Part shown: positions 1 through 64,000 of the stretch, piece after piece
Layout of the letters: each line of letters starts with the position of its first letter
How positions within the stretch are numbered: position 1 is the stretch's first letter
Assembly: GCF_002252755.1 (NCBI RefSeq)
Contig: NZ_NHOY01000115.1
Coordinates: 16,381-80,380, forward strand
Length of the DNA: 64,000 bases
DNA from: Halorubrum sp. Hd13
GTDB lineage: Archaea > Halobacteriota > Halobacteria > Halobacteriales > Haloferacaceae
Direction: 5' to 3'
Made by a program: the position numbers and the translations under genes
Notes under the pieces: model-generated
Database searches by the model: none
Seen by the model: the letters and a program-made list of their open reading frames with translations, nothing else
Told to the model about the DNA's origin: nothing

Positions 1-195
1 GCGCCCCACGAGGTCGCCTTCGTGACCGCGCACACGTTCGACCTCGTCGGCGCGAGGGCGGTCGGCATGCGCGGCGCGTTCCTCAACAGGCACGAGAACC
101 CGTACGGGGGGTGGACACACCGGCCGGACATCACCGTCCCCGACACCGAGGCGCTGGCCGACGCGCTCGCGCCCCGCGGGACCGCGACCGAGTAG
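1..195 (+). CDS. HAD-family hydrolase (haloacid dehalogenase type II-like), C-terminal fragment
   Basis: The frame is open from the first base and ends at a TAG at 193-195, so only the last 64 residues are in the window. The tail reads VTAHTFDLVGARAVGMRGAF, which matches the last conserved region of HAD-superfamily dehalogenases (an S/T-A-H-x-x-D-x-x-G-A-x-x-x-G-M pattern, where the Asp helps bind Mg). The nucleophile and the N-terminal half lie upstream of the window. The final residues (PDTEALADAL) resemble the usual closing helix. The substrate cannot be deduced from this part. Confidence 0.7.
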   Translation, partial: APHEVAFVTAHTFDLVGARAVGMRGAFLNRHENPYGGWTHRPDITVPDTEALADALAPRGTATE

Positions 196-283
196 CGGCG
201 CCGCGGACCCGCGGACGTGGCCGCGCCGCGGAACCGCCGGCCGCTTCCAAAACCGGTAATCCCCCGCGGCGAGAGGTGGTCGT

Positions 284-1363
284 ATGGACGCACGCATCCG
301 CGAACACGCCGAGATCATCGCCGACCACTCGACCGGCATCGAGTCGGGCGACGACGTCGTCATTCAGCTACCCGCCGAGGCCGAGGACCTGGCGGTCGCC
401 CTCCACGAGATCTGCGGGGACCGCGGGGCCAACCCGGTGTACCTCAACTACTCGAAGCGCGCTCAGCGCGCGTTCAAGCGCTCCTCGGAGGATTTCACCG
501 AACCGGACCACCGGCTCGCGCTCTATCAGGAGGCGGACGTCTTCGTCATCGCGCGCGGCGGGGCGAACGCGACGGAGGACGCCGACGTCGACCCCGAGGC
601 GAACGCGGCCTACAACCGCGCGATGGAGGACGTCAAGCGCACGCGCCTCTCGAAGACGTGGTGTCTCACGCAGTTCCCGACCGCGAGCCACGCCCAGCTC
701 GCCGGGATGAGCACCGAGGCGTACGAGGACTTCGTCTGGGACGCCGTCTCGCTCGACTGGGAGGAGCAGCGCGCGTTCCAAGAGGAGATGGTCGCTATCC
801 TCGACGACGCCGACGAGGTCCGGATCCGCTCGGGCGAGGAGACGGACCTCACGCTCGACGTCTCGGGCAACTCGACGCTCAACGACTACGGCGAGGCGAA
901 CCTGCCCGGCGGCGAGGTGTTCACGGCGCCGGTCCGCGACGGCGTCGACGGCGAGGTCCACTTCGACCTCCCGCTGTACCGCTACGGGCGCGAGATCGAC
1001 GGGGTCAGGCTCCGGTTCGAGGACGGGAAGGTCGTCTCGCACTCGGCCGAGCGCAACGAGGACCTGCTGACGGGGATCCTCGACACCGACGAGGGCTCGC
1101 GGCGACTCGGCGAACTGGGTATCGGGATGAACCGCCAGATCGACCGGTTCACCTACAACATGCTGTTCGACGAGAAGATGGGCGACACGGTCCACATGGC
1201 GGTCGGTTCCGCGTACCCGGAGACGGTGGGCGAGGAGAACGCGATCAACGAGTCCGCCGAGCACGTCGACATGATCGTCGACATGAGCGAGGACTCCGTC
1301 ATCGAGGTCGACGGCGAGGTCGTCCAGCGGGACGGGACGTTCGTGTTCGAAGACGGGTTCTGA
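284..1363 (+). CDS. Aminopeptidase, peptidase family M29
   Basis: A 359-residue metallo-aminopeptidase, close to the usual M29 length of about 360-410. It should remove N-terminal residues from peptides in the cytoplasm, with a two-metal site. Recognisable family features lie in the C-terminal half: a Glu-rich stretch (DTDEGSRRLGELGIG), a DEKMGDTVHMAVG segment carrying a metal-binding His, and an HVDMIVD segment near the end with His and Asp ligands. The N-terminal half (HAEIIADHSTGIESGDDVVI) is the typical M29 opening. The chosen ATG at 284 follows a GC-rich gap. The gene stands alone, 88 bp after the dehalogenase fragment. The substrate range is not visible. Confidence 0.85.
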   Translation: MDARIREHAEIIADHSTGIESGDDVVIQLPAEAEDLAVALHEICGDRGANPVYLNYSKRAQRAFKRSSEDFTEPDHRLALYQEADVFVIARGGANATEDADVDPEANAAYNRAMEDVKRTRLSKTWCLTQFPTASHAQLAGMSTEAYEDFVWDAVSLDWEEQRAFQEEMVAILDDADEVRIRSGEETDLTLDVSGNSTLNDYGEANLPGGEVFTAPVRDGVDGEVHFDLPLYRYGREIDGVRLRFEDGKVVSHSAERNEDLLTGILDTDEGSRRLGELGIGMNRQIDRFTYNMLFDEKMGDTVHMAVGSAYPETVGEENAINESAEHVDMIVDMSEDSVIEVDGEVVQRDGTFVFEDGF

Positions 1364-1456
1364 GAGCGGTCGGGGAGCGGAGCGCCCGAGCACGGCCGGG
1401 ACCGGCTCTCCCGAGCACGGCCGTGACCGGATCGGCGGTCGCGCCGACCGCGACGC

Positions 1457-1852
1457 TCACTCCGACGCGGCGGCGTCGCGCGCCGTGCTCCGGCTGACGA
1501 ACGCCGCGTACGCGGCGACGAGGATACCGAACAGGCCGACCGTGCCGACCGCGGCGATCGCCGGGAAGTCCGCGAGCGGCGCGATCTCCCCCTCGGGCGC
1601 CGCGACGACGTCGACGACGCCGGTTCCGACCGACAGCACCAGCACGGCGATCCACAGCGTCCCGACGGCGTACCCGAGCTCGACGAGCCGGTCGGCGCGA
1701 ACCGCGTGCGCGACGACGACGGCGCCGCCGATGACCGGAATCGCGACCAGCGGCCTCGTCGGGTCGGGGAGCAGGACGCTCCCGCCGAGCGCGATCGCCG
1801 TCCAGTAGACGGCGACGGCGACGACCGTGCGGAGCCAGTCGAGGACGGACAC
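1457..1852 (-). CDS. Small integral membrane protein, unknown function
   Basis: A 131-residue protein with four hydrophobic segments separated by short polar turns, so probably a four-helix membrane protein. It begins at a GTG codon (MSVLDWLRTVVAVAVYW). The C-terminal tail is Ala/Asp/Glu-rich and likely cytoplasmic. Codon use and acidity fit the surrounding genes. I do not recognise a family. It is convergent with the M29 gene and divergent from the amphi-Trp gene, so it is probably transcribed alone. Confidence 0.6.
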   Translation of the reverse strand: MSVLDWLRTVVAVAVYWTAIALGGSVLLPDPTRPLVAIPVIGGAVVVAHAVRADRLVELGYAVGTLWIAVLVLSVGTGVVDVVAAPEGEIAPLADFPAIAAVGTVGLFGILVAAYAAFVSRSTARDAAASE

Positions 1853-1892
1853 GAGGGATGATTTCGACGGGGCGCCACAAAACGGCCGGGGA

Positions 1893-1949
1893 ACGCGCCG
1901 GAACCGGGCCGCGGCGGTGTTCGACGCGCCGGAACCGGGCCGCGGCGGT
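1893..1949. repeat. 26-bp perfect direct repeat, two copies, next to a TATA box
   Basis: The same 26 bases occur at 1893-1918 and 1924-1949, a 31-bp period. The second copy runs straight into the TATA-like element of the downstream amphi-Trp gene. This may be a duplicated upstream regulatory site or simply a recent local duplication. Confidence 0.75.
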
Positions 1950-1957
1950 ATTTATGT
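1947..1957 (+). promoter_or_regulatory. TATA box for the amphi-Trp gene
   Basis: The sequence ggtatttatg is centred about 30 bp before the ATG at 1981. This is the spacing expected for a leaderless haloarchaeal transcript. Confidence 0.55.
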
Positions 1958-1980
1958 CCCGGGAACGCGTACGCTCGCCT

Positions 1981-2265
1981 ATGACTGAAAAAGTACTCTT
2001 CGAGTCGGAGAGCCGACGGAGCCGCGAGGAGATTGCCGCGTATCTCCGGACCGTCGTCGAGTCGCTGGAGTCAGGGAGCGGGATCACGTTCACCCGCGGC
2101 GACGAGTCGGTGACGATGGACCCCCCGGCCCGGCCGACGTTCGAGGTGAAAGTGGAGCGCGAGGGGCCCGCCGACGGTCCCGGAGAGCTGAGCGTCGAGT
2201 TCGAGTTGGAGTGGGACGAGGACGGCGAGAGCGGCGGCGCCGACGGGGAACTGGAGATCGAGTAA
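1981..2265 (+). CDS. Amphi-Trp domain-containing protein
   Basis: A 94-residue acidic protein. The opening (KVLFESESRRSREEIAAYLR) and the body with alternating charged beta-strands (SITFTRG-like, PTFEVKVERE) match the small amphi-Trp family that is widespread in haloarchaea and of unknown function. The C-terminus is a run of Asp/Glu/Gly. I chose the ATG at 1981 because it sits 30 bp behind a TATA-like box; the open frame extends upstream only through repeat DNA. Proteins of this family are often single genes, as here. Confidence 0.75.
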   Translation: MTEKVLFESESRRSREEIAAYLRTVVESLESGSGITFTRGDESVTMDPPARPTFEVKVEREGPADGPGELSVEFELEWDEDGESGGADGELEIE

Positions 2266-2282
2266 CGGCGGTCGCCGCCGGG

Positions 2283-2840
2283 CTACGTGACGCTGCTCGG
2301 GACCTCGACGAACGCGTCGCGCGCGGAGAGGTGGTCGAGCGTGTCGTCGACGCGGTCGCGGATCGACTCCATCCGCTCGATGAGCTCCTCGTACTCGTCG
2401 GTCCCCGTCGTGCCGGCGGCCTCCAGCGTGGCCTTCTTCGAGGCCAGCGCGAAGAACTCCTGGCTGTGCTCGTCGAACTCCGCGCGGTAGAGCAGCACCT
2501 CTACGAGCGTCAGCAGGTCCTCTTTCGTCACCGGTTTCGTCTTGTAGTCGTCGAACGGCATGTCGACGATGTCGACGTCGGGCTCGACCGCGGTCAGCAT
2601 CGCGACGCGGGCGTCGTGACCGGCCTCGCGCATGGACGAGAGCACCTCGTGGCCGGTCATGTCGGGCATCCGCCGGTCGAGGAGGACGACGTCGACCGAC
2701 TCGTCCATCTGCTCCAGCGCCGCCTCGCCGCCGGTCGCGACCCGGACGTCGTACGCCGAGTCGAGGTACACCCGGTACAGCTCGGCGAGGTCGGGCTCGT
2801 CGTCGACCGCGAGGACCGTCGCCGGTGTCTCGTCGCTCAT
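2283..2840 (-). CDS. HalX-type response regulator
   Basis: A 185-residue protein with an N-terminal receiver domain. It shows the acidic pair (AVDDEPDLAELY), the phospho-acceptor Asp (VVLLDRRMPDMTG) and the late Lys (DDYKTKPVTKEDL). The C-terminal segment (HSQEFFALASKKATLEAA, then an alpha-helical DEYEELIERMESIRDRVDD) fits the HalX domain found almost only in haloarchaea. It is expected to receive a phosphate from a sensor kinase, but no kinase is adjacent. The output target is unknown because HalX proteins lack an obvious DNA-binding domain. The start at 2840 (MSDETPATVLAVDD) is preferred over in-frame upstream codons because it begins directly before the receiver fold. Confidence 0.9.
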   Translation of the reverse strand: MSDETPATVLAVDDEPDLAELYRVYLDSAYDVRVATGGEAALEQMDESVDVVLLDRRMPDMTGHEVLSSMREAGHDARVAMLTAVEPDVDIVDMPFDDYKTKPVTKEDLLTLVEVLLYRAEFDEHSQEFFALASKKATLEAAGTTGTDEYEELIERMESIRDRVDDTLDHLSARDAFVEVPSSVT

Positions 2841-3063
2841 GGTCGGTGGACCTCGCCCCGAGTATCGCCTGTCGGAGACGCCGGCGCGGCGCGGTCGACG
2901 ACCGTTCTTGCGCTCATGATGCCGCCTACGAACGCGGCATGTTAAAACGTTGACCCACAATTATCGATCCTGATATCCGGCTCGGCGGCGGCGCGGTCGC
3001 CGGTCCGGTGCGGGATGGAGGGTTGCGCCGCGCGGTCGGAACGGGGAACCACCGTGACCCAAA

Positions 3064-3074
3064 GGCACATTTAT
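3064..3074 (+). promoter_or_regulatory. TATA box for the PAN gene
   Basis: The sequence cacatttatg is centred about 31 bp before the ATG at 3101. This suggests a leaderless or near-leaderless transcript and supports that start over the longer open frame. Confidence 0.5.
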
Positions 3075-3100
3075 GCGCGCTCCGTATCGGGACACAACGA

Positions 3101-4324
3101 ATGTCTCATAGCCCCTCACTGCCCGACCGCCCCCGTCTCGAGCTCGATCCGGAGATGAGCGAGACGGAGCGGCTCGAAGCGATCCGCCAGCACTACCGGC
3201 GGATCCTGCAGGTGAACGAAGAACTGGAGCAGCGGCTCGACGACGCGCAGGGCCGCCGCGGCGAACTGAAGACCGACGTCGACGAGCTGAAACGCGAGAA
3301 CGAGGTGCTGAAAACCTCCTCGCTGTACATCGCGTCGGTCGAAGAGATCACGGACGACGGCGTCGTCATCAAACAGCACGGCAACAACCAAGAGGTGCTG
3401 ACGCAGGCGGCGACCCGACTCGACGAGGACCTCCGCGCCGGCGACCGCGTCGCGATCAACGACTCCTTCGCGGTCCAGCAGGTGCTCGACGACGAAACCG
3501 ACTCCCGCGCCCAGGCGATGGAGGTCACCGAGTCGCCGGACGTCGAGTACGCCGACATCGGCGGGATCGACGACCAGATCCGGGAGGTCCGCGAGGCCGT
3601 CGAAGACCCGCTGGAGAACCCCGAGCAGTTCGAGGCCGTCGGCGTCGAGCCCCCGAGCGGCGTCCTGCTCCACGGCCCGCCGGGCACGGGGAAGACGATG
3701 CTCGCGAAGGCCGTCGCGAACGAGTCCGACGCGACGTTCATCAAGATGGCCGGCTCCGAGCTGGTCCGGAAGTTCATCGGCGAGGGCGCGCGGCTCGTCC
3801 GCGACCTGTTCGAGCTGGCGTCCGAGCGCGAGCCCGCCGTCATCTTCATCGACGAGATCGACGCCGTCGCCGCCAAGCGGACGGACTCGAAGACCTCCGG
3901 CGACGCCGAGGTCCAGCGGACGATGATGCAGTTGCTCTCCGAGATGGACGGCTTCGACGACCGCGGCGAGGTGCGGATCATGGCCGCGACCAACCGCTTC
4001 GACATGCTCGATGAGGCGATCCTGCGTCCGGGCCGGTTCGACCGCCTCATCGAGGTGCCCGAGCCCGACGCCGAGGGCCGCGCGCGCATCCTCGAGATCC
4101 ACACGCAGCACATGAACGTCGCCGAGGGGACGGACGTCTCCGAGGTCGCCGCGGATCTGGAGGGGTACAGCGGGGCCGACATCGCCTCGCTGGCGACCGA
4201 GGCCGGCATGTTCGCGATCCGCGACGGTCGCACCGAAGTCACGCAGGCAGACTTCGAGTCGGCCCGCGAGAAGCTCCAGGACGCGGAGCAGACCGAAGAG
4301 CAGGTCATCAACTACCAGTACTAG
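3101..4324 (+). CDS. pan: Proteasome-activating nucleotidase (AAA ATPase of the 20S proteasome)
   Basis: A 407-residue AAA ATPase, the usual PAN length. It forms a hexameric ring that unfolds substrates and feeds them into the 20S proteasome. Visible parts, in order: an N-terminal coiled coil (about residues 20-75, heptad-like Leu/Glu pattern), an OB-fold segment ([17 protein letters not shown]), Walker A GPPGTGKT at about 192-199, Walker [11 protein letters not shown] at about 247-256, and the second region of homology [20 protein letters not shown]. The extreme C-terminus is NYQY. The usual gate-opening HbYX motif has Tyr in the penultimate position, whereas here it is Gln. Haloarchaea often carry two PAN paralogues, and which one this is cannot be decided here. 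Confidence 0.95.
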
Positions 4325-4421
4325 TTCTGCGGCGAGAACGGTGAGGCCAGCGGCCCGCGTTTTGACATCGGCTGTGGTCGGTTCGTAACTCCTTAGCGCG
4401 GTGACCGTCGATCCGATCGTA

Positions 4422-4967
4422 ATGAACATCATCCACGTCGCCGGCGGCGTCGGCGTCGCCGACACGGCGATGGCCTCCTACGACGCGGCGCTCGCGGACG
4501 CGAACCTCCACAACTACAACCTCGTGGCGGTCTCCTCCGTGGTCCCCGCGGAGGCGACCGTCGAGGCGGTCGCGGAGGCGCCCGACCTCGGCTCCGCCGG
4601 CAACCGGCTCACCGTGGTCGAGGCGCGTCGCACCGTCGGCCCGGACGACGAGGTGGACTTCCGGGAGGGTGGCCGCGCCGGCGCGGAGGACGCCGAGTCG
4701 AAGCGCGCCCCTCGACGCCGCCCGGACGTGGTCGCCGGACTCGGCTGGGCGACCGGCCCCGGCCCGGGCCTCTTCTACGAGGTGACCGGCGAGGACGCCG
4801 AGGACGTGCGCGAGCGGATCGAGACCGGGTTAGACGCCGGCGCGGAGCTTCGCGACTGGGATCTGCCCGACCGCGAGGTCCGCGTCGAGACGGCGGCCTC
4901 GGCGCCGGAGCGGTACACGACCGCGGTCGTGATCGCCGCGTACGGCCGGTCGGAGCCGATCCTGTAG
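4422..4967 (+). CDS. pdaD: Pyruvoyl-dependent arginine decarboxylase
   Basis: A 181-residue protein of the PdaD family, which converts arginine to agmatine for archaeal polyamine or agmatidine synthesis. The precursor cleaves itself at a Ser-Ser bond to make the pyruvoyl cofactor. The expected context is present (NYNLVAVSSVVPAEA, with the Ser-Ser pair about 42 residues in), as are the upstream DAALADANLHNYN segment and the downstream GWATGPGPGLFYEVTGE loop. An acidic insert (about residues 85-105, rich in Glu, Ala and Arg) is typical of halophile expansion. The ATG at 4422 was chosen over a GTG at 4401 because homologues begin at the glycine-rich strand IIHVAGGVG. Confidence 0.85.
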   Translation: MNIIHVAGGVGVADTAMASYDAALADANLHNYNLVAVSSVVPAEATVEAVAEAPDLGSAGNRLTVVEARRTVGPDDEVDFREGGRAGAEDAESKRAPRRRPDVVAGLGWATGPGPGLFYEVTGEDAEDVRERIETGLDAGAELRDWDLPDREVRVETAASAPERYTTAVVIAAYGRSEPIL

Positions 4968-5014
4968 TCCACGTACGCCGGCCGCTCTCCAAAATTTAAT
5001 CACGCGGTAGCGGC

Positions 5015-5039
5015 TACCATGTCATCTAATAACATGGTA
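5015..5039. promoter_or_regulatory. Perfect inverted repeat spanning a start codon
   Basis: Arms TACCATGT (5015-5022) and ACATGGTA (5032-5039) are separated by nine bases and enclose the ATG at 5019. A TATA-like aaaatttaat lies just upstream at 4991-5000. The repeat could be a dimeric repressor site or an RNA hairpin over the start. Confidence 0.5.
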
Positions 5040-6374
5040 CTAAATAACGTCGACCGATACGATCCCGACCGGCTGTCGGACCTCGGGGACCGGGCGGTCG
5101 TGGTCGGCGGGAGCATGGCCGGACTGTGTGCCGCCCGCGTGCTCGACGACGCCTTCACGGCGGTGACAGTGCTCGAACGCGACGAGTTCCCCGACGGGCC
5201 GGAGACGCGCGACGGCGCACCGCAGACGAGCCATCCGCACGCCATGCTGGAGGCGGGCCGCGCGACCCTCGAAGACCTGTTTCCGGGGTTCGGCGAGCGC
5301 CTCTTGATCGCCGGCGGACTGATGATCGACGCCGCGACCGAGATGCGCTACTACGAGGCCGGCGACTTCTTCGCCGACGGTCCCGACCGACTACCGATGT
5401 ACTGCGCGAGTCGGGCGCTGTTCGAACACGTCGTTCGCGAGGCGGTCGCCGAGCGACCCGGGATCGCCCTCCGGGGGAACCGCAACTTCGTCGGCTACGA
5501 CACCGACGGCGAGGGGCGAGTGACCGGCGTCAGCTACCGAGGTGAACGGGGAGCAGAGACGTCGCTAGACGCCGACCTCGTCGTCGACGCCACCGGTCGA
5601 ACGAGCAGGACTCCGGCGTGGCTCTCGGCGCACGGGTACGAGGCCCCGCCGGAGGAGTCCGTCGAGATCGACGTGACCTATTCCACGGTCCGGGTCGACC
5701 GTCCCCGTGACGTCCGTCATTCGATCTTCGTCCCGCCGGACCCACCCCGGACCCGCGGCGGCGCGGCGATTCCGGTCGAGGACGGCGAATGGGAGGTGAT
5801 CGTCCAGGGCGTCCACGGCGACGACACCCCCGGGGATCGGGAGGGACTGATCGCGTTCGCGGAGAGCCTTCCGGTCGACGAGCTCGGCGAGCTGGTCCGC
5901 GAGCGCGAGTGGACCGCCGACGAGATCCACCGCTATCCGTTCCCGTCGAGCGTTCGGCGCCGGTACGAGCGGCTGGACGCGTTCCCCGACGGACTGGTCG
6001 TCACGGGCGACGCCGTCGCCAGCTTCAATCCCATCTACGGACAGGGGATGTCCGTCGCGGCGCTAGACGCGCTGTTGCTCCACCACGCGCTCGGTACCGG
6101 ACTCGACGACCTCGCCCCGCGGTTCTTCGACGAGGCGGCCGACGTCGTCGACGCCGTCTGGAACGTCGCGGTCGGCGGCGACTTCCGGTTTCCCGAGACG
6201 ACGGGACCGAAGCCGGCGGGGACGGACCTGTTCAACAGGTACGTCGACCGGCTCGTTCGGAAGGCCCACGCGGACGGCCGTCTCACCGATGCGTTCTACC
6301 GCGTGTTCCGCTTAGAACGAGAGCCGACGTCGCTGCTGCGACCGAGCGTCGCGTGGCGCGTCCTCCGTCCCTGA
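5019..6374 (+). CDS. FAD-dependent monooxygenase-like oxidoreductase
   Basis: A 451-residue flavoprotein of the aromatic hydroxylase/epoxidase superfamily. It has an N-terminal dinucleotide-binding fold (VVVGGSMAGLCAARVL, about residues 27-42), a middle VVDATGR motif and the second FAD-binding motif GDAVASFNPIYGQGMS, where the Asp contacts the FAD ribose. Enzymes of this type hydroxylate or epoxidise lipophilic or aromatic substrates using NAD(P)H and oxygen. No carotenoid or quinone genes are next to it, so the substrate is unknown. The ATG at 5019 has an alternative in-frame ATG at 5034. A perfect palindrome covers the start and hints at local regulation. Halogenase- or geranylgeranyl reductase-like activity cannot be excluded. 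Confidence 0.8.
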   Translation: MSSNNMVLNNVDRYDPDRLSDLGDRAVVVGGSMAGLCAARVLDDAFTAVTVLERDEFPDGPETRDGAPQTSHPHAMLEAGRATLEDLFPGFGERLLIAGGLMIDAATEMRYYEAGDFFADGPDRLPMYCASRALFEHVVREAVAERPGIALRGNRNFVGYDTDGEGRVTGVSYRGERGAETSLDADLVVDATGRTSRTPAWLSAHGYEAPPEESVEIDVTYSTVRVDRPRDVRHSIFVPPDPPRTRGGAAIPVEDGEWEVIVQGVHGDDTPGDREGLIAFAESLPVDELGELVREREWTADEIHRYPFPSSVRRRYERLDAFPDGLVVTGDAVASFNPIYGQGMSVAALDALLLHHALGTGLDDLAPRFFDEAADVVDAVWNVAVGGDFRFPETTGPKPAGTDLFNRYVDRLVRKAHADGRLTDAFYRVFRLEREPTSLLRPSVAWRVLRP

Positions 6375-6431
6375 CGGGGTTCGGGCGCCGACGCCTTTTT
6401 TAACCGGCTCCGCGTACCCAGTGTGTCTTCG

Positions 6432-6809
6432 ATGAACGGCAACAACCCGTACGCCGGGGCACCGGGCGTGACGAACGCGGGCGAGCCCGCGGCCGTCAAC
6501 CTCTCCCCCGACCAGGAACGGCGCCTCCGGCGCGCGGTCGCCGGAATCGTCTCTCGAACCGAATCGTATCTCCCGAACAGCTACGCCGTCGGCTCGGAGC
6601 TGTCGGTCGGCGCCAACGGGCCGCAGGCGACCGTCGCGGTCAACCCGCCGGCCGGACATCCCGTCTCGGCGGGGTTCACGCCGGATCCGGACGAGCTGGA
6701 GGCCGGGATCGCCGACGCCGACACCGACGAGGTCGCCCGCGGGCTGGCCGCCAGCGCCGCGATGCAGGTGATGGACGCCGTCGGCGACGTCACGCCGACC
6801 GCGAAGTGA
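6432..6809 (+). CDS. DUF5811 family protein
   Basis: A 125-residue haloarchaeal protein that I recognise as DUF5811-like from its opening (MNGNNPYAGAPGVTNAG) and its tail (VARGLAASAAMQVMDAVGD). A central beta-rich part (YAVGSELSVGANGPQATVAV) precedes a helical end. Function is unknown. A GTG at 6423 in the same frame would add three residues; a TATA-like stretch (ttttttaacc, 6396-6405) fits either start. It is followed head-to-head by the desuccinylase-like gene on the other strand. Confidence 0.7.
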   Translation: MNGNNPYAGAPGVTNAGEPAAVNLSPDQERRLRRAVAGIVSRTESYLPNSYAVGSELSVGANGPQATVAVNPPAGHPVSAGFTPDPDELEAGIADADTDEVARGLAASAAMQVMDAVGDVTPTAK

Positions 6810-6816
6810 GTTCGGG

Positions 6817-7722
6817 CTACTCCGCCGTTCCTTCCGTCGACCCCTCGCGCCCCGACTCCTCCTCCACGAACTCCTCCGCCGACGTCCCCTGCGCCGTCGT
6901 CCCGTCGGCGGGCTCGTCCGGCGGCTGCATGACGCCCTGCACGCGGCCGTAGATCCCGAATATATCCTCGTACCCGCGTTCGCTCGCGAGGATCGGGACG
7001 ACTCCCTCCTCGTCGACGCGGTGGGTGTACACGTCGTCCTCGGCGAACACCGCGCCGCGCGGAATCTCCTCGAAGTTCCCGAAGTGGACGTGCGGCTCGC
7101 CGCCGCCCTTCGGCACCTCCTCGTCGCCCGCGACGACCGTCGTCTCGGTGAACGTGGGCGGCTCGTCGTCGAGCACGCCGTGCGCCCGGAGGAAGGCGAG
7201 ACAGGCCTCGTAGCCGAACTCGACCGCCTCCTCGCTCCCCTGTCTGCCGACCTCGATCGAGACGGTGTGGGGGACGACGGAGTCGAGCGTCGTCGACCGC
7301 AGCTCGCCGGAGTCGACGACGTACTCCACGGGCATCCCGGTCACGCTCCGGCGCACCGACTCGGTCGGGTCGCTGTAGATCGCGAACGGGGGCGGCGCGC
7401 TGTGCGAGGTGTGGAGCGCGAGCACCGCGTCCATCCCCTCCAGCTCGGCCGCGAGCCGCGGCGCGAGCGCCCGCTCGTACTCGTCGCTGTCGGGGTCGCC
7501 CGGGAAGACCCGGTTGAGGTCGGCCTCCGTGTACCGCGTTCCGGCCGCCAGCGCCCGCTCGTTTGCGATTATCAGTCGGACGCGTCCGCTCCCCGCGCCC
7601 GTCTCGTCGAGCTCGTCGGCGAGCCGTCTGACGATCCGCTCGCCGGCGGGCTCGTCGCCGTGGATCCCGCCGACGATCGCGACGCGAGCCGAGCCGGCCG
7701 ACCCGCGCTCGATCGTTTCCAT
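6817..7722 (-). CDS. Succinylglutamate desuccinylase/aspartoacylase-type zinc hydrolase
   Basis: A 301-residue member of the M14-like amidohydrolase group. The zinc-binding signature is visible at GGIHGDEPAGE (about residues 18-28; His and Glu ligands), the second His at VLALHTSHSA, and a catalytic Glu in VSIEVGRQG. These enzymes cleave the amide bond of N-acyl amino acids in the cytoplasm. The C-terminal third carries a beta-rich domain (GYEDIFGIYGRVQ) and an acidic tail. A TATA-like ctttattatt on the minus strand (7745-7755) lies about 28 bp before the ATG, so it is probably leaderless. No arginine catabolic operon surrounds it, so the true substrate is open. Confidence 0.82.
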   Translation of the reverse strand: METIERGSAGSARVAIVGGIHGDEPAGERIVRRLADELDETGAGSGRVRLIIANERALAAGTRYTEADLNRVFPGDPDSDEYERALAPRLAAELEGMDAVLALHTSHSAPPPFAIYSDPTESVRRSVTGMPVEYVVDSGELRSTTLDSVVPHTVSIEVGRQGSEEAVEFGYEACLAFLRAHGVLDDEPPTFTETTVVAGDEEVPKGGGEPHVHFGNFEEIPRGAVFAEDDVYTHRVDEEGVVPILASERGYEDIFGIYGRVQGVMQPPDEPADGTTAQGTSAEEFVEEESGREGSTEGTAE

Positions 7723-7744
7723 GGAACACGGTACGCGCCGGTCG

Positions 7745-7755
7745 AATAATAAAGG
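7745..7755 (-). promoter_or_regulatory. TATA box for the desuccinylase-like gene
   Basis: The minus strand reads ctttattatt, centred about 28 bp before the ATG at 7722. It is the only AT-rich stretch in this intergenic gap. Confidence 0.5.
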
Positions 7756-7801
7756 GTGGCCGTTCGCTCGCGCGGCGCGGCCGCGACCCGTCGACGACGG
7801 C

Positions 7802-9421
7802 TTAGCGACGGAACCGGCGGCGGAGCGCAGTCCGGTACCGCTCCGCCAAGCGACGGGCGACGAGCCGGTCCCGGGGGTCGACGCCGAGGGTGCGTAGCGT
7901 CGCCGCGTACGCCGCGAGACCGATCGCGGCGCCGACGACGACCGCGGCTCGACCGGGGACGGCCGCGCGGACCGCCCGCATCGCGAGGATGGCCACGCCC
8001 CCGGCCGCCAGCGGCGTGAGGAACGTCCGGTCGAACGGCCACAGCCCCTCGAACCGGCGGAGCAGTAGCACTTGGATCCCGTTCTGGGCGGCGATCGCGA
8101 GCGACGTGCCGAGCGCGGCGCCGACGAGCCCGAAGCGCACGACGAACGCGTAGGTCAACGCGACGTTGAGGACCGCGAGCAGCCAGTCGAGCGCCATCCG
8201 GGCGTACTGGTGGTCGGTCATCATGAGGAGCCAGCCGGTCGCGCCGACGGCGCTGCCGACGAACACCCCGCCGAGGTAGACGACGAGGGGGACGTACCCC
8301 GCGACGTACGGGTCGCCGAACAGCCCGAGCAGCTCCCGGCCGTACACCGCGAGGACGGCGAGTATCGGGACGACCGCCGTGACGATCTGCCGAGTCACCG
8401 AGGCGTACACCGCGTTCAGCGTCGCCGTCCGGCCGTTCCCGTACAGCTCCGAGGCGACGGGCGGGAGGAGCTGGTTAAAGGACATGAGCGGGATCCACGC
8501 GATCGCGATCAGCACGAGCACGACGTTGTACACCCCCGCGGCCGTTGCGGTCAGGAGCGCCCCCACGAGCAGCACGTCGACGCGGTTCTGGAACACCTTC
8601 CCGAGGCTGCTCATCGCGACCGGCGCCGCGTGGTCGTAGAAGCGCCGCGCCTCCAGCCGGGCGCCCCGCAGCGACGGGACGACCCCGGTCACCCGCGCGG
8701 CGAGCGGAACGGCGACCGCCGCGAGCAGCGCGGTCGCGGCGACGATGCCGACGGCGACGCCCCCGATCGAGTAGCCCAGCGCCAGCGCCGCGACCGCGGC
8801 GACGAGGCGGACTCCCGGGCGGAGCAGCTTGTTGAAGGCGATCTCGCCGCGCGCCGAGCCGACGGCGCGGAAGATCCCCGACGCGACCATGACGACGCCG
8901 AGGAACCCGACGAGGAAGCCGAACGCCCGCATCGCGCCCGGGAAGGCCGCTTCTCCGACAGTGAGGTCGTTGATCCGCGGCGCGGCCAGCCAGACGCCCG
9001 CGGCGATGGCGGCGCCGAAGCCGAGCGTCGTCGCGTACGCGAGCCCTGCGACGACGCCCCGGCGTCGCGGGTCGTCCGCGTACTCTGGGAGGTACCGCTG
9101 TAGCGCCGGCACGCTCCCGAAGGTGACGAGCCGAGACAGGAGCTGGGCGATCCGCCACGCCAGCGCGTAGACGCCGTACGCCGTCGGGCCGAGCCCCCGC
9201 GCGAGGACGAACTCGGTCGCCGCCGTCAGCGCTCGCTGCCCGGAGACGCCGCCGGACGTGACCACGGCGCCGTGAGCGATGGTCACGAGCGCCTCGCGCT
9301 CGTCGTCGGGGATCGAATCGGTATCGCCGTCGCTCGGGGCGTCGTCGCCCGGGGCGTCGCTACCGCTCGCGGACTCGTCTGGGGGGCTGCCGTCGGTTTC
9401 GGCGCTGGCTCCGTCGACCAC
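7802..9421 (-). CDS. Polysaccharide/lipid-linked oligosaccharide flippase (MATE-like, Wzx type)
   Basis: A roughly 539-residue multi-spanning membrane protein with about 12-14 hydrophobic helices starting near REALVTIAHGAVVTSGG. The family motif region GLGPTAYGVYALAWRIAQLL (first helix pair) is typical of Wzx-like export proteins that move sugar-lipid precursors across the membrane. An acidic Ser/Asp/Gly-rich N-terminal stretch of about 60 residues precedes the first helix. The start is uncertain: the GTG at 9421 is taken because further upstream the frame overlaps the next gene. It ends with an Arg-rich cytoplasmic tail. Its upstream neighbour on the same strand is an aldo/keto reductase, so there is no clear glycosylation cluster. 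Confidence 0.8.
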   Translation of the reverse strand: MVDGASAETDGSPPDESASGSDAPGDDAPSDGDTDSIPDDEREALVTIAHGAVVTSGGVSGQRALTAATEFVLARGLGPTAYGVYALAWRIAQLLSRLVTFGSVPALQRYLPEYADDPRRRGVVAGLAYATTLGFGAAIAAGVWLAAPRINDLTVGEAAFPGAMRAFGFLVGFLGVVMVASGIFRAVGSARGEIAFNKLLRPGVRLVAAVAALALGYSIGGVAVGIVAATALLAAVAVPLAARVTGVVPSLRGARLEARRFYDHAAPVAMSSLGKVFQNRVDVLLVGALLTATAAGVYNVVLVLIAIAWIPLMSFNQLLPPVASELYGNGRTATLNAVYASVTRQIVTAVVPILAVLAVYGRELLGLFGDPYVAGYVPLVVYLGGVFVGSAVGATGWLLMMTDHQYARMALDWLLAVLNVALTYAFVVRFGLVGAALGTSLAIAAQNGIQVLLLRRFEGLWPFDRTFLTPLAAGGVAILAMRAVRAAVPGRAAVVVGAAIGLAAYAATLRTLGVDPRDRLVARRLAERYRTALRRRFRR

Positions 9422-9489
9422 GGATCGGTTCCATCCGTCCTGTCTCGTCTCGGGAGAAAAGCGACTCGTTCCGTCGCCGACCCCCTTCG

Positions 9490-10509
9490 CTACCAGCGGT
9501 GGTGGACGTGCTCGCGGACGCGCTCGTCGTACGCCTCGCGGACCGTCTCGTGGGCGGCCTCGCCGAGGGGCGGAGCGTCGCTGACGGCCGCGTTCGCGCG
9601 GACGTGCTCGGGCGTCGTCGACCCCGGGATCACGGTCGAGACGGCGTCGTGATCGAGGATCCACCGGAGCGAGAACTGCGCGAGCGAGAGGCCGTCGCCG
9701 GTCGCGTCGGTCGGGTCGGCGGCGACCGCGTCGGCGCGGGCCGCGAGCGCGTCGGCCGCGTCCAGTCCGGCCTCGTAGGGGACGCCGGCGAACGTCTCGC
9801 CGACGTCGAAGGCGTCGCCGTCGCGGTTGTAGTTGCGGTGGTCGTTCTCCGGGAACACGTCGTCCCGCGAAAGCGCGCCGGTCAGCAGGCCGGAGGCGAG
9901 CGGGACCCGACAGATCACGCCCACGTCGCGCTCGGCGGCCCGGTCGAGGAACAGGTCGGCCGGGCGCTGGCGGAAGGGGTTGAAGATGATCTGGACCGAC
10001 TCGACGCCGGGGTACTCGACCGCCTTGAGCCCCTCCTCGACGCGCTCGACGCTGACGCCGTACTCCGCTATCCGCCCCTCGTCAGCGAGCGTCGCGAGAG
10101 CCTCGAACGTCTCCGGTCGGTAGTAGACGTCGGTCGGCGGGCAGTGAAGTTGGACCAGGTCCAGCGTCTCGATCCCGAGGTTCTCGCGCGAGCGATTCAC
10201 GAACCGACGGAGGTTCGCCTCGGTGTACCCGTCGGCGACGTGGGGGTCGAGCCGTCGGCCGGCCTTCGTCGCGACCGTCACGTCGCCGCGCGCGATGTCG
10301 CCTTCGAGGACCTCGCCGAGGATCTGCTCCGAGCGCCCGTCGCCGTACACGTCGGCGGTGTCGAAGAAGTCGATCCCGGCGTCGCGGGCGGTCTCGACGG
10401 CCGCCACGGCCTCGGACTCGCTCACGTCGCCCCAGTCGCTCCCGATCTGCCACGAGCCGTAGCCGACCTCGCTGACCGCGCCGACGTCCCCGAGCGTGCG
10501 GTGATTCAT
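9490..10509 (-). CDS. Aldo/keto reductase
   Basis: A 339-residue TIM-barrel NAD(P)H-dependent oxidoreductase. The catalytic tetrad is visible: Asp and Tyr in DTADVYGDGRSE, Lys in VATKAGRR and His in VQLHCPPTD. The C-terminal SVTP-like cofactor pocket appears as TVIPGSTTPEHVRAN. The start MNHRTLGDVGAVSEVGYGSW is the standard opening of the family. It precedes the flippase on the same strand with about 70 bp between them, so the two may share a transcript. The physiological carbonyl substrate is unknown. Two further aldo/keto reductases occur in the window at 31.6 and 49.9 kb, each of a different subfamily. Confidence 0.92.
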   Translation of the reverse strand: MNHRTLGDVGAVSEVGYGSWQIGSDWGDVSESEAVAAVETARDAGIDFFDTADVYGDGRSEQILGEVLEGDIARGDVTVATKAGRRLDPHVADGYTEANLRRFVNRSRENLGIETLDLVQLHCPPTDVYYRPETFEALATLADEGRIAEYGVSVERVEEGLKAVEYPGVESVQIIFNPFRQRPADLFLDRAAERDVGVICRVPLASGLLTGALSRDDVFPENDHRNYNRDGDAFDVGETFAGVPYEAGLDAADALAARADAVAADPTDATGDGLSLAQFSLRWILDHDAVSTVIPGSTTPEHVRANAAVSDAPPLGEAAHETVREAYDERVREHVHHRW

Positions 10510-10705
10510 GTTCACTCCCAATTGGTCCGGGCGCGGGCAAGGGCGTTCCGGAGGCGGAACCGCGGGGGAACGACCGGGCGACCGGCAACGGTGACGACGA
10601 TCTGGCTCTGTAGAACTCAGCTGTAGTCGATAGAAGCTCCGTGTTGGATACAGAGGGTGTGTACACCGCCGGTTGGGATCAAGTCCGCGGAATAGAAGTG
10701 GCCGT

Positions 10706-10957
10706 TCACGTACCTTCGAGAGGGAACTGACTCTCCTCGATCTGTGCGAGAGCCGCGTCGAACGCGTCGTCAGCCGTGTCGAAAGTACCGTTGTGCTCCC
10801 ACTCGCCGTCGGGAGATGCAGTGTATACGTCAAAATCGCCGCCTCGGTACTCGTGAGACTCGACGTACAGTTCTTTCTCGACGGTTCCGTCGTCGAGGAG
10901 CAACCAGACCCCCAATTCCTTCCCGCCTTCCAAGTCGCGCCGTCTGCGCCAGTGCAT
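10706..10957 (-). CDS. Small haloarchaeal protein, unknown function
   Basis: An 83-residue acidic protein beginning MHWRRRRDLEGGKELGVW. It has a beta-strand-like core (GVWLLLDDGTVEKELYVES) and a helical end (TADDAFDAALAQIEES). The base composition is lower in G+C than its neighbours, which may mark lateral origin or weak constraint. A longer in-frame start at 10981 exists. I do not recognise a family. It stands alone between the reductase and a 337-bp gap. Confidence 0.5.
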   Translation of the reverse strand: MHWRRRRDLEGGKELGVWLLLDDGTVEKELYVESHEYRGGDFDVYTASPDGEWEHNGTFDTADDAFDAALAQIEESQFPLEGT

Positions 10958-10981
10958 ACGTAGTATTCGGACGCTGGGCAT

Positions 10982-11318
10982 CTAAACGCTAGCCCTACCA
11001 GAACGAAACCGACTGTACAACTGACTCCGCCGACCGTGAATATGCGCGCTGTATTCAGCACGGCCACTGTGACCGATCACGGAGTGATGATTTCAACGGA
11101 GCCGGTGAGTTATAAATGGCAGATCTGAGGCTCCCGAGACGGTGCTCACCGCCGCCTCGTCGTCGATACTCGCGGACTGCTCGCCGGCTCTGCCGAACTC
11201 CCGTTCGCCGGGCGGGCTCCCGTCTGAGACGGCCGGTCTCTGCGGCCCGCAAGCGGAGTCTCACACGACCGTTTGTGCCATCGACAATATTATTCGCAAC
11301 TGGACGCCAGTCGGAGCC
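10982..11318. other. Intergenic region with two TATA-like boxes
   Basis: No convincing gene. It is AT-richer than average. One TATA-like element (caatattatt, 11284-11293) fits the lipoprotein start at 11319. A second (gagttataaatgg, 11105-11117) has no matching gene downstream: the overlapping small frame from 11116 is Arg/Pro-rich and looks like out-of-frame translation. Confidence 0.5.
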
Positions 11319-11867
11319 ATGAAGCGGAGACGTGCCCTCTCCGTCGTCGGACTGTCGGCGCTTCCCCTTTCGGGGTGTTTGGATAGCGTCGGTCGGGACG
11401 GCACGCCCGGGGATCCGGGGTCGGGCGACGGGCGTTCGGTCACGGCGTCGCTCTCGCGCGTGGCCGGCGACGGAGCCATCGGTTTCAGTTGCGACGTTCG
11501 CCGCTCCGAGATCGGCGAGGGGTCCCCGGCGGTCGTCGAACTGACGGCGAGAAACGAAACGGAGCGCGAGATCGAGTACGTGACGGGCGCTCCGGAGCCG
11601 TTCGGAGTGCTCTACGACCCGGACGCGCCCGCCGCGATCCTGTGGACTGAAAAGTACGTCGAGAGTCAGCACGTGGAGACGGAGGGCCGTCGGGTAACCG
11701 GCGGGGACGACATCGGAATCAGCGTCGCGCTCGCCCCCGGAGGCTCCCGGTCCGAGACGTACGAGTTCGCCGCCCCTCCGGGGAGCTATTCGATACGGCA
11801 GACCGGGAACCCGATCACGCTCGGCGAGGAGACGTACGAACTGCGCATCGACGTCGCGGAGGCCTGA
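11319..11867 (+). CDS. Predicted secreted lipoprotein, unknown function
   Basis: A 182-residue protein with a short signal peptide (MKRRRALSVVGLSALPL) followed by a lipobox ending SGC, so Cys20 is the likely lipidation and anchoring site. After a Gly/Asp/Ser linker comes a single beta-sandwich-like domain (VELTARNETEREIEYVTG, then SETYEFAAPPGSYSI) resembling immunoglobulin-type or intracellular-protease-inhibitor-like domains seen in other haloarchaeal lipoproteins. It probably sits on the outer face of the membrane. The start is set by the positively charged MKRRR opening and a TATA-like box about 31 bp upstream. The gene stands alone. Confidence 0.75.
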   Translation: MKRRRALSVVGLSALPLSGCLDSVGRDGTPGDPGSGDGRSVTASLSRVAGDGAIGFSCDVRRSEIGEGSPAVVELTARNETEREIEYVTGAPEPFGVLYDPDAPAAILWTEKYVESQHVETEGRRVTGGDDIGISVALAPGGSRSETYEFAAPPGSYSIRQTGNPITLGEETYELRIDVAEA

Positions 11868-11973
11868 CCGCGCCGTCGGCGCCTCGTGGAGACCCGAGCC
11901 GGTCGGAGCGGTTCGCCTCCGGCGGGTCCCACGAGAGCCGGCTCACCGGCCCCTCGACGACGTCGGTCCGGGG

Positions 11974-13077
11974 TTACAACACGTCCGCCAGCGCGTCCAT
12001 CGTCTCGTCCACGCGGTCGACCCGCGCGCTGTGACCCATGTGGCCGACGCGCAGGATGTCCCCGGCTAACTCCCCGAGTCCCGTCGCGACGAGCACGTCG
12101 TGCTCCTCGCGAAGGCGCTCCTGCAGTTCCGCTGCTCGTCCGGGGACCGCGAACGCGGTCACCGTGGGCGAACTGCGCTCGGGGACCGGATACGGCTCTA
12201 CCCCCAACTCGGCCCCGCGCTCACGACACCGCGCCGCCGCGGTGCGGTGTCGCTCCCGGACCGCGTCGAGGCCCTCCTCCAGCCACAGCCCGAGCGCCGC
12301 GTCGAGCGCGACGACCTCGGTCGTCAGGTGGGTGTACGGGAACCCCCCGGAGGTGTCGCGCCACGGCAGGAAGTTCGTGTACAGCGAGTGCGGGTCGCGC
12401 TCGTCCATCGCGGCCCACGCGCGCTCGCTGATCGCGGCCGTGGTGAGCCCCGGCGGCGCGCTGAAGCACTTCTGGGAGGCCCCCAGACAGACGTCGATCC
12501 GCTCGGTCGGCACCCGCACCCCGCCGAGCGAGGAGACCGCGTCGACGACGGTGAGGACCTCCCCGTCGGCCCCCTCCAACAGGTCGAGCGCGGGACCGAG
12601 GTCGTTGAGCGCCCCCGTGGGCGTCTCGCAGTGGACCATCGTCGCGACGTCGAAGTCGGTGCCCTCGTCGGCGAGGGTCGACTCCAGTTCCGCGAGCGGG
12701 AGCGGGTCGTCGTAGTCGGCCGAGACCAGCGTCGCCTCGCCGCCGTACGACTCGACGAAGTCGGCGAATCCGTCGCCGTAGAGCCCGTTCGACAGGCAGA
12801 GGACCTCGGTGCCGGGCTCGACGAGCGAGGCGATCGCGGCCTCCAGACCGAGGATCCCCTCCCCGCCGGGGACGACGACGTCGCGGGCCGGCCCGTCGCC
12901 CGTCCCCGCGGGTCGGTCGGCCTCCCTCGGCTCGAGCCCGTACGCCGCCGCCAACCGGTCGGTGAGCCGGTCGTAGATCCGCTGAAACTCCGGGTCCACG
13001 TCGGGGTTGATCAGCTCGCGGCTCATCGCGTCGCGGACGGGGGCGGGGACCGCGGTCGGTCCCGGCGTCATGAGCAT
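11974..13077 (-). CDS. Class V aminotransferase (alanine-glyoxylate/serine-pyruvate type)
   Basis: A 367-residue PLP enzyme. The opening MTPGPTAVPAPVRDAMS is diagnostic of alanine-glyoxylate/serine-pyruvate aminotransferases. The PLP-binding Lys is in GASQKCFSAPPG (about residue 200), preceded by the Asp of VVDAVSSLGG that contacts the pyridine nitrogen. It should transfer an amino group between Ala or Ser and glyoxylate or pyruvate. Starts at 13077 (MLMTPGPT) and 13071 (MTPGPT) are both possible; a far upstream in-frame codon is less likely because homologues begin at the PGPT segment. An alternative annotation is phosphoserine or aspartate aminotransferase-like. Confidence 0.88.
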   Translation of the reverse strand: MLMTPGPTAVPAPVRDAMSRELINPDVDPEFQRIYDRLTDRLAAAYGLEPREADRPAGTGDGPARDVVVPGGEGILGLEAAIASLVEPGTEVLCLSNGLYGDGFADFVESYGGEATLVSADYDDPLPLAELESTLADEGTDFDVATMVHCETPTGALNDLGPALDLLEGADGEVLTVVDAVSSLGGVRVPTERIDVCLGASQKCFSAPPGLTTAAISERAWAAMDERDPHSLYTNFLPWRDTSGGFPYTHLTTEVVALDAALGLWLEEGLDAVRERHRTAAARCRERGAELGVEPYPVPERSSPTVTAFAVPGRAAELQERLREEHDVLVATGLGELAGDILRVGHMGHSARVDRVDETMDALADVL

Positions 13078-13263
13078 ACCGAGACACTCGGTTCCAGCGA
13101 GATAAGCGCCCCGTACCGGCCGCGGTCGGCGCGGTCCGTCGACACGCGTAAACATATATGACCGGCGGGAGGAGTTGGGCGTATGACACGCCGCCCGCGC
13201 TCCCGTTCGGGCTCGGTTCTATCGGCGGACGGACGCCCCGCGGCCGTCGGGCCGGTGAGGTGA

Positions 13264-14862
13264 ATGACCCGACGGATCGCCCCGGTCCTCGCGCTCGTCG
13301 CCGTCCTCGCGCTCCTCGTCGGGTCGTTCGCCGGACTCGCCGTCGCCCAGGAGGAGCCGCCGTTCGTCCGCGGCGAACCCGAGTTGGACGTGTACGTCCC
13401 GGACTCGACGGTGACACCGGGAACGGCGACGGAGCTCGCGGTGCAGGTCGCGAACGACGGCGAGGTCGACGCCGGGTCGGACGCCCGACGGGCCGCGGTC
13501 ACGACCGCGCGCGGCGTCGTGGTCGAGGTCCGGAACGACGGCTCGCCGCTCGTCGTCGAGACGGGACGATTCGCCGTCGGGTCGATCGCCGAGGGCGCGG
13601 TCCGGGAGGTGCCCGTCTCCGTGAGGGTCCCGGCCGACGCGGAGCCGGGACGGTACTCGCTCGACGTGCGGCTCCGGTACTCGCACACGTTCCTCTCGGC
13701 CCCGCGGAGCGGGATCGTGCAGGACCGGACGCGGACGCGGACCGAGTCCATATCGGTGACCGTCGACGACGCGCCCCGCTTCGCGATGCGGACGGTCGAC
13801 ACCGACGTCCAGGTCGGCGACTCCGGAACGCTCGCGGTGAACGTGACCAACGTCGGGGGCGAGCCCGCCCGCGACCTCTCGGTCGAGCTCGCCGCGAACG
13901 GCCCGGACGTCGCGCTCGGCGAGACGGACCGGAACACCGCGCGGATCGACCGGCTCGCCCCCGGAGCGAACGCCACGGTCAGGTTCCCGGCGAGCGTCCG
14001 CGCGGACGCCGCCGCCGAGTCGTTCGACCTCACCGGCACCGTTCGATACACCGACGTCGACGGCATCCGCGACGCGCACGAGGGGATCCCGGTCGGGCTC
14101 CGACCGCGGCCTGAGCAGTCCTTCTCTGTCGCGGTCGACGACTCCACGCTCCGCGTCGGCGAGAACGGAAGCGTCAGCGGGACGATCCGCAACGACGGGC
14201 CGAGCGACGTTCGGAGCGTCGTCCTCGCGGTCGGCGACGGGGCGTTCGTCCCCCGCAGTCCGCGGTACGCCGTCGGCGACCTCGCGGCCGGCGAGAGCGC
14301 CGCCTTCCGGTTCCGCGGCGAGATCCCGGCGGACGCCGACTCGGTGCCGCTGCAGTTGGTCCTCTCGACGAGCTACCGGAGCGCCGCCGACGCGGAACGG
14401 ACGACGCGGGAGGCGGTACGCGTTCCCGTCGCCGAGCGCCGGGACGCGGTGACGGTGTCCGCGGTCGACCCGCGATTCGCGGCCGGCGAAGACGGCGTGT
14501 TGCGCCTCGACGTGACGAACCGTCGGGACGTCGAACTGCGCGACGTCGAACTGCGCCTCGCCGTCGACCAGCCGTTAGAGAGCGAGTTCCGAACGACCGT
14601 GATCCCGTCGCTGGCGCCCGGAGAGACGGGCCGGGTCGCGTTCGACCTCTCGATCGACGGCGACGCGCCGCCGAGTCGGTATCCGGCGAGCGTCGAGATC
14701 GGCTACACCGACCCCGGCGGGGTTCGCGTCACCGGCGACACCGCGACGGTCGCCGCCTCGGTCGTCGAGTCGTCCGGCGGGGGGGTCCCCGTCGAGGCCG
14801 CCGTGTTGACCGTCCTCCTGCTCCTCGTCGCCACCGGCGCGTGGTGGTTCTATGTCCGGTGA
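13264..14862 (+). CDS. Secreted, C-terminally anchored CARDB/COG1361-type protein
   Basis: A 532-residue surface protein. It has a Sec-type signal peptide (about residues 1-29, ending LAVAQ), then several beta-sandwich modules with the repeated pattern of a strand with a V-x-N core, a turn, and LAPGxxATVRF-like closing strands (for example NVTNVGGEPARDLSVEL and SIRNDGPSDV-like). The last 25 residues are a transmembrane helix (AAVLTVLLLLVATGAWWFYV). The topology is therefore extracellular domains on a C-terminal anchor. Its stop overlaps the start of the ABC ATPase gene, so it is translationally coupled to a transporter and probably its extracellular partner. Confidence 0.8.
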   Translation: MTRRIAPVLALVAVLALLVGSFAGLAVAQEEPPFVRGEPELDVYVPDSTVTPGTATELAVQVANDGEVDAGSDARRAAVTTARGVVVEVRNDGSPLVVETGRFAVGSIAEGAVREVPVSVRVPADAEPGRYSLDVRLRYSHTFLSAPRSGIVQDRTRTRTESISVTVDDAPRFAMRTVDTDVQVGDSGTLAVNVTNVGGEPARDLSVELAANGPDVALGETDRNTARIDRLAPGANATVRFPASVRADAAAESFDLTGTVRYTDVDGIRDAHEGIPVGLRPRPEQSFSVAVDDSTLRVGENGSVSGTIRNDGPSDVRSVVLAVGDGAFVPRSPRYAVGDLAAGESAAFRFRGEIPADADSVPLQLVLSTSYRSAADAERTTREAVRVPVAERRDAVTVSAVDPRFAAGEDGVLRLDVTNRRDVELRDVELRLAVDQPLESEFRTTVIPSLAPGETGRVAFDLSIDGDAPPSRYPASVEIGYTDPGGVRVTGDTATVAASVVESSGGGVPVEAAVLTVLLLLVATGAWWFYVR

Positions 14863-15961
14863 GACCGACCGCCCGCTCGTCGTCGAGGGACTCACGAAGG
14901 ACTTCGGGAGCGTGGTCGCGAACGACGACGTGTCGTTCACTGTGAACCGGGGAGAGGTGTTCGGGTTCCTCGGGCCCAACGGGGCGGGGAAGTCGACGAC
15001 GATACGACTGCTGCTGGGGCTGTTAAAACCCACCTCGGGGACGGCGAGGGTGCTCGGCGCCGACATCCGCGACGAGACAGCGCTGACCGAGGCCAAGCGC
15101 CGGATCGGGTACCTCCCCGCTCACCTCGGCTTCGACGGGGAGGTGACCGGCGAGGCGGTGCTCGACTACCACGGCGAGATGAAGGGCGACGGCCGCCGCG
15201 AGGAGTTGCTGGAGCTGTTCACCCCGCCGGTCGACCGACCGGTACGCGAGTACTCGACCGGGAACAAACGGATGCTCGGACTGGTGCAGGCGTTCATGCA
15301 CGACCCGGACCTCGTGATCATGGACGAGCCCACCGGCGGGCTCGACCCGCTCAAACAGGAGGCGTTCAACGAGTTCGTCCGGGAGGAGCGCGACCGCGGC
15401 ACGACCGTGTTCTTCTCCTCGCACGTGTTGAGCGAGGTGCGACGGGTCTGCGACCGCGTCGGCATCCTCCGCGCCGGGAGGCTCGTCGAGCTCGAGAACG
15501 TCGAAGCGCTGCTCCACCGGAGCGGCAAACACGTGCGGGTGCACGCGAGCGACGCGGCGGTCGCGGCGATAGCCGGCCTCGACGGCGTCGTCGATCCCAA
15601 GCGGTTCGCCGAAGGCGTCCAGTTCGTCTACGCCGGCGACGTCAACGCGCTCCTCGGCGAACTCGCGACCCACGACGTCAGCGACGTGGAGATCGGCGAG
15701 CCCCCGATCGAGGACGTGTTCGCCCACTACTACGGGAGCGAGGAGTCGGCGGACGGAGGGGACGACGCCGGAGAGGCGTCGGACGGGGGAGGCGAAGGCG
15801 ACGGGGTGGAGACGCCGAACGGAGGCGACGGGGCGGAGACGCCGAACGGAGGCGACGGGGCGGAGACGCCGAACGGAGGCGACGGGGCGGAGACGCCGAA
15901 CGGAGGCGACGGGGTGGAGACGCCGGACGAAAGCGACGGGGCGGGAGCGACGAATGTTTGA
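14852..15961 (+). CDS. ABC transporter ATP-binding protein with repetitive acidic tail
   Basis: A 369-residue ABC ATPase of the ABC-2/NatA-like class. Walker A is GPNGAGKST, the signature loop is a divergent YSTGNKRMLG, and Walker B is LVIMDEPTGGLDP followed by FSSHVLSEV with the switch His. It powers the permease encoded next. After about residue 290 the protein has an unusual low-complexity tail built of nine-residue units (GGDGAETPN type), encoded by tandem 27-bp repeats. The start overlaps the preceding gene by 11 bp and the stop overlaps the permease start by 8 bp, a tight three-gene operon. The cargo is unknown; export or surface assembly is suggested by the CARDB partner. Confidence 0.93.
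   Translation: MSGETDRPLVVEGLTKDFGSVVANDDVSFTVNRGEVFGFLGPNGAGKSTTIRLLLGLLKPTSGTARVLGADIRDETALTEAKRRIGYLPAHLGFDGEVTGEAVLDYHGEMKGDGRREELLELFTPPVDRPVREYSTGNKRMLGLVQAFMHDPDLVIMDEPTGGLDPLKQEAFNEFVREERDRGTTVFFSSHVLSEVRRVCDRVGILRAGRLVELENVEALLHRSGKHVRVHASDAAVAAIAGLDGVVDPKRFAEGVQFVYAGDVNALLGELATHDVSDVEIGEPPIEDVFAHYYGSEESADGGDDAGEASDGGGEGDGVETPNGGDGAETPNGGDGAETPNGGDGAETPNGGDGVETPDESDGAGATNV
15794..15955 (+). repeat. 27-bp tandem repeat inside the ABC ATPase gene
   Basis: Five clear 27-bp units at 15794-15820, 15821-15847, 15848-15874, 15875-15901 and 15902-15928, with a degenerate sixth to about 15955. Units 2-4 are identical; units 1 and 5 differ by a few bases. The phase is kept, so each unit adds nine residues (GGDGAETPN). 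Confidence 0.9.
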
Positions 15962-16739
15962 GACGGCTCGGTACGAGGGGCGACGGCGGCTCCGCGGCGC
16001 CGCGATCCTCACGGCCGGCGTCGGGGCGTACGCCGGGTTCATCGTCTGGTACTTCACCGTTCTGGAGGGCGTCAACTACGAGGACGTCTTCAGGGACCTG
16101 CCCCCGGCGATGCTGGAGGCGTTCGGCATCGAGAGCCTGTCGACCATCGAGGGGTTCCTCGGCGCGCAGGTGTTCAACTTCGTCTGGCTGCTCGGCCTGG
16201 GGCTGTACTTCGCGTACGCCGCCGGCGGCACCGTCGCGGGCGACATCGAGACGGAGCGGATGGAGCTCCTCCTGTCGTTTCCCGTCACGCGGTCGCGGCT
16301 GCTCGTCGAGAAGTTCGCGGGACTGCTCGTCCCGATGATAGCCGTCAACGCCGGCGGCGGCCCGATCATCTACCTATTCGTCGTCGCCGTCGGCGAGACG
16401 GTCCCGCTCGACCACCTGCTGTTAGCCCACCTGCTGTCGATCCCGTTTCTCCTCGTCTGTGCGGGGGTCGGCCTCGTCTTCTCGGTCGCCGTCGACCGCG
16501 CGGCGGTCGCCGAGCGGGCCGCCGTCGGCACCGTCTTCGTCCTGTACCTCGTCGAGTCCGTCGTCGGCGGCGCCGACGCGTACGACTGGATACAGTACCT
16601 GAGCCCGACGCACTACTACGAACCGACGCCGATCCTGATCGACGGGTCGTTCGAGCCCATCGACTCGGCCATCCTCCTCGTCGCGTTCGTCGGACTGCTC
16701 ATCCTCTCGCAGGTGCTGTTCGAGCGGAGGGACATCTGA
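15954..16739 (+). CDS. ABC-2 type transporter permease
   Basis: A 261-residue membrane protein with about six hydrophobic helices, beginning MFETARYEGRRRLRGAA, the typical cytoplasmic amphipathic opening of ABC-2 permeases. The segment GGTVAGDIETERMELLLSFP is the conserved cytoplasmic loop that docks on the ATPase. It overlaps the ATPase gene by 8 bp and forms the membrane part of the same transporter. The last helix ends in FERRDI. The direction of transport is not shown by sequence, but ABC-2 members are usually exporters. Confidence 0.9.
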   Translation: MFETARYEGRRRLRGAAILTAGVGAYAGFIVWYFTVLEGVNYEDVFRDLPPAMLEAFGIESLSTIEGFLGAQVFNFVWLLGLGLYFAYAAGGTVAGDIETERMELLLSFPVTRSRLLVEKFAGLLVPMIAVNAGGGPIIYLFVVAVGETVPLDHLLLAHLLSIPFLLVCAGVGLVFSVAVDRAAVAERAAVGTVFVLYLVESVVGGADAYDWIQYLSPTHYYEPTPILIDGSFEPIDSAILLVAFVGLLILSQVLFERRDI

Positions 16740-16853
16740 AACGCTCGAGATACGGTAGTTAAGCGCTTTCTCCCGGATCGATCGACTCGACCCGGTGGCC
16801 ACTTCCGGTCCGCCGACACGTTAATACCGTTCTGTCGCTTTCGTTCCGCCACG

Positions 16854-17471
16854 ATGATGCTGCCGACACACGTGCTGGCCGGGATGCTGCTCGCCGCGCC
16901 CCTCGTGCGCGTGGCGCCGGAACTGGCGCCCGTGGGGCTGGTCGCGGGGTTCCTGGGCGGCCTGTTCCCCGACCTCGACATGTACGTCGGCCACCGGAAG
17001 ACCCTCCACTACCCGGTCTACTACTCGGCGGCCGCCGTCGTCGCCCTCGTCGTCGCCTTAGCGGCCCCCTCGGCGGCCGCGGTCGGGGCGGCACTGTTCT
17101 TCCTCGGGGCGGCGCTCCACAGCGTCTCGGACATGTACGGCGGCGGCCTGGAGCTGCGGCCGTGGGAGGGGAACTCCGACCGCGCGGTGTACGACCACTA
17201 CCGGAAGCGCTGGGTCGCGCCGCGCTCCGGCGTCAGGTACGACGGCGCCGCTGAGGACCTCGCGCTCTCCGTCGGGCTGTCGCTCCCGCTCCTCTACCTG
17301 CTCGACGGGCCGCTCCGGCTGATCGTGGCCGGGACCCTGCTCGTCGCCGCCGTCTACACCGTCCTCCGCCGGCATCTCGCGGAGCTCGCCGCGCTCGTGA
17401 TCCCGCTGGTGCCGGCGGCGCTGACCCCGTACCTGCCGGACCGGTACGCGGAGACGGAGTCGGGCGAGTAG
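16854..17471 (+). CDS. Membrane-bound metal-dependent hydrolase (YdjM/LexA-regulated type)
   Basis: A 205-residue membrane protein with the spaced His/Asp motifs of the YdjM-like family: an early His (LPTHVLAGM), FPDLDMYVGHRKTLHY around residues 38-53, and LHSVSDMYGGG near residue 88. These residues probably bind a metal at the membrane face. Four or five hydrophobic helices surround them, and two long helices close the protein. The family is widespread and often annotated as a metal-dependent hydrolase, but a substrate is not established. The start MMLPTHV is fixed because the first His motif begins a few residues in. Confidence 0.8.
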   Translation: MMLPTHVLAGMLLAAPLVRVAPELAPVGLVAGFLGGLFPDLDMYVGHRKTLHYPVYYSAAAVVALVVALAAPSAAAVGAALFFLGAALHSVSDMYGGGLELRPWEGNSDRAVYDHYRKRWVAPRSGVRYDGAAEDLALSVGLSLPLLYLLDGPLRLIVAGTLLVAAVYTVLRRHLAELAALVIPLVPAALTPYLPDRYAETESGE

Positions 17472-17686
17472 CCCGCCCCGCCTCGACACCGTCCGTCTCG
17501 TCGCGGCTGCCGAGCCGTTCAATGCGCACTGCTAACTGAGCGCGCAGCCGTCACGAGAGACTCGACCCGCTCCGCTCGTGCGGGGACCGCCGTTCCGGCG
17601 GGCGTCCCCGTCCGCGGACGGTTCGCTGCCGAAACGCCGGGATCACTGGCCGATTCCACCGCCGAGGGCGCCGGCTCGTCGAGTGC

Positions 17687-17706
17687 GTAACTTATCAATA
17701 AGTTAC
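17687..17706. promoter_or_regulatory. Perfect palindrome upstream of the DUF7512-TauE unit
   Basis: Arms GTAACTTAT (17687-17695) and ATAAGTTAC (17698-17706) with a two-base centre. It lies about 85 bp before the first start codon and about 30 bp upstream of the conserved promoter element. Symmetry and size fit a dimeric regulator site. Confidence 0.6.
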
Positions 17707-17732
17707 AGAAGGTGTCCCGTTCGTCATGCGGA

Positions 17733-17768
17733 TATAGTATTGTACGTTAATCCCAAAACCATTATCAA
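17733..17768 (+). promoter_or_regulatory. Conserved promoter element, copy 1 (DUF7512-TauE)
   Basis: A stretch with cores TATTGTACG, CCCAAAAC and ATTATCA, in this order and spacing. A second copy with 23 of 28 matching positions precedes the thioredoxin gene near 20.5 kb. The ATTATCA part sits 26-30 bp before candidate starts and probably serves as the TATA box, with CCCAAAAC in the BRE position. The GTAC part is the likely regulator site. Confidence 0.65.
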
Positions 17769-17792
17769 CTCACGCGGTCTACGGACGGATGT

Positions 17793-17858
17793 ATGACAGA
17801 GTCCTATCCGAGGCCATCGCCGGGCGCGAACGCCGGAGGCGGAGGGGAGTGCCGATGA
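17793..17858 (+). CDS. Possible 21-residue leader ORF
   Basis: An ATG at 17793 opens a 21-codon frame (MTESYPRPSPGANAGGGGEC and one Arg) whose TGA overlaps the ATG of the DUF7512 gene as ATGA. It sits about 29 bp behind the promoter element, so it would be leaderless. An alternative in-frame start for DUF7512 at 17789 competes with it. Whether it is translated is unknown. Confidence 0.3.
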   Translation: MTESYPRPSPGANAGGGGECR

Positions 17859-18013
17859 CGGGCACGGAGCTGCTCCCCGGCGCGTCCCCGACCGTGGCGG
17901 CGCTCGTCGTGATCGGGCTCGTCCTCGTCGAGGCGGCGCTTTTGTACGCCGCCTACGGGATCCTCGAGGACAAACTGGCGCCGACCGTATTTAACCGGAT
18001 ACAGCGGATTTAG
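17855..18013 (+). CDS. DUF7512-like small membrane protein
   Basis: A 52-residue protein beginning MTGTELLPGASPTVAALVV with a single membrane helix (VAALVVIGLVLVEAALLYAAY) and a short basic end. Proteins of this size and pattern commonly precede TauE/SafE permeases in haloarchaea and are listed as DUF7512. It is directly followed, in the same frame after a TAG, by the TauE sequence. An upstream in-frame ATG at 17789 would add 22 Arg-rich residues that do not look family-like. Role: possibly a small subunit of the permease (inference from neighbourhood). Confidence 0.7.
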   Translation: MTGTELLPGASPTVAALVVIGLVLVEAALLYAAYGILEDKLAPTVFNRIQRI

Positions 18014-18073
18014 ATACTCGGACTGCTGGGCCTGAGCGCGGAGCTCTTCGCGCTGTTCGTCGTCTTCGGGTTC

Positions 18074-19057
18074 ATGGTCGGGGTGTTCTTCGGGTTCTTC
18101 GGGATGGGCGGATCGTTCCTCGTGACGCCCGCGCTGCTCATCTTGGGATACTCCGCTCCGGTCGCCATCGGGAGCTCGATGGCGTTCGTGTTCGGGACGG
18201 CGGTGATCGCGACGTTGAAACACCACGACGCCGGGCAGGTGGACTACCGGCTCGGCGCGCTGATGTTCGTCGGGATCACGATCGGCATCGAGCTCGGCAG
18301 CCGGCTGGTGTTCGGGCTGGAGGTGCTCGGCATCGCGAGCGTCGTCGTCGGCGTCGCGTACGTCATCTTGCTCGCGGCCATCGGGATCCTCTTCACGCGG
18401 AACGCGCTGAACGACGAGGCGGACGCGGGGGGAGACGGGCCGGAGGCGGAGAGCGAGGGCGGGGCCGACGTCACGCCGGAGGACGACGTCCCCGAGATCG
18501 CCCGGAAGATCAAGTCGTACAACGTTCCGCCGATGATGACGCTCGCGGACGGGAGCGAGGCGTCGCTGTGGACCATCACCGGAGTCGGCGGCGGCGTCGG
18601 CCTGATCTCCGGGTTCCTCGGCGTCGGCGGCGGCTTCGTCCGGATGCCGGCCATCTACTACCTGATCGGCACCTCGCTGGCGGCGGCGGTCGGGACCAGC
18701 CTGTTCGGCGGACTGATGTCGGGGGGCGTCGGCGCGTTCACCTACGGGCGGGCGGGGGTCATCGACCTCGGCATCGTCACCGCGCTGCTGCTCGGGAGCG
18801 CGCTCGGCGCCCGGATCGGCTCCGGGGCGACCGCGTACGTGGACGAGGACGACGTGACGGTCTACTTCGGGCTCATGCTCCTGGTCGCGAGTCTCGCCGT
18901 CGCGCTCGGCGAAGTCTCGGCGTGGCTGGCGATGCCGGTCCTCGACCGAGTCAGCTTCGTCCTGCTGATCGGCTCGGCGCTGTTGGTCTGCGCCGTCATC
19001 CTCTACCACGGCGCGCTCGCGGTCCGCGGGGGTCGCGACGCCGCACCGTCGGCGTAA
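18074..19057 (+). CDS. Sulfite exporter TauE/SafE family permease
   Basis: A 327-residue (or longer) membrane protein of the TauE/SafE family. It has the two family repeats, GFFGMGGSFLVTPALLILGY near the start and GFLGVGGGFVRMPAIYYLIG in the second half, with about eight helices and an acidic cytoplasmic loop (about residues 115-140). Family members move sulfite, thiosulfate or other small sulfur or organic anions. The start is a problem: family-like sequence (GLSAELFALFVVFGF) continues back to 18014, directly after the TAG of the DUF7512 gene, but there is no ATG, GTG or TTG before 18074. The ATG at 18074 would cut the first helix. Confidence 0.85.
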   Translation: MVGVFFGFFGMGGSFLVTPALLILGYSAPVAIGSSMAFVFGTAVIATLKHHDAGQVDYRLGALMFVGITIGIELGSRLVFGLEVLGIASVVVGVAYVILLAAIGILFTRNALNDEADAGGDGPEAESEGGADVTPEDDVPEIARKIKSYNVPPMMTLADGSEASLWTITGVGGGVGLISGFLGVGGGFVRMPAIYYLIGTSLAAAVGTSLFGGLMSGGVGAFTYGRAGVIDLGIVTALLLGSALGARIGSGATAYVDEDDVTVYFGLMLLVASLAVALGEVSAWLAMPVLDRVSFVLLIGSALLVCAVILYHGALAVRGGRDAAPSA

Positions 19058-19091
19058 CGGGACCGACCCGCGAGCGCCCCGGCCCGGCGCC

Positions 19092-20399
19092 TCACGGCGT
19101 TCGCCGGGCCGACCGCCAGCTCTCGAAGAACGCGCCGGCGGGGTGGTAGTCGGGCTCGACGCCCGGCGGCTCCGGCGCGACGAGGTCCCCGTCGGCGTCC
19201 GACGGGAGCCGCTTCTCGTACCAGAGGCCGGCCGGCCCGCGGTACAGGTCCGTCCGAACCGCGAGTCGGCGGTGCCAGCGGCGGAACCCGTCGGCCGCGT
19301 CAGCGTCGCCGCGCGCCGCCGCCCGCTCCGCGAGCGCCGCGGCCGCCTCGATCGCCTCCGCGAGCGCCCAGCCGTACCGGTCCTCGACGAGCGGAGTCCC
19401 GTCGGCGGCGTGGGTGTAGACGAACCCGTTCTCCGTCCAGCCGTGATCGACGGCGGCGTCGAACAGCTCGGCGGCGCGCTCGTCCCAGCCGTCGCCGGAA
19501 GGGCCGTCGGTGCCGCCGTCGGCGTCGCCGGAAGTGTCGTCGGCATCGGCGGCGCCTCCCGCGCCCCCCGGCCCGTCGGCGTCGTACCGGTCGAGGAGCG
19601 CGAGGAGCTTCGCCCACTCCGCGTGGTGACCCGGCTGGTACCCCGGTGGGCGGAACTGATGGCGGAGCTCGTCCGCGTTGTACTCGAAGTCGTGCTCCCA
19701 GTCGGGGGTGTAATGCTCCCAGACGAGCCCGCCCGTCTCGGCGGCCAGATCGACCGTAATCGCCTCGGCGATTCGGCGCGCCCGGTCGAGGTACCGGTCC
19801 TCGCCCGTCGCCTCGTAGGCGGCGAGGTACGCCTCGCAGGCGTGCATGTTCGCGTTCTGGCCGCGATACGGCTCTACCTCGGTCCACTCGGCGTCGCAGT
19901 CGCTCCGGAGCAGCCCGGCGTCGTCGCGGAACCGCTCCTCGATCAGCGCGTGCGTCGCCGCGACCCCCTCGCGGGCGCCGTCGATCCCGGCGTCCGCGGC
20001 GCGGGCGTACGCCAACAGGACGAACGCGTGGCCGTACGCCGATCGGGTGCGGTCGACGGGGTCGCCGTCGGCCGTGACGACGAGCCGGTAGCCGCCGTCG
20101 TCGCTCCGGTGGGCCTCGCGCAGGAACGTCAGGCCGTGTTCGGCCGCCGGGACGCACCAGTCCGGACCGTCCGCGAGGGCGCCGAGCGCGAAGTTGGCGG
20201 CCGACCGGCAGGTCGCGACCAAGTGTCGCCGGTCGCCGGTGTAGGGATCCCCCGTCTCCGGGTGGAGAAGCCGGTAGCCGCGGTCGGCGAGCGCGTCCGG
20301 GTACTGGACGCGCAGCGTCGCGAGCAGCCGCGCACGGTGCGACCGCGCCCGGCGCTCGGCGTCGGTTGACGTCGCGTCGGTCGGGCTCGCGTCGGTCAT
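19092..20399 (-). CDS. AGE-family epimerase/isomerase (N-acylglucosamine 2-epimerase-like)
   Basis: A 435-residue protein with the alpha/alpha barrel features of the AGE family: repeated aromatic- and His-containing helices such as SAYGHAFVLLAYARA, QNANMHACEAYLAAYEATGE and YQPGHHAEWAKLL. These His residues are the usual catalytic or sugar-binding positions. Such enzymes interconvert C2 epimers or aldose/ketose forms of hexoses. An Asp/Gly-rich insert of about 30 residues interrupts the second half and is likely a halophile loop. The chosen start MTDASPTDAT at 20399 follows no clear promoter; an in-frame codon further upstream is less likely. It lies between two sulfur-related genes on the other strand and seems unrelated to them. 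Confidence 0.85.
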   Translation of the reverse strand: MTDASPTDATSTDAERRARSHRARLLATLRVQYPDALADRGYRLLHPETGDPYTGDRRHLVATCRSAANFALGALADGPDWCVPAAEHGLTFLREAHRSDDGGYRLVVTADGDPVDRTRSAYGHAFVLLAYARAADAGIDGAREGVAATHALIEERFRDDAGLLRSDCDAEWTEVEPYRGQNANMHACEAYLAAYEATGEDRYLDRARRIAEAITVDLAAETGGLVWEHYTPDWEHDFEYNADELRHQFRPPGYQPGHHAEWAKLLALLDRYDADGPGGAGGAADADDTSGDADGGTDGPSGDGWDERAAELFDAAVDHGWTENGFVYTHAADGTPLVEDRYGWALAEAIEAAAALAERAAARGDADAADGFRRWHRRLAVRTDLYRGPAGLWYEKRLPSDADGDLVAPEPPGVEPDYHPAGAFFESWRSARRTP

Positions 20400-20483
20400 C
20401 GAGTGCAACGAGGACGCGTCAGCGCAAAATGGCTGTCGGCGGTCGCGTCTCCCGACCGGTCCGCTCGGTGACACTCTTCCACA

Positions 20484-20516
20484 CGATATTGTACGAAACA
20501 CCCAAAACTATTATCA
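20484..20516 (+). promoter_or_regulatory. Conserved promoter element, copy 2 (thioredoxin)
   Basis: Cores TATTGTACG, CCCAAAAC and ATTATCA in the same order and spacing as at 17733-17768. Its ATTATCA part lies about 22 bp before the ATG at 20534 and about 28 bp before the ATG at 20540, so the second ATG is a plausible leaderless start. Confidence 0.65.
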
Positions 20517-20533
20517 CCGCTGGAGGCGTACCT

Positions 20534-20881
20534 ATGGGTATGAGTTCAACCGAATCCGTTCCCGCGGAGCCGATCCAGCTGTCCGACCCCGACGAGTTCG
20601 ACGACCTCGTCGCCGAGCACGGCGTGGTCCTCGTCGACTTCTACGCCGACTGGTGCGGCCCGTGCCGGATGATGGAGCCCGCCGTGGAGGCGGTCGCCGC
20701 GGACACCGACGCCGCCGTCCTGAAGGTCGACGTCGACGTCCACCAGTCGCTCGCGGGCGAGTACGGCGTGCAGGGTATCCCGACGCTGCTCGTCTTCGCC
20801 GACGGCGAGCTCGCCGACCGCATGGTCGGCGCCCAGACCGAGGACGTGCTGACCGACGCGGTCGCGGAGCACGCAGCCTGA
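20534..20881 (+). CDS. Thioredoxin
   Basis: A 115-residue thioredoxin with the active site WCGPC (in DFYADWCGPCRMMEPAVE), the cis-Pro loop GIPTLLVF and normal length. It reduces disulfides or persulfides in the cytoplasm. The stop codon is immediately followed by the ATG of a class V aminotransferase, so the two are co-translated. The promoter element matches that of the TauE unit 2.7 kb upstream, which suggests a shared sulfur or redox regulator and a role in sulfur trafficking rather than general housekeeping. The start at 20534 or 20540 changes only two residues. Confidence 0.95.
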   Translation: MGMSSTESVPAEPIQLSDPDEFDDLVAEHGVVLVDFYADWCGPCRMMEPAVEAVAADTDAAVLKVDVDVHQSLAGEYGVQGIPTLLVFADGELADRMVGAQTEDVLTDAVAEHAA

Positions 20882-22036
20882 ATGGCCGACCTCGACGGCG
20901 AGGTGCTGACCCGAGACGACGCGATGACGCACCGAGAGCTGCGCGCCGATGTGCCGGCGCTGGGTGAGGCGGCGTACTTCAACTTCGGCGCGCACGGCCC
21001 GAGCCCGGAGTACGTCGTCGAGGCCGCCGCCGGGTTCATCGCCGACCACGAGTACGGCTCGGCGACGACCGATCCGTACGGCCACGCCTTCGAGACGTAC
21101 GAGTCGGTTCGCGAGCGGATCGCCGCGTTCGTGGGCGCCGAGCCCGAGGAGATCGCCCTCACCGAGAGCACGACCGACGGGATCAACCGGATCGCCGGCG
21201 CGATCGGCTGGGAGCCCGGCGACGTCGTCGTCCGGACCGACCTCGAACACCCGGCCGGGGTCCTCCCGTGGAAGCGGCTCGAACGCGAGGGCGTCGAGGT
21301 CCGCGTCCTCGAGACCGAAGACGGCCGAGTCGACCGCGAGGAGTACGCCGAGGCGGTCGCCGACGCGCGCCTCGTCTGCTTCAGCGCGATCACGTGGACC
21401 CACGGGACGCGGCTCCCCGTGACCGAGCTCGTCGAAGTCGCGAACGAGGCCGGCGCGTTCACCCTCGTCGACGCCGTCCAGTCGCCCGGACAGGGCCCGT
21501 TGGACGTCTCGGCGTGGGGGGCCGACGCGGTCGCGGCCGCGGGCCACAAGTGGGTCCTCGGGCCGTGGGGCGCCGGCTTCCTCTACGTCGACCGCGAGAC
21601 CGCCGTCGGGCTCGCGCCGCGGACCGTGGGGTACCGCAGCGTCGACGACCCGAACGCCGACGAGATCGAGTACAAGAAGGGCGCGAAGCGGTTCGAGGTC
21701 GGCTCGACGACCGCGGCCGCCCACGTCGGCCTCAGCGAGGCGCTCGACGCGATCGACGCGGTCGGGCTCGACGCGATCGAGTCGCGGATCGAGACGCTCA
21801 CCGACCGGTTCAAGGAGGGCGTCCCCGAGGACCGACTCCTGAGCCCCCGAGAGTTCGAGAGCGGGCTCGTCACGGTCGACGTCGACGACCCCGACGCGAC
21901 GGTCGAGCGGCTCGCGGAGCGTGACATCGTCGTGCGCTCGTTGCCGCACCCGGACGCGGTCCGCGCCTCGATCCACGCCGTCTCGACCGAGTCCGAGGTC
22001 GACCGGCTGGTCGACGCGCTCGCCGCGGAGTGGTGA
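20882..22036 (+). CDS. Class V aminotransferase (cysteine desulfurase-like)
   Basis: A 384-residue PLP enzyme of the NifS/CsdA-like superfamily. It has an N-terminal aromatic loop (AAYFNFGAHGPSPEYV), a TTDGINRIAGAIG phosphate-binding region, the Asp of LVDAVQSPGQGPLD that contacts PLP, and the Schiff-base Lys in AAGHKWVLGPWG. The usual active-site Cys loop of cysteine desulfurases is not obvious, so selenocysteine lyase, isopenicillin epimerase-like or kynureninase-like roles remain possible. It starts on the base after the thioredoxin stop, so the pair likely works on the same sulfur chemistry. Confidence 0.85.
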   Translation: MADLDGEVLTRDDAMTHRELRADVPALGEAAYFNFGAHGPSPEYVVEAAAGFIADHEYGSATTDPYGHAFETYESVRERIAAFVGAEPEEIALTESTTDGINRIAGAIGWEPGDVVVRTDLEHPAGVLPWKRLEREGVEVRVLETEDGRVDREEYAEAVADARLVCFSAITWTHGTRLPVTELVEVANEAGAFTLVDAVQSPGQGPLDVSAWGADAVAAAGHKWVLGPWGAGFLYVDRETAVGLAPRTVGYRSVDDPNADEIEYKKGAKRFEVGSTTAAAHVGLSEALDAIDAVGLDAIESRIETLTDRFKEGVPEDRLLSPREFESGLVTVDVDDPDATVERLAERDIVVRSLPHPDAVRASIHAVSTESEVDRLVDALAAEW

Positions 22037-22120
22037 CGGCGGCGGGCCGTCGCGCGGTCCGCAGACGATCGCGGTCCGGCGGACCGGACTCGTTTTCACA
22101 CTCGACGCTCAAGGCCTCGC

Positions 22121-22681
22121 ATGGGTTTTCACACGTTCGACGTCGACCGAGCGTCGGAGCTGGAGCGTCCGGAAGTCCGGTACCGCTGGGTGTCCGCCGA
22201 GGAGCTCGTCGGTCCGCTCGCGGCCGCCGACGTCGAGGTCGTCGCCGACCTCGGCAGCGGCACCGGGTTCTACACCGACGACGTCGCGCCGCACGCCGAG
22301 ACGGTTTACGGCGTCGACGTGCAGCCCGAGATGCACGACCGGTACCGCGAGAAGGGCGTGCCGGAGAACGTCGAACTCGTCGTGAGCGACGTGGCGGACC
22401 TCCCGTTCGCGGACGGCGAGCTCGACGCCGCCTTCTCGACGATGACGTACCACGAGTTCGCGAGCGACGCGGCGCTCGCGGAGCTCGCGCGGACGATCCG
22501 GTCCGGCGGGTCCCTCGTCACCTTCGACTGGAGCGCCGACGGCGACGGCGACGGCGGCCCCCCGACCGACGAGCGCTTCGCCGCCGCCGACGCGGTGGCG
22601 GCGCTGGAGGCGGCCGGGTTCGAAGTCGTCTCCGAATCGACGCGCACGGAGACGTTCGGCGTCGTGGCCCGGGCGCCGTAG
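22121..22681 (+). CDS. Class I SAM-dependent methyltransferase
   Basis: A 186-residue methyltransferase with the SAM-binding motif I VVADLGSGTGFYTDDVAPHA, the acidic motif II end (YGVDVQPEM), motif III-like VVSDVADLPFADGELDAAFS and the post-motif TMTYHEF. It should methylate a small molecule in the cytosol. A Gly/Asp-rich insert near residue 140 is a halophile loop. It stands 84 bp after the aminotransferase on the same strand and could be read through from that operon, but no functional link is evident. Confidence 0.87.
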   Translation: MGFHTFDVDRASELERPEVRYRWVSAEELVGPLAAADVEVVADLGSGTGFYTDDVAPHAETVYGVDVQPEMHDRYREKGVPENVELVVSDVADLPFADGELDAAFSTMTYHEFASDAALAELARTIRSGGSLVTFDWSADGDGDGGPPTDERFAAADAVAALEAAGFEVVSESTRTETFGVVARAP

Positions 22682-22777
22682 GCGCCGGCCGTCGCGGCCG
22701 CGAAATCGCCGTCTCGCGGTCGCTCGCGAACGTCCGTTAAGAAATACCGTTAGGTGCGTCCGGCCCTTAGACGAGGT

Positions 22778-23878
22778 ATGTCCGTTCGCTCCCGCTCGGT
22801 CGCGATCGTCGCACTCGCACTGGTCGCGACCCTCGCCGCGCGGCCGGCGGCCGCCCACGTCGACTACGTCACCGAGGGGTCGGGCGATCCCATCGACGCG
22901 GTGGCGTTCACCGCCGAGGTGCTCTCGGACCCGTTCAACGCGGCGCTGTTCGCTGGGTCCGGCCTCCTCGTGACCGCCGGGATCGCGGCGTACCTGTGGG
23001 TGCGTCCGACGATCGTCGACGTCGTGGTCCTCCGCGAGAAGCTCGCCAGCTACGGCGACCTCGTCGCGTGGATGCTGCGACTCGCCGTCGGCCTCCCGCT
23101 CGTCGGCGCCGGCTTCCAAGGGTACCTGTTCGCGCCGACGCTCTCGTTCGACACCGGGGCGAGCCCGCTCCTCCGGGTGCTGTTCATCGGGCTCGGCTTC
23201 TGTCTCCTCTTCGGGCTCGCGACCCGGATCGTCTCGACGGTTGGGCTGTTGACCTACGCGTGGGTGTTCCTCGCCGTCGACCCGATCGTCGTCCTCGCGG
23301 TGGAGTACGTCCCGGTGTTCGTCGCGCTTGCGATCCTCGGCGGCGGCCGGCCGAGCGCCGACGACATGCTGTTGGAGGTCGCGAGCACGCCGGGGTCGTA
23401 CTACGGTCGGATCGATCCCGTCCATCACCTGAAGGGGTTCCTGGACGAGTCGACCGCCCCGCTACGGCGGTACGTCCCGACCGTGCTCCGGGTCGGAATG
23501 GGGATCTCGTTCGTCTACCTCGGGCTGATTCAGAAGCTCGCCGACCCCGGGAGCGCGCTGCTCGTCGTCGAGAAGTACGGCCTCACGTCGGTCGTCCCCG
23601 TCGACGCCGGACTGTGGGTCGTCGGCGCCGGGGTGACGGAGATCGCGGTCGGCGTCGCGCTGATCGCGGGCTTCTTCACCCGCGGCGCGGCCGCGCTCTC
23701 GTTCGTGCTGTTCACGACGACGCTGTTCGGGCTCCCCGACGACCCCGTCCTCGCCCACGTCGCGCTGTTCGGCATGGCCTCGGCCGTCTTCACGCTCGGC
23801 TCCGGGCCGCTCGCGTTCGACCACTGGTTCGGCCGTCCGGCGCTCGACGACGACGAGGCGGTCATCCCGGCCGACTGA
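22778..23878 (+). CDS. DoxX-family membrane protein
   Basis: A 366-residue membrane protein with a signal-like opening (MSVRSRSVAIVALALVA ending ARPAAAHVDY). It contains about eight helices in two related halves; the second holds the DoxX pattern (RVGMGISFVYLGLIQKLADP, EIAVGVALIAGFFTRGAA). DoxX proteins were first described with thiosulfate:quinone oxidoreductase, but most members have no assigned role. The His/Tyr-rich start (HVDYVTEGS) after the signal may face outward. Start ATG at 22778 from the charged signal sequence. It is longer than average because of a fused or duplicated N-terminal half. Confidence 0.8.
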   Translation: MSVRSRSVAIVALALVATLAARPAAAHVDYVTEGSGDPIDAVAFTAEVLSDPFNAALFAGSGLLVTAGIAAYLWVRPTIVDVVVLREKLASYGDLVAWMLRLAVGLPLVGAGFQGYLFAPTLSFDTGASPLLRVLFIGLGFCLLFGLATRIVSTVGLLTYAWVFLAVDPIVVLAVEYVPVFVALAILGGGRPSADDMLLEVASTPGSYYGRIDPVHHLKGFLDESTAPLRRYVPTVLRVGMGISFVYLGLIQKLADPGSALLVVEKYGLTSVVPVDAGLWVVGAGVTEIAVGVALIAGFFTRGAAALSFVLFTTTLFGLPDDPVLAHVALFGMASAVFTLGSGPLAFDHWFGRPALDDDEAVIPAD

Positions 23879-23910
23879 GGGGAGAGGGCGGTCGGCGAGC
23901 AGAGGACCGG

Positions 23911-23919
23911 TTTTAAGCC
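23911..23919 (+). promoter_or_regulatory. TATA box for pgi
   Basis: The sequence gttttaagc is centred 27 bp before the ATG at 23942, the spacing of a leaderless haloarchaeal promoter. Confidence 0.5.
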
Positions 23920-23941
23920 TCGGTCGCCCGCGTAGGGAGGT

Positions 23942-25231
23942 ATGAACGTCGACCTCGGCAACGCACTGGAGACGACGCCCGGACTCACCGACGAGACGCT
24001 GGAGCGCCTCGACGAGCGCGTGGCGGACGCGCACGACCGGATCGACGCCGGGATGGACGGAGACGAGTTCGGCTACGCCGCGTTGACCCTGCCGGAGACG
24101 ACCGACGCGGAGGCGATCCGGGCGGCGACCGACCGGTTCGACCGCCCGGAAGCCGTGCTGACGGTCGGGATCGGCGGGAGCGCGCTCGGCGCGGCGACGA
24201 TCGCGAACGCCCTCGAGAGCGACGTGGACGCCTACTTCCTCGACAACGTCGACCCCGACGCGGTCGACGCGCTGCTCGACCGGCTCCCGCTCGCCGACAC
24301 CGTCGTCAACGTCGTCTCGAAGTCCGGGACGACCGCGGAGACGCTCGCGAACTTCCTCGTCGTCCGCGAGGCGATGACGGAGGCGGGCGTCGACTGGACC
24401 GAGCGCACCCTCGTGACGACGGGCGAAGAGGGGAACCTCCGGGCGCTCGCCGACGACCACGACCTCCCCGCGCTCGACGTGCCCGACGGGGTGCCGGGGC
24501 GCTTCTCCGCGCTCTCGACGGTCGGGCTCGCGGTGCCGGCGCTGCAGGGCCACGACGTCGAGGCCGTGCTGGCGGGCGGGCGCGACGGGATGGCGGCCCT
24601 GTCGGGCTCGCTGTTCGAGACGCCCGCGTACGCCTACGGCGCGGCGACGTACGCCCTCGCGGAGCGCGGCGCGCTCACGAACGCCGTGATGCCGTACGCG
24701 GAGTCGCTGGAGACGTTCGCGGAGTGGTTCGCGCAGCTGTGGGCCGAGAGCCTCGGCAAGGACGGGCTCGGCCAGACCCCCGCGCGGGCGCTCGGCGCGA
24801 CCGACCAGCACTCTCAGCTCCAGTTATACCGCGCCGGCCCGCCGGACAAGCTCGTGTCGCTGATCCGCCCGACTGAACGCGCGGAGACGCCGATCCCCGA
24901 GACGGACCTCGACGGGCTCGCGTACCTCGGCGGCTCGTCGCTCGGGGAGCTGTTGGACGCCGAGTTCGAGGCGACCGAGGCGAGCCTCGCGGCCGCCGAC
25001 GTGCCGAACGTCCGCGTCGAGATCGACGGCGTCGACGAGCGGAGCCTCGGCGAGCTCCTCTACGGGATGGAGGCCGCCTGCGTGCTGTACGGCGAGCTGG
25101 CGAGCGTCTCGACGTTCACCCAGCCCGCGGTCGAGTGGGGGAAGAAGGCGGCTCGCGGGCTGCTCGGCGGCGGGGACTTCCCCGAGGCCGACGCCGTGGC
25201 CGACAAGCGGGAACTGCGCGTCGAGCGGTGA
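23942..25231 (+). CDS. pgi: Glucose-6-phosphate isomerase
   Basis: A 429-residue enzyme of the PGI superfamily that interconverts glucose-6-phosphate and fructose-6-phosphate. Sugar-phosphate loops are visible: GIGGSALGAATIANAL (about residues 77-92) and VSKSGTTAETLANFLV (about 122-137). The late active-site region TDQHSQLQLYRAGP carries the conserved Gln/His, and VEWGKKAARGLL holds the C-terminal catalytic Lys. It is shorter than bacterial PGI (about 550), as is normal for archaeal members of this superfamily. Haloarchaea use it mainly in gluconeogenesis or the semi-phosphorylative pathway. Monocistronic with its own promoter. Confidence 0.95.
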   Translation: MNVDLGNALETTPGLTDETLERLDERVADAHDRIDAGMDGDEFGYAALTLPETTDAEAIRAATDRFDRPEAVLTVGIGGSALGAATIANALESDVDAYFLDNVDPDAVDALLDRLPLADTVVNVVSKSGTTAETLANFLVVREAMTEAGVDWTERTLVTTGEEGNLRALADDHDLPALDVPDGVPGRFSALSTVGLAVPALQGHDVEAVLAGGRDGMAALSGSLFETPAYAYGAATYALAERGALTNAVMPYAESLETFAEWFAQLWAESLGKDGLGQTPARALGATDQHSQLQLYRAGPPDKLVSLIRPTERAETPIPETDLDGLAYLGGSSLGELLDAEFEATEASLAAADVPNVRVEIDGVDERSLGELLYGMEAACVLYGELASVSTFTQPAVEWGKKAARGLLGGGDFPEADAVADKRELRVER

Positions 25232-25346
25232 GGCGGCGGGGACTCGCGCGCCGGCGCGTCGCGGGCCGCCACGTCGCTCACCGACGCCGACGCGACGCAG
25301 TTCGCCTTCCGGTGCCGATAAACCCCCCCGACCCGTACGACCGCCG

Positions 25347-26075
25347 ATGAGCGAGACGCCGCCCGAACCGATGAACAGCGTCCTCCGTCTCGCGAGCGCG
25401 GCGTTCGCGGTCCTCCTCGCGCTCCTCGTCGCCGGCGCGGTGACGACGCCCGTCTCCGAGTTCGCCGTCTCGCTCGGGCTGGTGGGTGAGGGGACGACCG
25501 GCCTCCAGGTGTTCCGGACCCTGCTGCAGTTCGTCGGGTTCCTCGTCGCGGTCGTCGGCTACCTCGCGATCACCGACCAGTGGGGGCTCGTCGGCGTCTC
25601 CCGGCCGACGCTCCGGGACGCCGGGCTCGTCCTCGGCGGCGGGCTCGCCCTGTTCGCGTTCCAGTACGGCGCGCTGTTCGTGCTCGGGGAGATCGGGCTC
25701 ACGACCGGACAGAACCAGGCGGTCGTGCCAGACGGCGACCCGGTGACGTACTACCTCGTCATGGTCGCCGTCTCGCTGTTCGTCGTCGGACCGGTCGAGG
25801 AGGCCCTGTTCCGGGGCGTCGTCCAGGGCGGGCTCCGGCGCGCGTTCGACGCGGCCCCGGCGATCCTGCTCGCCAGCCTCGCGTTCGGGCTGGTTCACCT
25901 GCCCTCGGTCTCGGGGAGCCCCGGCCAGCGGTGGGCGTACGTCGCCGTCGTCGTCGTGCTCGGCGCGGTGCTCGGGGTCCTCTACGAGCGCACGGAGAAC
26001 GTGGTGGTGCCCGGCCTCGCGCACGGCGTCTACAACGCCGTCATCTACGTCGTGCTCCTCGCGCAGTCGCTGTGA
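25347..26075 (+). CDS. CPBP-family intramembrane metalloprotease
   Basis: A 242-residue membrane protein with the three CPBP (Abi/Rce1-like) motifs: EEALFRG (in VGPVEEALFRGVVQGGL, about residue 151), FGLVHLP and GLAHGVYNAV. The Glu-Glu and His residues form the metal site in the membrane. About seven helices are visible. Members cleave prenylated or other membrane-associated substrates, or have lost activity; all three motifs are intact here. A gataaac TATA-like element lies about 29 bp before the ATG. It is followed by a 395-bp repeat-bearing gap, so it is probably a single gene. Confidence 0.88.
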   Translation: MSETPPEPMNSVLRLASAAFAVLLALLVAGAVTTPVSEFAVSLGLVGEGTTGLQVFRTLLQFVGFLVAVVGYLAITDQWGLVGVSRPTLRDAGLVLGGGLALFAFQYGALFVLGEIGLTTGQNQAVVPDGDPVTYYLVMVAVSLFVVGPVEEALFRGVVQGGLRRAFDAAPAILLASLAFGLVHLPSVSGSPGQRWAYVAVVVVLGAVLGVLYERTENVVVPGLAHGVYNAVIYVVLLAQSL

Positions 26076-26089
26076 TATGTCCCCGTCGC

Positions 26090-26345
26090 TGATGGGAACG
26101 CTCCAAAATCCCCAGCCGCTCGGTCGTATGTGGTTGACAGCAGATCATCGACGGACATCTCCAAAGCCCCAGCCTCGAGGGCGGCGTACGCTCGCTGTGG
26201 TCCTCGCTCAGTCGCTGGCGCTCCCTCGCTGCGGTCCTTGCGTCCCCTCCGACCGCCTCACGGCTGCCCCTTTGTGTCCCGCCCCGCCCCGCACCGCTCC
26301 ACACGGCGCCTCACGCCTCCCCAGCCTCGTCGCTCACTCCGTTCG
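26090..26345 (+). repeat. Dispersed intergenic repeat, copy 1
   Basis: This gene-free gap (26076-26470) holds a family of short motifs also seen, inverted, at 45480-45640: two blocks of the type CTCCAAAxxCCCAGCC (26101-26117 and 26159-26173) and, about 140 bp on, CCTCACGCCTCCCCAGCCTC (26309-26328). No ORF in it looks real. The rest is rich in gctcgctg-like words. Confidence 0.7.
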
Positions 26346-26470
26346 CGACTCCAGCGAGAATCGGAGATTCTCTGGCAGCCGGCGCGGAGCGCCGGCGACC
26401 TCGCGCGTGCTCCTCGGCCGCGATGCGGCCTCGCAGACACGCGCCGACCACGTCGGCGGGGCCAGAAGCG

Positions 26471-27763
26471 TTAGAAGTCCGCCTTGCCCCACCGCAGGTC
26501 GTCGTACGTCGCCTGCTGGTCGCTGTCGAAGCGCTCCTCGAACTTCCGGCGGAGCGCCGCCTTCTCGGTGGCGTCGATCCGCGCCAGTTCGTCGGCCTTC
26601 GCCACCGCCTCGGGCGGACCGCGGGTCGTGGCCACCTCGGCGAGGACCTGCCGAGTGAGCCGGTCCCGCGTATCGGCGTCGCGGGTGAACGCGTACGGCG
26701 CCTCCAGCTTGTAGGTCACGTCGGTCCGCGGGTCGTACACGATCATGAACGTGGGCTCGTACAGCTCGGGATCGAGCTCGCGGTCGATCCCGAGCGCGTC
26801 GCCGTCGGCCGCCATCGTCGCGTCGGCGCCCCCGCGGCTTCTAAACCAGGTGGTGAACGTGAGCGCGTCGTCGAGGCGGTCGCCGCGGGCGCTTCCGGAC
26901 GGGTCGCCGGCCCCGCCGCCGCTGGACTGCCCCGCGTCGTCCCGCCGCTCCAGCAGTCGGGTGAACAGCGCGGTGTCGTCCGGCCAGGGCGGCTCGACCC
27001 CCTTCCGCGCCAGCGTCCGGACGATCGTCCCGCTGGAGGGGTTCTTCACGAAGCCGGCGAGCGGCACGTCGCGTTCGACGAAGCGCTCGACCAGCCGGAC
27101 GTACTTCTCGACGACCGCGCGGGGCTTCGCCTCGCGGGCGAGCGCGCCCAGTTCCGGGTTGCGGTCCTCCCACGTGAACAGCTCCTTCGGGTAGATCGGG
27201 CCGTCCAGGACGAGCAGGTCGTCGACCTCGTCGGCGTGGTCGAGCGCGTGGGTTCCCTCGGCGAGGTACAGCGCGAGCGCGTGGACCACGCCCTCCGCGT
27301 ACCGGTTCACCCGCGGCGCGTGGAGCACGCGCTGTCGGGTGTGCCCGTCGTCGCGCTGCCGCCAGTCGTCGTCGAAGTCGGCGGTGGAGTCGCCGGCGTG
27401 GACGGTGGCGACGATCGTGCGGTCGCGGTGGAGGTCCAAGTCCGTCGGGTCGCTCGCCATCGCGGCGTGGGCCACGTCGACGACGAGGCCGTTTTTAAAC
27501 GTCGTCGGGTTGATCGTGCCGGAGTCGAGCCCGTGGACCGTCTCGAACGGGCGCTCGGCGAGGGCGGCGTCGTCGACGGGGGCCAGCCGGCGCTCGTGAT
27601 CGCCCACCGGCTCGATCACGACGCGGCCGTCGCGGCGGAGCTCGGGGAGCCAGTCGCGCCACACCCGCCCCGCGAGGTCGTCGTGGTCGGTCGTGTCCAC
27701 GTCGCTCGCGATCCCGTACGCGAGCCGCGCGATGTTCTCGACGTGGATCGGATCGAGCGTCAC
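26471..27763 (-). CDS. nurA: NurA-domain nuclease
   Basis: A 430-residue protein of the haloarchaeal NurA family, a 5'-3' nuclease that works with the HerA helicase and Mre11-Rad50 in DNA end resection. The first catalytic acidic motif appears as VHGLDSGTINPTTFKNG (about residue 78), and the second as LLVLDGPIYPKELF (about 190). The long helical C-terminal part holds charged pairs (DELARIDATEKAALRRKFEE). No HerA gene is adjacent in this window. The start (MTLDPIHVENIARLAYG) is a well-defined ATG. It is convergent to the CPBP gene across the repeat-bearing gap. Confidence 0.88.
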   Translation of the reverse strand: MTLDPIHVENIARLAYGIASDVDTTDHDDLAGRVWRDWLPELRRDGRVVIEPVGDHERRLAPVDDAALAERPFETVHGLDSGTINPTTFKNGLVVDVAHAAMASDPTDLDLHRDRTIVATVHAGDSTADFDDDWRQRDDGHTRQRVLHAPRVNRYAEGVVHALALYLAEGTHALDHADEVDDLLVLDGPIYPKELFTWEDRNPELGALAREAKPRAVVEKYVRLVERFVERDVPLAGFVKNPSSGTIVRTLARKGVEPPWPDDTALFTRLLERRDDAGQSSGGGAGDPSGSARGDRLDDALTFTTWFRSRGGADATMAADGDALGIDRELDPELYEPTFMIVYDPRTDVTYKLEAPYAFTRDADTRDRLTRQVLAEVATTRGPPEAVAKADELARIDATEKAALRRKFEERFDSDQQATYDDLRWGKADF

Positions 27764-27874
27764 GGCCGTACCGCGGTTCGGAGGGATATAAAACGCGTCG
27801 GCTCGGGGATCGAGACCGCGAGCGGGACGAAATCGACGCGGTCGGCCTCCCGGTTGCGGACGGCGTTCCCCGTG

Positions 27875-27945
27875 GTGTGGACCGCCGACTCCTCACGTCC
27901 CCCCGTGTGGACCGCCGACTCCTCACGTCCCCCCGTCGCGTGGAT
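27875..27945. repeat. 30-bp tandem repeat, about 2.3 copies
   Basis: Identical 30-base units at 27875-27904 and 27905-27934, then a diverged third start (to about 27945). It sits just downstream of the stop of the 110-residue membrane protein on the minus strand, between genes. Confidence 0.85.
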
Positions 27946-28255
27946 CGCCGGCTCCGCTGATCTCCCCTTCGTGCGGGTCGCCGCGCGGGGCGCCGCTCTC
28001 CCGGCTCTCCTCGCCGGTCGGTTCCGCCGCGATTTTGCTCTGTAATCGGTCGAGCCCGAGCGTGAGAACGAAGAAGCTCCCGCCGACGTAGAGGAGCGAC
28101 TGCGGCTCGGCGACGAGTCGGCTTATCAGGCCGTTTCCGTAGCCGATCACGCTGCTCAGGTATCCCAGTACCGACGTGGTCCATCCGAGTCCCGTGAGGC
28201 CGGTGAGCTGGTTAAGCAGGTCTTTATCGAATTCGCGTGTCAGTTCGGGCCGCAT
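27923..28255 (-). CDS. Small membrane protein, unknown function
   Basis: A 110-residue protein with a helical N-terminus (MRPELTREFDKDLLNQLTGL), two hydrophobic segments (TTSVLGYLSSVIGYGNGLIS and LLYVGGSFFVLTLGLDRL) and an acidic tail rich in Glu, Gly and Asp. The last codons overlap the tandem repeat. I do not recognise a family. It faces the chemotaxis transducer across a 270-bp AT-rich gap. It may be regulated separately, as AT-rich stretches occur on both sides of its start. Confidence 0.6.
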   Translation of the reverse strand: MRPELTREFDKDLLNQLTGLTGLGWTTSVLGYLSSVIGYGNGLISRLVAEPQSLLYVGGSFFVLTLGLDRLQSKIAAEPTGEESRESGAPRGDPHEGEISGAGDPRDGGT

Positions 28256-28496
28256 GGGAATGGTATCATCACCTTAACGAGAGCTACTCCGGGACGGTAC
28301 ATAAATTATTTTCATGATAAGAAGAACGTATATTTTGTGTGAATGTACGGACTTCGAGAACGTCTCCGTCCTCCGCCTGTCTCCGGTCCACCGGTTTTCG
28401 GTGGTGTCGGCCGAAACGGCCTCCGGATCCCGGATTGCGGCTTTCTCCGGCGTCTGCGCACGATTTACGGTATCAGTCGTAATATTCGGGAAGGGG

Positions 28497-28509
28497 GATA
28501 TTTTAACCG
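28497..28509 (+). promoter_or_regulatory. TATA box for the transducer gene
   Basis: The sequence ggatattttaacc is centred about 26 bp before the ATG at 28529. This supports that start over the longer open frame reaching back to 28343. Confidence 0.5.
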
Positions 28510-28528
28510 GTGGGGTCGACCTCCGGTC

Positions 28529-30439
28529 ATGACCGAACCAGCCACTGGGTCAGCGGCGGACGCGTCCGGACCGTCCGGCGTGGGGCACACGATCCGAGAG
28601 ATCGTCCGATACGTCCCGGACGGCACGTCCATGCCGAAGGAGATGTGGGGCGGCCGGCACCGGAACGTCCTGATCGCGATCGCGGTACAGGTGCCGTTTC
28701 TGATCGCGTTGGGGCTGTACAGCGGGACCGAGCCGTTCACCGGCGCGGAGATCCCCGCGACGCCGCTTTGGATGCTCGGCGGCTTCGTCGCGATCATCCT
28801 CGGCACGGCGGGGCTGGCGAACGTGTCTCGGCTCGGTCGACGCCAGCGGACGGTGCTCGCGGCGTTCAGCCTCATGACCGTCTCGATGGCGTTGGTGAAG
28901 CTGTCCGGCGGCTACATCGAGGCGCACTTCAGCTTCTTCGTGTTCGTGGCGGTGCTCGCCCTGTACGAGGACTGGGTCCCGTTCGCCGTCGGCGTCGGGT
29001 ACGTCGCCATCGGCCACGGCGCGTTCAGCCTGATCGACGCGAGCCTCGTCTACAACCACGCCGCGGCGATCGAGAACCCGATCATCTGGGGCGGAATTCA
29101 CGCGTTCTTCATCCTCGGGCTCGTGGGCGCGCTGATGGTCAACTGGTACTCCATCGAGAAGTCGCGCGAGGAGGCGCAGCGCCAGCTCGACCTCGTCGCC
29201 GAGCAGAAGTCGGAGATCCAAGACGTCGAGGAGGCGAAGGCGGAAGTCGAGAAGCGCCGCGAGGAGGTCGAGCGGCTGAACGACCACCTCGAGACGAAGG
29301 CCGACGACTACAGCGCGACGATGGACCGCGCGGCCGACGGCGACCTCACGGTCCGGCTGGACGCCGGCAGCGAGAGCGAGGCGATGGAGCAGATCGGCGC
29401 CGCGTTCAACGAGATGATGGACGACATCGAGTCGACGATGCGCGACGTCCAGTCGTTCGCGGGCGAGGTGTCCGCGGCCAGCGAGAAGACGGTCGAAGGC
29501 GTGGACACGGCCGAGGCGCGCAGCGAGGACGTGAGTCGGTCGGTCACGGAGATCGCAGAGGGAGCGGACGAGCAGCGCGAGATGCTCGAACAGGTCTCAG
29601 GCGAGATGAACAACCTCTCGGCGACGATCGAGGAGGTCGCTTCCTCGACGGAGACCGTCGCGGACGCGGCCCAGCAGACCGCGTCGATCGCAAACGAGGG
29701 ACAGGACACCGCCGGCGAGGCGATCGACAGCGTCGGCGAGTCCCGCGAATCGATCGGCGCGACCGCGGAGAAGGTCAGGGTCCTCGACGAGCGGATGGAC
29801 GACATCGGCGAGATCGTCGACCTGATAAGCGACATCGCGGAACAGACGAACCTGCTCGCGCTCAACGCCAACATCGAGGCCGCGCGGGCCGGCGGCGGCG
29901 GCGGCGGGAGCGACGGGTTCGCCGTCGTCGCCGACGAGGTGAAACAGCTCGCCGAGGAGACCCAGGAGGCGGCCCAGGAGATCGAGGAGCTCATCGCCGG
30001 CACGCAGTCGCAGACGCAGGCGACCGTCGAGGAGGTCCGGACCGCCGAGGAACATATGGAGGCCAGCGCCGAGGCCGTCAGCGACGCCGCGGACGCGTTC
30101 GCCGAGGTGGCGGGCAACGCCGCCGAGACCGACGACGGGATCCGCGAGATCAGCAAGGCGACCGACGACCAGGCCGCGAGCACCGAGGAGACGGTGTCGA
30201 TGGTCGAGGAGGTGGCAGGGATCAGCAAGTCGACCGCCGACGAGGCCGACGACGTCAGCGAGGCGGCCGACGAGCAGCTCGCCGCGATGTCGCAGGCGAC
30301 GGCCGAGGCCGGTTCGCTCGCCGATCAGGCCGAGCGGCTCCGCGCGCTGCTCCGGAAGTTCGAGGTCGGCGGAGAGTCGCCCGACGACCCGTCGGCGTCG
30401 CGCAACGTCGCGATGGGCGACGGCGGCCGTTCGGACTGA
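28529..30439 (+). CDS. Methyl-accepting chemotaxis transducer with multi-helix membrane sensor
   Basis: A 636-residue haloarchaeal transducer. It starts with a cytoplasmic segment (about 1-45), then about six transmembrane helices to about residue 215 with only short outer loops, so it probably senses within or through the membrane. A coiled coil (LDLVAEQKSEIQDVEEAKAE) leads to a HAMP-like segment (AADGDLTVRLDAGSESEAME) and the long signalling coiled coil. The hairpin tip (SDIAEQTNLLALNANIEAA, about residues 432-450) binds CheW/CheA. Next to it is an extra Gly-rich insert (about six Gly in a row) before SDGFAVVADEVKQLA. No che genes are nearby, so the signal is unknown. Confidence 0.93.
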   Translation: MTEPATGSAADASGPSGVGHTIREIVRYVPDGTSMPKEMWGGRHRNVLIAIAVQVPFLIALGLYSGTEPFTGAEIPATPLWMLGGFVAIILGTAGLANVSRLGRRQRTVLAAFSLMTVSMALVKLSGGYIEAHFSFFVFVAVLALYEDWVPFAVGVGYVAIGHGAFSLIDASLVYNHAAAIENPIIWGGIHAFFILGLVGALMVNWYSIEKSREEAQRQLDLVAEQKSEIQDVEEAKAEVEKRREEVERLNDHLETKADDYSATMDRAADGDLTVRLDAGSESEAMEQIGAAFNEMMDDIESTMRDVQSFAGEVSAASEKTVEGVDTAEARSEDVSRSVTEIAEGADEQREMLEQVSGEMNNLSATIEEVASSTETVADAAQQTASIANEGQDTAGEAIDSVGESRESIGATAEKVRVLDERMDDIGEIVDLISDIAEQTNLLALNANIEAARAGGGGGGSDGFAVVADEVKQLAEETQEAAQEIEELIAGTQSQTQATVEEVRTAEEHMEASAEAVSDAADAFAEVAGNAAETDDGIREISKATDDQAASTEETVSMVEEVAGISKSTADEADDVSEAADEQLAAMSQATAEAGSLADQAERLRALLRKFEVGGESPDDPSASRNVAMGDGGRSD

Positions 30440-30473
30440 GACGCCGCCGCGGACGGCCCGACGGCGGTCCCTT

Positions 30474-30950
30474 TTATATCGCGTCGACGACGGCCTCCAG
30501 CACCGGCAGCGCGCGCTTCACCTGCGCGCCGTCCTCGACGAAGACCAGCGTCCGCGGCGGGCGGACCGCCTTCGGTCTGACGCGGAGGCCCGCCTCGTCG
30601 GCCGCGGCGGCGGCGAGTCCGGGGATATCGGGCGCGTCGGACGGGTCGGACGAGTCGGGCGCGTCGGACGGGTCGACAGCATCCGTCTCACGGTCCGCGT
30701 CGCCGCCGACGAACTCGACCCGGACGCGGTCGGGGTGGACGTACACCTCGGCGACTTCGCGCCCGACGCCGTCGCCGCCGGCCTCGCCCTCGCGAACGAT
30801 CCGGTACGCGAGCGCGCCGTCGGTCGTCGGCTCGACGTCGGGGTCGGCGTCGGCGAGCGCGAGGTCCCGCAGGCGCCCCTCGTTGCCGGAGACCTCCGAC
30901 GCGAGCAGCTGGCCGATCCGGACGCCGTCGGTCAGTCGGTCCGCGACCAT
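30474..30950 (-). CDS. Haloarchaeal protein of unknown function, coupled to DUF2240
   Basis: A 158-residue acidic protein. The N-terminal part (LTDGVRIGQLLASEVSG, then AYRIVREGEAGG with VYVHPDRVRVEFV) looks like a small alpha/beta domain. A central linker is rich in Asp, Ser and Pro (about residues 92-110). The end (RTLVFVEDGAQVKRALPVLE) is helical. Its ATG overlaps the stop of the DUF2240 gene in a TGATG arrangement, so the two are co-translated and may act together. I cannot assign a function. Its compositional bias matches its neighbours. Confidence 0.7.
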   Translation of the reverse strand: MVADRLTDGVRIGQLLASEVSGNEGRLRDLALADADPDVEPTTDGALAYRIVREGEAGGDGVGREVAEVYVHPDRVRVEFVGGDADRETDAVDPSDAPDSSDPSDAPDIPGLAAAAADEAGLRVRPKAVRPPRTLVFVEDGAQVKRALPVLEAVVDAI

Positions 30951-31453
30951 CAGGCGTCACCCGCGGCGTCGGTCGCCGCCTCGTCGGCGTCGCCGGACGG
31001 CTCTCCGGCGGCGGCGAGTTCCTCGCGCACGTCGGCCGCGAGGTGATCGACCGCGGCGCCGTGCTCCTTCGCGACGAGGACCGCGGCCGCCTCGATGGTG
31101 ACCGCGAGCGCGCGCTGTCGCTCGTTGATCGCGGCGACCGCGCGCTGCTTCTCGACGCCGGCCGCGACGATGGCGTCGAGGGCGGTCTCGAAGGTGGACT
31201 GCTCCCGGAGGATCGACTCGTCGGGCGCGAACCCCTCCGGGACGAACACGTCGTCGGGGTCGAAGCGCGCGACGAGGTCGCCGTCCTCCTCGGCGACCAG
31301 CCCGCGGCCGACGGCGACGTCGACCAGCCGCTTCGCCTGATCCGGCGAGAACCAGTCGCGGTCGAGCGACAGCGCGACGACGAACTCGCCCTCGCCCAGC
31401 CGCTCCTTCGCGCGGTGTTTGAACGGGACGGCGACGGCGACCTCCAAGCTCAT
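30950..31453 (-). CDS. DUF2240 family protein
   Basis: A 167-residue archaeal protein of the DUF2240 type. The opening MSLEVAVAVPFKHRAKERLG, then FVVALSLDRDWFSPDQAKRL and LVAEEDGDLVARFDPDDV read as a winged-helix-like fold. The middle (DESILREQSTFETALDAIVA) and the helix EKQRAVAAINERQRAL are family-typical. Function is unestablished; a nucleic-acid-binding role is suggested by the winged-helix shape (inference). The Ala/Asp-rich C-terminal tail is a halophile extension. It is the first gene of a two-gene operon with the 158-residue protein. The ATG at 31453 is chosen from the family start. Confidence 0.82.
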   Translation of the reverse strand: MSLEVAVAVPFKHRAKERLGEGEFVVALSLDRDWFSPDQAKRLVDVAVGRGLVAEEDGDLVARFDPDDVFVPEGFAPDESILREQSTFETALDAIVAAGVEKQRAVAAINERQRALAVTIEAAAVLVAKEHGAAVDHLAADVREELAAAGEPSGDADEAATDAAGDA

Positions 31454-31579
31454 GTTCGATCGGCGGGGTGTCGACGGCGGTAAACCTACCGGACCGCGGG
31501 GCGCGTTCGGAGCGGTCGCGGCGCCCGGCCGGGTCAGACGCCGCCAACCGTTATGCCGCGGCGGCGCGATGGCACACGT

Positions 31580-32464
31580 ATGGAGACCCGCCCGCTCGGT
31601 GACACCGGTCACCACAGTAGCGTGATGACGTTCGGCGCGATCGCGCTCAACTGGCTCGAACAGGAGGGCGCGAACCAGCTCGTCGAGCACGTCCTCGACT
31701 ACGGCGTCAACCACTTCGACGTGGCGCCGACGTACGGCGACGCGGAGCTGAAGCTCGGCCCGAAACTCCGCCAGCACCGCGAGGAGATATTCCTGGGCTG
31801 TAAGACCCAAGAGCGGACGTACGAGGGCGCGTGGCGCAAGCTCGACCGCTCGCTGAACCGACTCGGCGTCGAGAAAATCGACCTGTATCAGCTCCACGGG
31901 CTCGAGTACGACGAGGAACTGGACGCGATCACGGGCGACGACGGCGCGCTCGCGGCGTTTCGCGAGGCCAAAGAGCAGGGGCTGATCGACCACATCGGGC
32001 TGACGAGCCACGGCGACCCCGACCTCATCCTCGACGCGCTCGACCGCATCGACGACCTCGAGACCGTGATGTTCCCGCTGAACCCCGTCGTCGCCGGCAA
32101 GGACGGCGACGAATACGACTACGAGGCCGTCCTCACCCGGGCCGAGGCGGAGGACGTCGGCACGCTCGGGATCAAGGCGTTCGCCGGCGGCTCGTGGCCG
32201 CCGACCGACCAGCTCCCCGAGGCGGACCGGCCGTTCGCGAACTGGTACCGCCCGGTCACCGCGCCCGACGAGGTCCGCGAGCGGTTCGATTTCGCCGCCG
32301 CGCAGGGGCTCACCAGCGTCGTCAGCGCCGGCGACCCGAAGCTCGTCACCATGATCCTCGAGGCCGCCGCCGACTTCACCGGGATGGACGAGACCGCCCA
32401 GCGGTCGCTGATCGAGCGGGTCCGCCACGAAGACAGCCCGGTTCCCGAACAGCTGCACCACTGA
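31580..32464 (+). CDS. Aldo/keto reductase
   Basis: A 294-residue TIM-barrel oxidoreductase. The tetrad is visible as Asp and Tyr in DVAPTYGDAELK, Lys in GCKTQERTYEG and His in YQLHGLEYDEEL. It has a C-terminal variant in which the usual SVTP-type cofactor loop is replaced by LTSVVSAGDPKLV. Members of this subfamily often reduce aldehydes or act in stress responses. The start METRPLGDTGHHSSV is a typical opening. Nine bases separate its stop from the following methyltransferase gene, so they are likely co-transcribed. Confidence 0.9.
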   Translation: METRPLGDTGHHSSVMTFGAIALNWLEQEGANQLVEHVLDYGVNHFDVAPTYGDAELKLGPKLRQHREEIFLGCKTQERTYEGAWRKLDRSLNRLGVEKIDLYQLHGLEYDEELDAITGDDGALAAFREAKEQGLIDHIGLTSHGDPDLILDALDRIDDLETVMFPLNPVVAGKDGDEYDYEAVLTRAEAEDVGTLGIKAFAGGSWPPTDQLPEADRPFANWYRPVTAPDEVRERFDFAAAQGLTSVVSAGDPKLVTMILEAAADFTGMDETAQRSLIERVRHEDSPVPEQLHH

Positions 32465-32473
32465 GCCCGGAGC

Positions 32474-33235
32474 ATGGACGTCCCGAAGACGGTCGCGGCC
32501 GCGCTCGAGGACCGACCGGTGGCCGGGAAGCGCTGTCTGGAGGCCGGGGCGGGCGCCGGGAACGCGACCGCCGGACTGCTCGCGAACGGCGCCGCCCGGG
32601 TGTACGCCGTGACGAACGACCGGGGCCACGCGCTGACGACGCGACGGCGCGTCGGTGACGGCGGCGGCGACGACGGTGACGGGAACGGCGGCGACGACGG
32701 CACCGTCGACCACCGACTGGCGGTGCTGGAGGCGGACCTCCGGGCGGTCCCGCTCCCCGACGACTCCGTCGACCTGATCACCGCGCACGGTCTCTGTAAC
32801 GTCCTCGACCCCGCGGCGCTGTCGGCGGTCGCCGCGGAGCTCTCGCGGGTCGCGGCCCCGGGCGCGCACCTCGTCGTCGACGACTACGACCCGCTCCCGG
32901 ACGACGCCGCGATCCGCGAGCTGTTCGCCGTCGAGAACGCCGCGTCGGAGCTGGCCCGCGGCCGCCCGGCGCTCACCTTCTACCCGGCGGCGTTCCTGCG
33001 GCGGTTCTTCGCGGGGCACGGCTGGGAGTTCGAACGGGAGCGGACGCTGCTGAAGCCGGTGCCCTGGACCGAGAGTCACGTCTCCACCCACGCCGACGAG
33101 GCCGCGACCGCGGCCGCGGACTGCCCCGGTGAGTCCGGCGACGCGCTGGCGGCGACCGCTCGTCGGCTCGCGGGCGAGATCGGGTCGGAATCGGTCGGGC
33201 GGATGTACGGTCTCGCGTTCCGTCTCCCGGACTGA
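32474..33235 (+). CDS. Class I SAM-dependent methyltransferase
   Basis: A 253-residue methyltransferase: motif I CLEAGAGAGNATAGLLANGA, then the motif after it RVYAVTNDRGHAL, an acidic Gly/Asp-rich insert (about residues 62-78), the VPLPDDSVDLITAHGL region, and LVVDDYDPLP. The C-terminal half contains FYPAAFLRRFFAGHGWEFE. The target is unknown. It starts 9 bp after the aldo/keto reductase, suggesting that both act on the same metabolite or share regulation (inference). The length is typical for small-molecule methyltransferases. Confidence 0.85.
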   Translation: MDVPKTVAAALEDRPVAGKRCLEAGAGAGNATAGLLANGAARVYAVTNDRGHALTTRRRVGDGGGDDGDGNGGDDGTVDHRLAVLEADLRAVPLPDDSVDLITAHGLCNVLDPAALSAVAAELSRVAAPGAHLVVDDYDPLPDDAAIRELFAVENAASELARGRPALTFYPAAFLRRFFAGHGWEFERERTLLKPVPWTESHVSTHADEAATAAADCPGESGDALAATARRLAGEIGSESVGRMYGLAFRLPD

Positions 33236-33348
33236 AAGCCTCGGAACCGCGATTCCGACGGGACTCCCCGCGATCGGGAGGCCCCGTGCCGAACGCGGGG
33301 TGCTGCATTCATCAGTGGCGCGCGCGATTCCCGAAACGGGGAGACACC

Positions 33349-33711
33349 ATGGTCGTAAGCGTTCATCACTACGAGCTGGCGGAGTCGGCGTCCCCGTCGG
33401 ATTTCCGCGACGCGGTAGCGGAGGCCGTCGACCGCGGGCTGTTCGAGGGCGTTCCCGGGCTGGTCGAACACCGGATCGGCCGCGGTATCAGAGGGGACCG
33501 GGCCGGGGAGTTCGCGGCCGTTTGGGTGTACGAGAGCCGAGAGGCGTGGGCGGACGTCTGGGGACCGGCGGGTGACCCGGTGGCGAAGACCGAGTACCCG
33601 GACGACTGGCTCACGTGGGAGGACGAACTGCTGGATCCGTTGCTCGCCGACGATCCCGACGCGATCGAGTACACCTCGTACGAACTCATCGCCGAGAGCG
33701 GCGACGAGTAA
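33349..33711 (+). CDS. Small protein, possible dimeric alpha/beta barrel (ABM-like)
   Basis: A 120-residue protein. The opening MVVSVHHYELAESASPSDFRD followed by VEHRIGRGIRGDRAGEFAAV and WVYESREAWADVWG resembles the strand-helix-strand layout of stress-responsive or antibiotic-biosynthesis-monooxygenase-like dimeric barrels. Acidic residues dominate the tail. No clear catalytic residue is visible. Alone between a methyltransferase and the NhaC gene. I am unsure of the family and give only the structural impression. Confidence 0.55.
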   Translation: MVVSVHHYELAESASPSDFRDAVAEAVDRGLFEGVPGLVEHRIGRGIRGDRAGEFAAVWVYESREAWADVWGPAGDPVAKTEYPDDWLTWEDELLDPLLADDPDAIEYTSYELIAESGDE

Positions 33712-33798
33712 TTCGCCGGGACAACTCACCGGCTGACGGGTTCGACGGGCGGGGACGAGCCGGCGGGAACGCGTCGGCCGACCGCCGCCGTCGACCCG

Positions 33799-35262
33799 TC
33801 AGTCGTCGTCGGTCGCCGCGGGCGCCGTCGCAGCGGAGCCGACGCCCGCGTCGGTCGGCGTCGCGTTCAGGCTGTAGCCGGTCGCGGCCATGGCGAACAG
33901 CACGAGCGGCGAGAGGAACGCGAACAGGTAGTACGGCGCGTACTCCAGCGTCGGGACCCCGGTGACGCCCGCCATGTAGACGGCGCCCGCGTGCCACGGG
34001 AACAGCGCGCCGGTCGGCGTCCCCGCCGCCTCGACGGCGCGGGAGAGCTGGTCGGTGTCCATCCCGAACTCCTCGTAGGTGTTCCGGAGCGTGACGCTCG
34101 GGAGCACGATGCTCATGTACTGCTGCGCGGTGAGCGCGTTGATGACGATCGCCGAGACGCCGGTGCCGGCGACGAGCGCGCCCGGGCTCCGCACGGCGGA
34201 GGTGAAGGCGTGAGCGATCACCGCCAACACGCCGGTCCGCTCCAAGATCCCGCCGAGCGAGAGCGCCGCGACGACGACCGTGATCGTCCACGCGGAGCCG
34301 GTGAGGCCGCCGGTCGCGAGCAGTTCGTTCACCAGTTCGGAGCCGGACTCGGGCGCGGTCCCGTACATGAACGTGTCCCACGCGGCGACGAACCCGGCGC
34401 CCTGGACGAACACCGTCGTGAGCACGCCGGCGAAGACGCCGGCGACGAGGGTCGGCAGGGGGGCGTACCCGCGCAGCGCCAGCCCGAAGGTGACGGCGAG
34501 GGGGACGAACGCGAGCAGCGTGATCGCGTACGTCCCGGCGAGCGCGCCCTGGATCTCGGCGATCCGGCCCGCGGGGATCGCGCCGCTGGCGCGGAGCCCG
34601 AGCGCGAGGAAGCCGAGCACCGCGAGCCCGAAGGCGACGAGGGTGCCGGTCCGCATCCGGCGAATGTGCGCGTACAGGTCCGTGTTCGCCACCCCGGCGG
34701 CGAGGTTCGTCGTGTCCGAGAGCGGCGACTGCTTGTCGCCGGCGTACGCGCCTGAAAGGACGGCCCCGACCGTCATCGGGTCCGGGACGCCGAGCCCGGC
34801 GCCGATGCCGACGAAGGCGACGCCGAGCGTGCCGACGGTGGTCCACGACGAGCCGATCGCGAAGGCGACGACCGCCGCGACGACCGCGGCGGCGGGGAGG
34901 AACGTCGCGGGCGTGAGCGTCTCCAGCCCGAAGTACATGAGCCCCGGAATCGTCCCGGCGCTCACCCACGTCGCGATGAGCCCGTAGATGGTGAAGATGA
35001 TCAGCAGCGCCTGCAGCCCCATCACGAGACCGTTGGCGATGCCGTCGAACAGGTCGTCCCAGTCGTAGCCGAGCCAGAGGCCGAAGACGCCGACGAAGGC
35101 GATGCTCCAGAGGAGCGGCGCGTGCGGGTCGAGGCCGAGGACGGCCGAGCCGATACCGAGGAACGCCACGACCGCGAGGACCGGGACCAGCGCCGCCGCC
35201 AGGCTCGGACGGCGGTCCGGATCGATGTCCTCGTACGTCGTGGGCGTGAACGAGCGTGCCAT
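33799..35262 (-). CDS. nhaC: Na+/H+ antiporter, NhaC family
   Basis: A 487-residue membrane protein with about 12 helices. It exchanges sodium for protons, which a halophile needs for ion homeostasis. Family features include the first cytoplasmic loop after SLAAALVPVLAVVAFLG, GSSWTTVGTLGVAFVGIG, the conserved SGAYAGDKQSPLSDTTNLA segment with its Asp residues in the ion path, and PTGALFPWHAGAVYM. The N-terminal MARSFTPTTYEDIDPD is cytoplasmic. The start at 35262 is supported by a TATA-like box about 26 bp upstream. Alternative: arginine/ornithine-type exchangers share the fold, but the DKxSPLSDTT motif favours NhaC. Confidence 0.93.
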   Translation of the reverse strand: MARSFTPTTYEDIDPDRRPSLAAALVPVLAVVAFLGIGSAVLGLDPHAPLLWSIAFVGVFGLWLGYDWDDLFDGIANGLVMGLQALLIIFTIYGLIATWVSAGTIPGLMYFGLETLTPATFLPAAAVVAAVVAFAIGSSWTTVGTLGVAFVGIGAGLGVPDPMTVGAVLSGAYAGDKQSPLSDTTNLAAGVANTDLYAHIRRMRTGTLVAFGLAVLGFLALGLRASGAIPAGRIAEIQGALAGTYAITLLAFVPLAVTFGLALRGYAPLPTLVAGVFAGVLTTVFVQGAGFVAAWDTFMYGTAPESGSELVNELLATGGLTGSAWTITVVVAALSLGGILERTGVLAVIAHAFTSAVRSPGALVAGTGVSAIVINALTAQQYMSIVLPSVTLRNTYEEFGMDTDQLSRAVEAAGTPTGALFPWHAGAVYMAGVTGVPTLEYAPYYLFAFLSPLVLFAMAATGYSLNATPTDAGVGSAATAPAATDDD

Positions 35263-35282
35263 GAGCGACCGTATTCCTTTGA

Positions 35283-35293
35283 AGCATAAATAT
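35283..35293 (-). promoter_or_regulatory. TATA box for nhaC
   Basis: The minus strand reads catatttatgc, about 26 bp before the ATG at 35262, in the only AT-rich stretch of the divergent gap to the NOG1-type gene. Confidence 0.55.
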
Positions 35294-35486
35294 GTCTTGG
35301 AATATGCGTAGCGAAGATAACGATCGTTCATCGTCATCGACGCGGCGACGGGGGACTCCCGGCGAGGGAGCGTCGCCTCCGGTGACCGTCGCCGCCGAAC
35401 CCCACCGCGTCCGACCGTGTGCCGCCGTGTCGCGCGGGTCCCCGAACGGACGGTCTTATACGCGTCGGTGGACAAGAACGGCCAAC

Positions 35487-36473
35487 ATGATATTTGAGGG
35501 CCTCCCGACGACCCCCCGATCGGAGGAACTCGTCGACAAGGCGTTCTCGCGGGCGGCCCGCGCGGGACGCGCGAAGCGCGGCCACGAGGCGCAGGAGTCG
35601 ATGTTACGGACCGCCGGCAACGTCCTCTCGGACAACCTGGAGAACGTCGTCGTCTCGTGGCCGGACTTCGGCTTCGACGTCGACCCGTTCTACTACGAGC
35701 TCGCCGACGCCATCGTCGACGTCGACCGCCTCCGGCAGGCGCTCTCGCAGGTGATGTGGGCCAGCCGTCAGATCGAGGACCTGCGCGACGAGTACACGAC
35801 GAAAGTCCGGAATTCCGACGTCGACACCGCGCGCAAACACCGGAAACAGGCGTTCGCGCGCATGGCCGACGTGATGGACCAGATCGAAGACGACCTGCGG
35901 TACATCGGCGACTCGCGCGACCAGCTGAAGGTGCTCCCGGACATCCGGCCCGACGAGCCCGCCATCGTCATCGCCGGCTATCCGAACGTCGGGAAGTCGT
36001 CGTTCGTCAACCGCGTCACCCGCGCCTCCAACGAGATCGCGGAGTACCCGTTCACGACCCGCGGCGTCCAGATCGGTCACTTCGAGCGGGACCACGTCCG
36101 GTACCAGATCGTCGACACCCCCGGCCTGCTCGACCGCCCGGAAGAGGACCGAAACGACATCGAGCGGCAGGCGGTCAGCGCACTCGAACACCTCGCCGAC
36201 GTCGTCGTCTTCGTGCTCGACCCCTCCGGCGACTGCGGCTACCCGCTGGACGTCCAGCTGGAGCTGCGCGAGGAGGTCCGCGAGCTGTTCGGCGACGCGG
36301 TCCCGTTCCTCACCGTGGCGAACAAACACGACCGCTTCGAGGCGGTGCGGGCGGAGTCCGTCGACGCGACGATGAGCGTGACCGAGGACGAGAACGTCGA
36401 GGACGTCCTCGACATGGCCGTCGAGGCGGCCGCGTTCGAGCCGGACCTCCCGACGCGCGACGGCGGGGAGTAG
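35487..36473 (+). CDS. NOG1-type GTP-binding protein
   Basis: A 328-residue GTPase of the Obg/NOG1 class. A helical N-terminal domain (about residues 1-155, with LVDKAFSRAARAGRAKRG) precedes the G domain: G1 GYPNVGKSS at about 164-172, G2-like YPFTTRG, G3 DTPG and G4 NKHD. Eukaryotic NOG1 works in 60S ribosome assembly, and the archaeal proteins are presumed to have a related role in large-subunit assembly or tRNA/rRNA handling. The start MIFEGLPTTPR follows a tcttatac TATA-like box by about 29 bp. HisS follows on the same strand after 97 bp. Confidence 0.92.
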   Translation: MIFEGLPTTPRSEELVDKAFSRAARAGRAKRGHEAQESMLRTAGNVLSDNLENVVVSWPDFGFDVDPFYYELADAIVDVDRLRQALSQVMWASRQIEDLRDEYTTKVRNSDVDTARKHRKQAFARMADVMDQIEDDLRYIGDSRDQLKVLPDIRPDEPAIVIAGYPNVGKSSFVNRVTRASNEIAEYPFTTRGVQIGHFERDHVRYQIVDTPGLLDRPEEDRNDIERQAVSALEHLADVVVFVLDPSGDCGYPLDVQLELREEVRELFGDAVPFLTVANKHDRFEAVRAESVDATMSVTEDENVEDVLDMAVEAAAFEPDLPTRDGGE

Positions 36474-36570
36474 CCGGAGAGGCGAGGCGGCGGCGAGCGA
36501 GGCGGCGACGAGCGAGCCGCCGCGGCCCCGAAAGGATGCTTTCAAGCGGGCGCTCGCCGAACCGACGCGT

Positions 36571-37893
36571 ATGTACGACGGTCTCAAGGGATTCCGCGAC
36601 TTCTACCCCGGGGAGCAGTCCGCACGCCGGGAAGTGACCGACGCGATCGAGGACGCCGCGAGCCGGTACGGCTTCCGCGAGATCGCCACCCCCGCCCTAG
36701 AGCGGACGGAGATGTACGTCGACAAGTCCGGCGAGGAGATCGTCGAGGAGCTGTACGCCTTCGACGACAAGGGCGGCCGCGGCGTCTCCATGACGCCGGA
36801 GCTCACCCCCACCGTCGCCCGGATGGTCGTCGCGAAGGGCCAGGAGCTGTCGAAGCCGATCAAGTGGGTCTCAACCCGCCCGTTCTGGCGCTACGAGCAG
36901 GTCCAGCAGGGCCGGTTCCGCGAGTTCTACCAGACGAACATCGACGTGTTCGGCTCGTCCGCGCCCGAGGCCGACGCCGAGGTGCTCGCGGTCGCCGCCG
37001 ACGCGCTCACCGACCTCGGGCTCACCGGCGACGACTTCGAGTTCCGCGTCTCGCACCGCGACATCCTCGGCGGGCTCGTCCGGGCGCTCGCCGCCGATCC
37101 CGACGCGGTCGACACCGCCGCGGCGATCCGCGCGGTCGACAAGCGCGCGAAGGTCGACGACGGCGAGTACCTCGGACTCCTCTCGGACGCGGGGCTCGAC
37201 CGCGCGACCGCCCGCGAGTTCGACGACCTCATCTCGGGCGTCGACGCCCCCGAGGACCTCGACGCGGTGGCCGAGGCCGGCGGCGAGGAGGTCGCGGCCG
37301 CGGTCGAGAACCTGCGGAACGTGCTCGCCGCGGCCGACGACTTCGGCGCGGGCGAGTTCTGCGAGGTCTCGCTGACGACCGCCCGCGGGCTCGACTACTA
37401 CACCGGCGTCGTCTTCGAGTGCTTCGACTCCACGGGCGAGGTGTCGCGCTCGGTCTTCGGCGGCGGGCGCTACGACGACCTGATCGAGAGCTTCGGCGGC
37501 CAGCCGACCCCCGCGGTCGGGGTCGCGCCCGGCCACGCCACCCTCAAGCTCCTCTGTCAGCGCGCCGGCGTCTGGCCCGACGAGGAGCTCTCGACCGACT
37601 ACTACGTGCTCAGCGTGGGCGACACGCGGGGCGAGGCGGCCGCGCTCGCCCGCGACCTCCGCGCGCTCGACGACGGCGTCGTCGTCGAGAGCGACGTCTC
37701 CGGTCGCTCGTTCGGCGCCCAACTCGGCTACGCCGACTCGATCAACGCCGAGACCGTCGTGGTCGTCGGCGAGCGCGACCTCGGGAACGGCGAGTACACG
37801 GTGAAAGACATGGCGAGCGGCGACGAGACGACCGTGCCGGTCGAGGAGTTCCCGCCCGAGGACGGGCTCTCGACGTACGAGGACGACGAGTAG
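36571..37893 (+). CDS. hisS: Histidyl-tRNA synthetase
   Basis: A 440-residue class II aminoacyl-tRNA synthetase that attaches histidine to tRNA-His. It starts MYDGLKGFRDFYPGEQSARR (family-typical). Motif 1 lies near PELTPTVARMVVAKG, motif 2 is RYEQVQQGRFREFYQ, the histidine-binding signature is TARGLDYYTGVVFE, and motif 3 is FGGGRYDDLIESFGG. The C-terminal anticodon-binding domain follows (VLSVGDTRGEAAALARDL to GERDLGNGEYTVKDM). Length is normal. A TATA-like ctttcaagc sits about 29 bp upstream. The gene is essential, so it anchors the region as core chromosome. Confidence 0.97.
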   Translation: MYDGLKGFRDFYPGEQSARREVTDAIEDAASRYGFREIATPALERTEMYVDKSGEEIVEELYAFDDKGGRGVSMTPELTPTVARMVVAKGQELSKPIKWVSTRPFWRYEQVQQGRFREFYQTNIDVFGSSAPEADAEVLAVAADALTDLGLTGDDFEFRVSHRDILGGLVRALAADPDAVDTAAAIRAVDKRAKVDDGEYLGLLSDAGLDRATAREFDDLISGVDAPEDLDAVAEAGGEEVAAAVENLRNVLAAADDFGAGEFCEVSLTTARGLDYYTGVVFECFDSTGEVSRSVFGGGRYDDLIESFGGQPTPAVGVAPGHATLKLLCQRAGVWPDEELSTDYYVLSVGDTRGEAAALARDLRALDDGVVVESDVSGRSFGAQLGYADSINAETVVVVGERDLGNGEYTVKDMASGDETTVPVEEFPPEDGLSTYEDDE

Positions 37894-37972
37894 CGGGCGG
37901 CGGACGACGAGTCGCGACGAGACGGCGGGAGTCCTGAATCCTTTTCAGGGTCGCGACGGGACCGGAGGAACG

Positions 37973-39049
37973 ATGATCCCGCTCGCGACAGCGATGCCGC
38001 CGACCGAGGTCGCCCTCCGCGTGGCGGCCGGCGTCGCCCTCATCCTGATCAACGCGTACTTCGTGGCGGTCGAGTTCGCCCTCACGCGGCTCCGGCAGTA
38101 TCCGGAGTCGGAGATCGACACCCCCGGACTGCGGCGCGCGTGGGAGATGACGGACGACCTGGAGTTCTACCTCACCACCTGTCAGGTGTGGATCTCCGGG
38201 ACGAGTATCGCCCTCGGTATCGTCGCGGAGCCGGGGCTCGCCGCGTTGTTCGCACCGATATTCGCGAACACGGCGTTCGCGTCAGCGGGCGCCGGGTCGC
38301 TGCTGGGCTTTTTCATCATCAACATGGTCCACCTCACCCACGGCGAGCAGACCCCGACGTACCTCGGCGTCGAGCGCTCGAAGCAGGTCGCCGGGTACGG
38401 CGCGCGGCCGCTGTACTGGTTCGCGTGGCTCATCTCGCCGCTGATCAAGTTCGGCGACTGGGTCGCGAAGGCCACCCTCGGGCTGTTCGGCGTCGAGATG
38501 ACCGGGTCGTGGACCGAGACCGAAAGCGAGGTGTTGGAGACGCGCGCGGAGCTCCGCAACCGCCTCGGGTCGATGATGGAGGAGGTCGAGCTCCCCGAGG
38601 AGCGCCGCGAGGAGGTCCTCAACGCGCTCGCCGTCGACGAGCTCGGCGTGGCGGACCTGATGACGCCGGCCGACGAGGTCGTCTCGCTGTCGACGTCGGC
38701 GTCGATCGAGGAGAACCTCGACCGGATTCGCGACACGCCGCACACGCGGTTCCCGCTCGTGGGCGACGGTCCGAACGACTTCGAAGGGATCGTGTACGCC
38801 CCGTCGATCGTGAGCCGCTTCGAGGAGCTCCGGGCGGGGGAGACGACGTTCGAGGAGATCGCCGCCCCGCCGGTGACGGTCTCGCCGGAGACGAGCATCA
38901 GCGACGCATACGACCAGTTCCAGGCTGAGTCACAGGAGCTCGCGCTCGTCATCGAGGACGGCGAGATCGTCGGGCTCCTCACCGCGACCGACGCGCTGGA
39001 GGCGGTGATGGGACAGCTCGAGGACCCGCTCGACGCGGGCGATCTGTAG
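37973..39049 (+). CDS. CNNM/DUF21 transporter-associated protein with CBS pair
   Basis: A 358-residue membrane protein. The N-terminal DUF21 region has four hydrophobic helices (INAYFVAVEFALTRLR, TTCQVWISGTSIALGIV, SLLGFFIINMVHLTHGEQTP). A pair of CBS domains follows (about residues 210-350, ADLMTPADEVVSLSTSAS and IAAPPVTVSPETSISDAYDQ). Family members act in Mg or divalent cation transport or its control; CBS pairs often bind adenosine nucleotides. The CorC_HlyC end domain of longer homologues is absent. The gene is convergent to a DoxX-type gene across a tandem repeat. Confidence 0.88.
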   Translation: MIPLATAMPPTEVALRVAAGVALILINAYFVAVEFALTRLRQYPESEIDTPGLRRAWEMTDDLEFYLTTCQVWISGTSIALGIVAEPGLAALFAPIFANTAFASAGAGSLLGFFIINMVHLTHGEQTPTYLGVERSKQVAGYGARPLYWFAWLISPLIKFGDWVAKATLGLFGVEMTGSWTETESEVLETRAELRNRLGSMMEEVELPEERREEVLNALAVDELGVADLMTPADEVVSLSTSASIEENLDRIRDTPHTRFPLVGDGPNDFEGIVYAPSIVSRFEELRAGETTFEEIAAPPVTVSPETSISDAYDQFQAESQELALVIEDGEIVGLLTATDALEAVMGQLEDPLDAGDL

Positions 39050-39064
39050 GCTGTCGGCGTCGAC

Positions 39065-39190
39065 CGCGACGGCGACGGGGGAGCGCTCTCGTCACGGCCG
39101 CGACGGCGACGGGGGAGCGCTCTCGTCACGGCCGCGACGGCGACGGGGGAGCGCTCTCGTCACGGCCGCGACGGCGACGCAGGAGCGCTA
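39065..39190. repeat. 34-bp tandem repeat, about 3.7 copies
   Basis: Units at 39065-39098, 39099-39132 and 39133-39166 are identical; the fourth (39167-39190) degenerates and reaches the stop codon of the DoxX-type gene on the other strand. The block lies between two convergent genes. Confidence 0.9.
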
Positions 39191-39637
39191 CTCGAACGCC
39201 TCGCGCAGGAACACTAGGGCCCCGCCCAGCATCGCGAGGTTGCCGAAGAAGGCCAGCCGCTCGCCGCTCTTGTCGTCCTCGTCGGCGTTCCAGAAGTCGT
39301 GCATCGTCGCGGTCACGACCGTGAGGAACGTCACGGCCGCACCCGTCGTGATACGGGGGGCTCGCCACAGCGCGATCCCGATCCCCGAGACGAGCATCAT
39401 CCCCGACGCGAACGGGGCCGCGAGGTCGGGGGCGGGGACCCCGGCCGACTCCGCGTACTCGATCGTCTCGTCCATGTCGCGGAAGTCCTCGGAGGCCTGC
39501 GCCGCCAGTCCGACCCCGAGCAGCACGCGGCCGAGCCGCGAGGGCGCGCCGCGGCCGCCGGTCGTCGGCTCCTCGTCGCCCGGCGTCGTCTCGGCCGCCT
39601 CGGTGTCGCCGGCGTGGTCGGTGTCGTCGTCGGTCAT
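39188..39637 (-). CDS. DoxX-family small membrane protein
   Basis: A 149-residue protein. The first third is acidic and disordered (DDTDHAGDTEAAETTPGDEE). Then comes a DoxX-like core with three or four helices (LGRVLLGVGLAAQASEDF, APFASGMMLVSGIGIALW, AVTFLTVVTATMHDFWN and NLAMLGGALVFLREAF). Role unknown. The start MTDDDTDH at 39637 is preferred to an in-frame upstream codon (39664). The stop codon abuts the tandem-repeat tract. Confidence 0.75.
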   Translation of the reverse strand: MTDDDTDHAGDTEAAETTPGDEEPTTGGRGAPSRLGRVLLGVGLAAQASEDFRDMDETIEYAESAGVPAPDLAAPFASGMMLVSGIGIALWRAPRITTGAAVTFLTVVTATMHDFWNADEDDKSGERLAFFGNLAMLGGALVFLREAFE

Positions 39638-39667
39638 GTGTGGACGCACGGTAGCGTGCCACATAAA

Positions 39668-39729
39668 TCGACGTGCGGGATGACGCGGACGTCGACGTGC
39701 GGGATGACGCGGACATCGACGTGCGAGAG
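39668..39729. repeat. 24-bp tandem repeat, about 2.6 copies
   Basis: Units at 39668-39691 and 39692-39715 (one base different at the end) plus a partial third to about 39729. It lies in the gap between the DoxX-type gene and the ABC permease, upstream of the DoxX-type start. Confidence 0.85.
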
Positions 39730-39767
39730 GGCGCGGAGCGCGCGGGCGTCGGGCGGCGGTCGCCGAC

Positions 39768-40547
39768 TTACCCCCAGTTCCACCGGGCGTGGAGCCGGCG
39801 GACCGACAGGTCGAGCCAGAAGCCGATGAAGCCGATCACCAGCATGATCGCGGGGATCTCCGCGTAGGAGAACCGGTCGCGGGCGTCGAGGATGAGGTAG
39901 CCCAGCCCGGTGTTGACCCCGAGCATCTCCGCGGGGACGAGGATGATCCAGAGGATGCCGATCGAGAGGCGGATCCCCGTCAGCATGTCCGGGATCACCG
40001 CGGGGACGACGACCCGGCGGAGCAGGGCGCGCGTGTCGCCGCCGAGCGACTCGCCGACCGTGATCCAGTCGTCGTCGATGGTCGCGATCCCGTGGGCCGT
40101 GTTCAACACGATCGGCCAGAGGCCGGCCATAAACATCACGAACACCGCCGACCGGGTCCCCACGCCGAAGACGATGATGGCGATCGGGAACCACGCCAGC
40201 GGGGAGATCATCCGCATGAACTGGAAGAGGACCGTCGTCGCGCGCTCGGCCGCCTCGAAGTAGCCGACGACGACCCCGATCGGGAGCCCGACCGTCAGGC
40301 AGAGCGCGAGCGCGAGCCCGAACCGGTAGACGCTGACGAGCACGTGGTCGTAGAACTCGGGCGAGACGACGAGCTCGGCGAGGACGGCGACCGTCGCCGC
40401 CGGCGCGAAGTTCGTGATGATGCCGCTCCCGAGCGCCGTCACCGCCCACCAGACGGCGAGGCCGCCGAGGAGTCCGACCGCCGGCAGCAGGCGGCCGCGC
40501 TCCCCGAGCAGCTCAGAACCGTATCGTCTCCTGTCTCTCGTAGCCAT
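39768..40547 (-). CDS. ABC transporter permease (NitT/TauT family)
   Basis: A 259-residue inner membrane protein with about six helices and the cytoplasmic EAA-type loop (DDWITVGESLGGDTRALLRRV), where the ATPase docks. The family imports nitrate, sulfonate, taurine, thiamine precursors or similar. It is the last gene of a four-gene operon. Its start overlaps the end of the Tat-lipoprotein gene by 35 bp, so translation is coupled. Substrate unknown. Confidence 0.9.
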   Translation of the reverse strand: MATRDRRRYGSELLGERGRLLPAVGLLGGLAVWWAVTALGSGIITNFAPAATVAVLAELVVSPEFYDHVLVSVYRFGLALALCLTVGLPIGVVVGYFEAAERATTVLFQFMRMISPLAWFPIAIIVFGVGTRSAVFVMFMAGLWPIVLNTAHGIATIDDDWITVGESLGGDTRALLRRVVVPAVIPDMLTGIRLSIGILWIILVPAEMLGVNTGLGYLILDARDRFSYAEIPAIMLVIGFIGFWLDLSVRRLHARWNWG

Positions 40548-41823
40548 CTTCCTCTGGGACGTCGAACGCCGGCGGGCCGCCGGCTTCTTCCAGCGCTGTG
40601 CGAACGGGGTCGTACGCGACGAGGTCGTCGGCGACCTCGGCGGGCTCTAACTCGTCGAGGAAGGCGTCCTCGCCCTCCACGCGGGTCTCGCGCATGCGAC
40701 GGATCAGCTCCTCCGTGTACGAGGGGTACGGGTACGGGTAGAAGCCGATCCGGTCGATGTCCCACTCCTCGTTGCGGATCGCGCCCGATTCGAGGTACGG
40801 CTCGTGCTCGTCGTAGTGGGTGAGCGCGCGGTCGATCGGCTCGGGCCCCTGCGGCAGCAGGCCGCTCTCCGCCGAGGAGAGCAGCCGCGCGGCCTCGGAC
40901 CGATTCCCTCGGAGGTACTGCTGGGCGTCGACGAGCCCGCTCATCACGTCGGTCGTCCACTCCGGCCGCGACTGCACCAGCTCCTCGCGCATCACGACGA
41001 CGCAGCAGGCGTGCTCGCGCCAGACGTCGCCGGTGAACCGCAGGATCTTCCCGCCGGCGTCGAGCTCGCCGATCGCGTTGAACGGCTCGGCGACGATGTA
41101 CCCCTCGATGGAGCCGTTCTCGAGCGCCGCGGGCATGTCCGGCGGCGGCGTCACGACGAGGTTCACCTCGTCGTCCGCCACCTCGTCGGCGGAGGAGTCC
41201 GTTCGGGGCGTGAGCCCGTGCTCGCGGAGCCCCATCTGGAGGATGACGTTGTGGATCGAGTACCAGAACGGAACGGCGACGGTGCCGCCGCCGAGGTCGG
41301 ACCACTCGTCGACGTCCTGCTGGACCGTCAGCGCGGAGCCGTCCGTGTGGTCCCACGCGACGACCTGGACGTTCGCGTCCAGCTCGTCGCCGTAGCGCAT
41401 CCACACCGTCATCGGCATCAGGAAGTGGGCGACGTTGACCTCGCCGGAGAGGAACGCCTCCGCGAGGTCGGACCAGCCGCGGAACAGTTTCGGCTCCGCG
41501 GCGTCGACGCCGTGGTCGGCGAAGTGGTCGTTGGCGTATCCCGTCAGCAGGGGCGCCGAGTCCGTGATCGGGAGGTAGCCGATCTCCGCGGTCGGCGGGC
41601 CGTCGCCCTCCCCGCCGCCCCCGAGACAGCCGGCCGTCGAGCCGACGCCGGCCGCCGCGAGCGACGCCAGCCCGGACTCCTTCATGAATTCGCGTCGGGA
41701 GAGCCCGCTCGTGCGGGCCGTCTCCGAGGGGTTCCGCCAGCCGGCGCCGCCGACGAGCTCGCGCGCGCTCTCGGCGACATCGGGGTCGACGTCGTCGTGG
41801 TTCGTGTGATGATCGTGCGTCAT
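40513..41823 (-). CDS. ABC transporter substrate-binding lipoprotein (Tat)
   Basis: A 436-residue periplasmic-type binding protein. A charged N-terminal region of about 40 residues precedes a Tat signal (SRREFMKESGLASLAAAGVG) with a lipobox Cys (TAGC), so it is exported folded and anchored by lipid. The body is a NitT/TauT-type binding fold: IGYLPITDSAPLLTGYAND at the start, DVNVAHFLMP-like and later EPFNAIGELDAGG. It should deliver substrate to the permease gene downstream. It overlaps the ATPase gene by 4 bp and the permease by 35 bp. The ligand is not identifiable from sequence. Confidence 0.9.
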   Translation of the reverse strand: MTHDHHTNHDDVDPDVAESARELVGGAGWRNPSETARTSGLSRREFMKESGLASLAAAGVGSTAGCLGGGGEGDGPPTAEIGYLPITDSAPLLTGYANDHFADHGVDAAEPKLFRGWSDLAEAFLSGEVNVAHFLMPMTVWMRYGDELDANVQVVAWDHTDGSALTVQQDVDEWSDLGGGTVAVPFWYSIHNVILQMGLREHGLTPRTDSSADEVADDEVNLVVTPPPDMPAALENGSIEGYIVAEPFNAIGELDAGGKILRFTGDVWREHACCVVVMREELVQSRPEWTTDVMSGLVDAQQYLRGNRSEAARLLSSAESGLLPQGPEPIDRALTHYDEHEPYLESGAIRNEEWDIDRIGFYPYPYPSYTEELIRRMRETRVEGEDAFLDELEPAEVADDLVAYDPVRTALEEAGGPPAFDVPEEDGYERQETIRF

Positions 41824-42674
41824 TCGAGTCCAACCGCCTCCAACTGTTCGAAGGTCGCCGCCCGCTCCGCGAGGAACGCCTCGTCGTCCCGCGACCGCGT
41901 CTCGCTGTCGATCCGCTCGACGTGTTCGATGCCCGCCGGGACCGGTCCCATTATCGCGACGCGGTCACCGAGGTACACCGCCTCGTCGATGTCGTGCGTG
42001 ACGAACACGGCGGTGACGCCGAGCTCGTCGACGATCCGCAACAGCTCGTCCTGCAGCTCCATCTTCGTCAGCTGGTCGAGCGCAGAGAACGGCTCGTCGA
42101 GGAGCAGCACCTCGGGCTCGTTCGCGAGCGTCCGCGCGAGCGACGCGCGCTGCGCCATCCCGCCCGACAGGTCCGCGGTGTCGGCGTCCGCGACGCCGTC
42201 GAGCCCGACGAGGTCGAGCAGCTCGTCGATCAGGTCGGGGTCGGGCTCCTCGCCGCGGAGCTTCGGGCCGACTTCGACGTTCTCTCGCACCGAGAGCCAC
42301 GGGTACAGCAGGGGGTCTTGGAAGACGACGCCCCACCGGTAGTCCGGGCCCGTCACCCGGTCGCCGTCGATCTCGACGCGGCCGCCGGTCGGCTCTTCGA
42401 GTCCCGCGAGCAGGTGCAGGAGGGTCGTCTTGCCGCAGCCGGACGGGCCGAGCAGACAGCAGACCTCGCCGGGGTCGACCGCGAGGTCGAGCCCGTCGAA
42501 GACGAGGGTCTCGTCGTACCGCTTCGTGAGGTCGCTGGCGACGACCGGCGCCGCGTCGGTCGCGCGACGGCCGTCGACGTCGGCGTCGGCGCCGACCGCG
42601 GACGCGGATTCGGGCCGGACGGCGGACTCCTCGTCGCCGTCGTCGGTCGCCGCCGCGCGGGACTCGAGGGACAT
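41820..42674 (-). CDS. ABC transporter ATP-binding protein (NitT/TauT family)
   Basis: A 284-residue ATPase. An acidic N-terminal extension of about 40 residues precedes the standard domain: Walker A GPSGCGKTT, Q-loop FQDPLLYPWL, signature LSGGMAQRASLARTL, Walker B VLLLDEPFSALD and the switch His in VTHDIDEAVYLGD. It energises the permease. It overlaps the following lipoprotein gene by an ATGA and starts 3 bp after the stop of the substrate-binding-like gene, so all four form one operon. Confidence 0.93.
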   Translation of the reverse strand: MSLESRAAATDDGDEESAVRPESASAVGADADVDGRRATDAAPVVASDLTKRYDETLVFDGLDLAVDPGEVCCLLGPSGCGKTTLLHLLAGLEEPTGGRVEIDGDRVTGPDYRWGVVFQDPLLYPWLSVRENVEVGPKLRGEEPDPDLIDELLDLVGLDGVADADTADLSGGMAQRASLARTLANEPEVLLLDEPFSALDQLTKMELQDELLRIVDELGVTAVFVTHDIDEAVYLGDRVAIMGPVPAGIEHVERIDSETRSRDDEAFLAERAATFEQLEAVGLE

Positions 42675-42677
42675 CGA

Positions 42678-43631
42678 TCAGTCCGCCGTCGCCTCGGGCT
42701 CGTCCTCTTCGGACGCCGCCTCGTCGTCCGGGATGACGCCCTCGTCATCGAGCTCTTCCGCGGTCCCGATGTCAGCGTCGTCGGGGACGAACCCCTTCTC
42801 GCGCATCCAGTCCGTGGTCGCGCCGATCCGGTCCTCGTCGGGGGCGCGCACGGGGAGGAACTCGCGGAGCTCGAACTCCTCGCGGAGCCGGTCGAAGTTC
42901 ACGTCGTCGAAGGCCGCCTTGTCGGCCGCCTCGTCTTCCAGCAGCCCGACGTACCGGTCGGTGTACCCGTCGAGGTCGTCGTTGATGTCGGCGACCGCGC
43001 GGTTCAGCGCCGCGAGGAACCCCTCCAGCTTCTCCGGCTCGGGCTGCTCGCGCGTGGTGATGGCGGCGCGGCACGGGCCGTCGAACACCTCCTTCAGCTC
43101 CTCGTCGTAGCGGCCGAGCGTGACGAACGGCTCCAGCACCGCGATGGAGTCGACCTCGCCCTCTTTCACCGCGTCGAAGCGCTCCTCCGCCTCGCCGACG
43201 TGTTCGAGGACGACCTCGTCGTCCTCGAACCCCTCGTTCTCCAGCATCTCGCGCATCGAGTAGAAGGAGGTGGCGTACTTGTTGATCCCGACGGAGCGAC
43301 CGCGCAGGTCGTCGATGGTCTCGGCGTCGTCGTCGGCGTCAACGAACACGACGCGGTCCCACTCGCTGTAGGAGCCGACGATGTCGCGGTCGGTCTCGGA
43401 GACCTCTTGGACCGCGTTCCACTCGCAGACGCCGTGGGTGCCGCCGTCCTCGTCCATGTCGTCCCACCAGTCGGCGTCGAAGGCGTTCTCGCCCTCGAAG
43501 TCCTGCGTCCCGGGCGCGAAGTACGAGAGGTCGGCGTCGACGCCCTCGTCCTCGAAGTACCCGTTCTCTTCCGCGACGTCTTGCACCAGTCTCCACGTGA
43601 AGTATTCGTGGGAGACATTGAGATCTGACAT
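42678..43631 (-). CDS. Substrate-binding-like protein without signal peptide (first gene of ABC operon)
   Basis: A 317-residue protein with the layout of a NitT/TauT-type binding domain (SHEYFTWRLVQDVAEENGYF, then DDLRGRSVGINKYATSFYSM, and SIAVLEPFVTLGRYDEEL). It begins MSDLNVSHEYF with no hydrophobic leader, no Tat motif and no lipid Cys. It should therefore stay in the cytoplasm, unlike the lipoprotein two genes on. A very acidic tail of about 45 residues (Asp, Glu, Ala) closes it. Possible roles: a cytoplasmic sensor that gates the ATPase, as the NrtC C-terminal domain does for nitrate, or an enzyme related to the HMP-forming Thi5 group. An in-frame codon upstream (43694) would not create a signal peptide. 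Confidence 0.7.
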   Translation of the reverse strand: MSDLNVSHEYFTWRLVQDVAEENGYFEDEGVDADLSYFAPGTQDFEGENAFDADWWDDMDEDGGTHGVCEWNAVQEVSETDRDIVGSYSEWDRVVFVDADDDAETIDDLRGRSVGINKYATSFYSMREMLENEGFEDDEVVLEHVGEAEERFDAVKEGEVDSIAVLEPFVTLGRYDEELKEVFDGPCRAAITTREQPEPEKLEGFLAALNRAVADINDDLDGYTDRYVGLLEDEAADKAAFDDVNFDRLREEFELREFLPVRAPDEDRIGATTDWMREKGFVPDDADIGTAEELDDEGVIPDDEAASEEDEPEATAD

Positions 43632-43636
43632 CGAAT

Positions 43637-43668
43637 GCTTCTTAGTTTTATTGTAAGGTATAGCTCCG
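43637..43668 (-). promoter_or_regulatory. Promoter region of the NitT/TauT-type ABC operon
   Basis: On the minus strand an agctatacc element lies about 30 bp before the ATG at 43631, followed by ttacaataaaac. The first is the better TATA candidate. Confidence 0.4.
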
Positions 43669-43876
43669 GAAACCGACAAGGATGAGCGGTGCAACCGGCT
43701 TCGCGCAAATGTTGCGGCGGCCGAACGGGTTCGGTCGGCGGTTCGGCGGAAACGGGATCGTCGATCGGCTCAAAACGCCGTCTCACGGGCGTTTTCGGCC
43801 GAGTGAGCGAACGGTTCGCATCCGAGATAGCAACAATACTTGTTCGTTTCTCCGTCGCCGTCGGGATGTCTGCGCC

Positions 43877-44695
43877 TCAGGCCCGCTCTATCCGCTCCAG
43901 CAGCGTCGCCGTCGCGTCGGCGTCGAACGCCATCGGCCGTCGCCACCACGGCCCCTTCCCCGAGTCGCTGGACAGCGCCGTGACGAGGCGGTTCGCGTCC
44001 GCGCCCGCCTCGGGGTCGCTCAGGGGGACGACGCGCTCGAAGCGGCCCGACGCCGCCGGGTCGCCGGCGACGACGACCCGCGCGTCGAACGGGTCGCGCT
44101 TCAGGTGGGCGTTGGTCGGCGCGAGCGCGGCCGCCGACTCGCGGTCGACCGCGGCGTCGCCGGTCCCGCCCCCCGTCTCGGAGCGGTCGCCGTCACCGAC
44201 CGCGAGCACCCGCTCGACGCGGATACCGGCGAACAGGTACGCGCCCCAGTCGGGGGCGAGGTCGGCGTCGGGCGCGGGGTCGCCGTCGACCGCCGCGTCG
44301 GCCGACGCCCCGCCCGGCCCCGGCCAGCCGTGCGGCCGAAGCGACAGCGTCGCGTAGAACAGCAGCCAGTCGCCCGGGGCGAGGCCGGCGATCCGGCCGG
44401 CCTTCACGCCGTGGGGGTCGCCGTACGTCGCGCGGTCGCGGCCGTGGACGCCGGGGAGTTCCGGATCCAAGTGGACCGGCGTCGCGTGCAAGTCGGAGGG
44501 CACCGCGAAGGGGAGGTCGAGGTCGGCGTACGTCGGAAGCGGCTCGTCGACCGGGAATCGCTCGCGCGGGAGCGTCGCCGCCGACTCGGGGATCGGCACG
44601 TACGCGAACGACCCGTCCGGGTAGACGGGCCCGCGGAAACCGGGCTGGTTCGTGTTGGCGGCGACGTTGACGGCGACGGCGCGTGGGTCGCGCAT
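43877..44695 (-). CDS. Nmad3-like protein (nucleotide modification associated domain 3)
   Basis: A 272-residue protein. The opening VAANTNQPGFRGPVYPDG followed by SFAYVPIPESA, then TPVHLDPELPG and RIAGLAPGDWLLFYATLSLR closely follow the pattern I know for Nmad3: a GF-x-x-P-x-x-PDG-x-x-x-x-PIP start, an H-x-DP-x-L motif and a GD-x-(F/L)-L-F-(F/Y) strand. The family was proposed by others to take part in nucleic-acid base modification in phages and mobile elements; its reaction is not established. Gly/Asp-rich inserts break the middle. The gene lies 22 bp after the DJ-1/PfpI gene, so both are probably co-transcribed. Confidence 0.6.
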   Translation of the reverse strand: MRDPRAVAVNVAANTNQPGFRGPVYPDGSFAYVPIPESAATLPRERFPVDEPLPTYADLDLPFAVPSDLHATPVHLDPELPGVHGRDRATYGDPHGVKAGRIAGLAPGDWLLFYATLSLRPHGWPGPGGASADAAVDGDPAPDADLAPDWGAYLFAGIRVERVLAVGDGDRSETGGGTGDAAVDRESAAALAPTNAHLKRDPFDARVVVAGDPAASGRFERVVPLSDPEAGADANRLVTALSSDSGKGPWWRRPMAFDADATATLLERIERA

Positions 44696-44717
44696 TAAAA
44701 AGGGGAGTCCGGACGGG

Positions 44718-45311
44718 TCACTCCGCCGCGGCGGCGGGCGCGTCGTGGTCGATCTCGGTGCCGAGCAGGTCGAGGAACCCCGCGATCCACTCCGGGTGGT
44801 CGGGCCACGCCTGCCCGGTGACGAGGTTCCCGTCCGTCGTCACGCCGTCGACCCACGAGCAGCCGGCGGCCTCGACCTCGGGCCTGACCGCGGGGTAGGC
44901 GGTGATCTCGTAGCCGTCGAGCACGCCCGCGGCCGCGAGGATCTGCGGGCCGTGGCAGATCGACGCGACGGGCTTGTCGGCCTCGAAGAAGTGGCGCACC
45001 GCGTCGAGCACCTCGTCGTAGCCGCGCAGGTACTCGGGCGCGCGCCCGCCGGGGACGACCAGCGCGTCGTAGTCGGTCGGGTCGACGTCGTCGAACCCGT
45101 GAGTGAGCTCGAAGTCGTGCCCCCGGGTCTCCAGGTACGTCTGATCGCCGCGGAAGTCGTGGATCGCGGTCTTGACGCTGTCTCCGGCCTCCTTCTCCGG
45201 GCAGACGGCGTGGACTTCGTGGCCCACCGCCTGCAGCGCCTGGAACGGGACCATGATCTCGTAGTCCTCTCCGAAGTCGCCGACGATCATCAGAATCCGT
45301 TGTCCTGTCAT
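44718..45311 (-). CDS. DJ-1/PfpI family protein
   Basis: A 197-residue protein with the DJ-1/PfpI fold: [19 protein letters not shown] at the start, [20 protein letters not shown], and the nucleophile elbow [14 protein letters not shown] with its Cys. Such proteins act as proteases, deglycases or chaperones of stress response; the exact activity is uncertain. A Glu near the start (GEDYE) and the Cys-His pair are in place. It is followed on the same strand by the Nmad3-like gene. The start ([11 protein letters not shown]) is preceded by a tacttgaca-poor, GC-rich stretch, so the promoter is unclear. Confidence 0.88.
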
Positions 45312-45479
45312 GTGTGCAACACCACTCGGATATACGCGCTGCTGTCAAATAACGGTACTGGCGAGCGATGACATACCACGCCGACACCGTGTGACCGACC
45401 GCTACCCGCTCGACGGCTATTGATAACTCAATCGCACGGCGCGGCGGCGCGTGCCTGTGCGCGGCCGCCCGCGGCGGCC

Positions 45480-45640
45480 GCGAACAGCACCGCGCGAGGG
45501 ACGCGGCGACCGAAGGGAGCCGCGAGGCTGGGGAGGCGTGAGGTGCGGTTGTTGTGTTGGGCGGGGCTTTAGAGGTGTTCGCTATCTCTCCGGCAGCAAC
45601 GGGTATATCCGAGCGGCCGGGGCTTTGGAGGCGCTCCACA
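45480..45640 (-). repeat. Dispersed intergenic repeat, copy 2
   Basis: The gene-free gap 45312-45710 carries, on the minus strand, the same motif order as copy 1: a CTCCAAAGCCCCGGCCGC block (45613-45630), a second CTCTAAAGCCCCGCCC block (near 45556-45571) and CCTCACGCCTCCCCAGCCTC (45523-45542). The intervening sequence differs from copy 1. Confidence 0.7.
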
Positions 45641-45646
45641 GCGGGC

Positions 45647-45674
45647 GTCGATCAGTTATTTACGATTGATCGAC
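45647..45674. terminator. Stem-loop downstream of the acyltransferase gene
   Basis: Perfect arms GTCGATCA (45647-45654) and TGATCGAC (45667-45674) around a 12-base AT-rich loop. It lies 37-64 bp after the stop of the acyltransferase gene on the minus strand and could end its transcript, though archaeal termination mainly uses T-runs. Confidence 0.4.
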
Positions 45675-45710
45675 CGGAGCGGTCGAACCGCGACGCACCG
45701 GTAGTCGGTC

Positions 45711-46613
45711 CTACTTCGGCGGCCGCAGGTCCCGCTGGAACTCGTCGAACTGGTCGAGGTCGTCGGGGAGGTCGTACTCGATCTCGCGCTCGTCCTGGTT
45801 GTCGGGGAGCCGTCCGTCCTCCAGGTCGGCGGCGGCCTCCTCCCAGCCCGGTTTCACGCGGACGCTGCGGGCGGGCGAGCCGACGACGACGTGGTGGGCC
45901 GGGACGTCGCCCTGCACGACCGAGCGCGCGCCGACGACGCTGTTCTCGCCGATCCGACAGCCGGCGCGCACCATCGCGTCGTAGGTGACGCGGGCGTCCT
46001 CCTCGACGATCGTGTGGAAGTTGCGGACCTCGGTCTGATCGACGAGGTCGTGGTCGTGGCTGTAGAGGTGGACGCCGTCGGAGACCGACGCGCGGTCGCC
46101 GATCGTCAGCTTCCCCCGGTCGTCGAGGTGCACGTCGTCGTGGATCACGACGTTGTCGCCGACCTCGATGTTGTGGCCGTACGTGACGGAGATCCCCTTG
46201 AAAAAGCGGCAGTCGTCCCCGCACTCGGCGAACAGGTGGTTTCCGAGCATCTGGCGGAACCGGAGCGCGAACTCGACGTTGTCCGCCATCGGCGTCGCGT
46301 CGAACTGGCGCCAGAGCCACTGGAGGTGCTTCGAGCGCTGGAAGCGGTCCTCGTCCTTCTCGGCGTAGTACTCCGACTCCAGCGTCGCGTTGCACGGGTC
46401 GTACCCCTGCAGGCGGACGCGCTCGGCCCGCGACACCGACTCCCCGTCCTGCCACGCCTCCCAGCGCTCGCGGTCGCCGTGGAGGTCGATCAGGACGTCG
46501 CGAACGACGTTACAGGTGTCCTCGTCCGAGGAGAGCCGCTCGTCCACCTCGTCGATTAACCCTCGGACCCCGGCCTCTGCGCCGTCGGGGAGGGACACGT
46601 GTCGCTTTGTCAT
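45711..46613 (-). CDS. Hexapeptide-repeat acyltransferase (left-handed beta-helix)
   Basis: A 300-residue protein. The N-terminal half (to about residue 130) is helical and acidic (LIDEVDERLSSDEDTCN, YYAEKDEDRFQRSKHLQW). From about residue 140 follow hexapeptide repeats of the left-handed beta-helix type (ISVTYGHNIEVGDNVVIHDD, LTIGDRASVSDGVHLYSHDH, GENSVVGARSVVQGDVPAHH). The His in SHDHDLVD is the usual catalytic position of maltose/galactoside acetyltransferases. It should transfer an acetyl or related acyl group to a sugar or similar acceptor. The start MTKRHVSLPDG at 46613 is chosen; longer in-frame starts exist. Confidence 0.85.
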   Translation of the reverse strand: MTKRHVSLPDGAEAGVRGLIDEVDERLSSDEDTCNVVRDVLIDLHGDRERWEAWQDGESVSRAERVRLQGYDPCNATLESEYYAEKDEDRFQRSKHLQWLWRQFDATPMADNVEFALRFRQMLGNHLFAECGDDCRFFKGISVTYGHNIEVGDNVVIHDDVHLDDRGKLTIGDRASVSDGVHLYSHDHDLVDQTEVRNFHTIVEEDARVTYDAMVRAGCRIGENSVVGARSVVQGDVPAHHVVVGSPARSVRVKPGWEEAAADLEDGRLPDNQDEREIEYDLPDDLDQFDEFQRDLRPPK

Positions 46614-46854
46614 CGGGCCACCTTCGTCACCGTGCTTCAAAGGGATTCGGTTGTGCGGCGGGCGCGCTTCAGCGACCGACGGTCGTGGCGCCCGCGCGCC
46701 GGCGATCGTGAGCAACAGGGCGATTCTCGGGACCGGAACTCGCGAGAGGCGACGTATCGGCGGCGAAGAGCCGTCCGAGATCATGTATTTTCAACATAAT
46801 TATTGATCCAACAACACTTTTGAGACGGTTCGCTGTACTGATACGCGGTACCAC

Positions 46855-48126
46855 ATGCCAGAAGTAAAATTCGAGGTCGACGTCGACAGCCCGCCGGACG
46901 AGCAGCCGACGGCCAAGCCGTTCAACCGATGGCACCCCGACATCCCGGCCGTCGTGGAGGCGGAGCCGGGGGAGACGATTCGGCTCGAAGCGCTGGACTG
47001 GACGGGCGGACAGATATCGGACAACGACGACCCGAACGAGGTCAGGGACGTGGACCTGACGCAGGTGCATTACCTCGCCGGCCCGGTCCGCGTCGAGGGG
47101 GCTGAGCCCGGCGACCTGTTGAAAGTCGAGTTCCACGACATGGGACCGCTGAACGACCGCTCCGAGTTCGGCTTCACCGGGACCTTCTCCCAGCAGAACG
47201 GGGGCGGCTTCCTCACCGATCACTTCCCGGACGCCGCGAAGTCGATCTGGGAGATCAACGGGTACACCGTCTCCTCGCGGCACGTCCCCGACGTCCGCTA
47301 CGAGGGGAAGATCCATCCGGGGCTCGCGGGCTGTGCGCCGAGCCAAGAACTCCTCGAGGAGTGGAACGAACGGGAGCAGGAGCTGATCGACAGACACGAG
47401 GAAGACCCGAGCTCGATCCCGAATCACCCGACCGGAGAGGCGGAGCCGGGCGTCGCGAACCCGCCGACCACGGAGGGCGCACAGATGGGCGAGATGGACC
47501 CGGAGGAGGCGGAGGCGGCGGCCGAGGAGGCCGCGAGGACCGTACCGCCGCGCGAACACGGCGGGAACCACGACATCAAGGACCTCTCCATCGGCTCGAC
47601 GGTGTACTTCCCCGTCTACGTCGAGGGGGCGAACTTCGCGCTGGGAGACTTCCACGCCTCGCAGGGCGACGGGGAGATCACGTTCTGCGGCGCGATCGAG
47701 ATGGCGGCGTACGCGGACGTGGAGTTCGACCTGATCAAAGACGGGATGGAGAAACACGGCGTCGACCACCCGATCTTCGAACCCGGCCACCGCGGCCCCA
47801 ACTTCGAGGACTACGTCACGTTCTGCGGCTACTCCGTGACCGAGGACGGCGAGCAGCGCTACATCGACTCGCACACCGCCTACCGCCGGGCGTGTCTGCA
47901 AGCCATCGACTACCTCAAGAAGTTCGGCTACACGGGTCAGCAGGCGCTCCATATCCTCGGGACGGTCCCCGCCGAGGGGCGCCAGAGCGGCGTCGTCGAC
48001 GTTCCGAACGCGTGCTCGACGCTGGCGGTCCCGAAGGGCGTCTTCGAGTTCGACGTCTCCCCCGGTAACCTCGACAATCGGGCGGACCGCGGCGACCTCC
48101 TCGTCACCGACGACCCGCTCGAGTGA
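46855..48126 (+). CDS. fmdA: Formamidase (acetamidase/formamidase family)
   Basis: A 423-residue amidase of the FmdA/AmdA family that hydrolyses formamide (or short amides) to ammonia and the acid. The family opening (KPFNRWHPDIPAVVEAEPGE), DWTGGQISDNDDPNEVRDVD, HPGLAGCAPS and the later FALGDFHASQGDGEITFCG and EMAA are visible, with their metal-binding His/Asp/Glu residues. An acidic insert (about residues 175-240) is a halophile feature. It may supply nitrogen. It ends 15 bp before the chaperonin-like gene, so they form an operon. An AT-rich stretch (46784-46820) upstream probably holds its promoter. Confidence 0.92.
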   Translation: MPEVKFEVDVDSPPDEQPTAKPFNRWHPDIPAVVEAEPGETIRLEALDWTGGQISDNDDPNEVRDVDLTQVHYLAGPVRVEGAEPGDLLKVEFHDMGPLNDRSEFGFTGTFSQQNGGGFLTDHFPDAAKSIWEINGYTVSSRHVPDVRYEGKIHPGLAGCAPSQELLEEWNEREQELIDRHEEDPSSIPNHPTGEAEPGVANPPTTEGAQMGEMDPEEAEAAAEEAARTVPPREHGGNHDIKDLSIGSTVYFPVYVEGANFALGDFHASQGDGEITFCGAIEMAAYADVEFDLIKDGMEKHGVDHPIFEPGHRGPNFEDYVTFCGYSVTEDGEQRYIDSHTAYRRACLQAIDYLKKFGYTGQQALHILGTVPAEGRQSGVVDVPNACSTLAVPKGVFEFDVSPGNLDNRADRGDLLVTDDPLE

Positions 48127-48141
48127 GCGAGACGATACGAG

Positions 48142-49815
48142 ATGACGTTCACGACCGAAGCGACGGCGGGAGCGAGCACCGAAAGGGGACCCGACGATCC
48201 GCTCGGGCCCGGGAAGGCGATCGCGGCGACGCTCCGGAGCACGCTCGGCCCGAACGGGCTGGACAAGATGGTGATCGACCGGAGCGGAAGCGTCGTCGTG
48301 ACGAACACCGGCGCGACCGTCCTCGACGGGCTGGAGATCGACGCCCCGATCGGCCGCGTGATACGGGACGCGGTTCAGGCGCACGCGCGGCACGTCGGCG
48401 ACGGGACCACTACGACGGCCCTGCTCGTCGGCGCGCTCCTCGGCGCGGCCGACGGACTCGCCGATCAGGGCCTCCACCCGACCTCGATCGTGGACGGCTA
48501 CGCCGGCGCGGCCTCGCACGCCCGCGACGCGCTCCGCGAGCTCAGCGTGCCGGTCGAGCCGGGCGACGAGCGGCTCCGAGAGGTCGCGTCGACGGCGGTC
48601 ACGGGCCGCTGGGACGCGGCGTCTGCCCGGCGGTTCGCCGACATCACGGTGGACGCGCTGCGCGCGGTCGACTGCGACCCCGCCCGGCTCACGGTCCACG
48701 CGTATCCCGGCGGCGAACTGGCCGACTCGAAGCGGGTGAACGGGATCCTCGTCGACGTCGACGGCTCGTCGACGACGGTCGGCGAGTCCGGGGGCGGCGG
48801 CCGCCGAGCGCTCGCGGACCCGACGATCGCGCTCATCGACGGCGAGGTGGCCGTTCCCGCCGCCGAGGCGTCGGGACGGGTGACCGTTGAGAGCCCCGAC
48901 GACCTCGCGGCCGTCAGGGAGCACGAACGGGCGAGCAGAAGCGGGCTGGTTCGGTCGGTCACGGACCGCGATGTCGACGTGCTCGTGTGTCAGAAGTCGA
49001 TCGACCACGGGGCGAAGACCGAACTCGCGCGCGCCGGCGTGCTCCCCGTCGAGCGCACCAGACGGGACGAGTTCGACGCGATCGCTCGCGCCGCGAACGC
49101 GACCGCAGTGACCGCGGTCGCGGACCTCGACCGGGACGCGCTCGGGGCGGTCGGTTCGGTCCGCTGTCGGTCGGTCGGCGGTGGCGCCGTGATCGAGCTC
49201 TCGGGCCTCCCGGGCGAGTCGCACGAGTCGCTCCTCCTACGCGGCGGGACGCCGCACGTCGCCGAGGAGACGAAGCGGATCGTCGAGGACTGCCTCGCGG
49301 TCTCGCGTCACGCCGCTCGCGGCGGCGGCGCGGTTCCGGGCGGCGGCGCAGCCATGATGGCCGTCTCCCGCGCCGTGGCCGACCGCGCGTCGGGCGTCGA
49401 CGATCGGTCGGCGCTCGCGGTGGAGGCGTTCGCGGACGCGGTGACCGTGATCCCGCGAACGCTCGCGAGGAACGCGGGCGCGGACCCGATCGACGCATTG
49501 GTCGCGCTCCGCAACCGTCACCGCGACGGGGAGACGGCCGCCGGCGTCGCCCGCTCCGGCGCGGTCCGCGACATGTTCGACGCGGGCGCGGTCGAGCCGG
49601 TCGCGGTCCCCGCGCGCTGCCTCGAGACCGCGGTCCGGACCGCGGGGCTCGTGCTGCGCGTCGACGAGACGCTGGACGCGGAGGCGATCGAGGGGCACGG
49701 GGACGACGGCGACGGACGCGGTCATCCCGGGGACGACCGTCACGGCCACGGGAGCGACGGCGAAGGTGAAAGCGACGGTCACGCCGGCGGCTACCCGTGG
49801 GCGCTGAGCCACTGA
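48142..49815 (+). CDS. Divergent thermosome (group II chaperonin) paralogue
   Basis: A 557-residue protein of the TCP-1/Cpn60 group. Conserved parts are TLGPNGLDKM at about residues 34-43, GDGTTT at 86-91 and PGGGAAMM near 400. The N-terminus is short, with much of the usual first helix missing. The NDG motif that supplies one of the ATPase aspartates (equivalent to GroEL D52) reads NTG at 55-57, so that Asp is replaced by Thr. The Asp of GDGTT (D87) and an ED pair near 382-383 (region of GroEL D398) are present. The C-terminal Gly-Gly-Met tail of normal thermosomes is replaced by a His/Asp/Gly-rich tail. It probably has altered ATP hydrolysis and a dedicated client. Coupled to formamidase. 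Confidence 0.9.
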   Translation: MTFTTEATAGASTERGPDDPLGPGKAIAATLRSTLGPNGLDKMVIDRSGSVVVTNTGATVLDGLEIDAPIGRVIRDAVQAHARHVGDGTTTTALLVGALLGAADGLADQGLHPTSIVDGYAGAASHARDALRELSVPVEPGDERLREVASTAVTGRWDAASARRFADITVDALRAVDCDPARLTVHAYPGGELADSKRVNGILVDVDGSSTTVGESGGGGRRALADPTIALIDGEVAVPAAEASGRVTVESPDDLAAVREHERASRSGLVRSVTDRDVDVLVCQKSIDHGAKTELARAGVLPVERTRRDEFDAIARAANATAVTAVADLDRDALGAVGSVRCRSVGGGAVIELSGLPGESHESLLLRGGTPHVAEETKRIVEDCLAVSRHAARGGGAVPGGGAAMMAVSRAVADRASGVDDRSALAVEAFADAVTVIPRTLARNAGADPIDALVALRNRHRDGETAAGVARSGAVRDMFDAGAVEPVAVPARCLETAVRTAGLVLRVDETLDAEAIEGHGDDGDGRGHPGDDRHGHGSDGEGESDGHAGGYPWALSH

Positions 49816-49896
49816 TCGGGCCGTCCGCCTCCGGCGGTCGCTTATGAATCGGCGCCGCAGTCCCGCGGCGTGGGGGAGACCGCACCCGCTAAGTGT

Positions 49897-49914
49897 CCCG
49901 ATCCCCAAATCGGG
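49897..49914. promoter_or_regulatory. Small hairpin directly before a start codon
   Basis: Arms CCCGAT (49897-49902) and ATCGGG (49909-49914) with a six-base loop end three bases before the ATG at 49917. It could hide the start in the mRNA. Confidence 0.35.
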
Positions 49915-49916
49915 GT

Positions 49917-50990
49917 ATGCAACAGCGCGAACTCGGGAACTCGGGCGTCGAGGTCTCGGAGATCGGCTTCGGCGCGTGGGTCGTCGGCACCGACTGGTGG
50001 GGCGACCGCTCGGACGAACAGGCGGTCGAGATGGTCGAGGAGGCCCTCGACGCCGGCGTCACCTACGTCGACACCGGCGACGTGTACGGCCACGGCGACA
50101 GCGAGGCGATCATCGGGAAAGCGATCGACGGCCGCCGCGACGAGGTGACGCTGTCGACGAAGATCGGCTACGACTTCTACGACAACCCGCAGGCCGGCCA
50201 CGGCGAGCTCCCGAAGGAGCTGAACGAGGAGTACCTCACCGAGGCGTTCGAGGCCTCGTTGGACCGACTCGACACCGACTACGTCGACGTGCTCCAGCTT
50301 CACAACGCCAACGTCGACGAGGTGACCCCAGAGGTGCGCGACCTCCTCCGCGAGTGGAAGGCCGAGGGGCGCGTCCGCGCGCTCGGCTGGGCGCTCGGCC
50401 CCTCGATCGGCTGGCTCGCCGAGGGCGACGCCGCCGTCGAGTACGAGGAGTTCGACGCGGTCCAGACCGTGTTCAACCTCTTCGAGCAGGAGCCCGGGCG
50501 CCACTTCGTCGATACCATCCGCGAGACGGGCTCGGACACCTCCGTGATCGCCCGCGTCCCGCACTCCTCCGGCCTGCTCAACGAGCAGGTGACGCCCGAC
50601 ACCGTCCTCGAAGACGGCGACCACCGCTCGCACCGCCCGAAGGAGTGGTACGAGACCGGCTGGGAGAAGGTCGAGGCGATCCGCTTCCTCGAGGACCCGG
50701 ACGGCGTCGAGGGGACCCGCACGATGGCGCAGGCCGCGATCCGCTGGCTGCTCGCCCACGACGAGGTCGCGTCCGTCACGCCGACGTTCCGCGACGGCGA
50801 CGACATCGCCGAGTGGAGCGCCGCCGCCGACGTGCCGCCGATCTCCGACGCGGAGTACGACCGCCTGGACGAGCTGTACGCCCGCAACTTCGACGTCGAC
50901 CGCGACGACGGGATGGACGTCCTCCGCACCTCCGTCGACGGCGAGGACATCGAGGCGGCCGGCCTCGACAAGCGCGCCGCGTCGTACTGA
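49917..50990 (+). CDS. Aldo/keto reductase
   Basis: A 357-residue TIM-barrel oxidoreductase. Tetrad positions: Asp and Tyr in DTGDVYGHGDSE, Lys in STKIGYDFYDN and His in LQLHNANVDEV. The cofactor loop appears as VASVTPTFRDGDDI. It belongs to the voltage-gated K+ channel beta-subunit or general-stress-like subfamilies. Substrate unknown. It lies 101 bp after the chaperonin-like gene on the same strand and has a hairpin just before its ATG. A longer start at 49893 is possible but less typical. Confidence 0.9.
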   Translation: MQQRELGNSGVEVSEIGFGAWVVGTDWWGDRSDEQAVEMVEEALDAGVTYVDTGDVYGHGDSEAIIGKAIDGRRDEVTLSTKIGYDFYDNPQAGHGELPKELNEEYLTEAFEASLDRLDTDYVDVLQLHNANVDEVTPEVRDLLREWKAEGRVRALGWALGPSIGWLAEGDAAVEYEEFDAVQTVFNLFEQEPGRHFVDTIRETGSDTSVIARVPHSSGLLNEQVTPDTVLEDGDHRSHRPKEWYETGWEKVEAIRFLEDPDGVEGTRTMAQAAIRWLLAHDEVASVTPTFRDGDDIAEWSAAADVPPISDAEYDRLDELYARNFDVDRDDGMDVLRTSVDGEDIEAAGLDKRAASY

Positions 50991-51112
50991 CCTCGGACCG
51001 CCCGGCGTCCCGGGTTCCCGACGTACCGCTCCGACGGACCGTCGCCGATCCGAACCCGCCTTTTTCGCGTCGAGACCGCGGGACTGCGAGCCGTCGACGG
51101 CGCTCCCGACCA

Positions 51113-51158
51113 CTTTCGCCGCGCTCCCGGCCGAAACCGCTTTCGCCGCGCTCCCGGC
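51113..51158. repeat. 19-bp direct repeat
   Basis: Identical 19-base copies at 51113-51131 and 51140-51158 in the gap between two convergent genes. The gap (50991-51370) has no credible ORF; it also holds the candidate RNA at about 51200-51277. Confidence 0.7.
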
Positions 51159-51199
51159 GGAACGGTGATCGCCCGCGGGCGAGAGCCGCGGCTCGGCGC

Positions 51200-51277
51200 G
51201 TCGAGCGTGGTGGCTCGGTAGGAAACCCTCGTCACAAGGGGCTCAGTGGGGGTAACACGTCGTCACGGCCACCACAG
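51200..51277 (-). ncRNA. Candidate structured small RNA
   Basis: On the minus strand a TATA-like cgtttataag (51299-51308) places the expected transcription start near 51277. There the sequence GTGGTGGC (51275-51268, minus strand) begins and can pair with GCCACCAC (51214-51207), closing a domain of about 69 bases that holds further short complementary runs (CCCTT/AAGGG-like). The gap is between convergent genes, so a promoter here has no protein gene to serve. This is a prediction by eye. Confidence 0.35.
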
Positions 51278-51298
51278 TCGCTGTTTGCCGCCTTGCTC

Positions 51299-51308
51299 TT
51301 ATAAACGC
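51299..51308 (-). promoter_or_regulatory. TATA box of the candidate RNA
   Basis: The sequence cgtttataag on the minus strand, about 26 bp before the start of the stem that closes the candidate RNA. Confidence 0.35.
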
Positions 51309-51370
51309 CACGCGACGCCGCCGGCCGCGAGCGGGCCGGCGAGATCCCCGCGGGAGGCGAGGGCGTCGGG

Positions 51371-53419
51371 CTACTCCTCGCCGTCGCCGAACTGCGCGTC
51401 GTAGGCGTTCTGAATCTCGATCTTCGTCCCGCGGCTGATGTCGTCGTAGTCGTACTGCACCCCGTATCGGTCGTTGGTGATCTCGTCGCGGGTCCGGATC
51501 TCGTCGGGAGTCACGTCGTCGGGGAACGGCTGCCGGTTGTAGATCGCCTGCACCTCCCCCGTCTGTTCGGCGTCGAGCTCCGCGAAGTCGGCGTCGTACA
51601 GCGCTCGACTGATGTTGTCGCGGCTGTGCCCCGGGTCGGACGGGAGCGACCCGAACTGCGCGTCGTACGCGTTCTGCACCTCGATCGCGGCGTCGCGATC
51701 CAGCTCGGAGAACGACGCGTTGTATCGGGCGTCGCTTATCTCGTCGCGGGTGTCGACCTCGGCGGGGTCGGCGTCGCCGGGGAACGGCTGCCGGTTGTAG
51801 ATCGCCTGCACTTCGCCGACCGTTTTGCTACCGAGGTCCTCGAAGGCGACGCCGTACTTCGCTCGGCTGATCTCGTCGCGAGAGGTCGGTCCGCCGTCGT
51901 CGGACGCGTCTCCGTCGCCGGTCGACGCAGACCCGCCGGAGTAGTCGCTCTCAGACGTGATCGTGGCGCCGGTCACTGTCGTTACGTTGTACCGGGTGCC
52001 GTTCTCGTTCGCGAGCGCGTCGACGCGCAGTCCGAGGTCGGTCGTGCCGACGGCGTGCCCCTCGATCGCGAGCGTCGCGACGGTGACGCTCCCGTTGTCG
52101 TCGGTGTCCGCGGGCACCGCCGTCACGTTGGCCGCGGCGCCGTCCTCGACGAAGACGACCTCGGTCGTCGCGTCGGACGCGCCGCCCCGCGCGGTGACGT
52201 CCGCCACCGTGGCGTAGGTGACGTCCTCCACGTCGACGGTGAACTCGTAGGCCCCGACGCCGCCGGACGCGTTCGCGACGACCACGTCGTACGTCGTCGT
52301 CTCGCCGGGGTCGACCGTTTCGCCGGTGACCTCCGGTTCGTCGGCGTCGACCGGAACCCCGCTCGGGAGGAGTCGCACGGCGGTCTCGGGACCGGGATCC
52401 GACCGCGCGGCCGCCTCCACGTCGACGACCCCGGTCACGGAGTCGTTCTCGGTGGAGACGCCGTGGCGGTGCGATCCGGGGTCGACGTCGGTCACGTTCA
52501 CGCCGCTGAACGTGACGGTCTCCCTGTCGTGACCCGCGAGCGTCACCTCTCGGGTGGCCACCACCCTGTCGGCTTCGAAGGGCTCGTCGGAATCGACCGT
52601 TTCGTCGGCGGCGGCCGTTCCGTTGCCGGTGGCCGTTTCGTTGCCGGTGGCCGTTCCGTTGCCGGTGGCCGTTCCGTTTCCGACGACCGCTTCGCTGTCG
52701 GCGAGATCGAGTTCGTACCGGACCGTCTGGGTCGCCTCCAGGTCGCCGTCGTTGGTGACCGACACGGAGACGTTGAACGGCTCCCCCTGCGTCACGTTGT
52801 GAGACGCGTTCAGCCTCGACACCCGGAACTCCGCCGGGTCCGGGTTCGGTTCGACCGCGATCGCGGCGCCGCCCACGTCGGTGACGTTGTACGAGTCCCC
52901 GGCGTCGGTGTCGAGCCCGTCGACGCGCAGCCCGACGTCGCTGGTTCCGGGGGCGTCGCCGCCGACCGTCACGGTCGCGACGACGACGCTCCCCCCGTCG
53001 GCCGCGTCCGTCGGTGCGGCCGTCAGGTTGGCCGACGAGCCGTCGGGGGCTATCGAGACCTCGGCCGCCTCGGCGGACTGGTTCCCGCGCAGGGAGACCT
53101 CCCTTATCGAGGCCACGCTCGGGTCGTCGACGCTGACGACGGCGACGTGGTCGCCGACGCCGCCGGACGCGTTCGCGACGACCACGTCGTACGTCGCCGT
53201 CTCGCCCACGCGGACCGTCGCGTCGCTCGGTCCGAGGTGAACCGCGGTTTCGGGAGCCGACGTCGGCTCCTGCTGTTGAGCGAACGGGACGTCGAAGCCG
53301 CCGGTGGGTCCGACGCCAGCGACGGCCCCGCCGATGCCGCCGATGCCGACCACCGCGATCGCCGCGAGGACGACGACGCTCTTCGCGTTGAGCGTCGCGG
53401 AGAGGGAGCCGATGCTCAT
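51371..53419 (-). CDS. Secreted cohesin-like protein with four C-terminal repeats
   Basis: A 682-residue protein. A Sec-type signal (about residues 12-38, SVVVLAAIAVVGIGG) is followed by two cohesin-like modules (about 55-195 and 350-490). They share VGETATYDVVVANASGGVG-type cores, ending GTSDVGLRVDGL and GTTDLGLRVDAL. Between them is a CARDB-like segment rich in N-glycosylation sequons (tandem GNGTAT units). From 514 to 682 come four 39-44 residue repeats that alternate two types: type A with EVQAIYNRQPFP, type B with IEVQNAYDAQFG. No membrane anchor is visible. Its start overlaps the stop of the dockerin-like gene by an ATGA, so the two are translationally coupled and probably interact. Confidence 0.8.
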   Translation of the reverse strand: MSIGSLSATLNAKSVVVLAAIAVVGIGGIGGAVAGVGPTGGFDVPFAQQQEPTSAPETAVHLGPSDATVRVGETATYDVVVANASGGVGDHVAVVSVDDPSVASIREVSLRGNQSAEAAEVSIAPDGSSANLTAAPTDAADGGSVVVATVTVGGDAPGTSDVGLRVDGLDTDAGDSYNVTDVGGAAIAVEPNPDPAEFRVSRLNASHNVTQGEPFNVSVSVTNDGDLEATQTVRYELDLADSEAVVGNGTATGNGTATGNETATGNGTAAADETVDSDEPFEADRVVATREVTLAGHDRETVTFSGVNVTDVDPGSHRHGVSTENDSVTGVVDVEAAARSDPGPETAVRLLPSGVPVDADEPEVTGETVDPGETTTYDVVVANASGGVGAYEFTVDVEDVTYATVADVTARGGASDATTEVVFVEDGAAANVTAVPADTDDNGSVTVATLAIEGHAVGTTDLGLRVDALANENGTRYNVTTVTGATITSESDYSGGSASTGDGDASDDGGPTSRDEISRAKYGVAFEDLGSKTVGEVQAIYNRQPFPGDADPAEVDTRDEISDARYNASFSELDRDAAIEVQNAYDAQFGSLPSDPGHSRDNISRALYDADFAELDAEQTGEVQAIYNRQPFPDDVTPDEIRTRDEITNDRYGVQYDYDDISRGTKIEIQNAYDAQFGDGEE
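52611..52682 (-). repeat. 18-bp tandem repeat in the cohesin-like gene
   Basis: About four near-identical 18-bp units encoding the GNGTAT / GNETAT stretches, each with an Asn-x-Thr sequon. In frame and inside the inter-module linker. Confidence 0.8.
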
Positions 53420-54744
53420 CGGCTCGACACCTCGTTGAACAGCTTCCGGACATCGACGACGTCCACGGCGCCGTCGTCGCTGAAGTCGAACGCGTCCGGG
53501 TGGCTCCGGATCAGCTCGTCGTCCCGGTTCGCGAACATGGCTTCCACGTCGTCGCCGTCGACGTCGCCGTCGCCGTCGACGTCCTCGTAGCGACCGTCCC
53601 CGTCCGGGTCGGTCGGCTGACTCTCGAAGTCGCCTATCGCCTGTCCCCCGAAACAGACGGGGTCGCCGCCGCGGACGGGCTCGACCGACCACGGGACGAA
53701 CTCGACGTCGCCGTCGACCTCGTCTCCCGCCGGGGCCGCCGCCGGGGTCTCCGCCGCGACGGGCCCGGTCGGGTCGCCCCAGAAGTTACACGACGCGACC
53801 GCGGTCTGCGCCGACGCGTTCCGAACGCCGAACTCCTCGTTGCCCTCGATGTCGTTCCCGGTGAACTCGTACTCGGGCGTCGAATCGCCGAAGCCGTCGG
53901 CGACGCCCGATAGCAGGATCCCGGTCCGGTTGCCGACGATCGCGTTTCCGCTGACGGCTCCGCCGCTGGAGGTGAACTCGATCCCCGGACCGTCGTTGTC
54001 CCGGATCTCGTTCCCGACGACGGTGGCGTCGCCGAGGTCCCCCGGCGCGACGAGGCCGATCAGTCGCAGGCCGAACCCGTCGTTGTCGGCGACGGTGTTG
54101 TCGACGAACGTCCCCGCGCCGGTGGCGACGCCGGCGCCGTTGTCTCGCACCGTGCTGCGCTTCAGCTCCGTGACGTGCCCCGAGTTGGTGGACACTGCCG
54201 CATCCGTGTTTCCGCTCAGCGTGGTCTCCGTTATCGATAGCCGGGTGCCCTCAGTGGTGCCGATACCAATTTTGTTTCCGCTGATGACAGAGTTGCGGAC
54301 CGTGATCCGCCTCTCCGGCCCGCCGCGGACCCCGACGGCGTTGTCCGTGATGGAGACGTCCGCGAGCGTTATCTCGCCGTCCGCGAACGCGAGGGACGCG
54401 CCCGCGGCGAAGTTCGCTATCCGCAGGTCTCTGACGACGGCCCCCTCGTCGCGGCCGAGGTCGAACGCGATACCGATCCCCGAGCCGTCGCCGGAGATCG
54501 CGTGTCCGTTCCCGTCCAGCGTGACGCCGGGACCGAGAGTGAGACAGTCGCCCTCCGCGTCGAGGTCGTCGACGAGGACGTACTCGCCCGGTTCGGTCAG
54601 CGACGTGCACCGATTGATCTCCGTCGGTTCGGCGGCCGTCGTGGGGGCTCCGGAGAGCCCGATCGCCGCCCCCCCGACCACGAGACCGCCTCTCTGAAGT
54701 GCTGTTCGGCGCGATATCTTCTCGTCTGGGCCACCGTCGGTCAT
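53416..54744 (-). CDS. Tat-secreted beta-helix protein with C-terminal dockerin-like domain
   Basis: A 442-residue protein. The N-terminal Tat signal reads KISRRTALQRGGLVVGGAA. A right-handed parallel beta-helix follows (NosD/periplasmic copper-binding or pectate-lyase-like repeats, with recurring SGNxIGI, GNEIRDNDGPGIEF and VVGNRTGILLSG turns). The last about 65 residues hold a dockerin-like pair of Ca-binding loops: DVDGDGDVDGDDVEAMF and DFSDDGAVDVVDVRKLF, each with the D-x-D-x-D-G ... D pattern of EF-hands. Such domains bind cohesins. Its gene is directly upstream of the cohesin-like gene. The catalytic role of the beta-helix, if any, is unknown; it could bind carbohydrate. Confidence 0.8.
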   Translation of the reverse strand: MTDGGPDEKISRRTALQRGGLVVGGAAIGLSGAPTTAAEPTEINRCTSLTEPGEYVLVDDLDAEGDCLTLGPGVTLDGNGHAISGDGSGIGIAFDLGRDEGAVVRDLRIANFAAGASLAFADGEITLADVSITDNAVGVRGGPERRITVRNSVISGNKIGIGTTEGTRLSITETTLSGNTDAAVSTNSGHVTELKRSTVRDNGAGVATGAGTFVDNTVADNDGFGLRLIGLVAPGDLGDATVVGNEIRDNDGPGIEFTSSGGAVSGNAIVGNRTGILLSGVADGFGDSTPEYEFTGNDIEGNEEFGVRNASAQTAVASCNFWGDPTGPVAAETPAAAPAGDEVDGDVEFVPWSVEPVRGGDPVCFGGQAIGDFESQPTDPDGDGRYEDVDGDGDVDGDDVEAMFANRDDELIRSHPDAFDFSDDGAVDVVDVRKLFNEVSSR

Positions 54745-55167
54745 GACGGAGTATCGGGGGGTAGCCCGAATTGTTATTAGCTAGCTTATAAAAATAAGAG
54801 AGATTATAACGATATCTCGGGGGAACGAACGGGACCGCAGTCGCGGTACTGCACCGCGCCGATCTCGGGGACGCCGACGTCGGGTCCCTCTCACCGCCCG
54901 CCACGTCGCGGATGGCGCCCCGCTCGATGAACTACCCCGGGGAACCGCGACGACAGGCCCGGGGAGGGCGTCGTCTCGCGCCGGTGCCGCGGGCACCTCT
55001 TCTCGCGCCGGTCTCACGCGCATCGCGTCGGTCCAGTCGTCCGGTCGGCTCGAACTGAACCGATAGCCGAGGGGGAGGACGGCGATACGGGTCGTCGCCG
55101 GCGACGGCACCTCCGACAGTTTTGTCAGAAAATAATGATTTCCGAATGACTATTACGGTGGAACGGT
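54745..55167. other. AT-rich intergenic region with divergent promoters
   Basis: No gene. A minus-strand tttttataagc (54784-54794) lies about 44 bp before the ATG at 54744, so that transcript has a short leader. The AT-rich part near 55128-55150 probably drives the DUF7344 gene. Between these lies GC-rich, repeat-poor DNA. Confidence 0.5.
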
Positions 55168-55731
55168 ATGTGTTTAGTGATGATTAAAGGGGTAGAGGGA
55201 AGCCAAATCAACGAATCCGCCGAAACCGGGGACGGCCAGCGGTTGACGACGACCAACGTGTTCGACGTTCTCAAGAACGACCGGCGGCGGGCGGTCATGC
55301 GGTACCTCCACGAGCACGGCGGATCCGCGGAGCTCTCCGACGTCGCCGAACACGTCGCCGCGCGCGAAAACGACACCGCCGTTCGACAGCTCACCTCGCA
55401 GGAGCGGAAGCGCGTTCGCATCGCCCTCTATCAGTGTCACCTCCCGCGGATGGACGCGCTCGGGGTGGTCGACTTCGACAACGACCGCGGGACGGTCGCG
55501 CTTCGGGACGCCGCGTCGCAGGTTCAGGTGTACCTGGAGTTGGATCCCGAGGCCGACCGGAACGCGGCCGCGTCGGAGCGGACCGCGTTCCTGCTCGCCG
55601 TGGGTATCGCGGCGGTCGTCACGGCCGGAGCGCTCGGGCTCGGAGTGCTCTCGGCGGTGCCTCCGGCCGGATGGACGATGGTGAGCGTCCTCGCGCTCGT
55701 CGGGATCGCCGGTCGGCAGTGGCGGGCCTGA
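55168..55731 (+). CDS. DUF7344 (winged-helix-like) protein with two membrane helices
   Basis: A 187-residue protein. The DUF7344 domain runs from VFDVLKNDRRRAVMRYLHEH through LTSQERKRVRIALYQCHLPR to GVVDFDNDRGTVALRD. This haloarchaeal family looks like a winged helix and is often found in regulators. The C-terminal part has two membrane helices (FLLAVGIAAVVTAGALGLGV and WTMVSVLALVGIAG). It may therefore be a membrane-bound regulator. An in-frame ATG at 55180 (MIKGVEGS) is an alternative start. It sits divergently from the dockerin/cohesin operon and could control it (inference from position only). Confidence 0.75.
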   Translation: MCLVMIKGVEGSQINESAETGDGQRLTTTNVFDVLKNDRRRAVMRYLHEHGGSAELSDVAEHVAARENDTAVRQLTSQERKRVRIALYQCHLPRMDALGVVDFDNDRGTVALRDAASQVQVYLELDPEADRNAAASERTAFLLAVGIAAVVTAGALGLGVLSAVPPAGWTMVSVLALVGIAGRQWRA

Positions 55732-55845
55732 ACGGGGGTTCCGGATCCGCGGTCTTCCCGCCGCGTTAACAGAAGCATACCGGGAGCCGGCGAGCGACGG
55801 GACCGGCTCGAGAGCGGGCGTGGACCGAAATCCAGTGTTTACGTC

Positions 55846-55854
55846 TTTATAACA
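55846..55854 (+). promoter_or_regulatory. TATA box for the PadR-family gene
   Basis: The sequence ctttataac is centred about 32 bp before the ATG at 55882. Confidence 0.5.
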
Positions 55855-55881
55855 AAGCGAGGGTCCGGCGAAACGTGGACC

Positions 55882-56166
55882 ATGCCTGATCCCCTTTTCG
55901 AGCTCACGAGCTTCCAACGGGATCTCCTCTACGTGATCGCGGGAGCCGAGAGACCGTCGGGACAAGAGATCAAAACGGAGCTACAGACGTCGATGGATGA
56001 AATCACCCACGGCCGGCTCTATCCGAACCTCGATACGCTGGTCGAGCGGGGGTACATCGAAAAGGGCGAGAGCGACCGTCGCACGAACTTCTACGAGCTG
56101 ACGGAGAAGGGGATGGAGGGCCTCCGCGAACGCCGCCAGTGGGAGGGCCGCTACGTGGAGCTGTGA
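55882..56166 (+). CDS. PadR-family transcriptional regulator
   Basis: A 94-residue winged-helix protein. The PadR pattern is visible: FQRDLLYVIAGAERPSGQEI, GRLYPNLDTLVERGYIEKGE and NFYELTEKGMEGLRERRQ. It should bind DNA as a dimer, but its target is not known. Short PadR proteins of this size are common in haloarchaea. It is convergent with the HTH-10 gene and downstream of the DUF7344 gene, so the cluster is a small regulator group. Confidence 0.9.
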   Translation: MPDPLFELTSFQRDLLYVIAGAERPSGQEIKTELQTSMDEITHGRLYPNLDTLVERGYIEKGESDRRTNFYELTEKGMEGLRERRQWEGRYVEL

Positions 56167-56271
56167 TCGGTCGTCGACCGACGTCACCGGCCCCCGTCTC
56201 GGGGTGAAGCCGCCGCTATCGGTCGCGTAACCGGCGCCCGTACGCGTCGCGGCGGACGAGGAAGAGAGCGG

Positions 56272-58794
56272 TCAGTCGCCGGCGTCGACGTCGCCGAGAA
56301 TCGTTCCGAGCAGCTTCCGCTCGGCGGTTCGGAGGTGGCGATTGAACGTAGGTTGGGTGATGTCCATCGCCGTCGCGACCTCCTCGCCGGTGCTCGCTCG
56401 CGGCCACTCGAAGTAGCCGCCGAGGTACGCCGTTTCGATCGCTTCCCGCTGCCTGTCAGTGAGTCCGTCGGAGAAGCCGGTCCGAGCGCCGGGACCGTCG
56501 CTCCCGGATCGGTCCCGACGGGAGCGGAGCTCGACGCGGTCGTACCGCTCCTCGAGGTGTTCGATTATCCGCCGCACGTCCACTGACCGCGGGAAGGTGG
56601 TCGTCAGTTCCACGCCGCCGGCGTCGGCGACCATCCGGCCGATACTCCCCCCGTGTGCGCTCACCCTGTCGGCCGCGGTGGCGCCGTTCACCGACGCCTC
56701 CAGGCGCCCGGTCGGTCCGCCGCCCATCTCGCGGATCGACTCCACGGCGCTCACCGACTCCGTCACGTCGGACCGGTCCCCGTCGCTGGTGAGGTACACC
56801 AGCGATCGACCGTCTCCCCGCGGGACGGTGCCCTCGACCCGGATCGGCTCCCCGAAGGCGGACGCGATCCGCGACAGGAGCGCGTCGGGGTCGTCGAGGC
56901 GCAGCTCCAGCTCCACGAGGGAGCCGGTTCGAAGCGACCGCCTGGTTTCCACGCTGCTGATGGCGTTCGCGACGTTGTCTCCGAGCTCGACGAGCAGGTC
57001 GCCGAACTCGTCGTCGAACACCGACCCCCGGTCGGCGTACACGGACAGGACGCCGTAACACAGGTCATCGTACGAGAGCGGGACGCTGACGACCGAGCGG
57101 TATCCGCGCGCGAGCGCTCGCTCCCGCCAGCGCTCGCGCCTGAGCCCGTCCGACACGTCGGACACGCGGACGGGCTCGCCCGTCTCGACGGCTCGGACGC
57201 CCGGGAGCCCGGCGGTGTCGGCGGAGCGGTCGCCGCCGTCGGCCCCCGGAAGCGGAGCGTCCTCGCGCCGGAGCGCCTCGAGGAAGCCGTCGGACTCGCC
57301 CGCCCGCGCCATCGGGGTCGGATCGCCGCCGGATCGGTACGTCTCCCCGACCCAGACGAACTCGACGGAGTCGGCCTCGACGAGCGTGTCGCAGACGGCT
57401 GTCGCGATCTCGTCGAGGGTGTCCGCGTCGACGAGCTCGCCGTTGATCCGCCTGAGGAGGTCGTTGAGCCCGTCGAGACGCTCCAGTCGCTGTCGGTTCC
57501 GGGAGAGCTCGGTCTCGCGCTCGACGCTGTCGAGGGCCGCGACGGCGTTGGCGGCCAACAGGCCGACCGGCTCCTCGACGTTCCCCGCCGGCTCCGCGGA
57601 GCCGAAGTCGACGCGGAAGAGGCCGTGTCCGTCGAGCGTCGCGTACAGGGTGCGACCGGACGAGTCGTCGGGCTCGGTCGATCGCTCGACCACCCGCCCA
57701 GTCGGAGCGACCGCGTCCGCGTCGGTCGACGGGTCACCGCCGGAGGGGTCGTCCCCCGCGGCGTCGGCGACCCGCTGGAAGTGCGGGGAGGCGTCGTCGT
57801 CCGTCCGGACCGATCGGGCCGTGTCGATCGTCGTCTCGGCGGCGTCGGACCCGGCGGTGAACGCCTCCCAGACCGGGCTTCCCGGCCCGCACGCGTCGTG
57901 GTCGCCGCCGGACGCGGCGGCGGGGACCAGCCTCGCTTCGGTCCGGTCGAACGAGTACGTCACGACGGCGGCGTCGGGCCAGACCGAGGCGATCACGTCG
58001 ACGATCGTCTCGAAGATCGATTCCCCGTCGTCGGCGCGGAGGAGCCGCCGGGCGGAGCGGCTCAGTTCGCGGAGGGCGCTCTCGTTCCGCCGGGTGTCGG
58101 TCACGTCCCTGATGACGCCGACGCGCCCGCGACGGCCGTCGTCGAACTCGACCGAGGAGAACTGCGTCTCGATCGGCAGCAGTTCTCCCGACGCCGTCCT
58201 TATCGACGACTCGATCATGCCGATGTCGGAGCCGTCGCCGCGGAGCATCGCGAGGATCTCCTCGGCCTTTTCGAGCGTCTCGCTCCCCGCGACCATCGAC
58301 GCGTGCGACCCGACGAGCTCCTCGCGGTCGTACCCCGTCATCTCCGTGACCGCCTCGTTGACCGACGTGATGACGAACGCCTCGTTCAGCGTGTACACGC
58401 CGTCCTCCAGCGTCTCGAGGATGCGGTTCGACCGCCTGAGGTCGCGGCGCAGCTCGAAGTCCCGGGTGGCGTCGGAGACGAGCACGCCGACGCCGCCGCG
58501 GCCCGGGACCGCCCGGAACTGGAGCGTCGTTCCGTCGCCGGTCGTGACCTCCGTCTCGGCGACCCGGTCGTTCCGCTCGGCCGCCTCGACGGCGTCCCGA
58601 AGCTCCGGACCGAAGCTCGGGTCCGTCTCGCGCAGGTCGGTGCCGACCGACGCGTCGTCGGAGCCGAGCAGGTCGTCGACCGTCGCGTTCGCGTCGGCGA
58701 TCGCGTGCGAGCCGTCCGCGTACAGGAATCCGATGTCGGCCGTCGCGAGGAACTGACCGATCGCCGCCCGGTGGTCGGCGTCTCTCAGGTCCAT
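56272..58794 (-). CDS. Bacterio-opsin activator-like regulator (PAS, GAF, HTH-10)
   Basis: An 840-residue sensor-regulator. In order: a PAS-like fold (about 10-115, ADIGFLYADGSHAIADANAT), a second PAS with its PAC strand (about 125-245, ILETLEDGVYTLNEAFVITS, SVNEAVTEMTGYDREEL), a GAF-like domain (about 255-450), a second GAF domain (about 470-620, VSVPLSYDDLCYGVLSVYAD), a Bat-associated domain and a C-terminal HTH-10 (LTDRQREAIETAYLGGYFEW, then MDITQPTFNRHLRTAERKLL). This is the haloarchaeal Bat architecture that senses light or redox and activates genes. The target here is unknown. The start at 58794 (MDLRDADHRAAIGQFL) is preferred to an in-frame upstream codon (58887). Confidence 0.88.
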   Translation of the reverse strand: MDLRDADHRAAIGQFLATADIGFLYADGSHAIADANATVDDLLGSDDASVGTDLRETDPSFGPELRDAVEAAERNDRVAETEVTTGDGTTLQFRAVPGRGGVGVLVSDATRDFELRRDLRRSNRILETLEDGVYTLNEAFVITSVNEAVTEMTGYDREELVGSHASMVAGSETLEKAEEILAMLRGDGSDIGMIESSIRTASGELLPIETQFSSVEFDDGRRGRVGVIRDVTDTRRNESALRELSRSARRLLRADDGESIFETIVDVIASVWPDAAVVTYSFDRTEARLVPAAASGGDHDACGPGSPVWEAFTAGSDAAETTIDTARSVRTDDDASPHFQRVADAAGDDPSGGDPSTDADAVAPTGRVVERSTEPDDSSGRTLYATLDGHGLFRVDFGSAEPAGNVEEPVGLLAANAVAALDSVERETELSRNRQRLERLDGLNDLLRRINGELVDADTLDEIATAVCDTLVEADSVEFVWVGETYRSGGDPTPMARAGESDGFLEALRREDAPLPGADGGDRSADTAGLPGVRAVETGEPVRVSDVSDGLRRERWRERALARGYRSVVSVPLSYDDLCYGVLSVYADRGSVFDDEFGDLLVELGDNVANAISSVETRRSLRTGSLVELELRLDDPDALLSRIASAFGEPIRVEGTVPRGDGRSLVYLTSDGDRSDVTESVSAVESIREMGGGPTGRLEASVNGATAADRVSAHGGSIGRMVADAGGVELTTTFPRSVDVRRIIEHLEERYDRVELRSRRDRSGSDGPGARTGFSDGLTDRQREAIETAYLGGYFEWPRASTGEEVATAMDITQPTFNRHLRTAERKLLGTILGDVDAGD

Positions 58795-59096
58795 CGACTC
58801 ACCGTCGCGAATCGGCCTCCACCCCGGCCCGGTTTGAACACGACGACACGAGCGCCCGGGTACACATAAATCTCTCGTCACTTTCACGGAACACTATATT
58901 TCTCAGTGACATCAGTTCGAAATATCGACTGAGACGAGAGCCGGACCGGGAAACGACGGATGAAAATCCCGGTTACGGAGCTTATATTTTGCCAAATATT
59001 CATATGAAGTATCGTGATTGTCACGCTTTCGTACTTATTATCATAATAAAAATGTGGAACAAAAGCCTTAACTGTGTTATGGTGGTGTTTACTGAC
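58795..59096. other. AT-rich leader region before the terpene synthase-like gene
   Basis: No gene. Markedly richer in A+T than the rest of the window, with several TATA-like stretches (cttatattttg near 58980, cttattatcataataaa near 59034-59050). Which is the promoter is unclear. Overlapping in-frame codons upstream of 59097 would add a hydrophobic segment (VLIIIIKMW) that is unlike the rest of the protein. Confidence 0.5.
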
Positions 59097-60107
59097 ATGG
59101 CACCCGAAGCTCGCGGGAACGTGGCGAACGACGGATGGGGGAAACCGGACCCCGGAGAGTACAGCCGGCGTGTGAACGATGTTACGCTCCCCCCAACCGC
59201 GCGGGAGTTCGCGGATCGCTACGCTCGCGTCATCGGGGAGCGGGATCGGTTCCTCTGGAAGTGGATACACAACCTCTTCGATAAGTTCACGTTAACGTCG
59301 GTTCCGGGCCGAGAACGGTCGGCCGTGTACGAACACAAGACGCTGTTGACGATGTTCGTGACGGTCCTCGATGACTTGGCCGAAAGCGAGGGGGATCAGG
59401 GGACGTTCGCCGTCGGTCGCCGGATTCCGTTCGGCGTCGACGCGACCGAGCGGATAGACGGGACGTCCGACGAGATCGACTACGGCGTCCTCGAATACCT
59501 CGCGGATCTGTGGGAGACGATCGACGCGGAGGTCAGGGAGGCGCCGCGGTACGGGGAGTTCGTCGACGTCTTCGAGTACGACCTCCGGCAGACGTTCAAC
59601 GCGATGGAGTACTCCGGGCTCGTGAACGACAACCCGGCGATGGCGAACCGCGCCGAGACGGAGCGTCACGACGCGTACAACATGACGATGTTCCCGTACG
59701 CCTGCGTCGACCTCATGCACTCGCCCTCGTTCGACCGGGCCGAGCTGGGCGCGCTTCGAAGCATCCTCTGTGACCTCCAGCAGATGGCGCGGATCGGGAA
59801 CTGGATCACCACCTGGGAGCGCGAGCTCGGCGAGGGAGACATCAGCTCCGGCGTCGTCGTCTGCGCGCTCCGTCGCGGCGTAATCGACTACGAAGAAATC
59901 GTCGAGGCCGACGAGACCGCCATCGAGGGGCTGGTCGACCGGATCCGGTCGCACGGCATCGAATCGGAGTTCACCCGCGAGTGGGACCTCCGCGACCGGA
60001 CGGTCCGGAAGCGGACCGCCGAGGTGGAGAGCGTCGACGCGGAGCAGATCGTCGACGGTATCGAGTCGGTGATGAACCACCACCTCGCGAGCGAGGGATA
60101 CAAGTAA
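59097..60107 (+). CDS. Candidate class I terpene synthase
   Basis: A 336-residue, mainly helical protein. An Asp-rich motif VLDDLAESEGD lies at about residues 91-100 (DDxxE). The second metal-binding motif (NSE type: N-x-x-x-S/T-x-x-x-E) appears as NWITTWERE at 235-243, with N235, T239 and E243. The spacing between the two motifs (143 residues) matches bacterial class I terpene cyclases such as pentalenene synthase (about 140). Before the NSE motif a Tyr/Arg-rich stretch (RAETERHDAYNMTMFP) fits the effector region. It should cyclise a prenyl diphosphate (C15, C20 or C25) with Mg. The start ATG at 59097 begins a charged, non-hydrophobic N-terminus. No prenyltransferase or P450 gene is adjacent. 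Confidence 0.7.
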   Translation: MAPEARGNVANDGWGKPDPGEYSRRVNDVTLPPTAREFADRYARVIGERDRFLWKWIHNLFDKFTLTSVPGRERSAVYEHKTLLTMFVTVLDDLAESEGDQGTFAVGRRIPFGVDATERIDGTSDEIDYGVLEYLADLWETIDAEVREAPRYGEFVDVFEYDLRQTFNAMEYSGLVNDNPAMANRAETERHDAYNMTMFPYACVDLMHSPSFDRAELGALRSILCDLQQMARIGNWITTWERELGEGDISSGVVVCALRRGVIDYEEIVEADETAIEGLVDRIRSHGIESEFTREWDLRDRTVRKRTAEVESVDAEQIVDGIESVMNHHLASEGYK

Positions 60108-60160
60108 CGTCGGCGGGGCAGACCGGCGCCGTCAGCCCTCAGGGGAATCGATCGGCGCCG

Positions 60161-60922
60161 TCAGTCCTCGGCAACGGCCTCTTCTCCCGTGTCCGCCGCG
60201 GCGGCATCCGCCGACTCCGAAAGGCGTTCGGCGGCCCGGTCGCGGTCCTCCGGGTACCCCACGTCGACGCGCCACCCGTCGAGGCGGAGCGCGTCGATGG
60301 TGCGGCCGGACTGGATGAGGAGGTCGATGGCGTCCGGCAGCTCGAACTCGCCGCGGTCGGAGGGTTGGACGAGGTGACACGCGTGGAAGATCGCGTCGGT
60401 GAACGTGTAGAAGCCGGTCATCACGAGGTTACTCGGGGGATCGTCTGGCTTCTCGACGACCTCGACGACCTCACCGTACTCGTTGGTGTCGAGCACCCCG
60501 TACCGGCTCGCCTCCTCGTACGGGACCTCTTCGACGAGGAAGGCGGCGTCGGCGCGCTCCTCCCGCTGTCTGTTGACCACGTCGGCGAGGTTCCCCCGGA
60601 AGACGTTGTCGCCGAGCATCAGCATGAAGTCGTCGTCGACGTGGGGCTCCGCCTGGAGGATGGCGTGCGCGAGGCCCAGCTGCTCCCGCTGGTGGGCGTA
60701 CGTGATCGGGACGCCCTCGTAGGCGTCGCCGTAGCGGTCGATGATCTGCTCTTTCTTGTAGCCGACGACGACGACGAGTTCGGTCGCGCCGCAGTCGATG
60801 AGGTTATCGAAGACGTCCTCGATGAGGGGCGTCCCGTCGACCTCCACGAGCACCTTCGGCTTGTCGTCCGTGAGCGGGCGGAGACGCGTTCCCTTGCCGG
60901 CGGCGAGCACGACTGCTTGCAT
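60161..60922 (-). CDS. aglF: Sugar nucleotidyltransferase (AglF-like, glucose-1-phosphate type)
   Basis: A 253-residue nucleotidyltransferase. The NTP-binding opening is MQAVVLAAGKGTRLRPLTD with the Lys of PKVLVEVDGTPL. Further on are LMLGDNVFRGNL with the Mg-binding Asp, VVEKPDDPPSN and YPEDRDRAAERL. It joins sugar-1-phosphate with UTP or dTTP to give the activated sugar; AglF of Haloferax acts in N-glycan synthesis. The acidic tail (Ala, Asp, Glu) is a halophile extension. The start at 60922 is chosen because the family begins at MQAVVLAAG. The specific sugar is unproven. Confidence 0.88.
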   Translation of the reverse strand: MQAVVLAAGKGTRLRPLTDDKPKVLVEVDGTPLIEDVFDNLIDCGATELVVVVGYKKEQIIDRYGDAYEGVPITYAHQREQLGLAHAILQAEPHVDDDFMLMLGDNVFRGNLADVVNRQREERADAAFLVEEVPYEEASRYGVLDTNEYGEVVEVVEKPDDPPSNLVMTGFYTFTDAIFHACHLVQPSDRGEFELPDAIDLLIQSGRTIDALRLDGWRVDVGYPEDRDRAAERLSESADAAAADTGEEAVAED

Positions 60923-61191
60923 ACGTGTAGCGTCCGATCGACCGAGCAAGAGTATACGCCGGATAACCGGCGAACGAACGGGGCAGACGCCGGCGGTTCG
61001 GCGGACGATCGGCCGAGACGCCGACGGCCGCGGTCGGGAGCAGGCGCGGACGGCCGGAGTCGGGTGAGGCGCCGACGGAGATATCGCTCCTATCGGCTCG
61101 GCGCTCGGCGGCGCGGTAACTGGCCATTGCCGTCGATGAGCGGGCGGATATGAGACGAATAACGATGTAGGGTGTTAGATTAGTTGACAGT

Positions 61192-61416
61192 ATGAGCGGA
61201 ACAGGGAACGACGACGGGCGGACCGACGGCGGGGTGACGCGACCGAGCGCGGAGCCCCCCGACCGGGGTCCGACGCTCGAGGGAACGGTCGTGCGGTACG
61301 ACGACAAGCCGGACGAGTGCACCCTCCACCCGTCGGAGCCGACCGAGCGGGAGTGCACGACCGCGTGGATCACCGCCAAAGAGGGGAGCTACGTCTCCGC
61401 TGTCGCGTGGCGGTGA
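61192..61416 (+). CDS. DUF7511-like small protein
   Basis: A 74-residue acidic protein. The second half, VVRYDDKPDECTLHPSEPTE and CTTAWITAKEGSYVS, matches a haloarchaeal small-protein family that I recall as DUF7511. The first half is disordered (Gly, Asp, Thr, Pro). Two Cys residues are close to the conserved YDDxPDECTLHP motif. Function unknown. It is a single gene with an AT-richer stretch just upstream. Confidence 0.65.
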   Translation: MSGTGNDDGRTDGGVTRPSAEPPDRGPTLEGTVVRYDDKPDECTLHPSEPTERECTTAWITAKEGSYVSAVAWR

Positions 61417-61459
61417 GCGGTCGGGACCGCGTCCGATCGGGCGGGCGGCAGGAGGCGAC

Positions 61460-61828
61460 TCAGCGGTCGATGTCGGGTCGCCAGTCGTTCGGCAGTCGCT
61501 CGCGGTCGCCGTCGAGGCGGGCGATGAACGGTTCGATCCGCGAGAACGCCGAGCCGGCGGCGACGGTCCCAGCTTCGCGGTCCCACCGGACGACGTCGTG
61601 CTCCGCGAGCTTCGGCAGGTGGTTGTGGTTCAGCGACATCTCCACGGGCTCGGGTATCGACCCGTCGACGGTCTCCTCGACGGGGACCGGTTCGTCGCCC
61701 ACGTCGTCGGCCACGCGGTCGTAAATCGTCAGCAGCACCGCTCGTCGATGCGCGTTCGAGAGGAGCGTCAGGCACGTGTCGGCGGTCAGCTCTTCGTCGG
61801 CGTTCCGGGGGCCCGTCACGCCGCTCAC
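61460..61828 (-). CDS. DUF7344 family protein
   Basis: A 122-residue protein containing a DUF7344-like winged helix: LTADTCLTLLSNAHRRAVLL, VEMSLNHNHLPKLAEHDVVR and WDREAGTVAAGSAFSRIEPF. Unlike the copy at 55.2 kb it has no membrane helices. The start is uncertain: GTG codons at 61828 and 61819 are both possible; no ATG lies between them and an in-frame ATG at 61990 that would add an Arg-rich, unlikely N-terminus. It is probably a small regulator of its own region. Confidence 0.7.
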   Translation of the reverse strand: MSGVTGPRNADEELTADTCLTLLSNAHRRAVLLTIYDRVADDVGDEPVPVEETVDGSIPEPVEMSLNHNHLPKLAEHDVVRWDREAGTVAAGSAFSRIEPFIARLDGDRERLPNDWRPDIDR

Positions 61829-62105
61829 CTCTCCTCGTCGGCGCTGTCCGCCGGGAGAGCGTCTTCGCCGGCGCGGATACCCGTTATCGTCCGCGAAATG
61901 TGAGCTATCATACCAGACGAAACGGGAGTTTCGCCCATTAGTAACCACCACGTATCGGTTCGAAGCTGGACACCGAGCGCCGGTTGTCACTGCTTAACAA
62001 TATCGTTACTCCGCTTACCTGAGAGATCATGAGCGCGCGGTTCCCCGCGGTCAGACGAAACGAGGGGTCATCGGCGCCGACACGGAGACCGAGACGGTTC
62101 GGGAG

Positions 62106-63293
62106 GTGGCTACCGTGACGGAGTTCACCGAGATCAGGAACGGGCGGATCGTCACGCCGTCGGGCGTCATCGAGGGCGGTCGCGTCGTCGTGGCCGGCGA
62201 GCGCATCGTCCGGATAGACCGGTCCGAGGGCGACGCGTCGGGCGGCGGGACGAGCGTCGACGCCGCCGGTCGGGTCGTCATGCCGGGGCTGATCGACCTC
62301 CACGGAGACGACATCGAGGGGCAGTTCGCGCCGCGGTCCGGCGCCGAGACGGACCCGACGGCCGCGCTCGCCACGACCGACCGCATGAACGTCCTCCACG
62401 GGGTGACGACGAAGTTCCACGCCCTCGCGTTCGAGGAGGCGCCCGACGACGGGCGGAGCCTCGAGAACGCGGCCCGCCTCGCCCGGACCGTCGACCGCGG
62501 GGCGGACACGCTCGGGGACAACCGCGTGCACGCGCGCTGCGAGCTCGCCGACGCGAGCGCCGCCGCGGTCGAGGAGCTGATCGCGGAGGTCGACGTCGAC
62601 CTCGTGTCGGTGATGCACCACGCCCCCGGGGACGGCCAGTACGACGCCGAGTCGTTCGAGCGGCACTACGTCGAGGACCGGAACTGGCCGGTCGACGCCG
62701 CCGCGGCCGCCGCGGAGGAGCGGAGCGGGATGGACGCCGCGAGCCGGGACCGTCGGATCGCTCGGATCGTCGAGCTCGCTCGGCGCGTCGGCGCCCCGCT
62801 CGCGTCCCACGACGACGAGTGCCGGGCGGACGTCGAGACGATGGCGGACCACGGGACGGCGATCAGCGAGTACCCGCTCACGATCGACGCGGCCCGGCGC
62901 GCGAAGGAGCTCGGCCTCGCGACCGTGATGGGCGCGCCGAACCTCGTGCGCGGCGGGAGCCTCTGGGACAACCTGAGCGCCCGCGACGCGATCGAAGCGG
63001 GAGTCCTCGACGCCCTCTGTTCCGACTACCACCCGGCGTCGCTGCTCGCGGCGCCGTTCGTCGAGACCGGCGAGCCGCTGTCCGCTCGGGTCAACCGGGT
63101 CACGCGGAACCCGGCCGACGTCGCCGGGCTGCCGGACAGGGGACGGATCGAGGTCGGCGCCCGCGCGGACCTCATCGTCGTCGATCCCTCGCCGACCCCG
63201 ACCGTCGAGCGAGCGATGGTCGCGGGGTCGGAGGCGATTCGAACCGGCGAGGCGACGGCGACCGAAACCCCGCCTCGGCCGGTCGGGCGCTGA
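62106..63293 (+). CDS. phnM: Alpha-D-ribose 1-methylphosphonate 5-triphosphate diphosphatase
   Basis: A 395-residue amidohydrolase-fold enzyme of the PhnM type. It removes diphosphate from the triphosphate intermediate of the C-P lyase pathway for phosphonate use. Visible metal-site and family pieces: VMPGLIDLHGDDIEGQFAPR with its His, HGVTTKFHALAFEEAP with Lys and His, VMHHAPGDGQY, LASHDDE and CSDYHPASLLA. The other C-P lyase genes are not in the window, so the gene may be a lone member or the edge of a cluster that is not seen. The GTG at 62106 is used; a second GTG at 62115 removes three residues. Confidence 0.9.
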   Translation: MATVTEFTEIRNGRIVTPSGVIEGGRVVVAGERIVRIDRSEGDASGGGTSVDAAGRVVMPGLIDLHGDDIEGQFAPRSGAETDPTAALATTDRMNVLHGVTTKFHALAFEEAPDDGRSLENAARLARTVDRGADTLGDNRVHARCELADASAAAVEELIAEVDVDLVSVMHHAPGDGQYDAESFERHYVEDRNWPVDAAAAAAEERSGMDAASRDRRIARIVELARRVGAPLASHDDECRADVETMADHGTAISEYPLTIDAARRAKELGLATVMGAPNLVRGGSLWDNLSARDAIEAGVLDALCSDYHPASLLAAPFVETGEPLSARVNRVTRNPADVAGLPDRGRIEVGARADLIVVDPSPTPTVERAMVAGSEAIRTGEATATETPPRPVGR

Positions 63294-63401
63294 CCGGTCC
63301 GCCCGGCCCGACCGCGAGCGAGCGCGGGCCGGTCGACGGTCACACGTGTCGGATTAACAAGGTATGAACGCGCGTCCGCGTTCGGTCGGTGCCGCTATCC
63401 T

Positions 63402-63414
63402 GCGTATAGTAAAA
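63402..63414 (+). promoter_or_regulatory. TATA box for the CxxC small-protein gene
   Basis: The sequence cgtatagtaaaat is centred about 31 bp before the ATG at 63439. Confidence 0.45.
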
Positions 63415-63438
63415 TGACCGCCTTCCCCTCCGAGAGGT

Positions 63439-63642
63439 ATGACAGAACCCGAGACGGCGACCGACGTCAACCGCCGGTGCGGCCGGTGCGGGTCGGCCGT
63501 GAGTCGGAGATTCGTGCGCGTGTTCGGGATCGGCGACAGCGTCCACGGCTGTCTCGACTGCCTCCCGCGGAAGCGGCTCTCGAACGGCGAAGCCGCGCGA
63601 CGAGAGGACGCGGACCGCGAACGCTCGTTCCGAGCGCCGTAG
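63439..63642 (+). CDS. Small CxxC zinc-finger protein (DUF7563-like)
   Basis: A 67-residue protein with two CxxC pairs: CGRCG near residue 15 and CLDC near residue 38, in the frame RRFVRVFGIGDSVHG between them. This is the spacing of a haloarchaeal zinc-binding family (DUF7563, with RRFxRVFG). It probably binds one zinc ion and may contact nucleic acid. The acidic/basic tail is disordered. A TATA-like box about 31 bp upstream supports the ATG. Confidence 0.7.
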   Translation: MTEPETATDVNRRCGRCGSAVSRRFVRVFGIGDSVHGCLDCLPRKRLSNGEAARREDADRERSFRAP

Positions 63643-63694
63643 GCGGCCCCCGGGCGCGTGTCTCGGGGAGTCGTCGTCTCGGAGCGTCGCCGAG

Positions 63695-64000
63695 TCACCG
63701 GTCGCGACGGACGATCTCGCCGGGTTCCGTGTGCGCGTCCGCCGAGAGCGTCACCCCGGCGTTGATACCCGTCTGAATGCCGGTCTTCACGCGGGGGCCG
63801 AGCACCGCGCCGAACTTCCTGCGCCCGGTCGAGACGCGCTCTCCCTTCACCGTCGCGTCGACCGGCTCCCCGTCGTGTCGCAGGTTCGCGACGTTCGTCC
63901 CGGCGCCGAGGTTCACCGACGGCCCGAGGACGCTGTCGCCGACGTACGAGAGGTGGCCGACCGTCGCGTCCGCCATCAGGACGCTGTTTTTGATCTCCAC
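63695..64000 (-). CDS. GlmU-like sugar-phosphate nucleotidyltransferase, C-terminal part (cut by window edge)
   Basis: About 101 residues at the window end, reading on the minus strand. The pattern VGHLSYVGDSVLGPSVNLGA and GTNVANLRHD, then KFGAVLGPRVKTGIQTGIN are hexapeptide turns of the left-handed beta-helix domain of GlmU-type proteins (N-acetylglucosamine-1-phosphate uridyltransferase/acetyltransferase). The KTGIQ stretch near the end is the usual acetyl-CoA side region. The N-terminal nucleotidyltransferase domain lies beyond the window, so the gene is incomplete. It may be a bifunctional archaeal enzyme for UDP-GlcNAc. Confidence 0.85.
   Translation of the reverse strand: MEIKNSVLMADATVGHLSYVGDSVLGPSVNLGAGTNVANLRHDGEPVDATVKGERVSTGRRKFGAVLGPRVKTGIQTGINAGVTLSADAHTEPGEIVRRDR

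What the first reader, a model, noticed from the sequence alone, without database searches (positions are those of the whole stretch)
59097..60107. Candidate archaeal class I terpene synthase
The protein has both metal-binding signatures of class I terpene cyclases, DDLAE at about residue 92 and NWITTWERE (N-x-x-x-T-x-x-x-E) at 235-243, with the family spacing of about 140 residues. Terpene cyclases are rare in archaea, and the gene sits behind an AT-rich leader unlike its neighbours, which hints at lateral gain. Family knowledge: class I terpene synthase motifs. Inference: cyclisation of a prenyl diphosphate in a haloarchaeon. The product is unknown.
Basis: partly seen in the sequence, partly recalled or inferred. 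Interest (0 to 1): 0.8.

Follow-up and report, generated by a model that had tools for sequence, protein, structure and literature searches.

The report
Sensor-wired archaeal terpene synthase
This gene of a salt-loving archaeon encodes a protein with the conserved metal-binding motifs and the predicted fold of terpene synthases, sits beside a sensor-type regulator that likely controls it, and has relatives fused to signal-receiver domains, so these archaea would make a still unknown terpene on cue.

The parts
59097..60107 (+). class I terpene synthase-like gene, 336 aa
59370..59384 (+). codons of DDLAE (residues 92-96), aspartate-rich metal-binding motif
   Evidence: D92 and D93 in 75 of 75 members of A2
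59799..59825 (+). codons of NWITTWERE (residues 235-243), NSE/DTE-type motif
   Evidence: N235, T239, R242, E243 in 75 of 75 of A2 and 32 of 32 of A3
56272..58794 (-). divergent Bat-type regulator, PAS-GAF-BAT-HTH_10 (open frame reaches 58887 with GTG; ATG at 58794)
   Evidence: Pfam BAT 4.5e-33, HTH_10 4.3e-18, GAF_2 7e-17, PAS_9 1.5e-13; co-inherited with the synthase
58795..59096 (.). shared divergent promoter region, GC 0.464
59011..59040 (+). conserved upstream element ATCGTGATTGTCACGCTTTCGTACTTATTA, starts 86 nt before ATG; likely activator site
   Evidence: held-out PWM p <= 0.01 in 8 of 14 loci; the pattern TGANNNTCACGNNNTCGTAC has one exact match in the genome
59066..59073 (+). TATA-like box (ccttaact), consistent with a leaderless start at 59097
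   Evidence: sequence and alignment of 14 loci; inference
58875..58888 (.). weaker similar half-site on the regulator side
   Evidence: p 0.015 in the window; p under 0.05 in 6 of 10 loci tested, with a matrix that was not held out

Best explanation
The gene encodes a protein with the metal-binding motifs and predicted fold of class I terpene synthases, and it likely ionises a prenyl diphosphate (probably GGPP or FPP) to make a terpene, its expression likely controlled by the divergently transcribed Bat-type regulator next to it. Shown: conserved motifs, a confident model with terpene synthase matches, co-inheritance with the regulator, a conserved element upstream of the gene, PAS sensors beside many other family members, and receiver-domain fusions in another clade of the family. 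Inferred: Mg2+-dependent ionisation and cyclisation (from the known chemistry of class I enzymes), the substrate, that the regulator's HTH_10 domain binds the element, and that the regulator senses light, redox or a ligand through PAS/GAF (from what is reported for Bat). In the fused relatives the same kind of enzyme would be controlled directly, by phosphorylation of the receiver.
Against: The protein is below Pfam's PF19086 cut-off (18.2 against 23.7 bits), NCBIfam has no match, and sequence searches of the PDB by protein and by profile found no terpene synthase. Foldseek alone is weaker (best E 3.2e-4) and also lists isoprenyl diphosphate synthases. No conserved Arg stands at or near the place where I recall the diphosphate-sensor Arg, and no conserved RY pair near the C-terminus. 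No isoprenoid gene was seen beside the synthase in the window. In genus g29 four genomes without the synthase have a Bat protein (L126-L129), in three of them (L127-L129) with a HalOD1 gene beside it, so the regulator is not bound to the synthase everywhere. 33 of 60 loci have no PAS neighbour. Neighbour counts and the r value are not corrected for shared ancestry. The element is not significant in 6 of 14 loci. No activity is measured.
Confidence: 0.72

Rival explanations
1. A class I fold prenyl-transferring or diphosphate-releasing enzyme that does not cyclise (for instance a linear prenyl alcohol synthase or a prenyltransferase on another acceptor).
For: Foldseek lists isoprenyl diphosphate synthases among its best rows; no conserved sensor Arg or RY pair; one relative is named Polyprenyl synthetase by a source (P0247).
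Against: One DDxxE motif plus one NxxxTxxxE motif is the terpene synthase pattern, not two DDxxD motifs; the 50 VIA-align entries listed are terpene synthases; the leading Pfam hits of relatives are the two terpene synthase models.
Confidence: 0.15
2. The synthase is real but its pairing with PAS sensors is hitch-hiking: gene and regulator moved together by chance and are not functionally linked.
For: g29 genomes have the Bat protein without the synthase; 33 of 60 loci have no PAS neighbour; counts are not corrected for ancestry.
Against: Linkage persists through rearranged orientation; different sensor types sit beside the gene in separate clades; a conserved element lies upstream of the synthase; another clade is fused to receivers.
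Confidence: 0.18
3. A catalytically dead terpene synthase-like protein that binds a prenyl compound as part of a sensory pathway.
For: Association with signalling proteins; sensor Arg and RY pair not evident.
Against: D92, D93, N235, T239 and E243 are kept in 75 of 75 members, and both motif patterns in 57 of 57 fused proteins held.
Confidence: 0.06

Closest known systems
Class I terpene synthases of bacteria, fungi and plants (structural matches such as taxadiene, selinadiene and T-muurolol synthases)
   Same: Predicted alpha fold, DDxxE and NxxxTxxxE motifs about 140 residues apart
   Different: 6-14 percent identity in the VIA-align rows; W in place of D after the motif Asn (70 of 75); no conserved sensor Arg or RY pair seen; below Pfam's cut-off; often beside PAS sensors, or fused to receivers in another clade
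Archaeal terpene synthases of Samusevich et al., bioRxiv 10.1101/2024.01.29.577750
   Same: By its title, terpenoid biosynthesis in archaea found by structure-based prediction
   Different: Not read: only its title in the reference list of PMC12797696; not held. Whether it covers this clade, the Bat pairing or the receiver fusions is unknown to me
Bat, bacterio-opsin activator of Halobacterium
   Same: PAS-GAF-BAT-HTH_10 architecture; PMC5847659 (passages read) calls Bat a light- and redox-sensing regulator
   Different: No receiver domain was found by Pfam in the window protein; that Bat acts on bop and carotenoid genes is recalled; here the neighbour is a terpene synthase-like gene
REC-HalX response regulators of haloarchaea
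   Same: The fused relatives begin with REC and HalX (48 and 44 of 49)
   Different: They continue into a terpene synthase domain of about 330 residues
'Terpene clusters' and bacterioruberin reported in haloarchaea (PMC8600319, PMC10105419; passages read)
   Same: Same precursor pool (established knowledge)
   Different: Bacterioruberin is the membrane terpene named in PMC10105419; that such clusters rest on phytoene synthase, another family, is recalled, and whether any of the clusters in PMC8600319 is of the present family was not checked

Membership tests
class I terpene synthases | aspartate-rich metal motif DDxxD/E | tested here: met
   DDLAE 92-96; D92 and D93 in 75 of 75; definition seen in a passage of PMC10563020
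class I terpene synthases | NSE/DTE triad about 140 residues later | tested here: met
   N235, T239, E243 in 75 of 75 and 32 of 32
class I terpene synthases | all-alpha class I terpenoid fold | tested here: met
class I terpene synthases | basic residues binding diphosphate (sensor Arg, RY pair; exact places recalled) | tested here: inconclusive
   no conserved Arg at 185-196, no RY pair; R49, R221, R232, R242 are invariant and could serve; no residue-level structural alignment was available
class I terpene synthases | conversion of a prenyl diphosphate to a terpene | not testable with these tools
   needs an assay
Pfam PF19086 Terpene_syn_C_2 (database family) | score over the gathering cut-off 23.7 | tested here: not met
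   18.2 bits, E 0.0023; relatives pass it in 10 of 392 genomes. So it is not filed in PF19086 by its own score
Bat-type regulators (neighbour) | BAT and HTH_10 domains with PAS and GAF | tested here: met
Bat-type regulators (neighbour) | divergent N-terminal receiver domain | tested here: inconclusive
   none found by Pfam; PMC5847659 says the one in Bat had gone unrecognised (passage)
Bat-type regulators (neighbour) | light or redox control of its targets | not testable with these tools
   needs expression data
response regulators (fused relatives, not the window gene) | receiver with phospho-acceptor Asp and conserved Lys | tested here: met
   D57 invariant in 49 of 49 aligned fusions, K104 in 90 percent or more; Response_reg in 48 of 49

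The most novel reading that the evidence does not exclude
Haloarchaea use terpene synthases as output enzymes of signal transduction: a PAS/GAF one-component regulator (as in the window) or a phosphorylated receiver fused to the enzyme turns on production of a diffusible terpene, and that terpene is itself read by the paired PAS/GAF sensor, making an archaeal synthase-receptor signalling pair comparable in logic to LuxI/LuxR.
Probability: 0.15. Interest if true: 0.92.

Novelty: new variant of a known kind. Interest (0 to 1): 0.74.

Why it matters
Secondary metabolism of archaea is largely uncharted; a text of 2023 says that, other than halocin and bacterioruberin, no archaeal gene cluster had been confidently linked to a product (PMC10105419, passage). 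This family, filed mostly as hypothetical protein where a name is given, supplies nearly a third of sampled haloarchaeal genomes (120 of 391) with a candidate terpene enzyme. The receiver fusions would be a direct, testable way to switch a terpene synthase by phosphorylation, an architecture that I did not see in the 15 papers listed by the one search made for it, and the Bat pairing suggests what cue to try.

Tried and rejected
Lateral gain read from the AT-rich leader: rejected; the leader is a conserved promoter and the gene's GC3 is ordinary. Rarity in archaea: rejected for haloarchaea. A biosynthetic cluster around the window gene: not found; the genes looked at are a regulator, a PadR gene, two DUF7344 genes, a beta-helix protein, a nucleotidyl transferase, an amidohydrolase and a hexapeptide-repeat fragment. 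A second copy in the genome: none at E <= 0.001. Other strong copies of the upstream element in the genome: one exact match, six with one mismatch, 138 in all with up to two against 12 for the reversed pattern; weak matches are common and I draw nothing from them. Methyltransferase link (C-methylated terpene): Methyltransf_11 is in 4 of 120 immediate neighbours, among them L013 and L112, but matches to solved structures do not single out a prenyl diphosphate methyltransferase; left open. PDB sequence matches of the regulator: none. Pocket geometry and pocket size: not measured, as model coordinates were not at hand.

Choices and drops: neighbour statistics used 60 of 61 loci chosen (L073 gave no synthase ORF by my caller); L012, in which my ORF caller found no synthase, is in A1 but in neither A2 nor A3 nor the neighbour work. 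ORFs were called by length and acidity, not by a gene finder. Searches scored up to five first-look candidates a genome and two, so weaker paralogues are undercounted. The element seeds were picked by eye from the alignment before the held-out test. The tree used 23 of 57 fused proteins and a hand-picked set of unfused ones; A6 used 49. L131 was fetched as a further comparison and only searched by tblastn.

Full report
What is there. The ORF at 59097-60107 (+) is 336 aa with DDLAE at 92-96 and NWITTWERE at 235-243. It is single copy in a 3.81 Mb genome. Pattern matches alone are weak evidence (84 of 5000 shuffles; 3 of 168 open stretches). Profile searches are weak too: PF19086 E 0.0023, 18.2 bits against a cut-off of 23.7, nothing in NCBIfam, nothing useful in PDB sequences. 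But 285 homologues at E <= 0.001 were found (120 listed); most have no name, those that do are mostly hypothetical, two say terpene synthase. In an alignment of 75 members, query included, D92, D93, N235, T239, R242 and E243 are invariant, and 54 of 75 reach PF19086 and 17 of 75 PF03936 at E <= 1.

Distribution. A profile of the family hits 120 of 391 genomes of the class, 39 of 86 genera, but only 9 of 46 in the window's own genus. A wider profile hits 38 of 392 genomes of the phylum, 17 of them outside the class in families f13, f15 and f29 (some only as fragments or with a stop inside), which from genome size I take to be methanogens and relatives. Pfam's own model reaches its cut-off in only 10 of 392. 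Six plasmid records (five over 430 kb, the sixth 398 kb) carry a member, annotated as hypothetical protein. In the tree of 59 members the window's gene groups with same-genus L044 and with L002, then with genus g2 (support 90) before other g1 rows, and its starred 11-row clade spans families f1, f3 and f7: lateral exchange within haloarchaea is likely. A 28-33 percent GC contig (L013, labelled Lysobacteraceae) holds a 33 percent identical member with a methyltransferase gene upstream and a polyprenyl synthetase gene (E 1.6e-54) downstream.

The divergent regulator. 56272-58794 (-) is PAS-GAF-BAT-HTH_10, the architecture of Bat, described as light- and redox-sensing (PMC5847659, passages). Homologues sit beside the synthase in 18 fetched loci, the window's own (L084) included: divergent in 14, tandem upstream with a HalOD1 gene between in 3 (L054, L056, L057), tandem downstream in 1 (L055). 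Searching the regulator over 391 genomes, Bat-like proteins are nearly everywhere (382 of 391 at 1e-40), yet the 14 best genomes all have the hit divergent from the synthase, at 488-1804 bits, and the next genome drops to 294 bits. In the window's genus the 9 synthase-bearing genomes have regulator hits at 2.8e-146 or better and the 37 without it none better than 1.4e-70. Distances of the 18 pairs correlate at r 0.96 (0 of 2000 shuffles); shared ancestry alone would also raise r. Against exclusivity: four g29 genomes without the synthase have a Bat protein (49-53 percent identical to that of L057); in L127-L129 a HalOD1 gene follows, and no synthase lies between it and the next gene, where L130 has one.

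The leader. The 330 nt before the synthase have GC 0.39-0.53 in all 14 divergent loci. A 30-nt element, window 59011-59040, starts 86-88 nt before the ATG in the loci where it is significant; a matrix built without the tested locus and its close kin finds it at p <= 0.01 in 8 of 14 (L084, L002, L046-L050, L052), not in L044, L045, L051, L058, L059, L061. A weaker half-site lies on the regulator side (p 0.015 in the window; under 0.05 in 6 of 10; matrix not held out). The gene's GC3 is 0.878 against a median of 0.916. I read the leader as a regulated, leaderless-type promoter.

Sensors beside the family. Of 120 immediate neighbours in 60 loci, 27 have PAS_9, 17 BAT, 17 HTH_10 and 11 HATPase_c; of 115 genes four places away 2 have PAS_9, 2 BAT, 2 HTH_10, and HATPase_c is not among the 25 families listed, a local HMM finding 1. 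27 of 60 loci have a PAS neighbour, 33 do not. The sensors differ by clade: Bat type, PAS-HATPase (L060, L062, L063), REC-PAS-kinase (L088), PAS kinases in f13 genomes (L107, L112, L114, L115). Other clades have other neighbours: a metallo-beta-lactamase fold gene and a Cys/Met PLP enzyme in f4, or FilR1-type regulators. Parsimony on the tree counts 9 changes between PAS neighbour and none, and the counts are not corrected for ancestry.

Receiver fusions. Two fetched members are longer: L076:8762-10276 has Response_reg (8.3e-17), HalX (8.1e-07) and the terpene synthase region; L011:7524-8966 has Response_reg (3.4e-18). A search with the synthase part of the first gave 216 proteins, 120 listed; 55 of the 120 are receiver-synthase fusions by a local HMM, 54 by the precomputed Pfam column. 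None of the 120 listed nor of the 28 new ones is fused. Of 57 fused proteins held, 57 keep both synthase motif patterns and 56 the receiver's KP; the phospho-Asp pattern fits 49 of 57, and in the 49-row alignment D57 is invariant. Pfam finds Response_reg in 48, HalX in 44 and PF19086 in 19 of these 49. A model of one (P0153) shows an alternating strand-helix domain, long helices, then an all-alpha domain (pLDDT 83.5, pTM 0.65; 48-73 over residues 121-190). In a tree of 63 rows the fusions fall mostly in one clade with some unfused members among them, and L011's stands apart; 5 changes (quick tree, many weak forks). The window gene is not fused and belongs to the Bat-linked clade.

Reading. The simplest account is a family of class I terpene synthases that archaea have repeatedly placed under signal control: by a one-component PAS/GAF regulator next door (window), by two-component sensors next door, or by fusion to a receiver. 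Chemistry, product, signal and control are inferred.

Known work. In the listings of ten searches of open papers and the passages opened I saw no report of these genes as terpene synthases, of the Bat pairing or of receiver fusions; the library lacks most preprints and subscription papers. PMC12797696 (passages) calls archaeal examples rare and cites the preprint of Samusevich et al. on terpenoid biosynthesis in archaea, which I could not read. PMC8600319, PMC9768965, PMC10105419, PMC12144867, PMC5847659 and PMC10563020 were read as passages only.

Noticed in passing
L076:8762-10276, L011:7524-8966 and 55 of 120 proteins listed: Terpene synthase domains fused in frame behind response-regulator receivers, mostly with HalX between; where a source names them it is as CheY-like, OmpR-family or response regulator.
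   Followed up: partly
L013:195-5058: Low-GC contig binned as Lysobacteraceae holds a distant member with a methyltransferase gene upstream and a polyprenyl synthetase gene downstream, with sensor-like ORFs between.
   Followed up: partly
L126-L129 against L130: Same-site comparison within genus g29: synthase present between a HalOD1 gene and the next gene in L130, absent in L127-L129, where the Bat and HalOD1 genes stay; L126 has the Bat gene.
   Followed up: partly
L112, L114, L115 (family f13): Distant members (genome search E 6e-28 to 1e-29 and weaker) beside a PAS kinase; the single contig of 5,751,492 bases in G695 has the length I recall for Methanosarcina acetivorans.
   Followed up: partly
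L086:8325-10707: Two synthase genes in tandem.
   Followed up: no
L071, L086, L087, L090, L092, L093: In family f4 the synthase lies between a metallo-beta-lactamase fold gene and a Cys/Met metabolism PLP enzyme gene.
   Followed up: no
window 55168-56166: DUF7344 and PadR-type small regulators beyond the Bat gene, kept in the closest relatives L044 and L002.
   Followed up: no
window 53416-54744 (-): Beta-helix/NosD-like protein with a twin-arginine-like start and a calcium-loop-like C-terminus.
   Followed up: no
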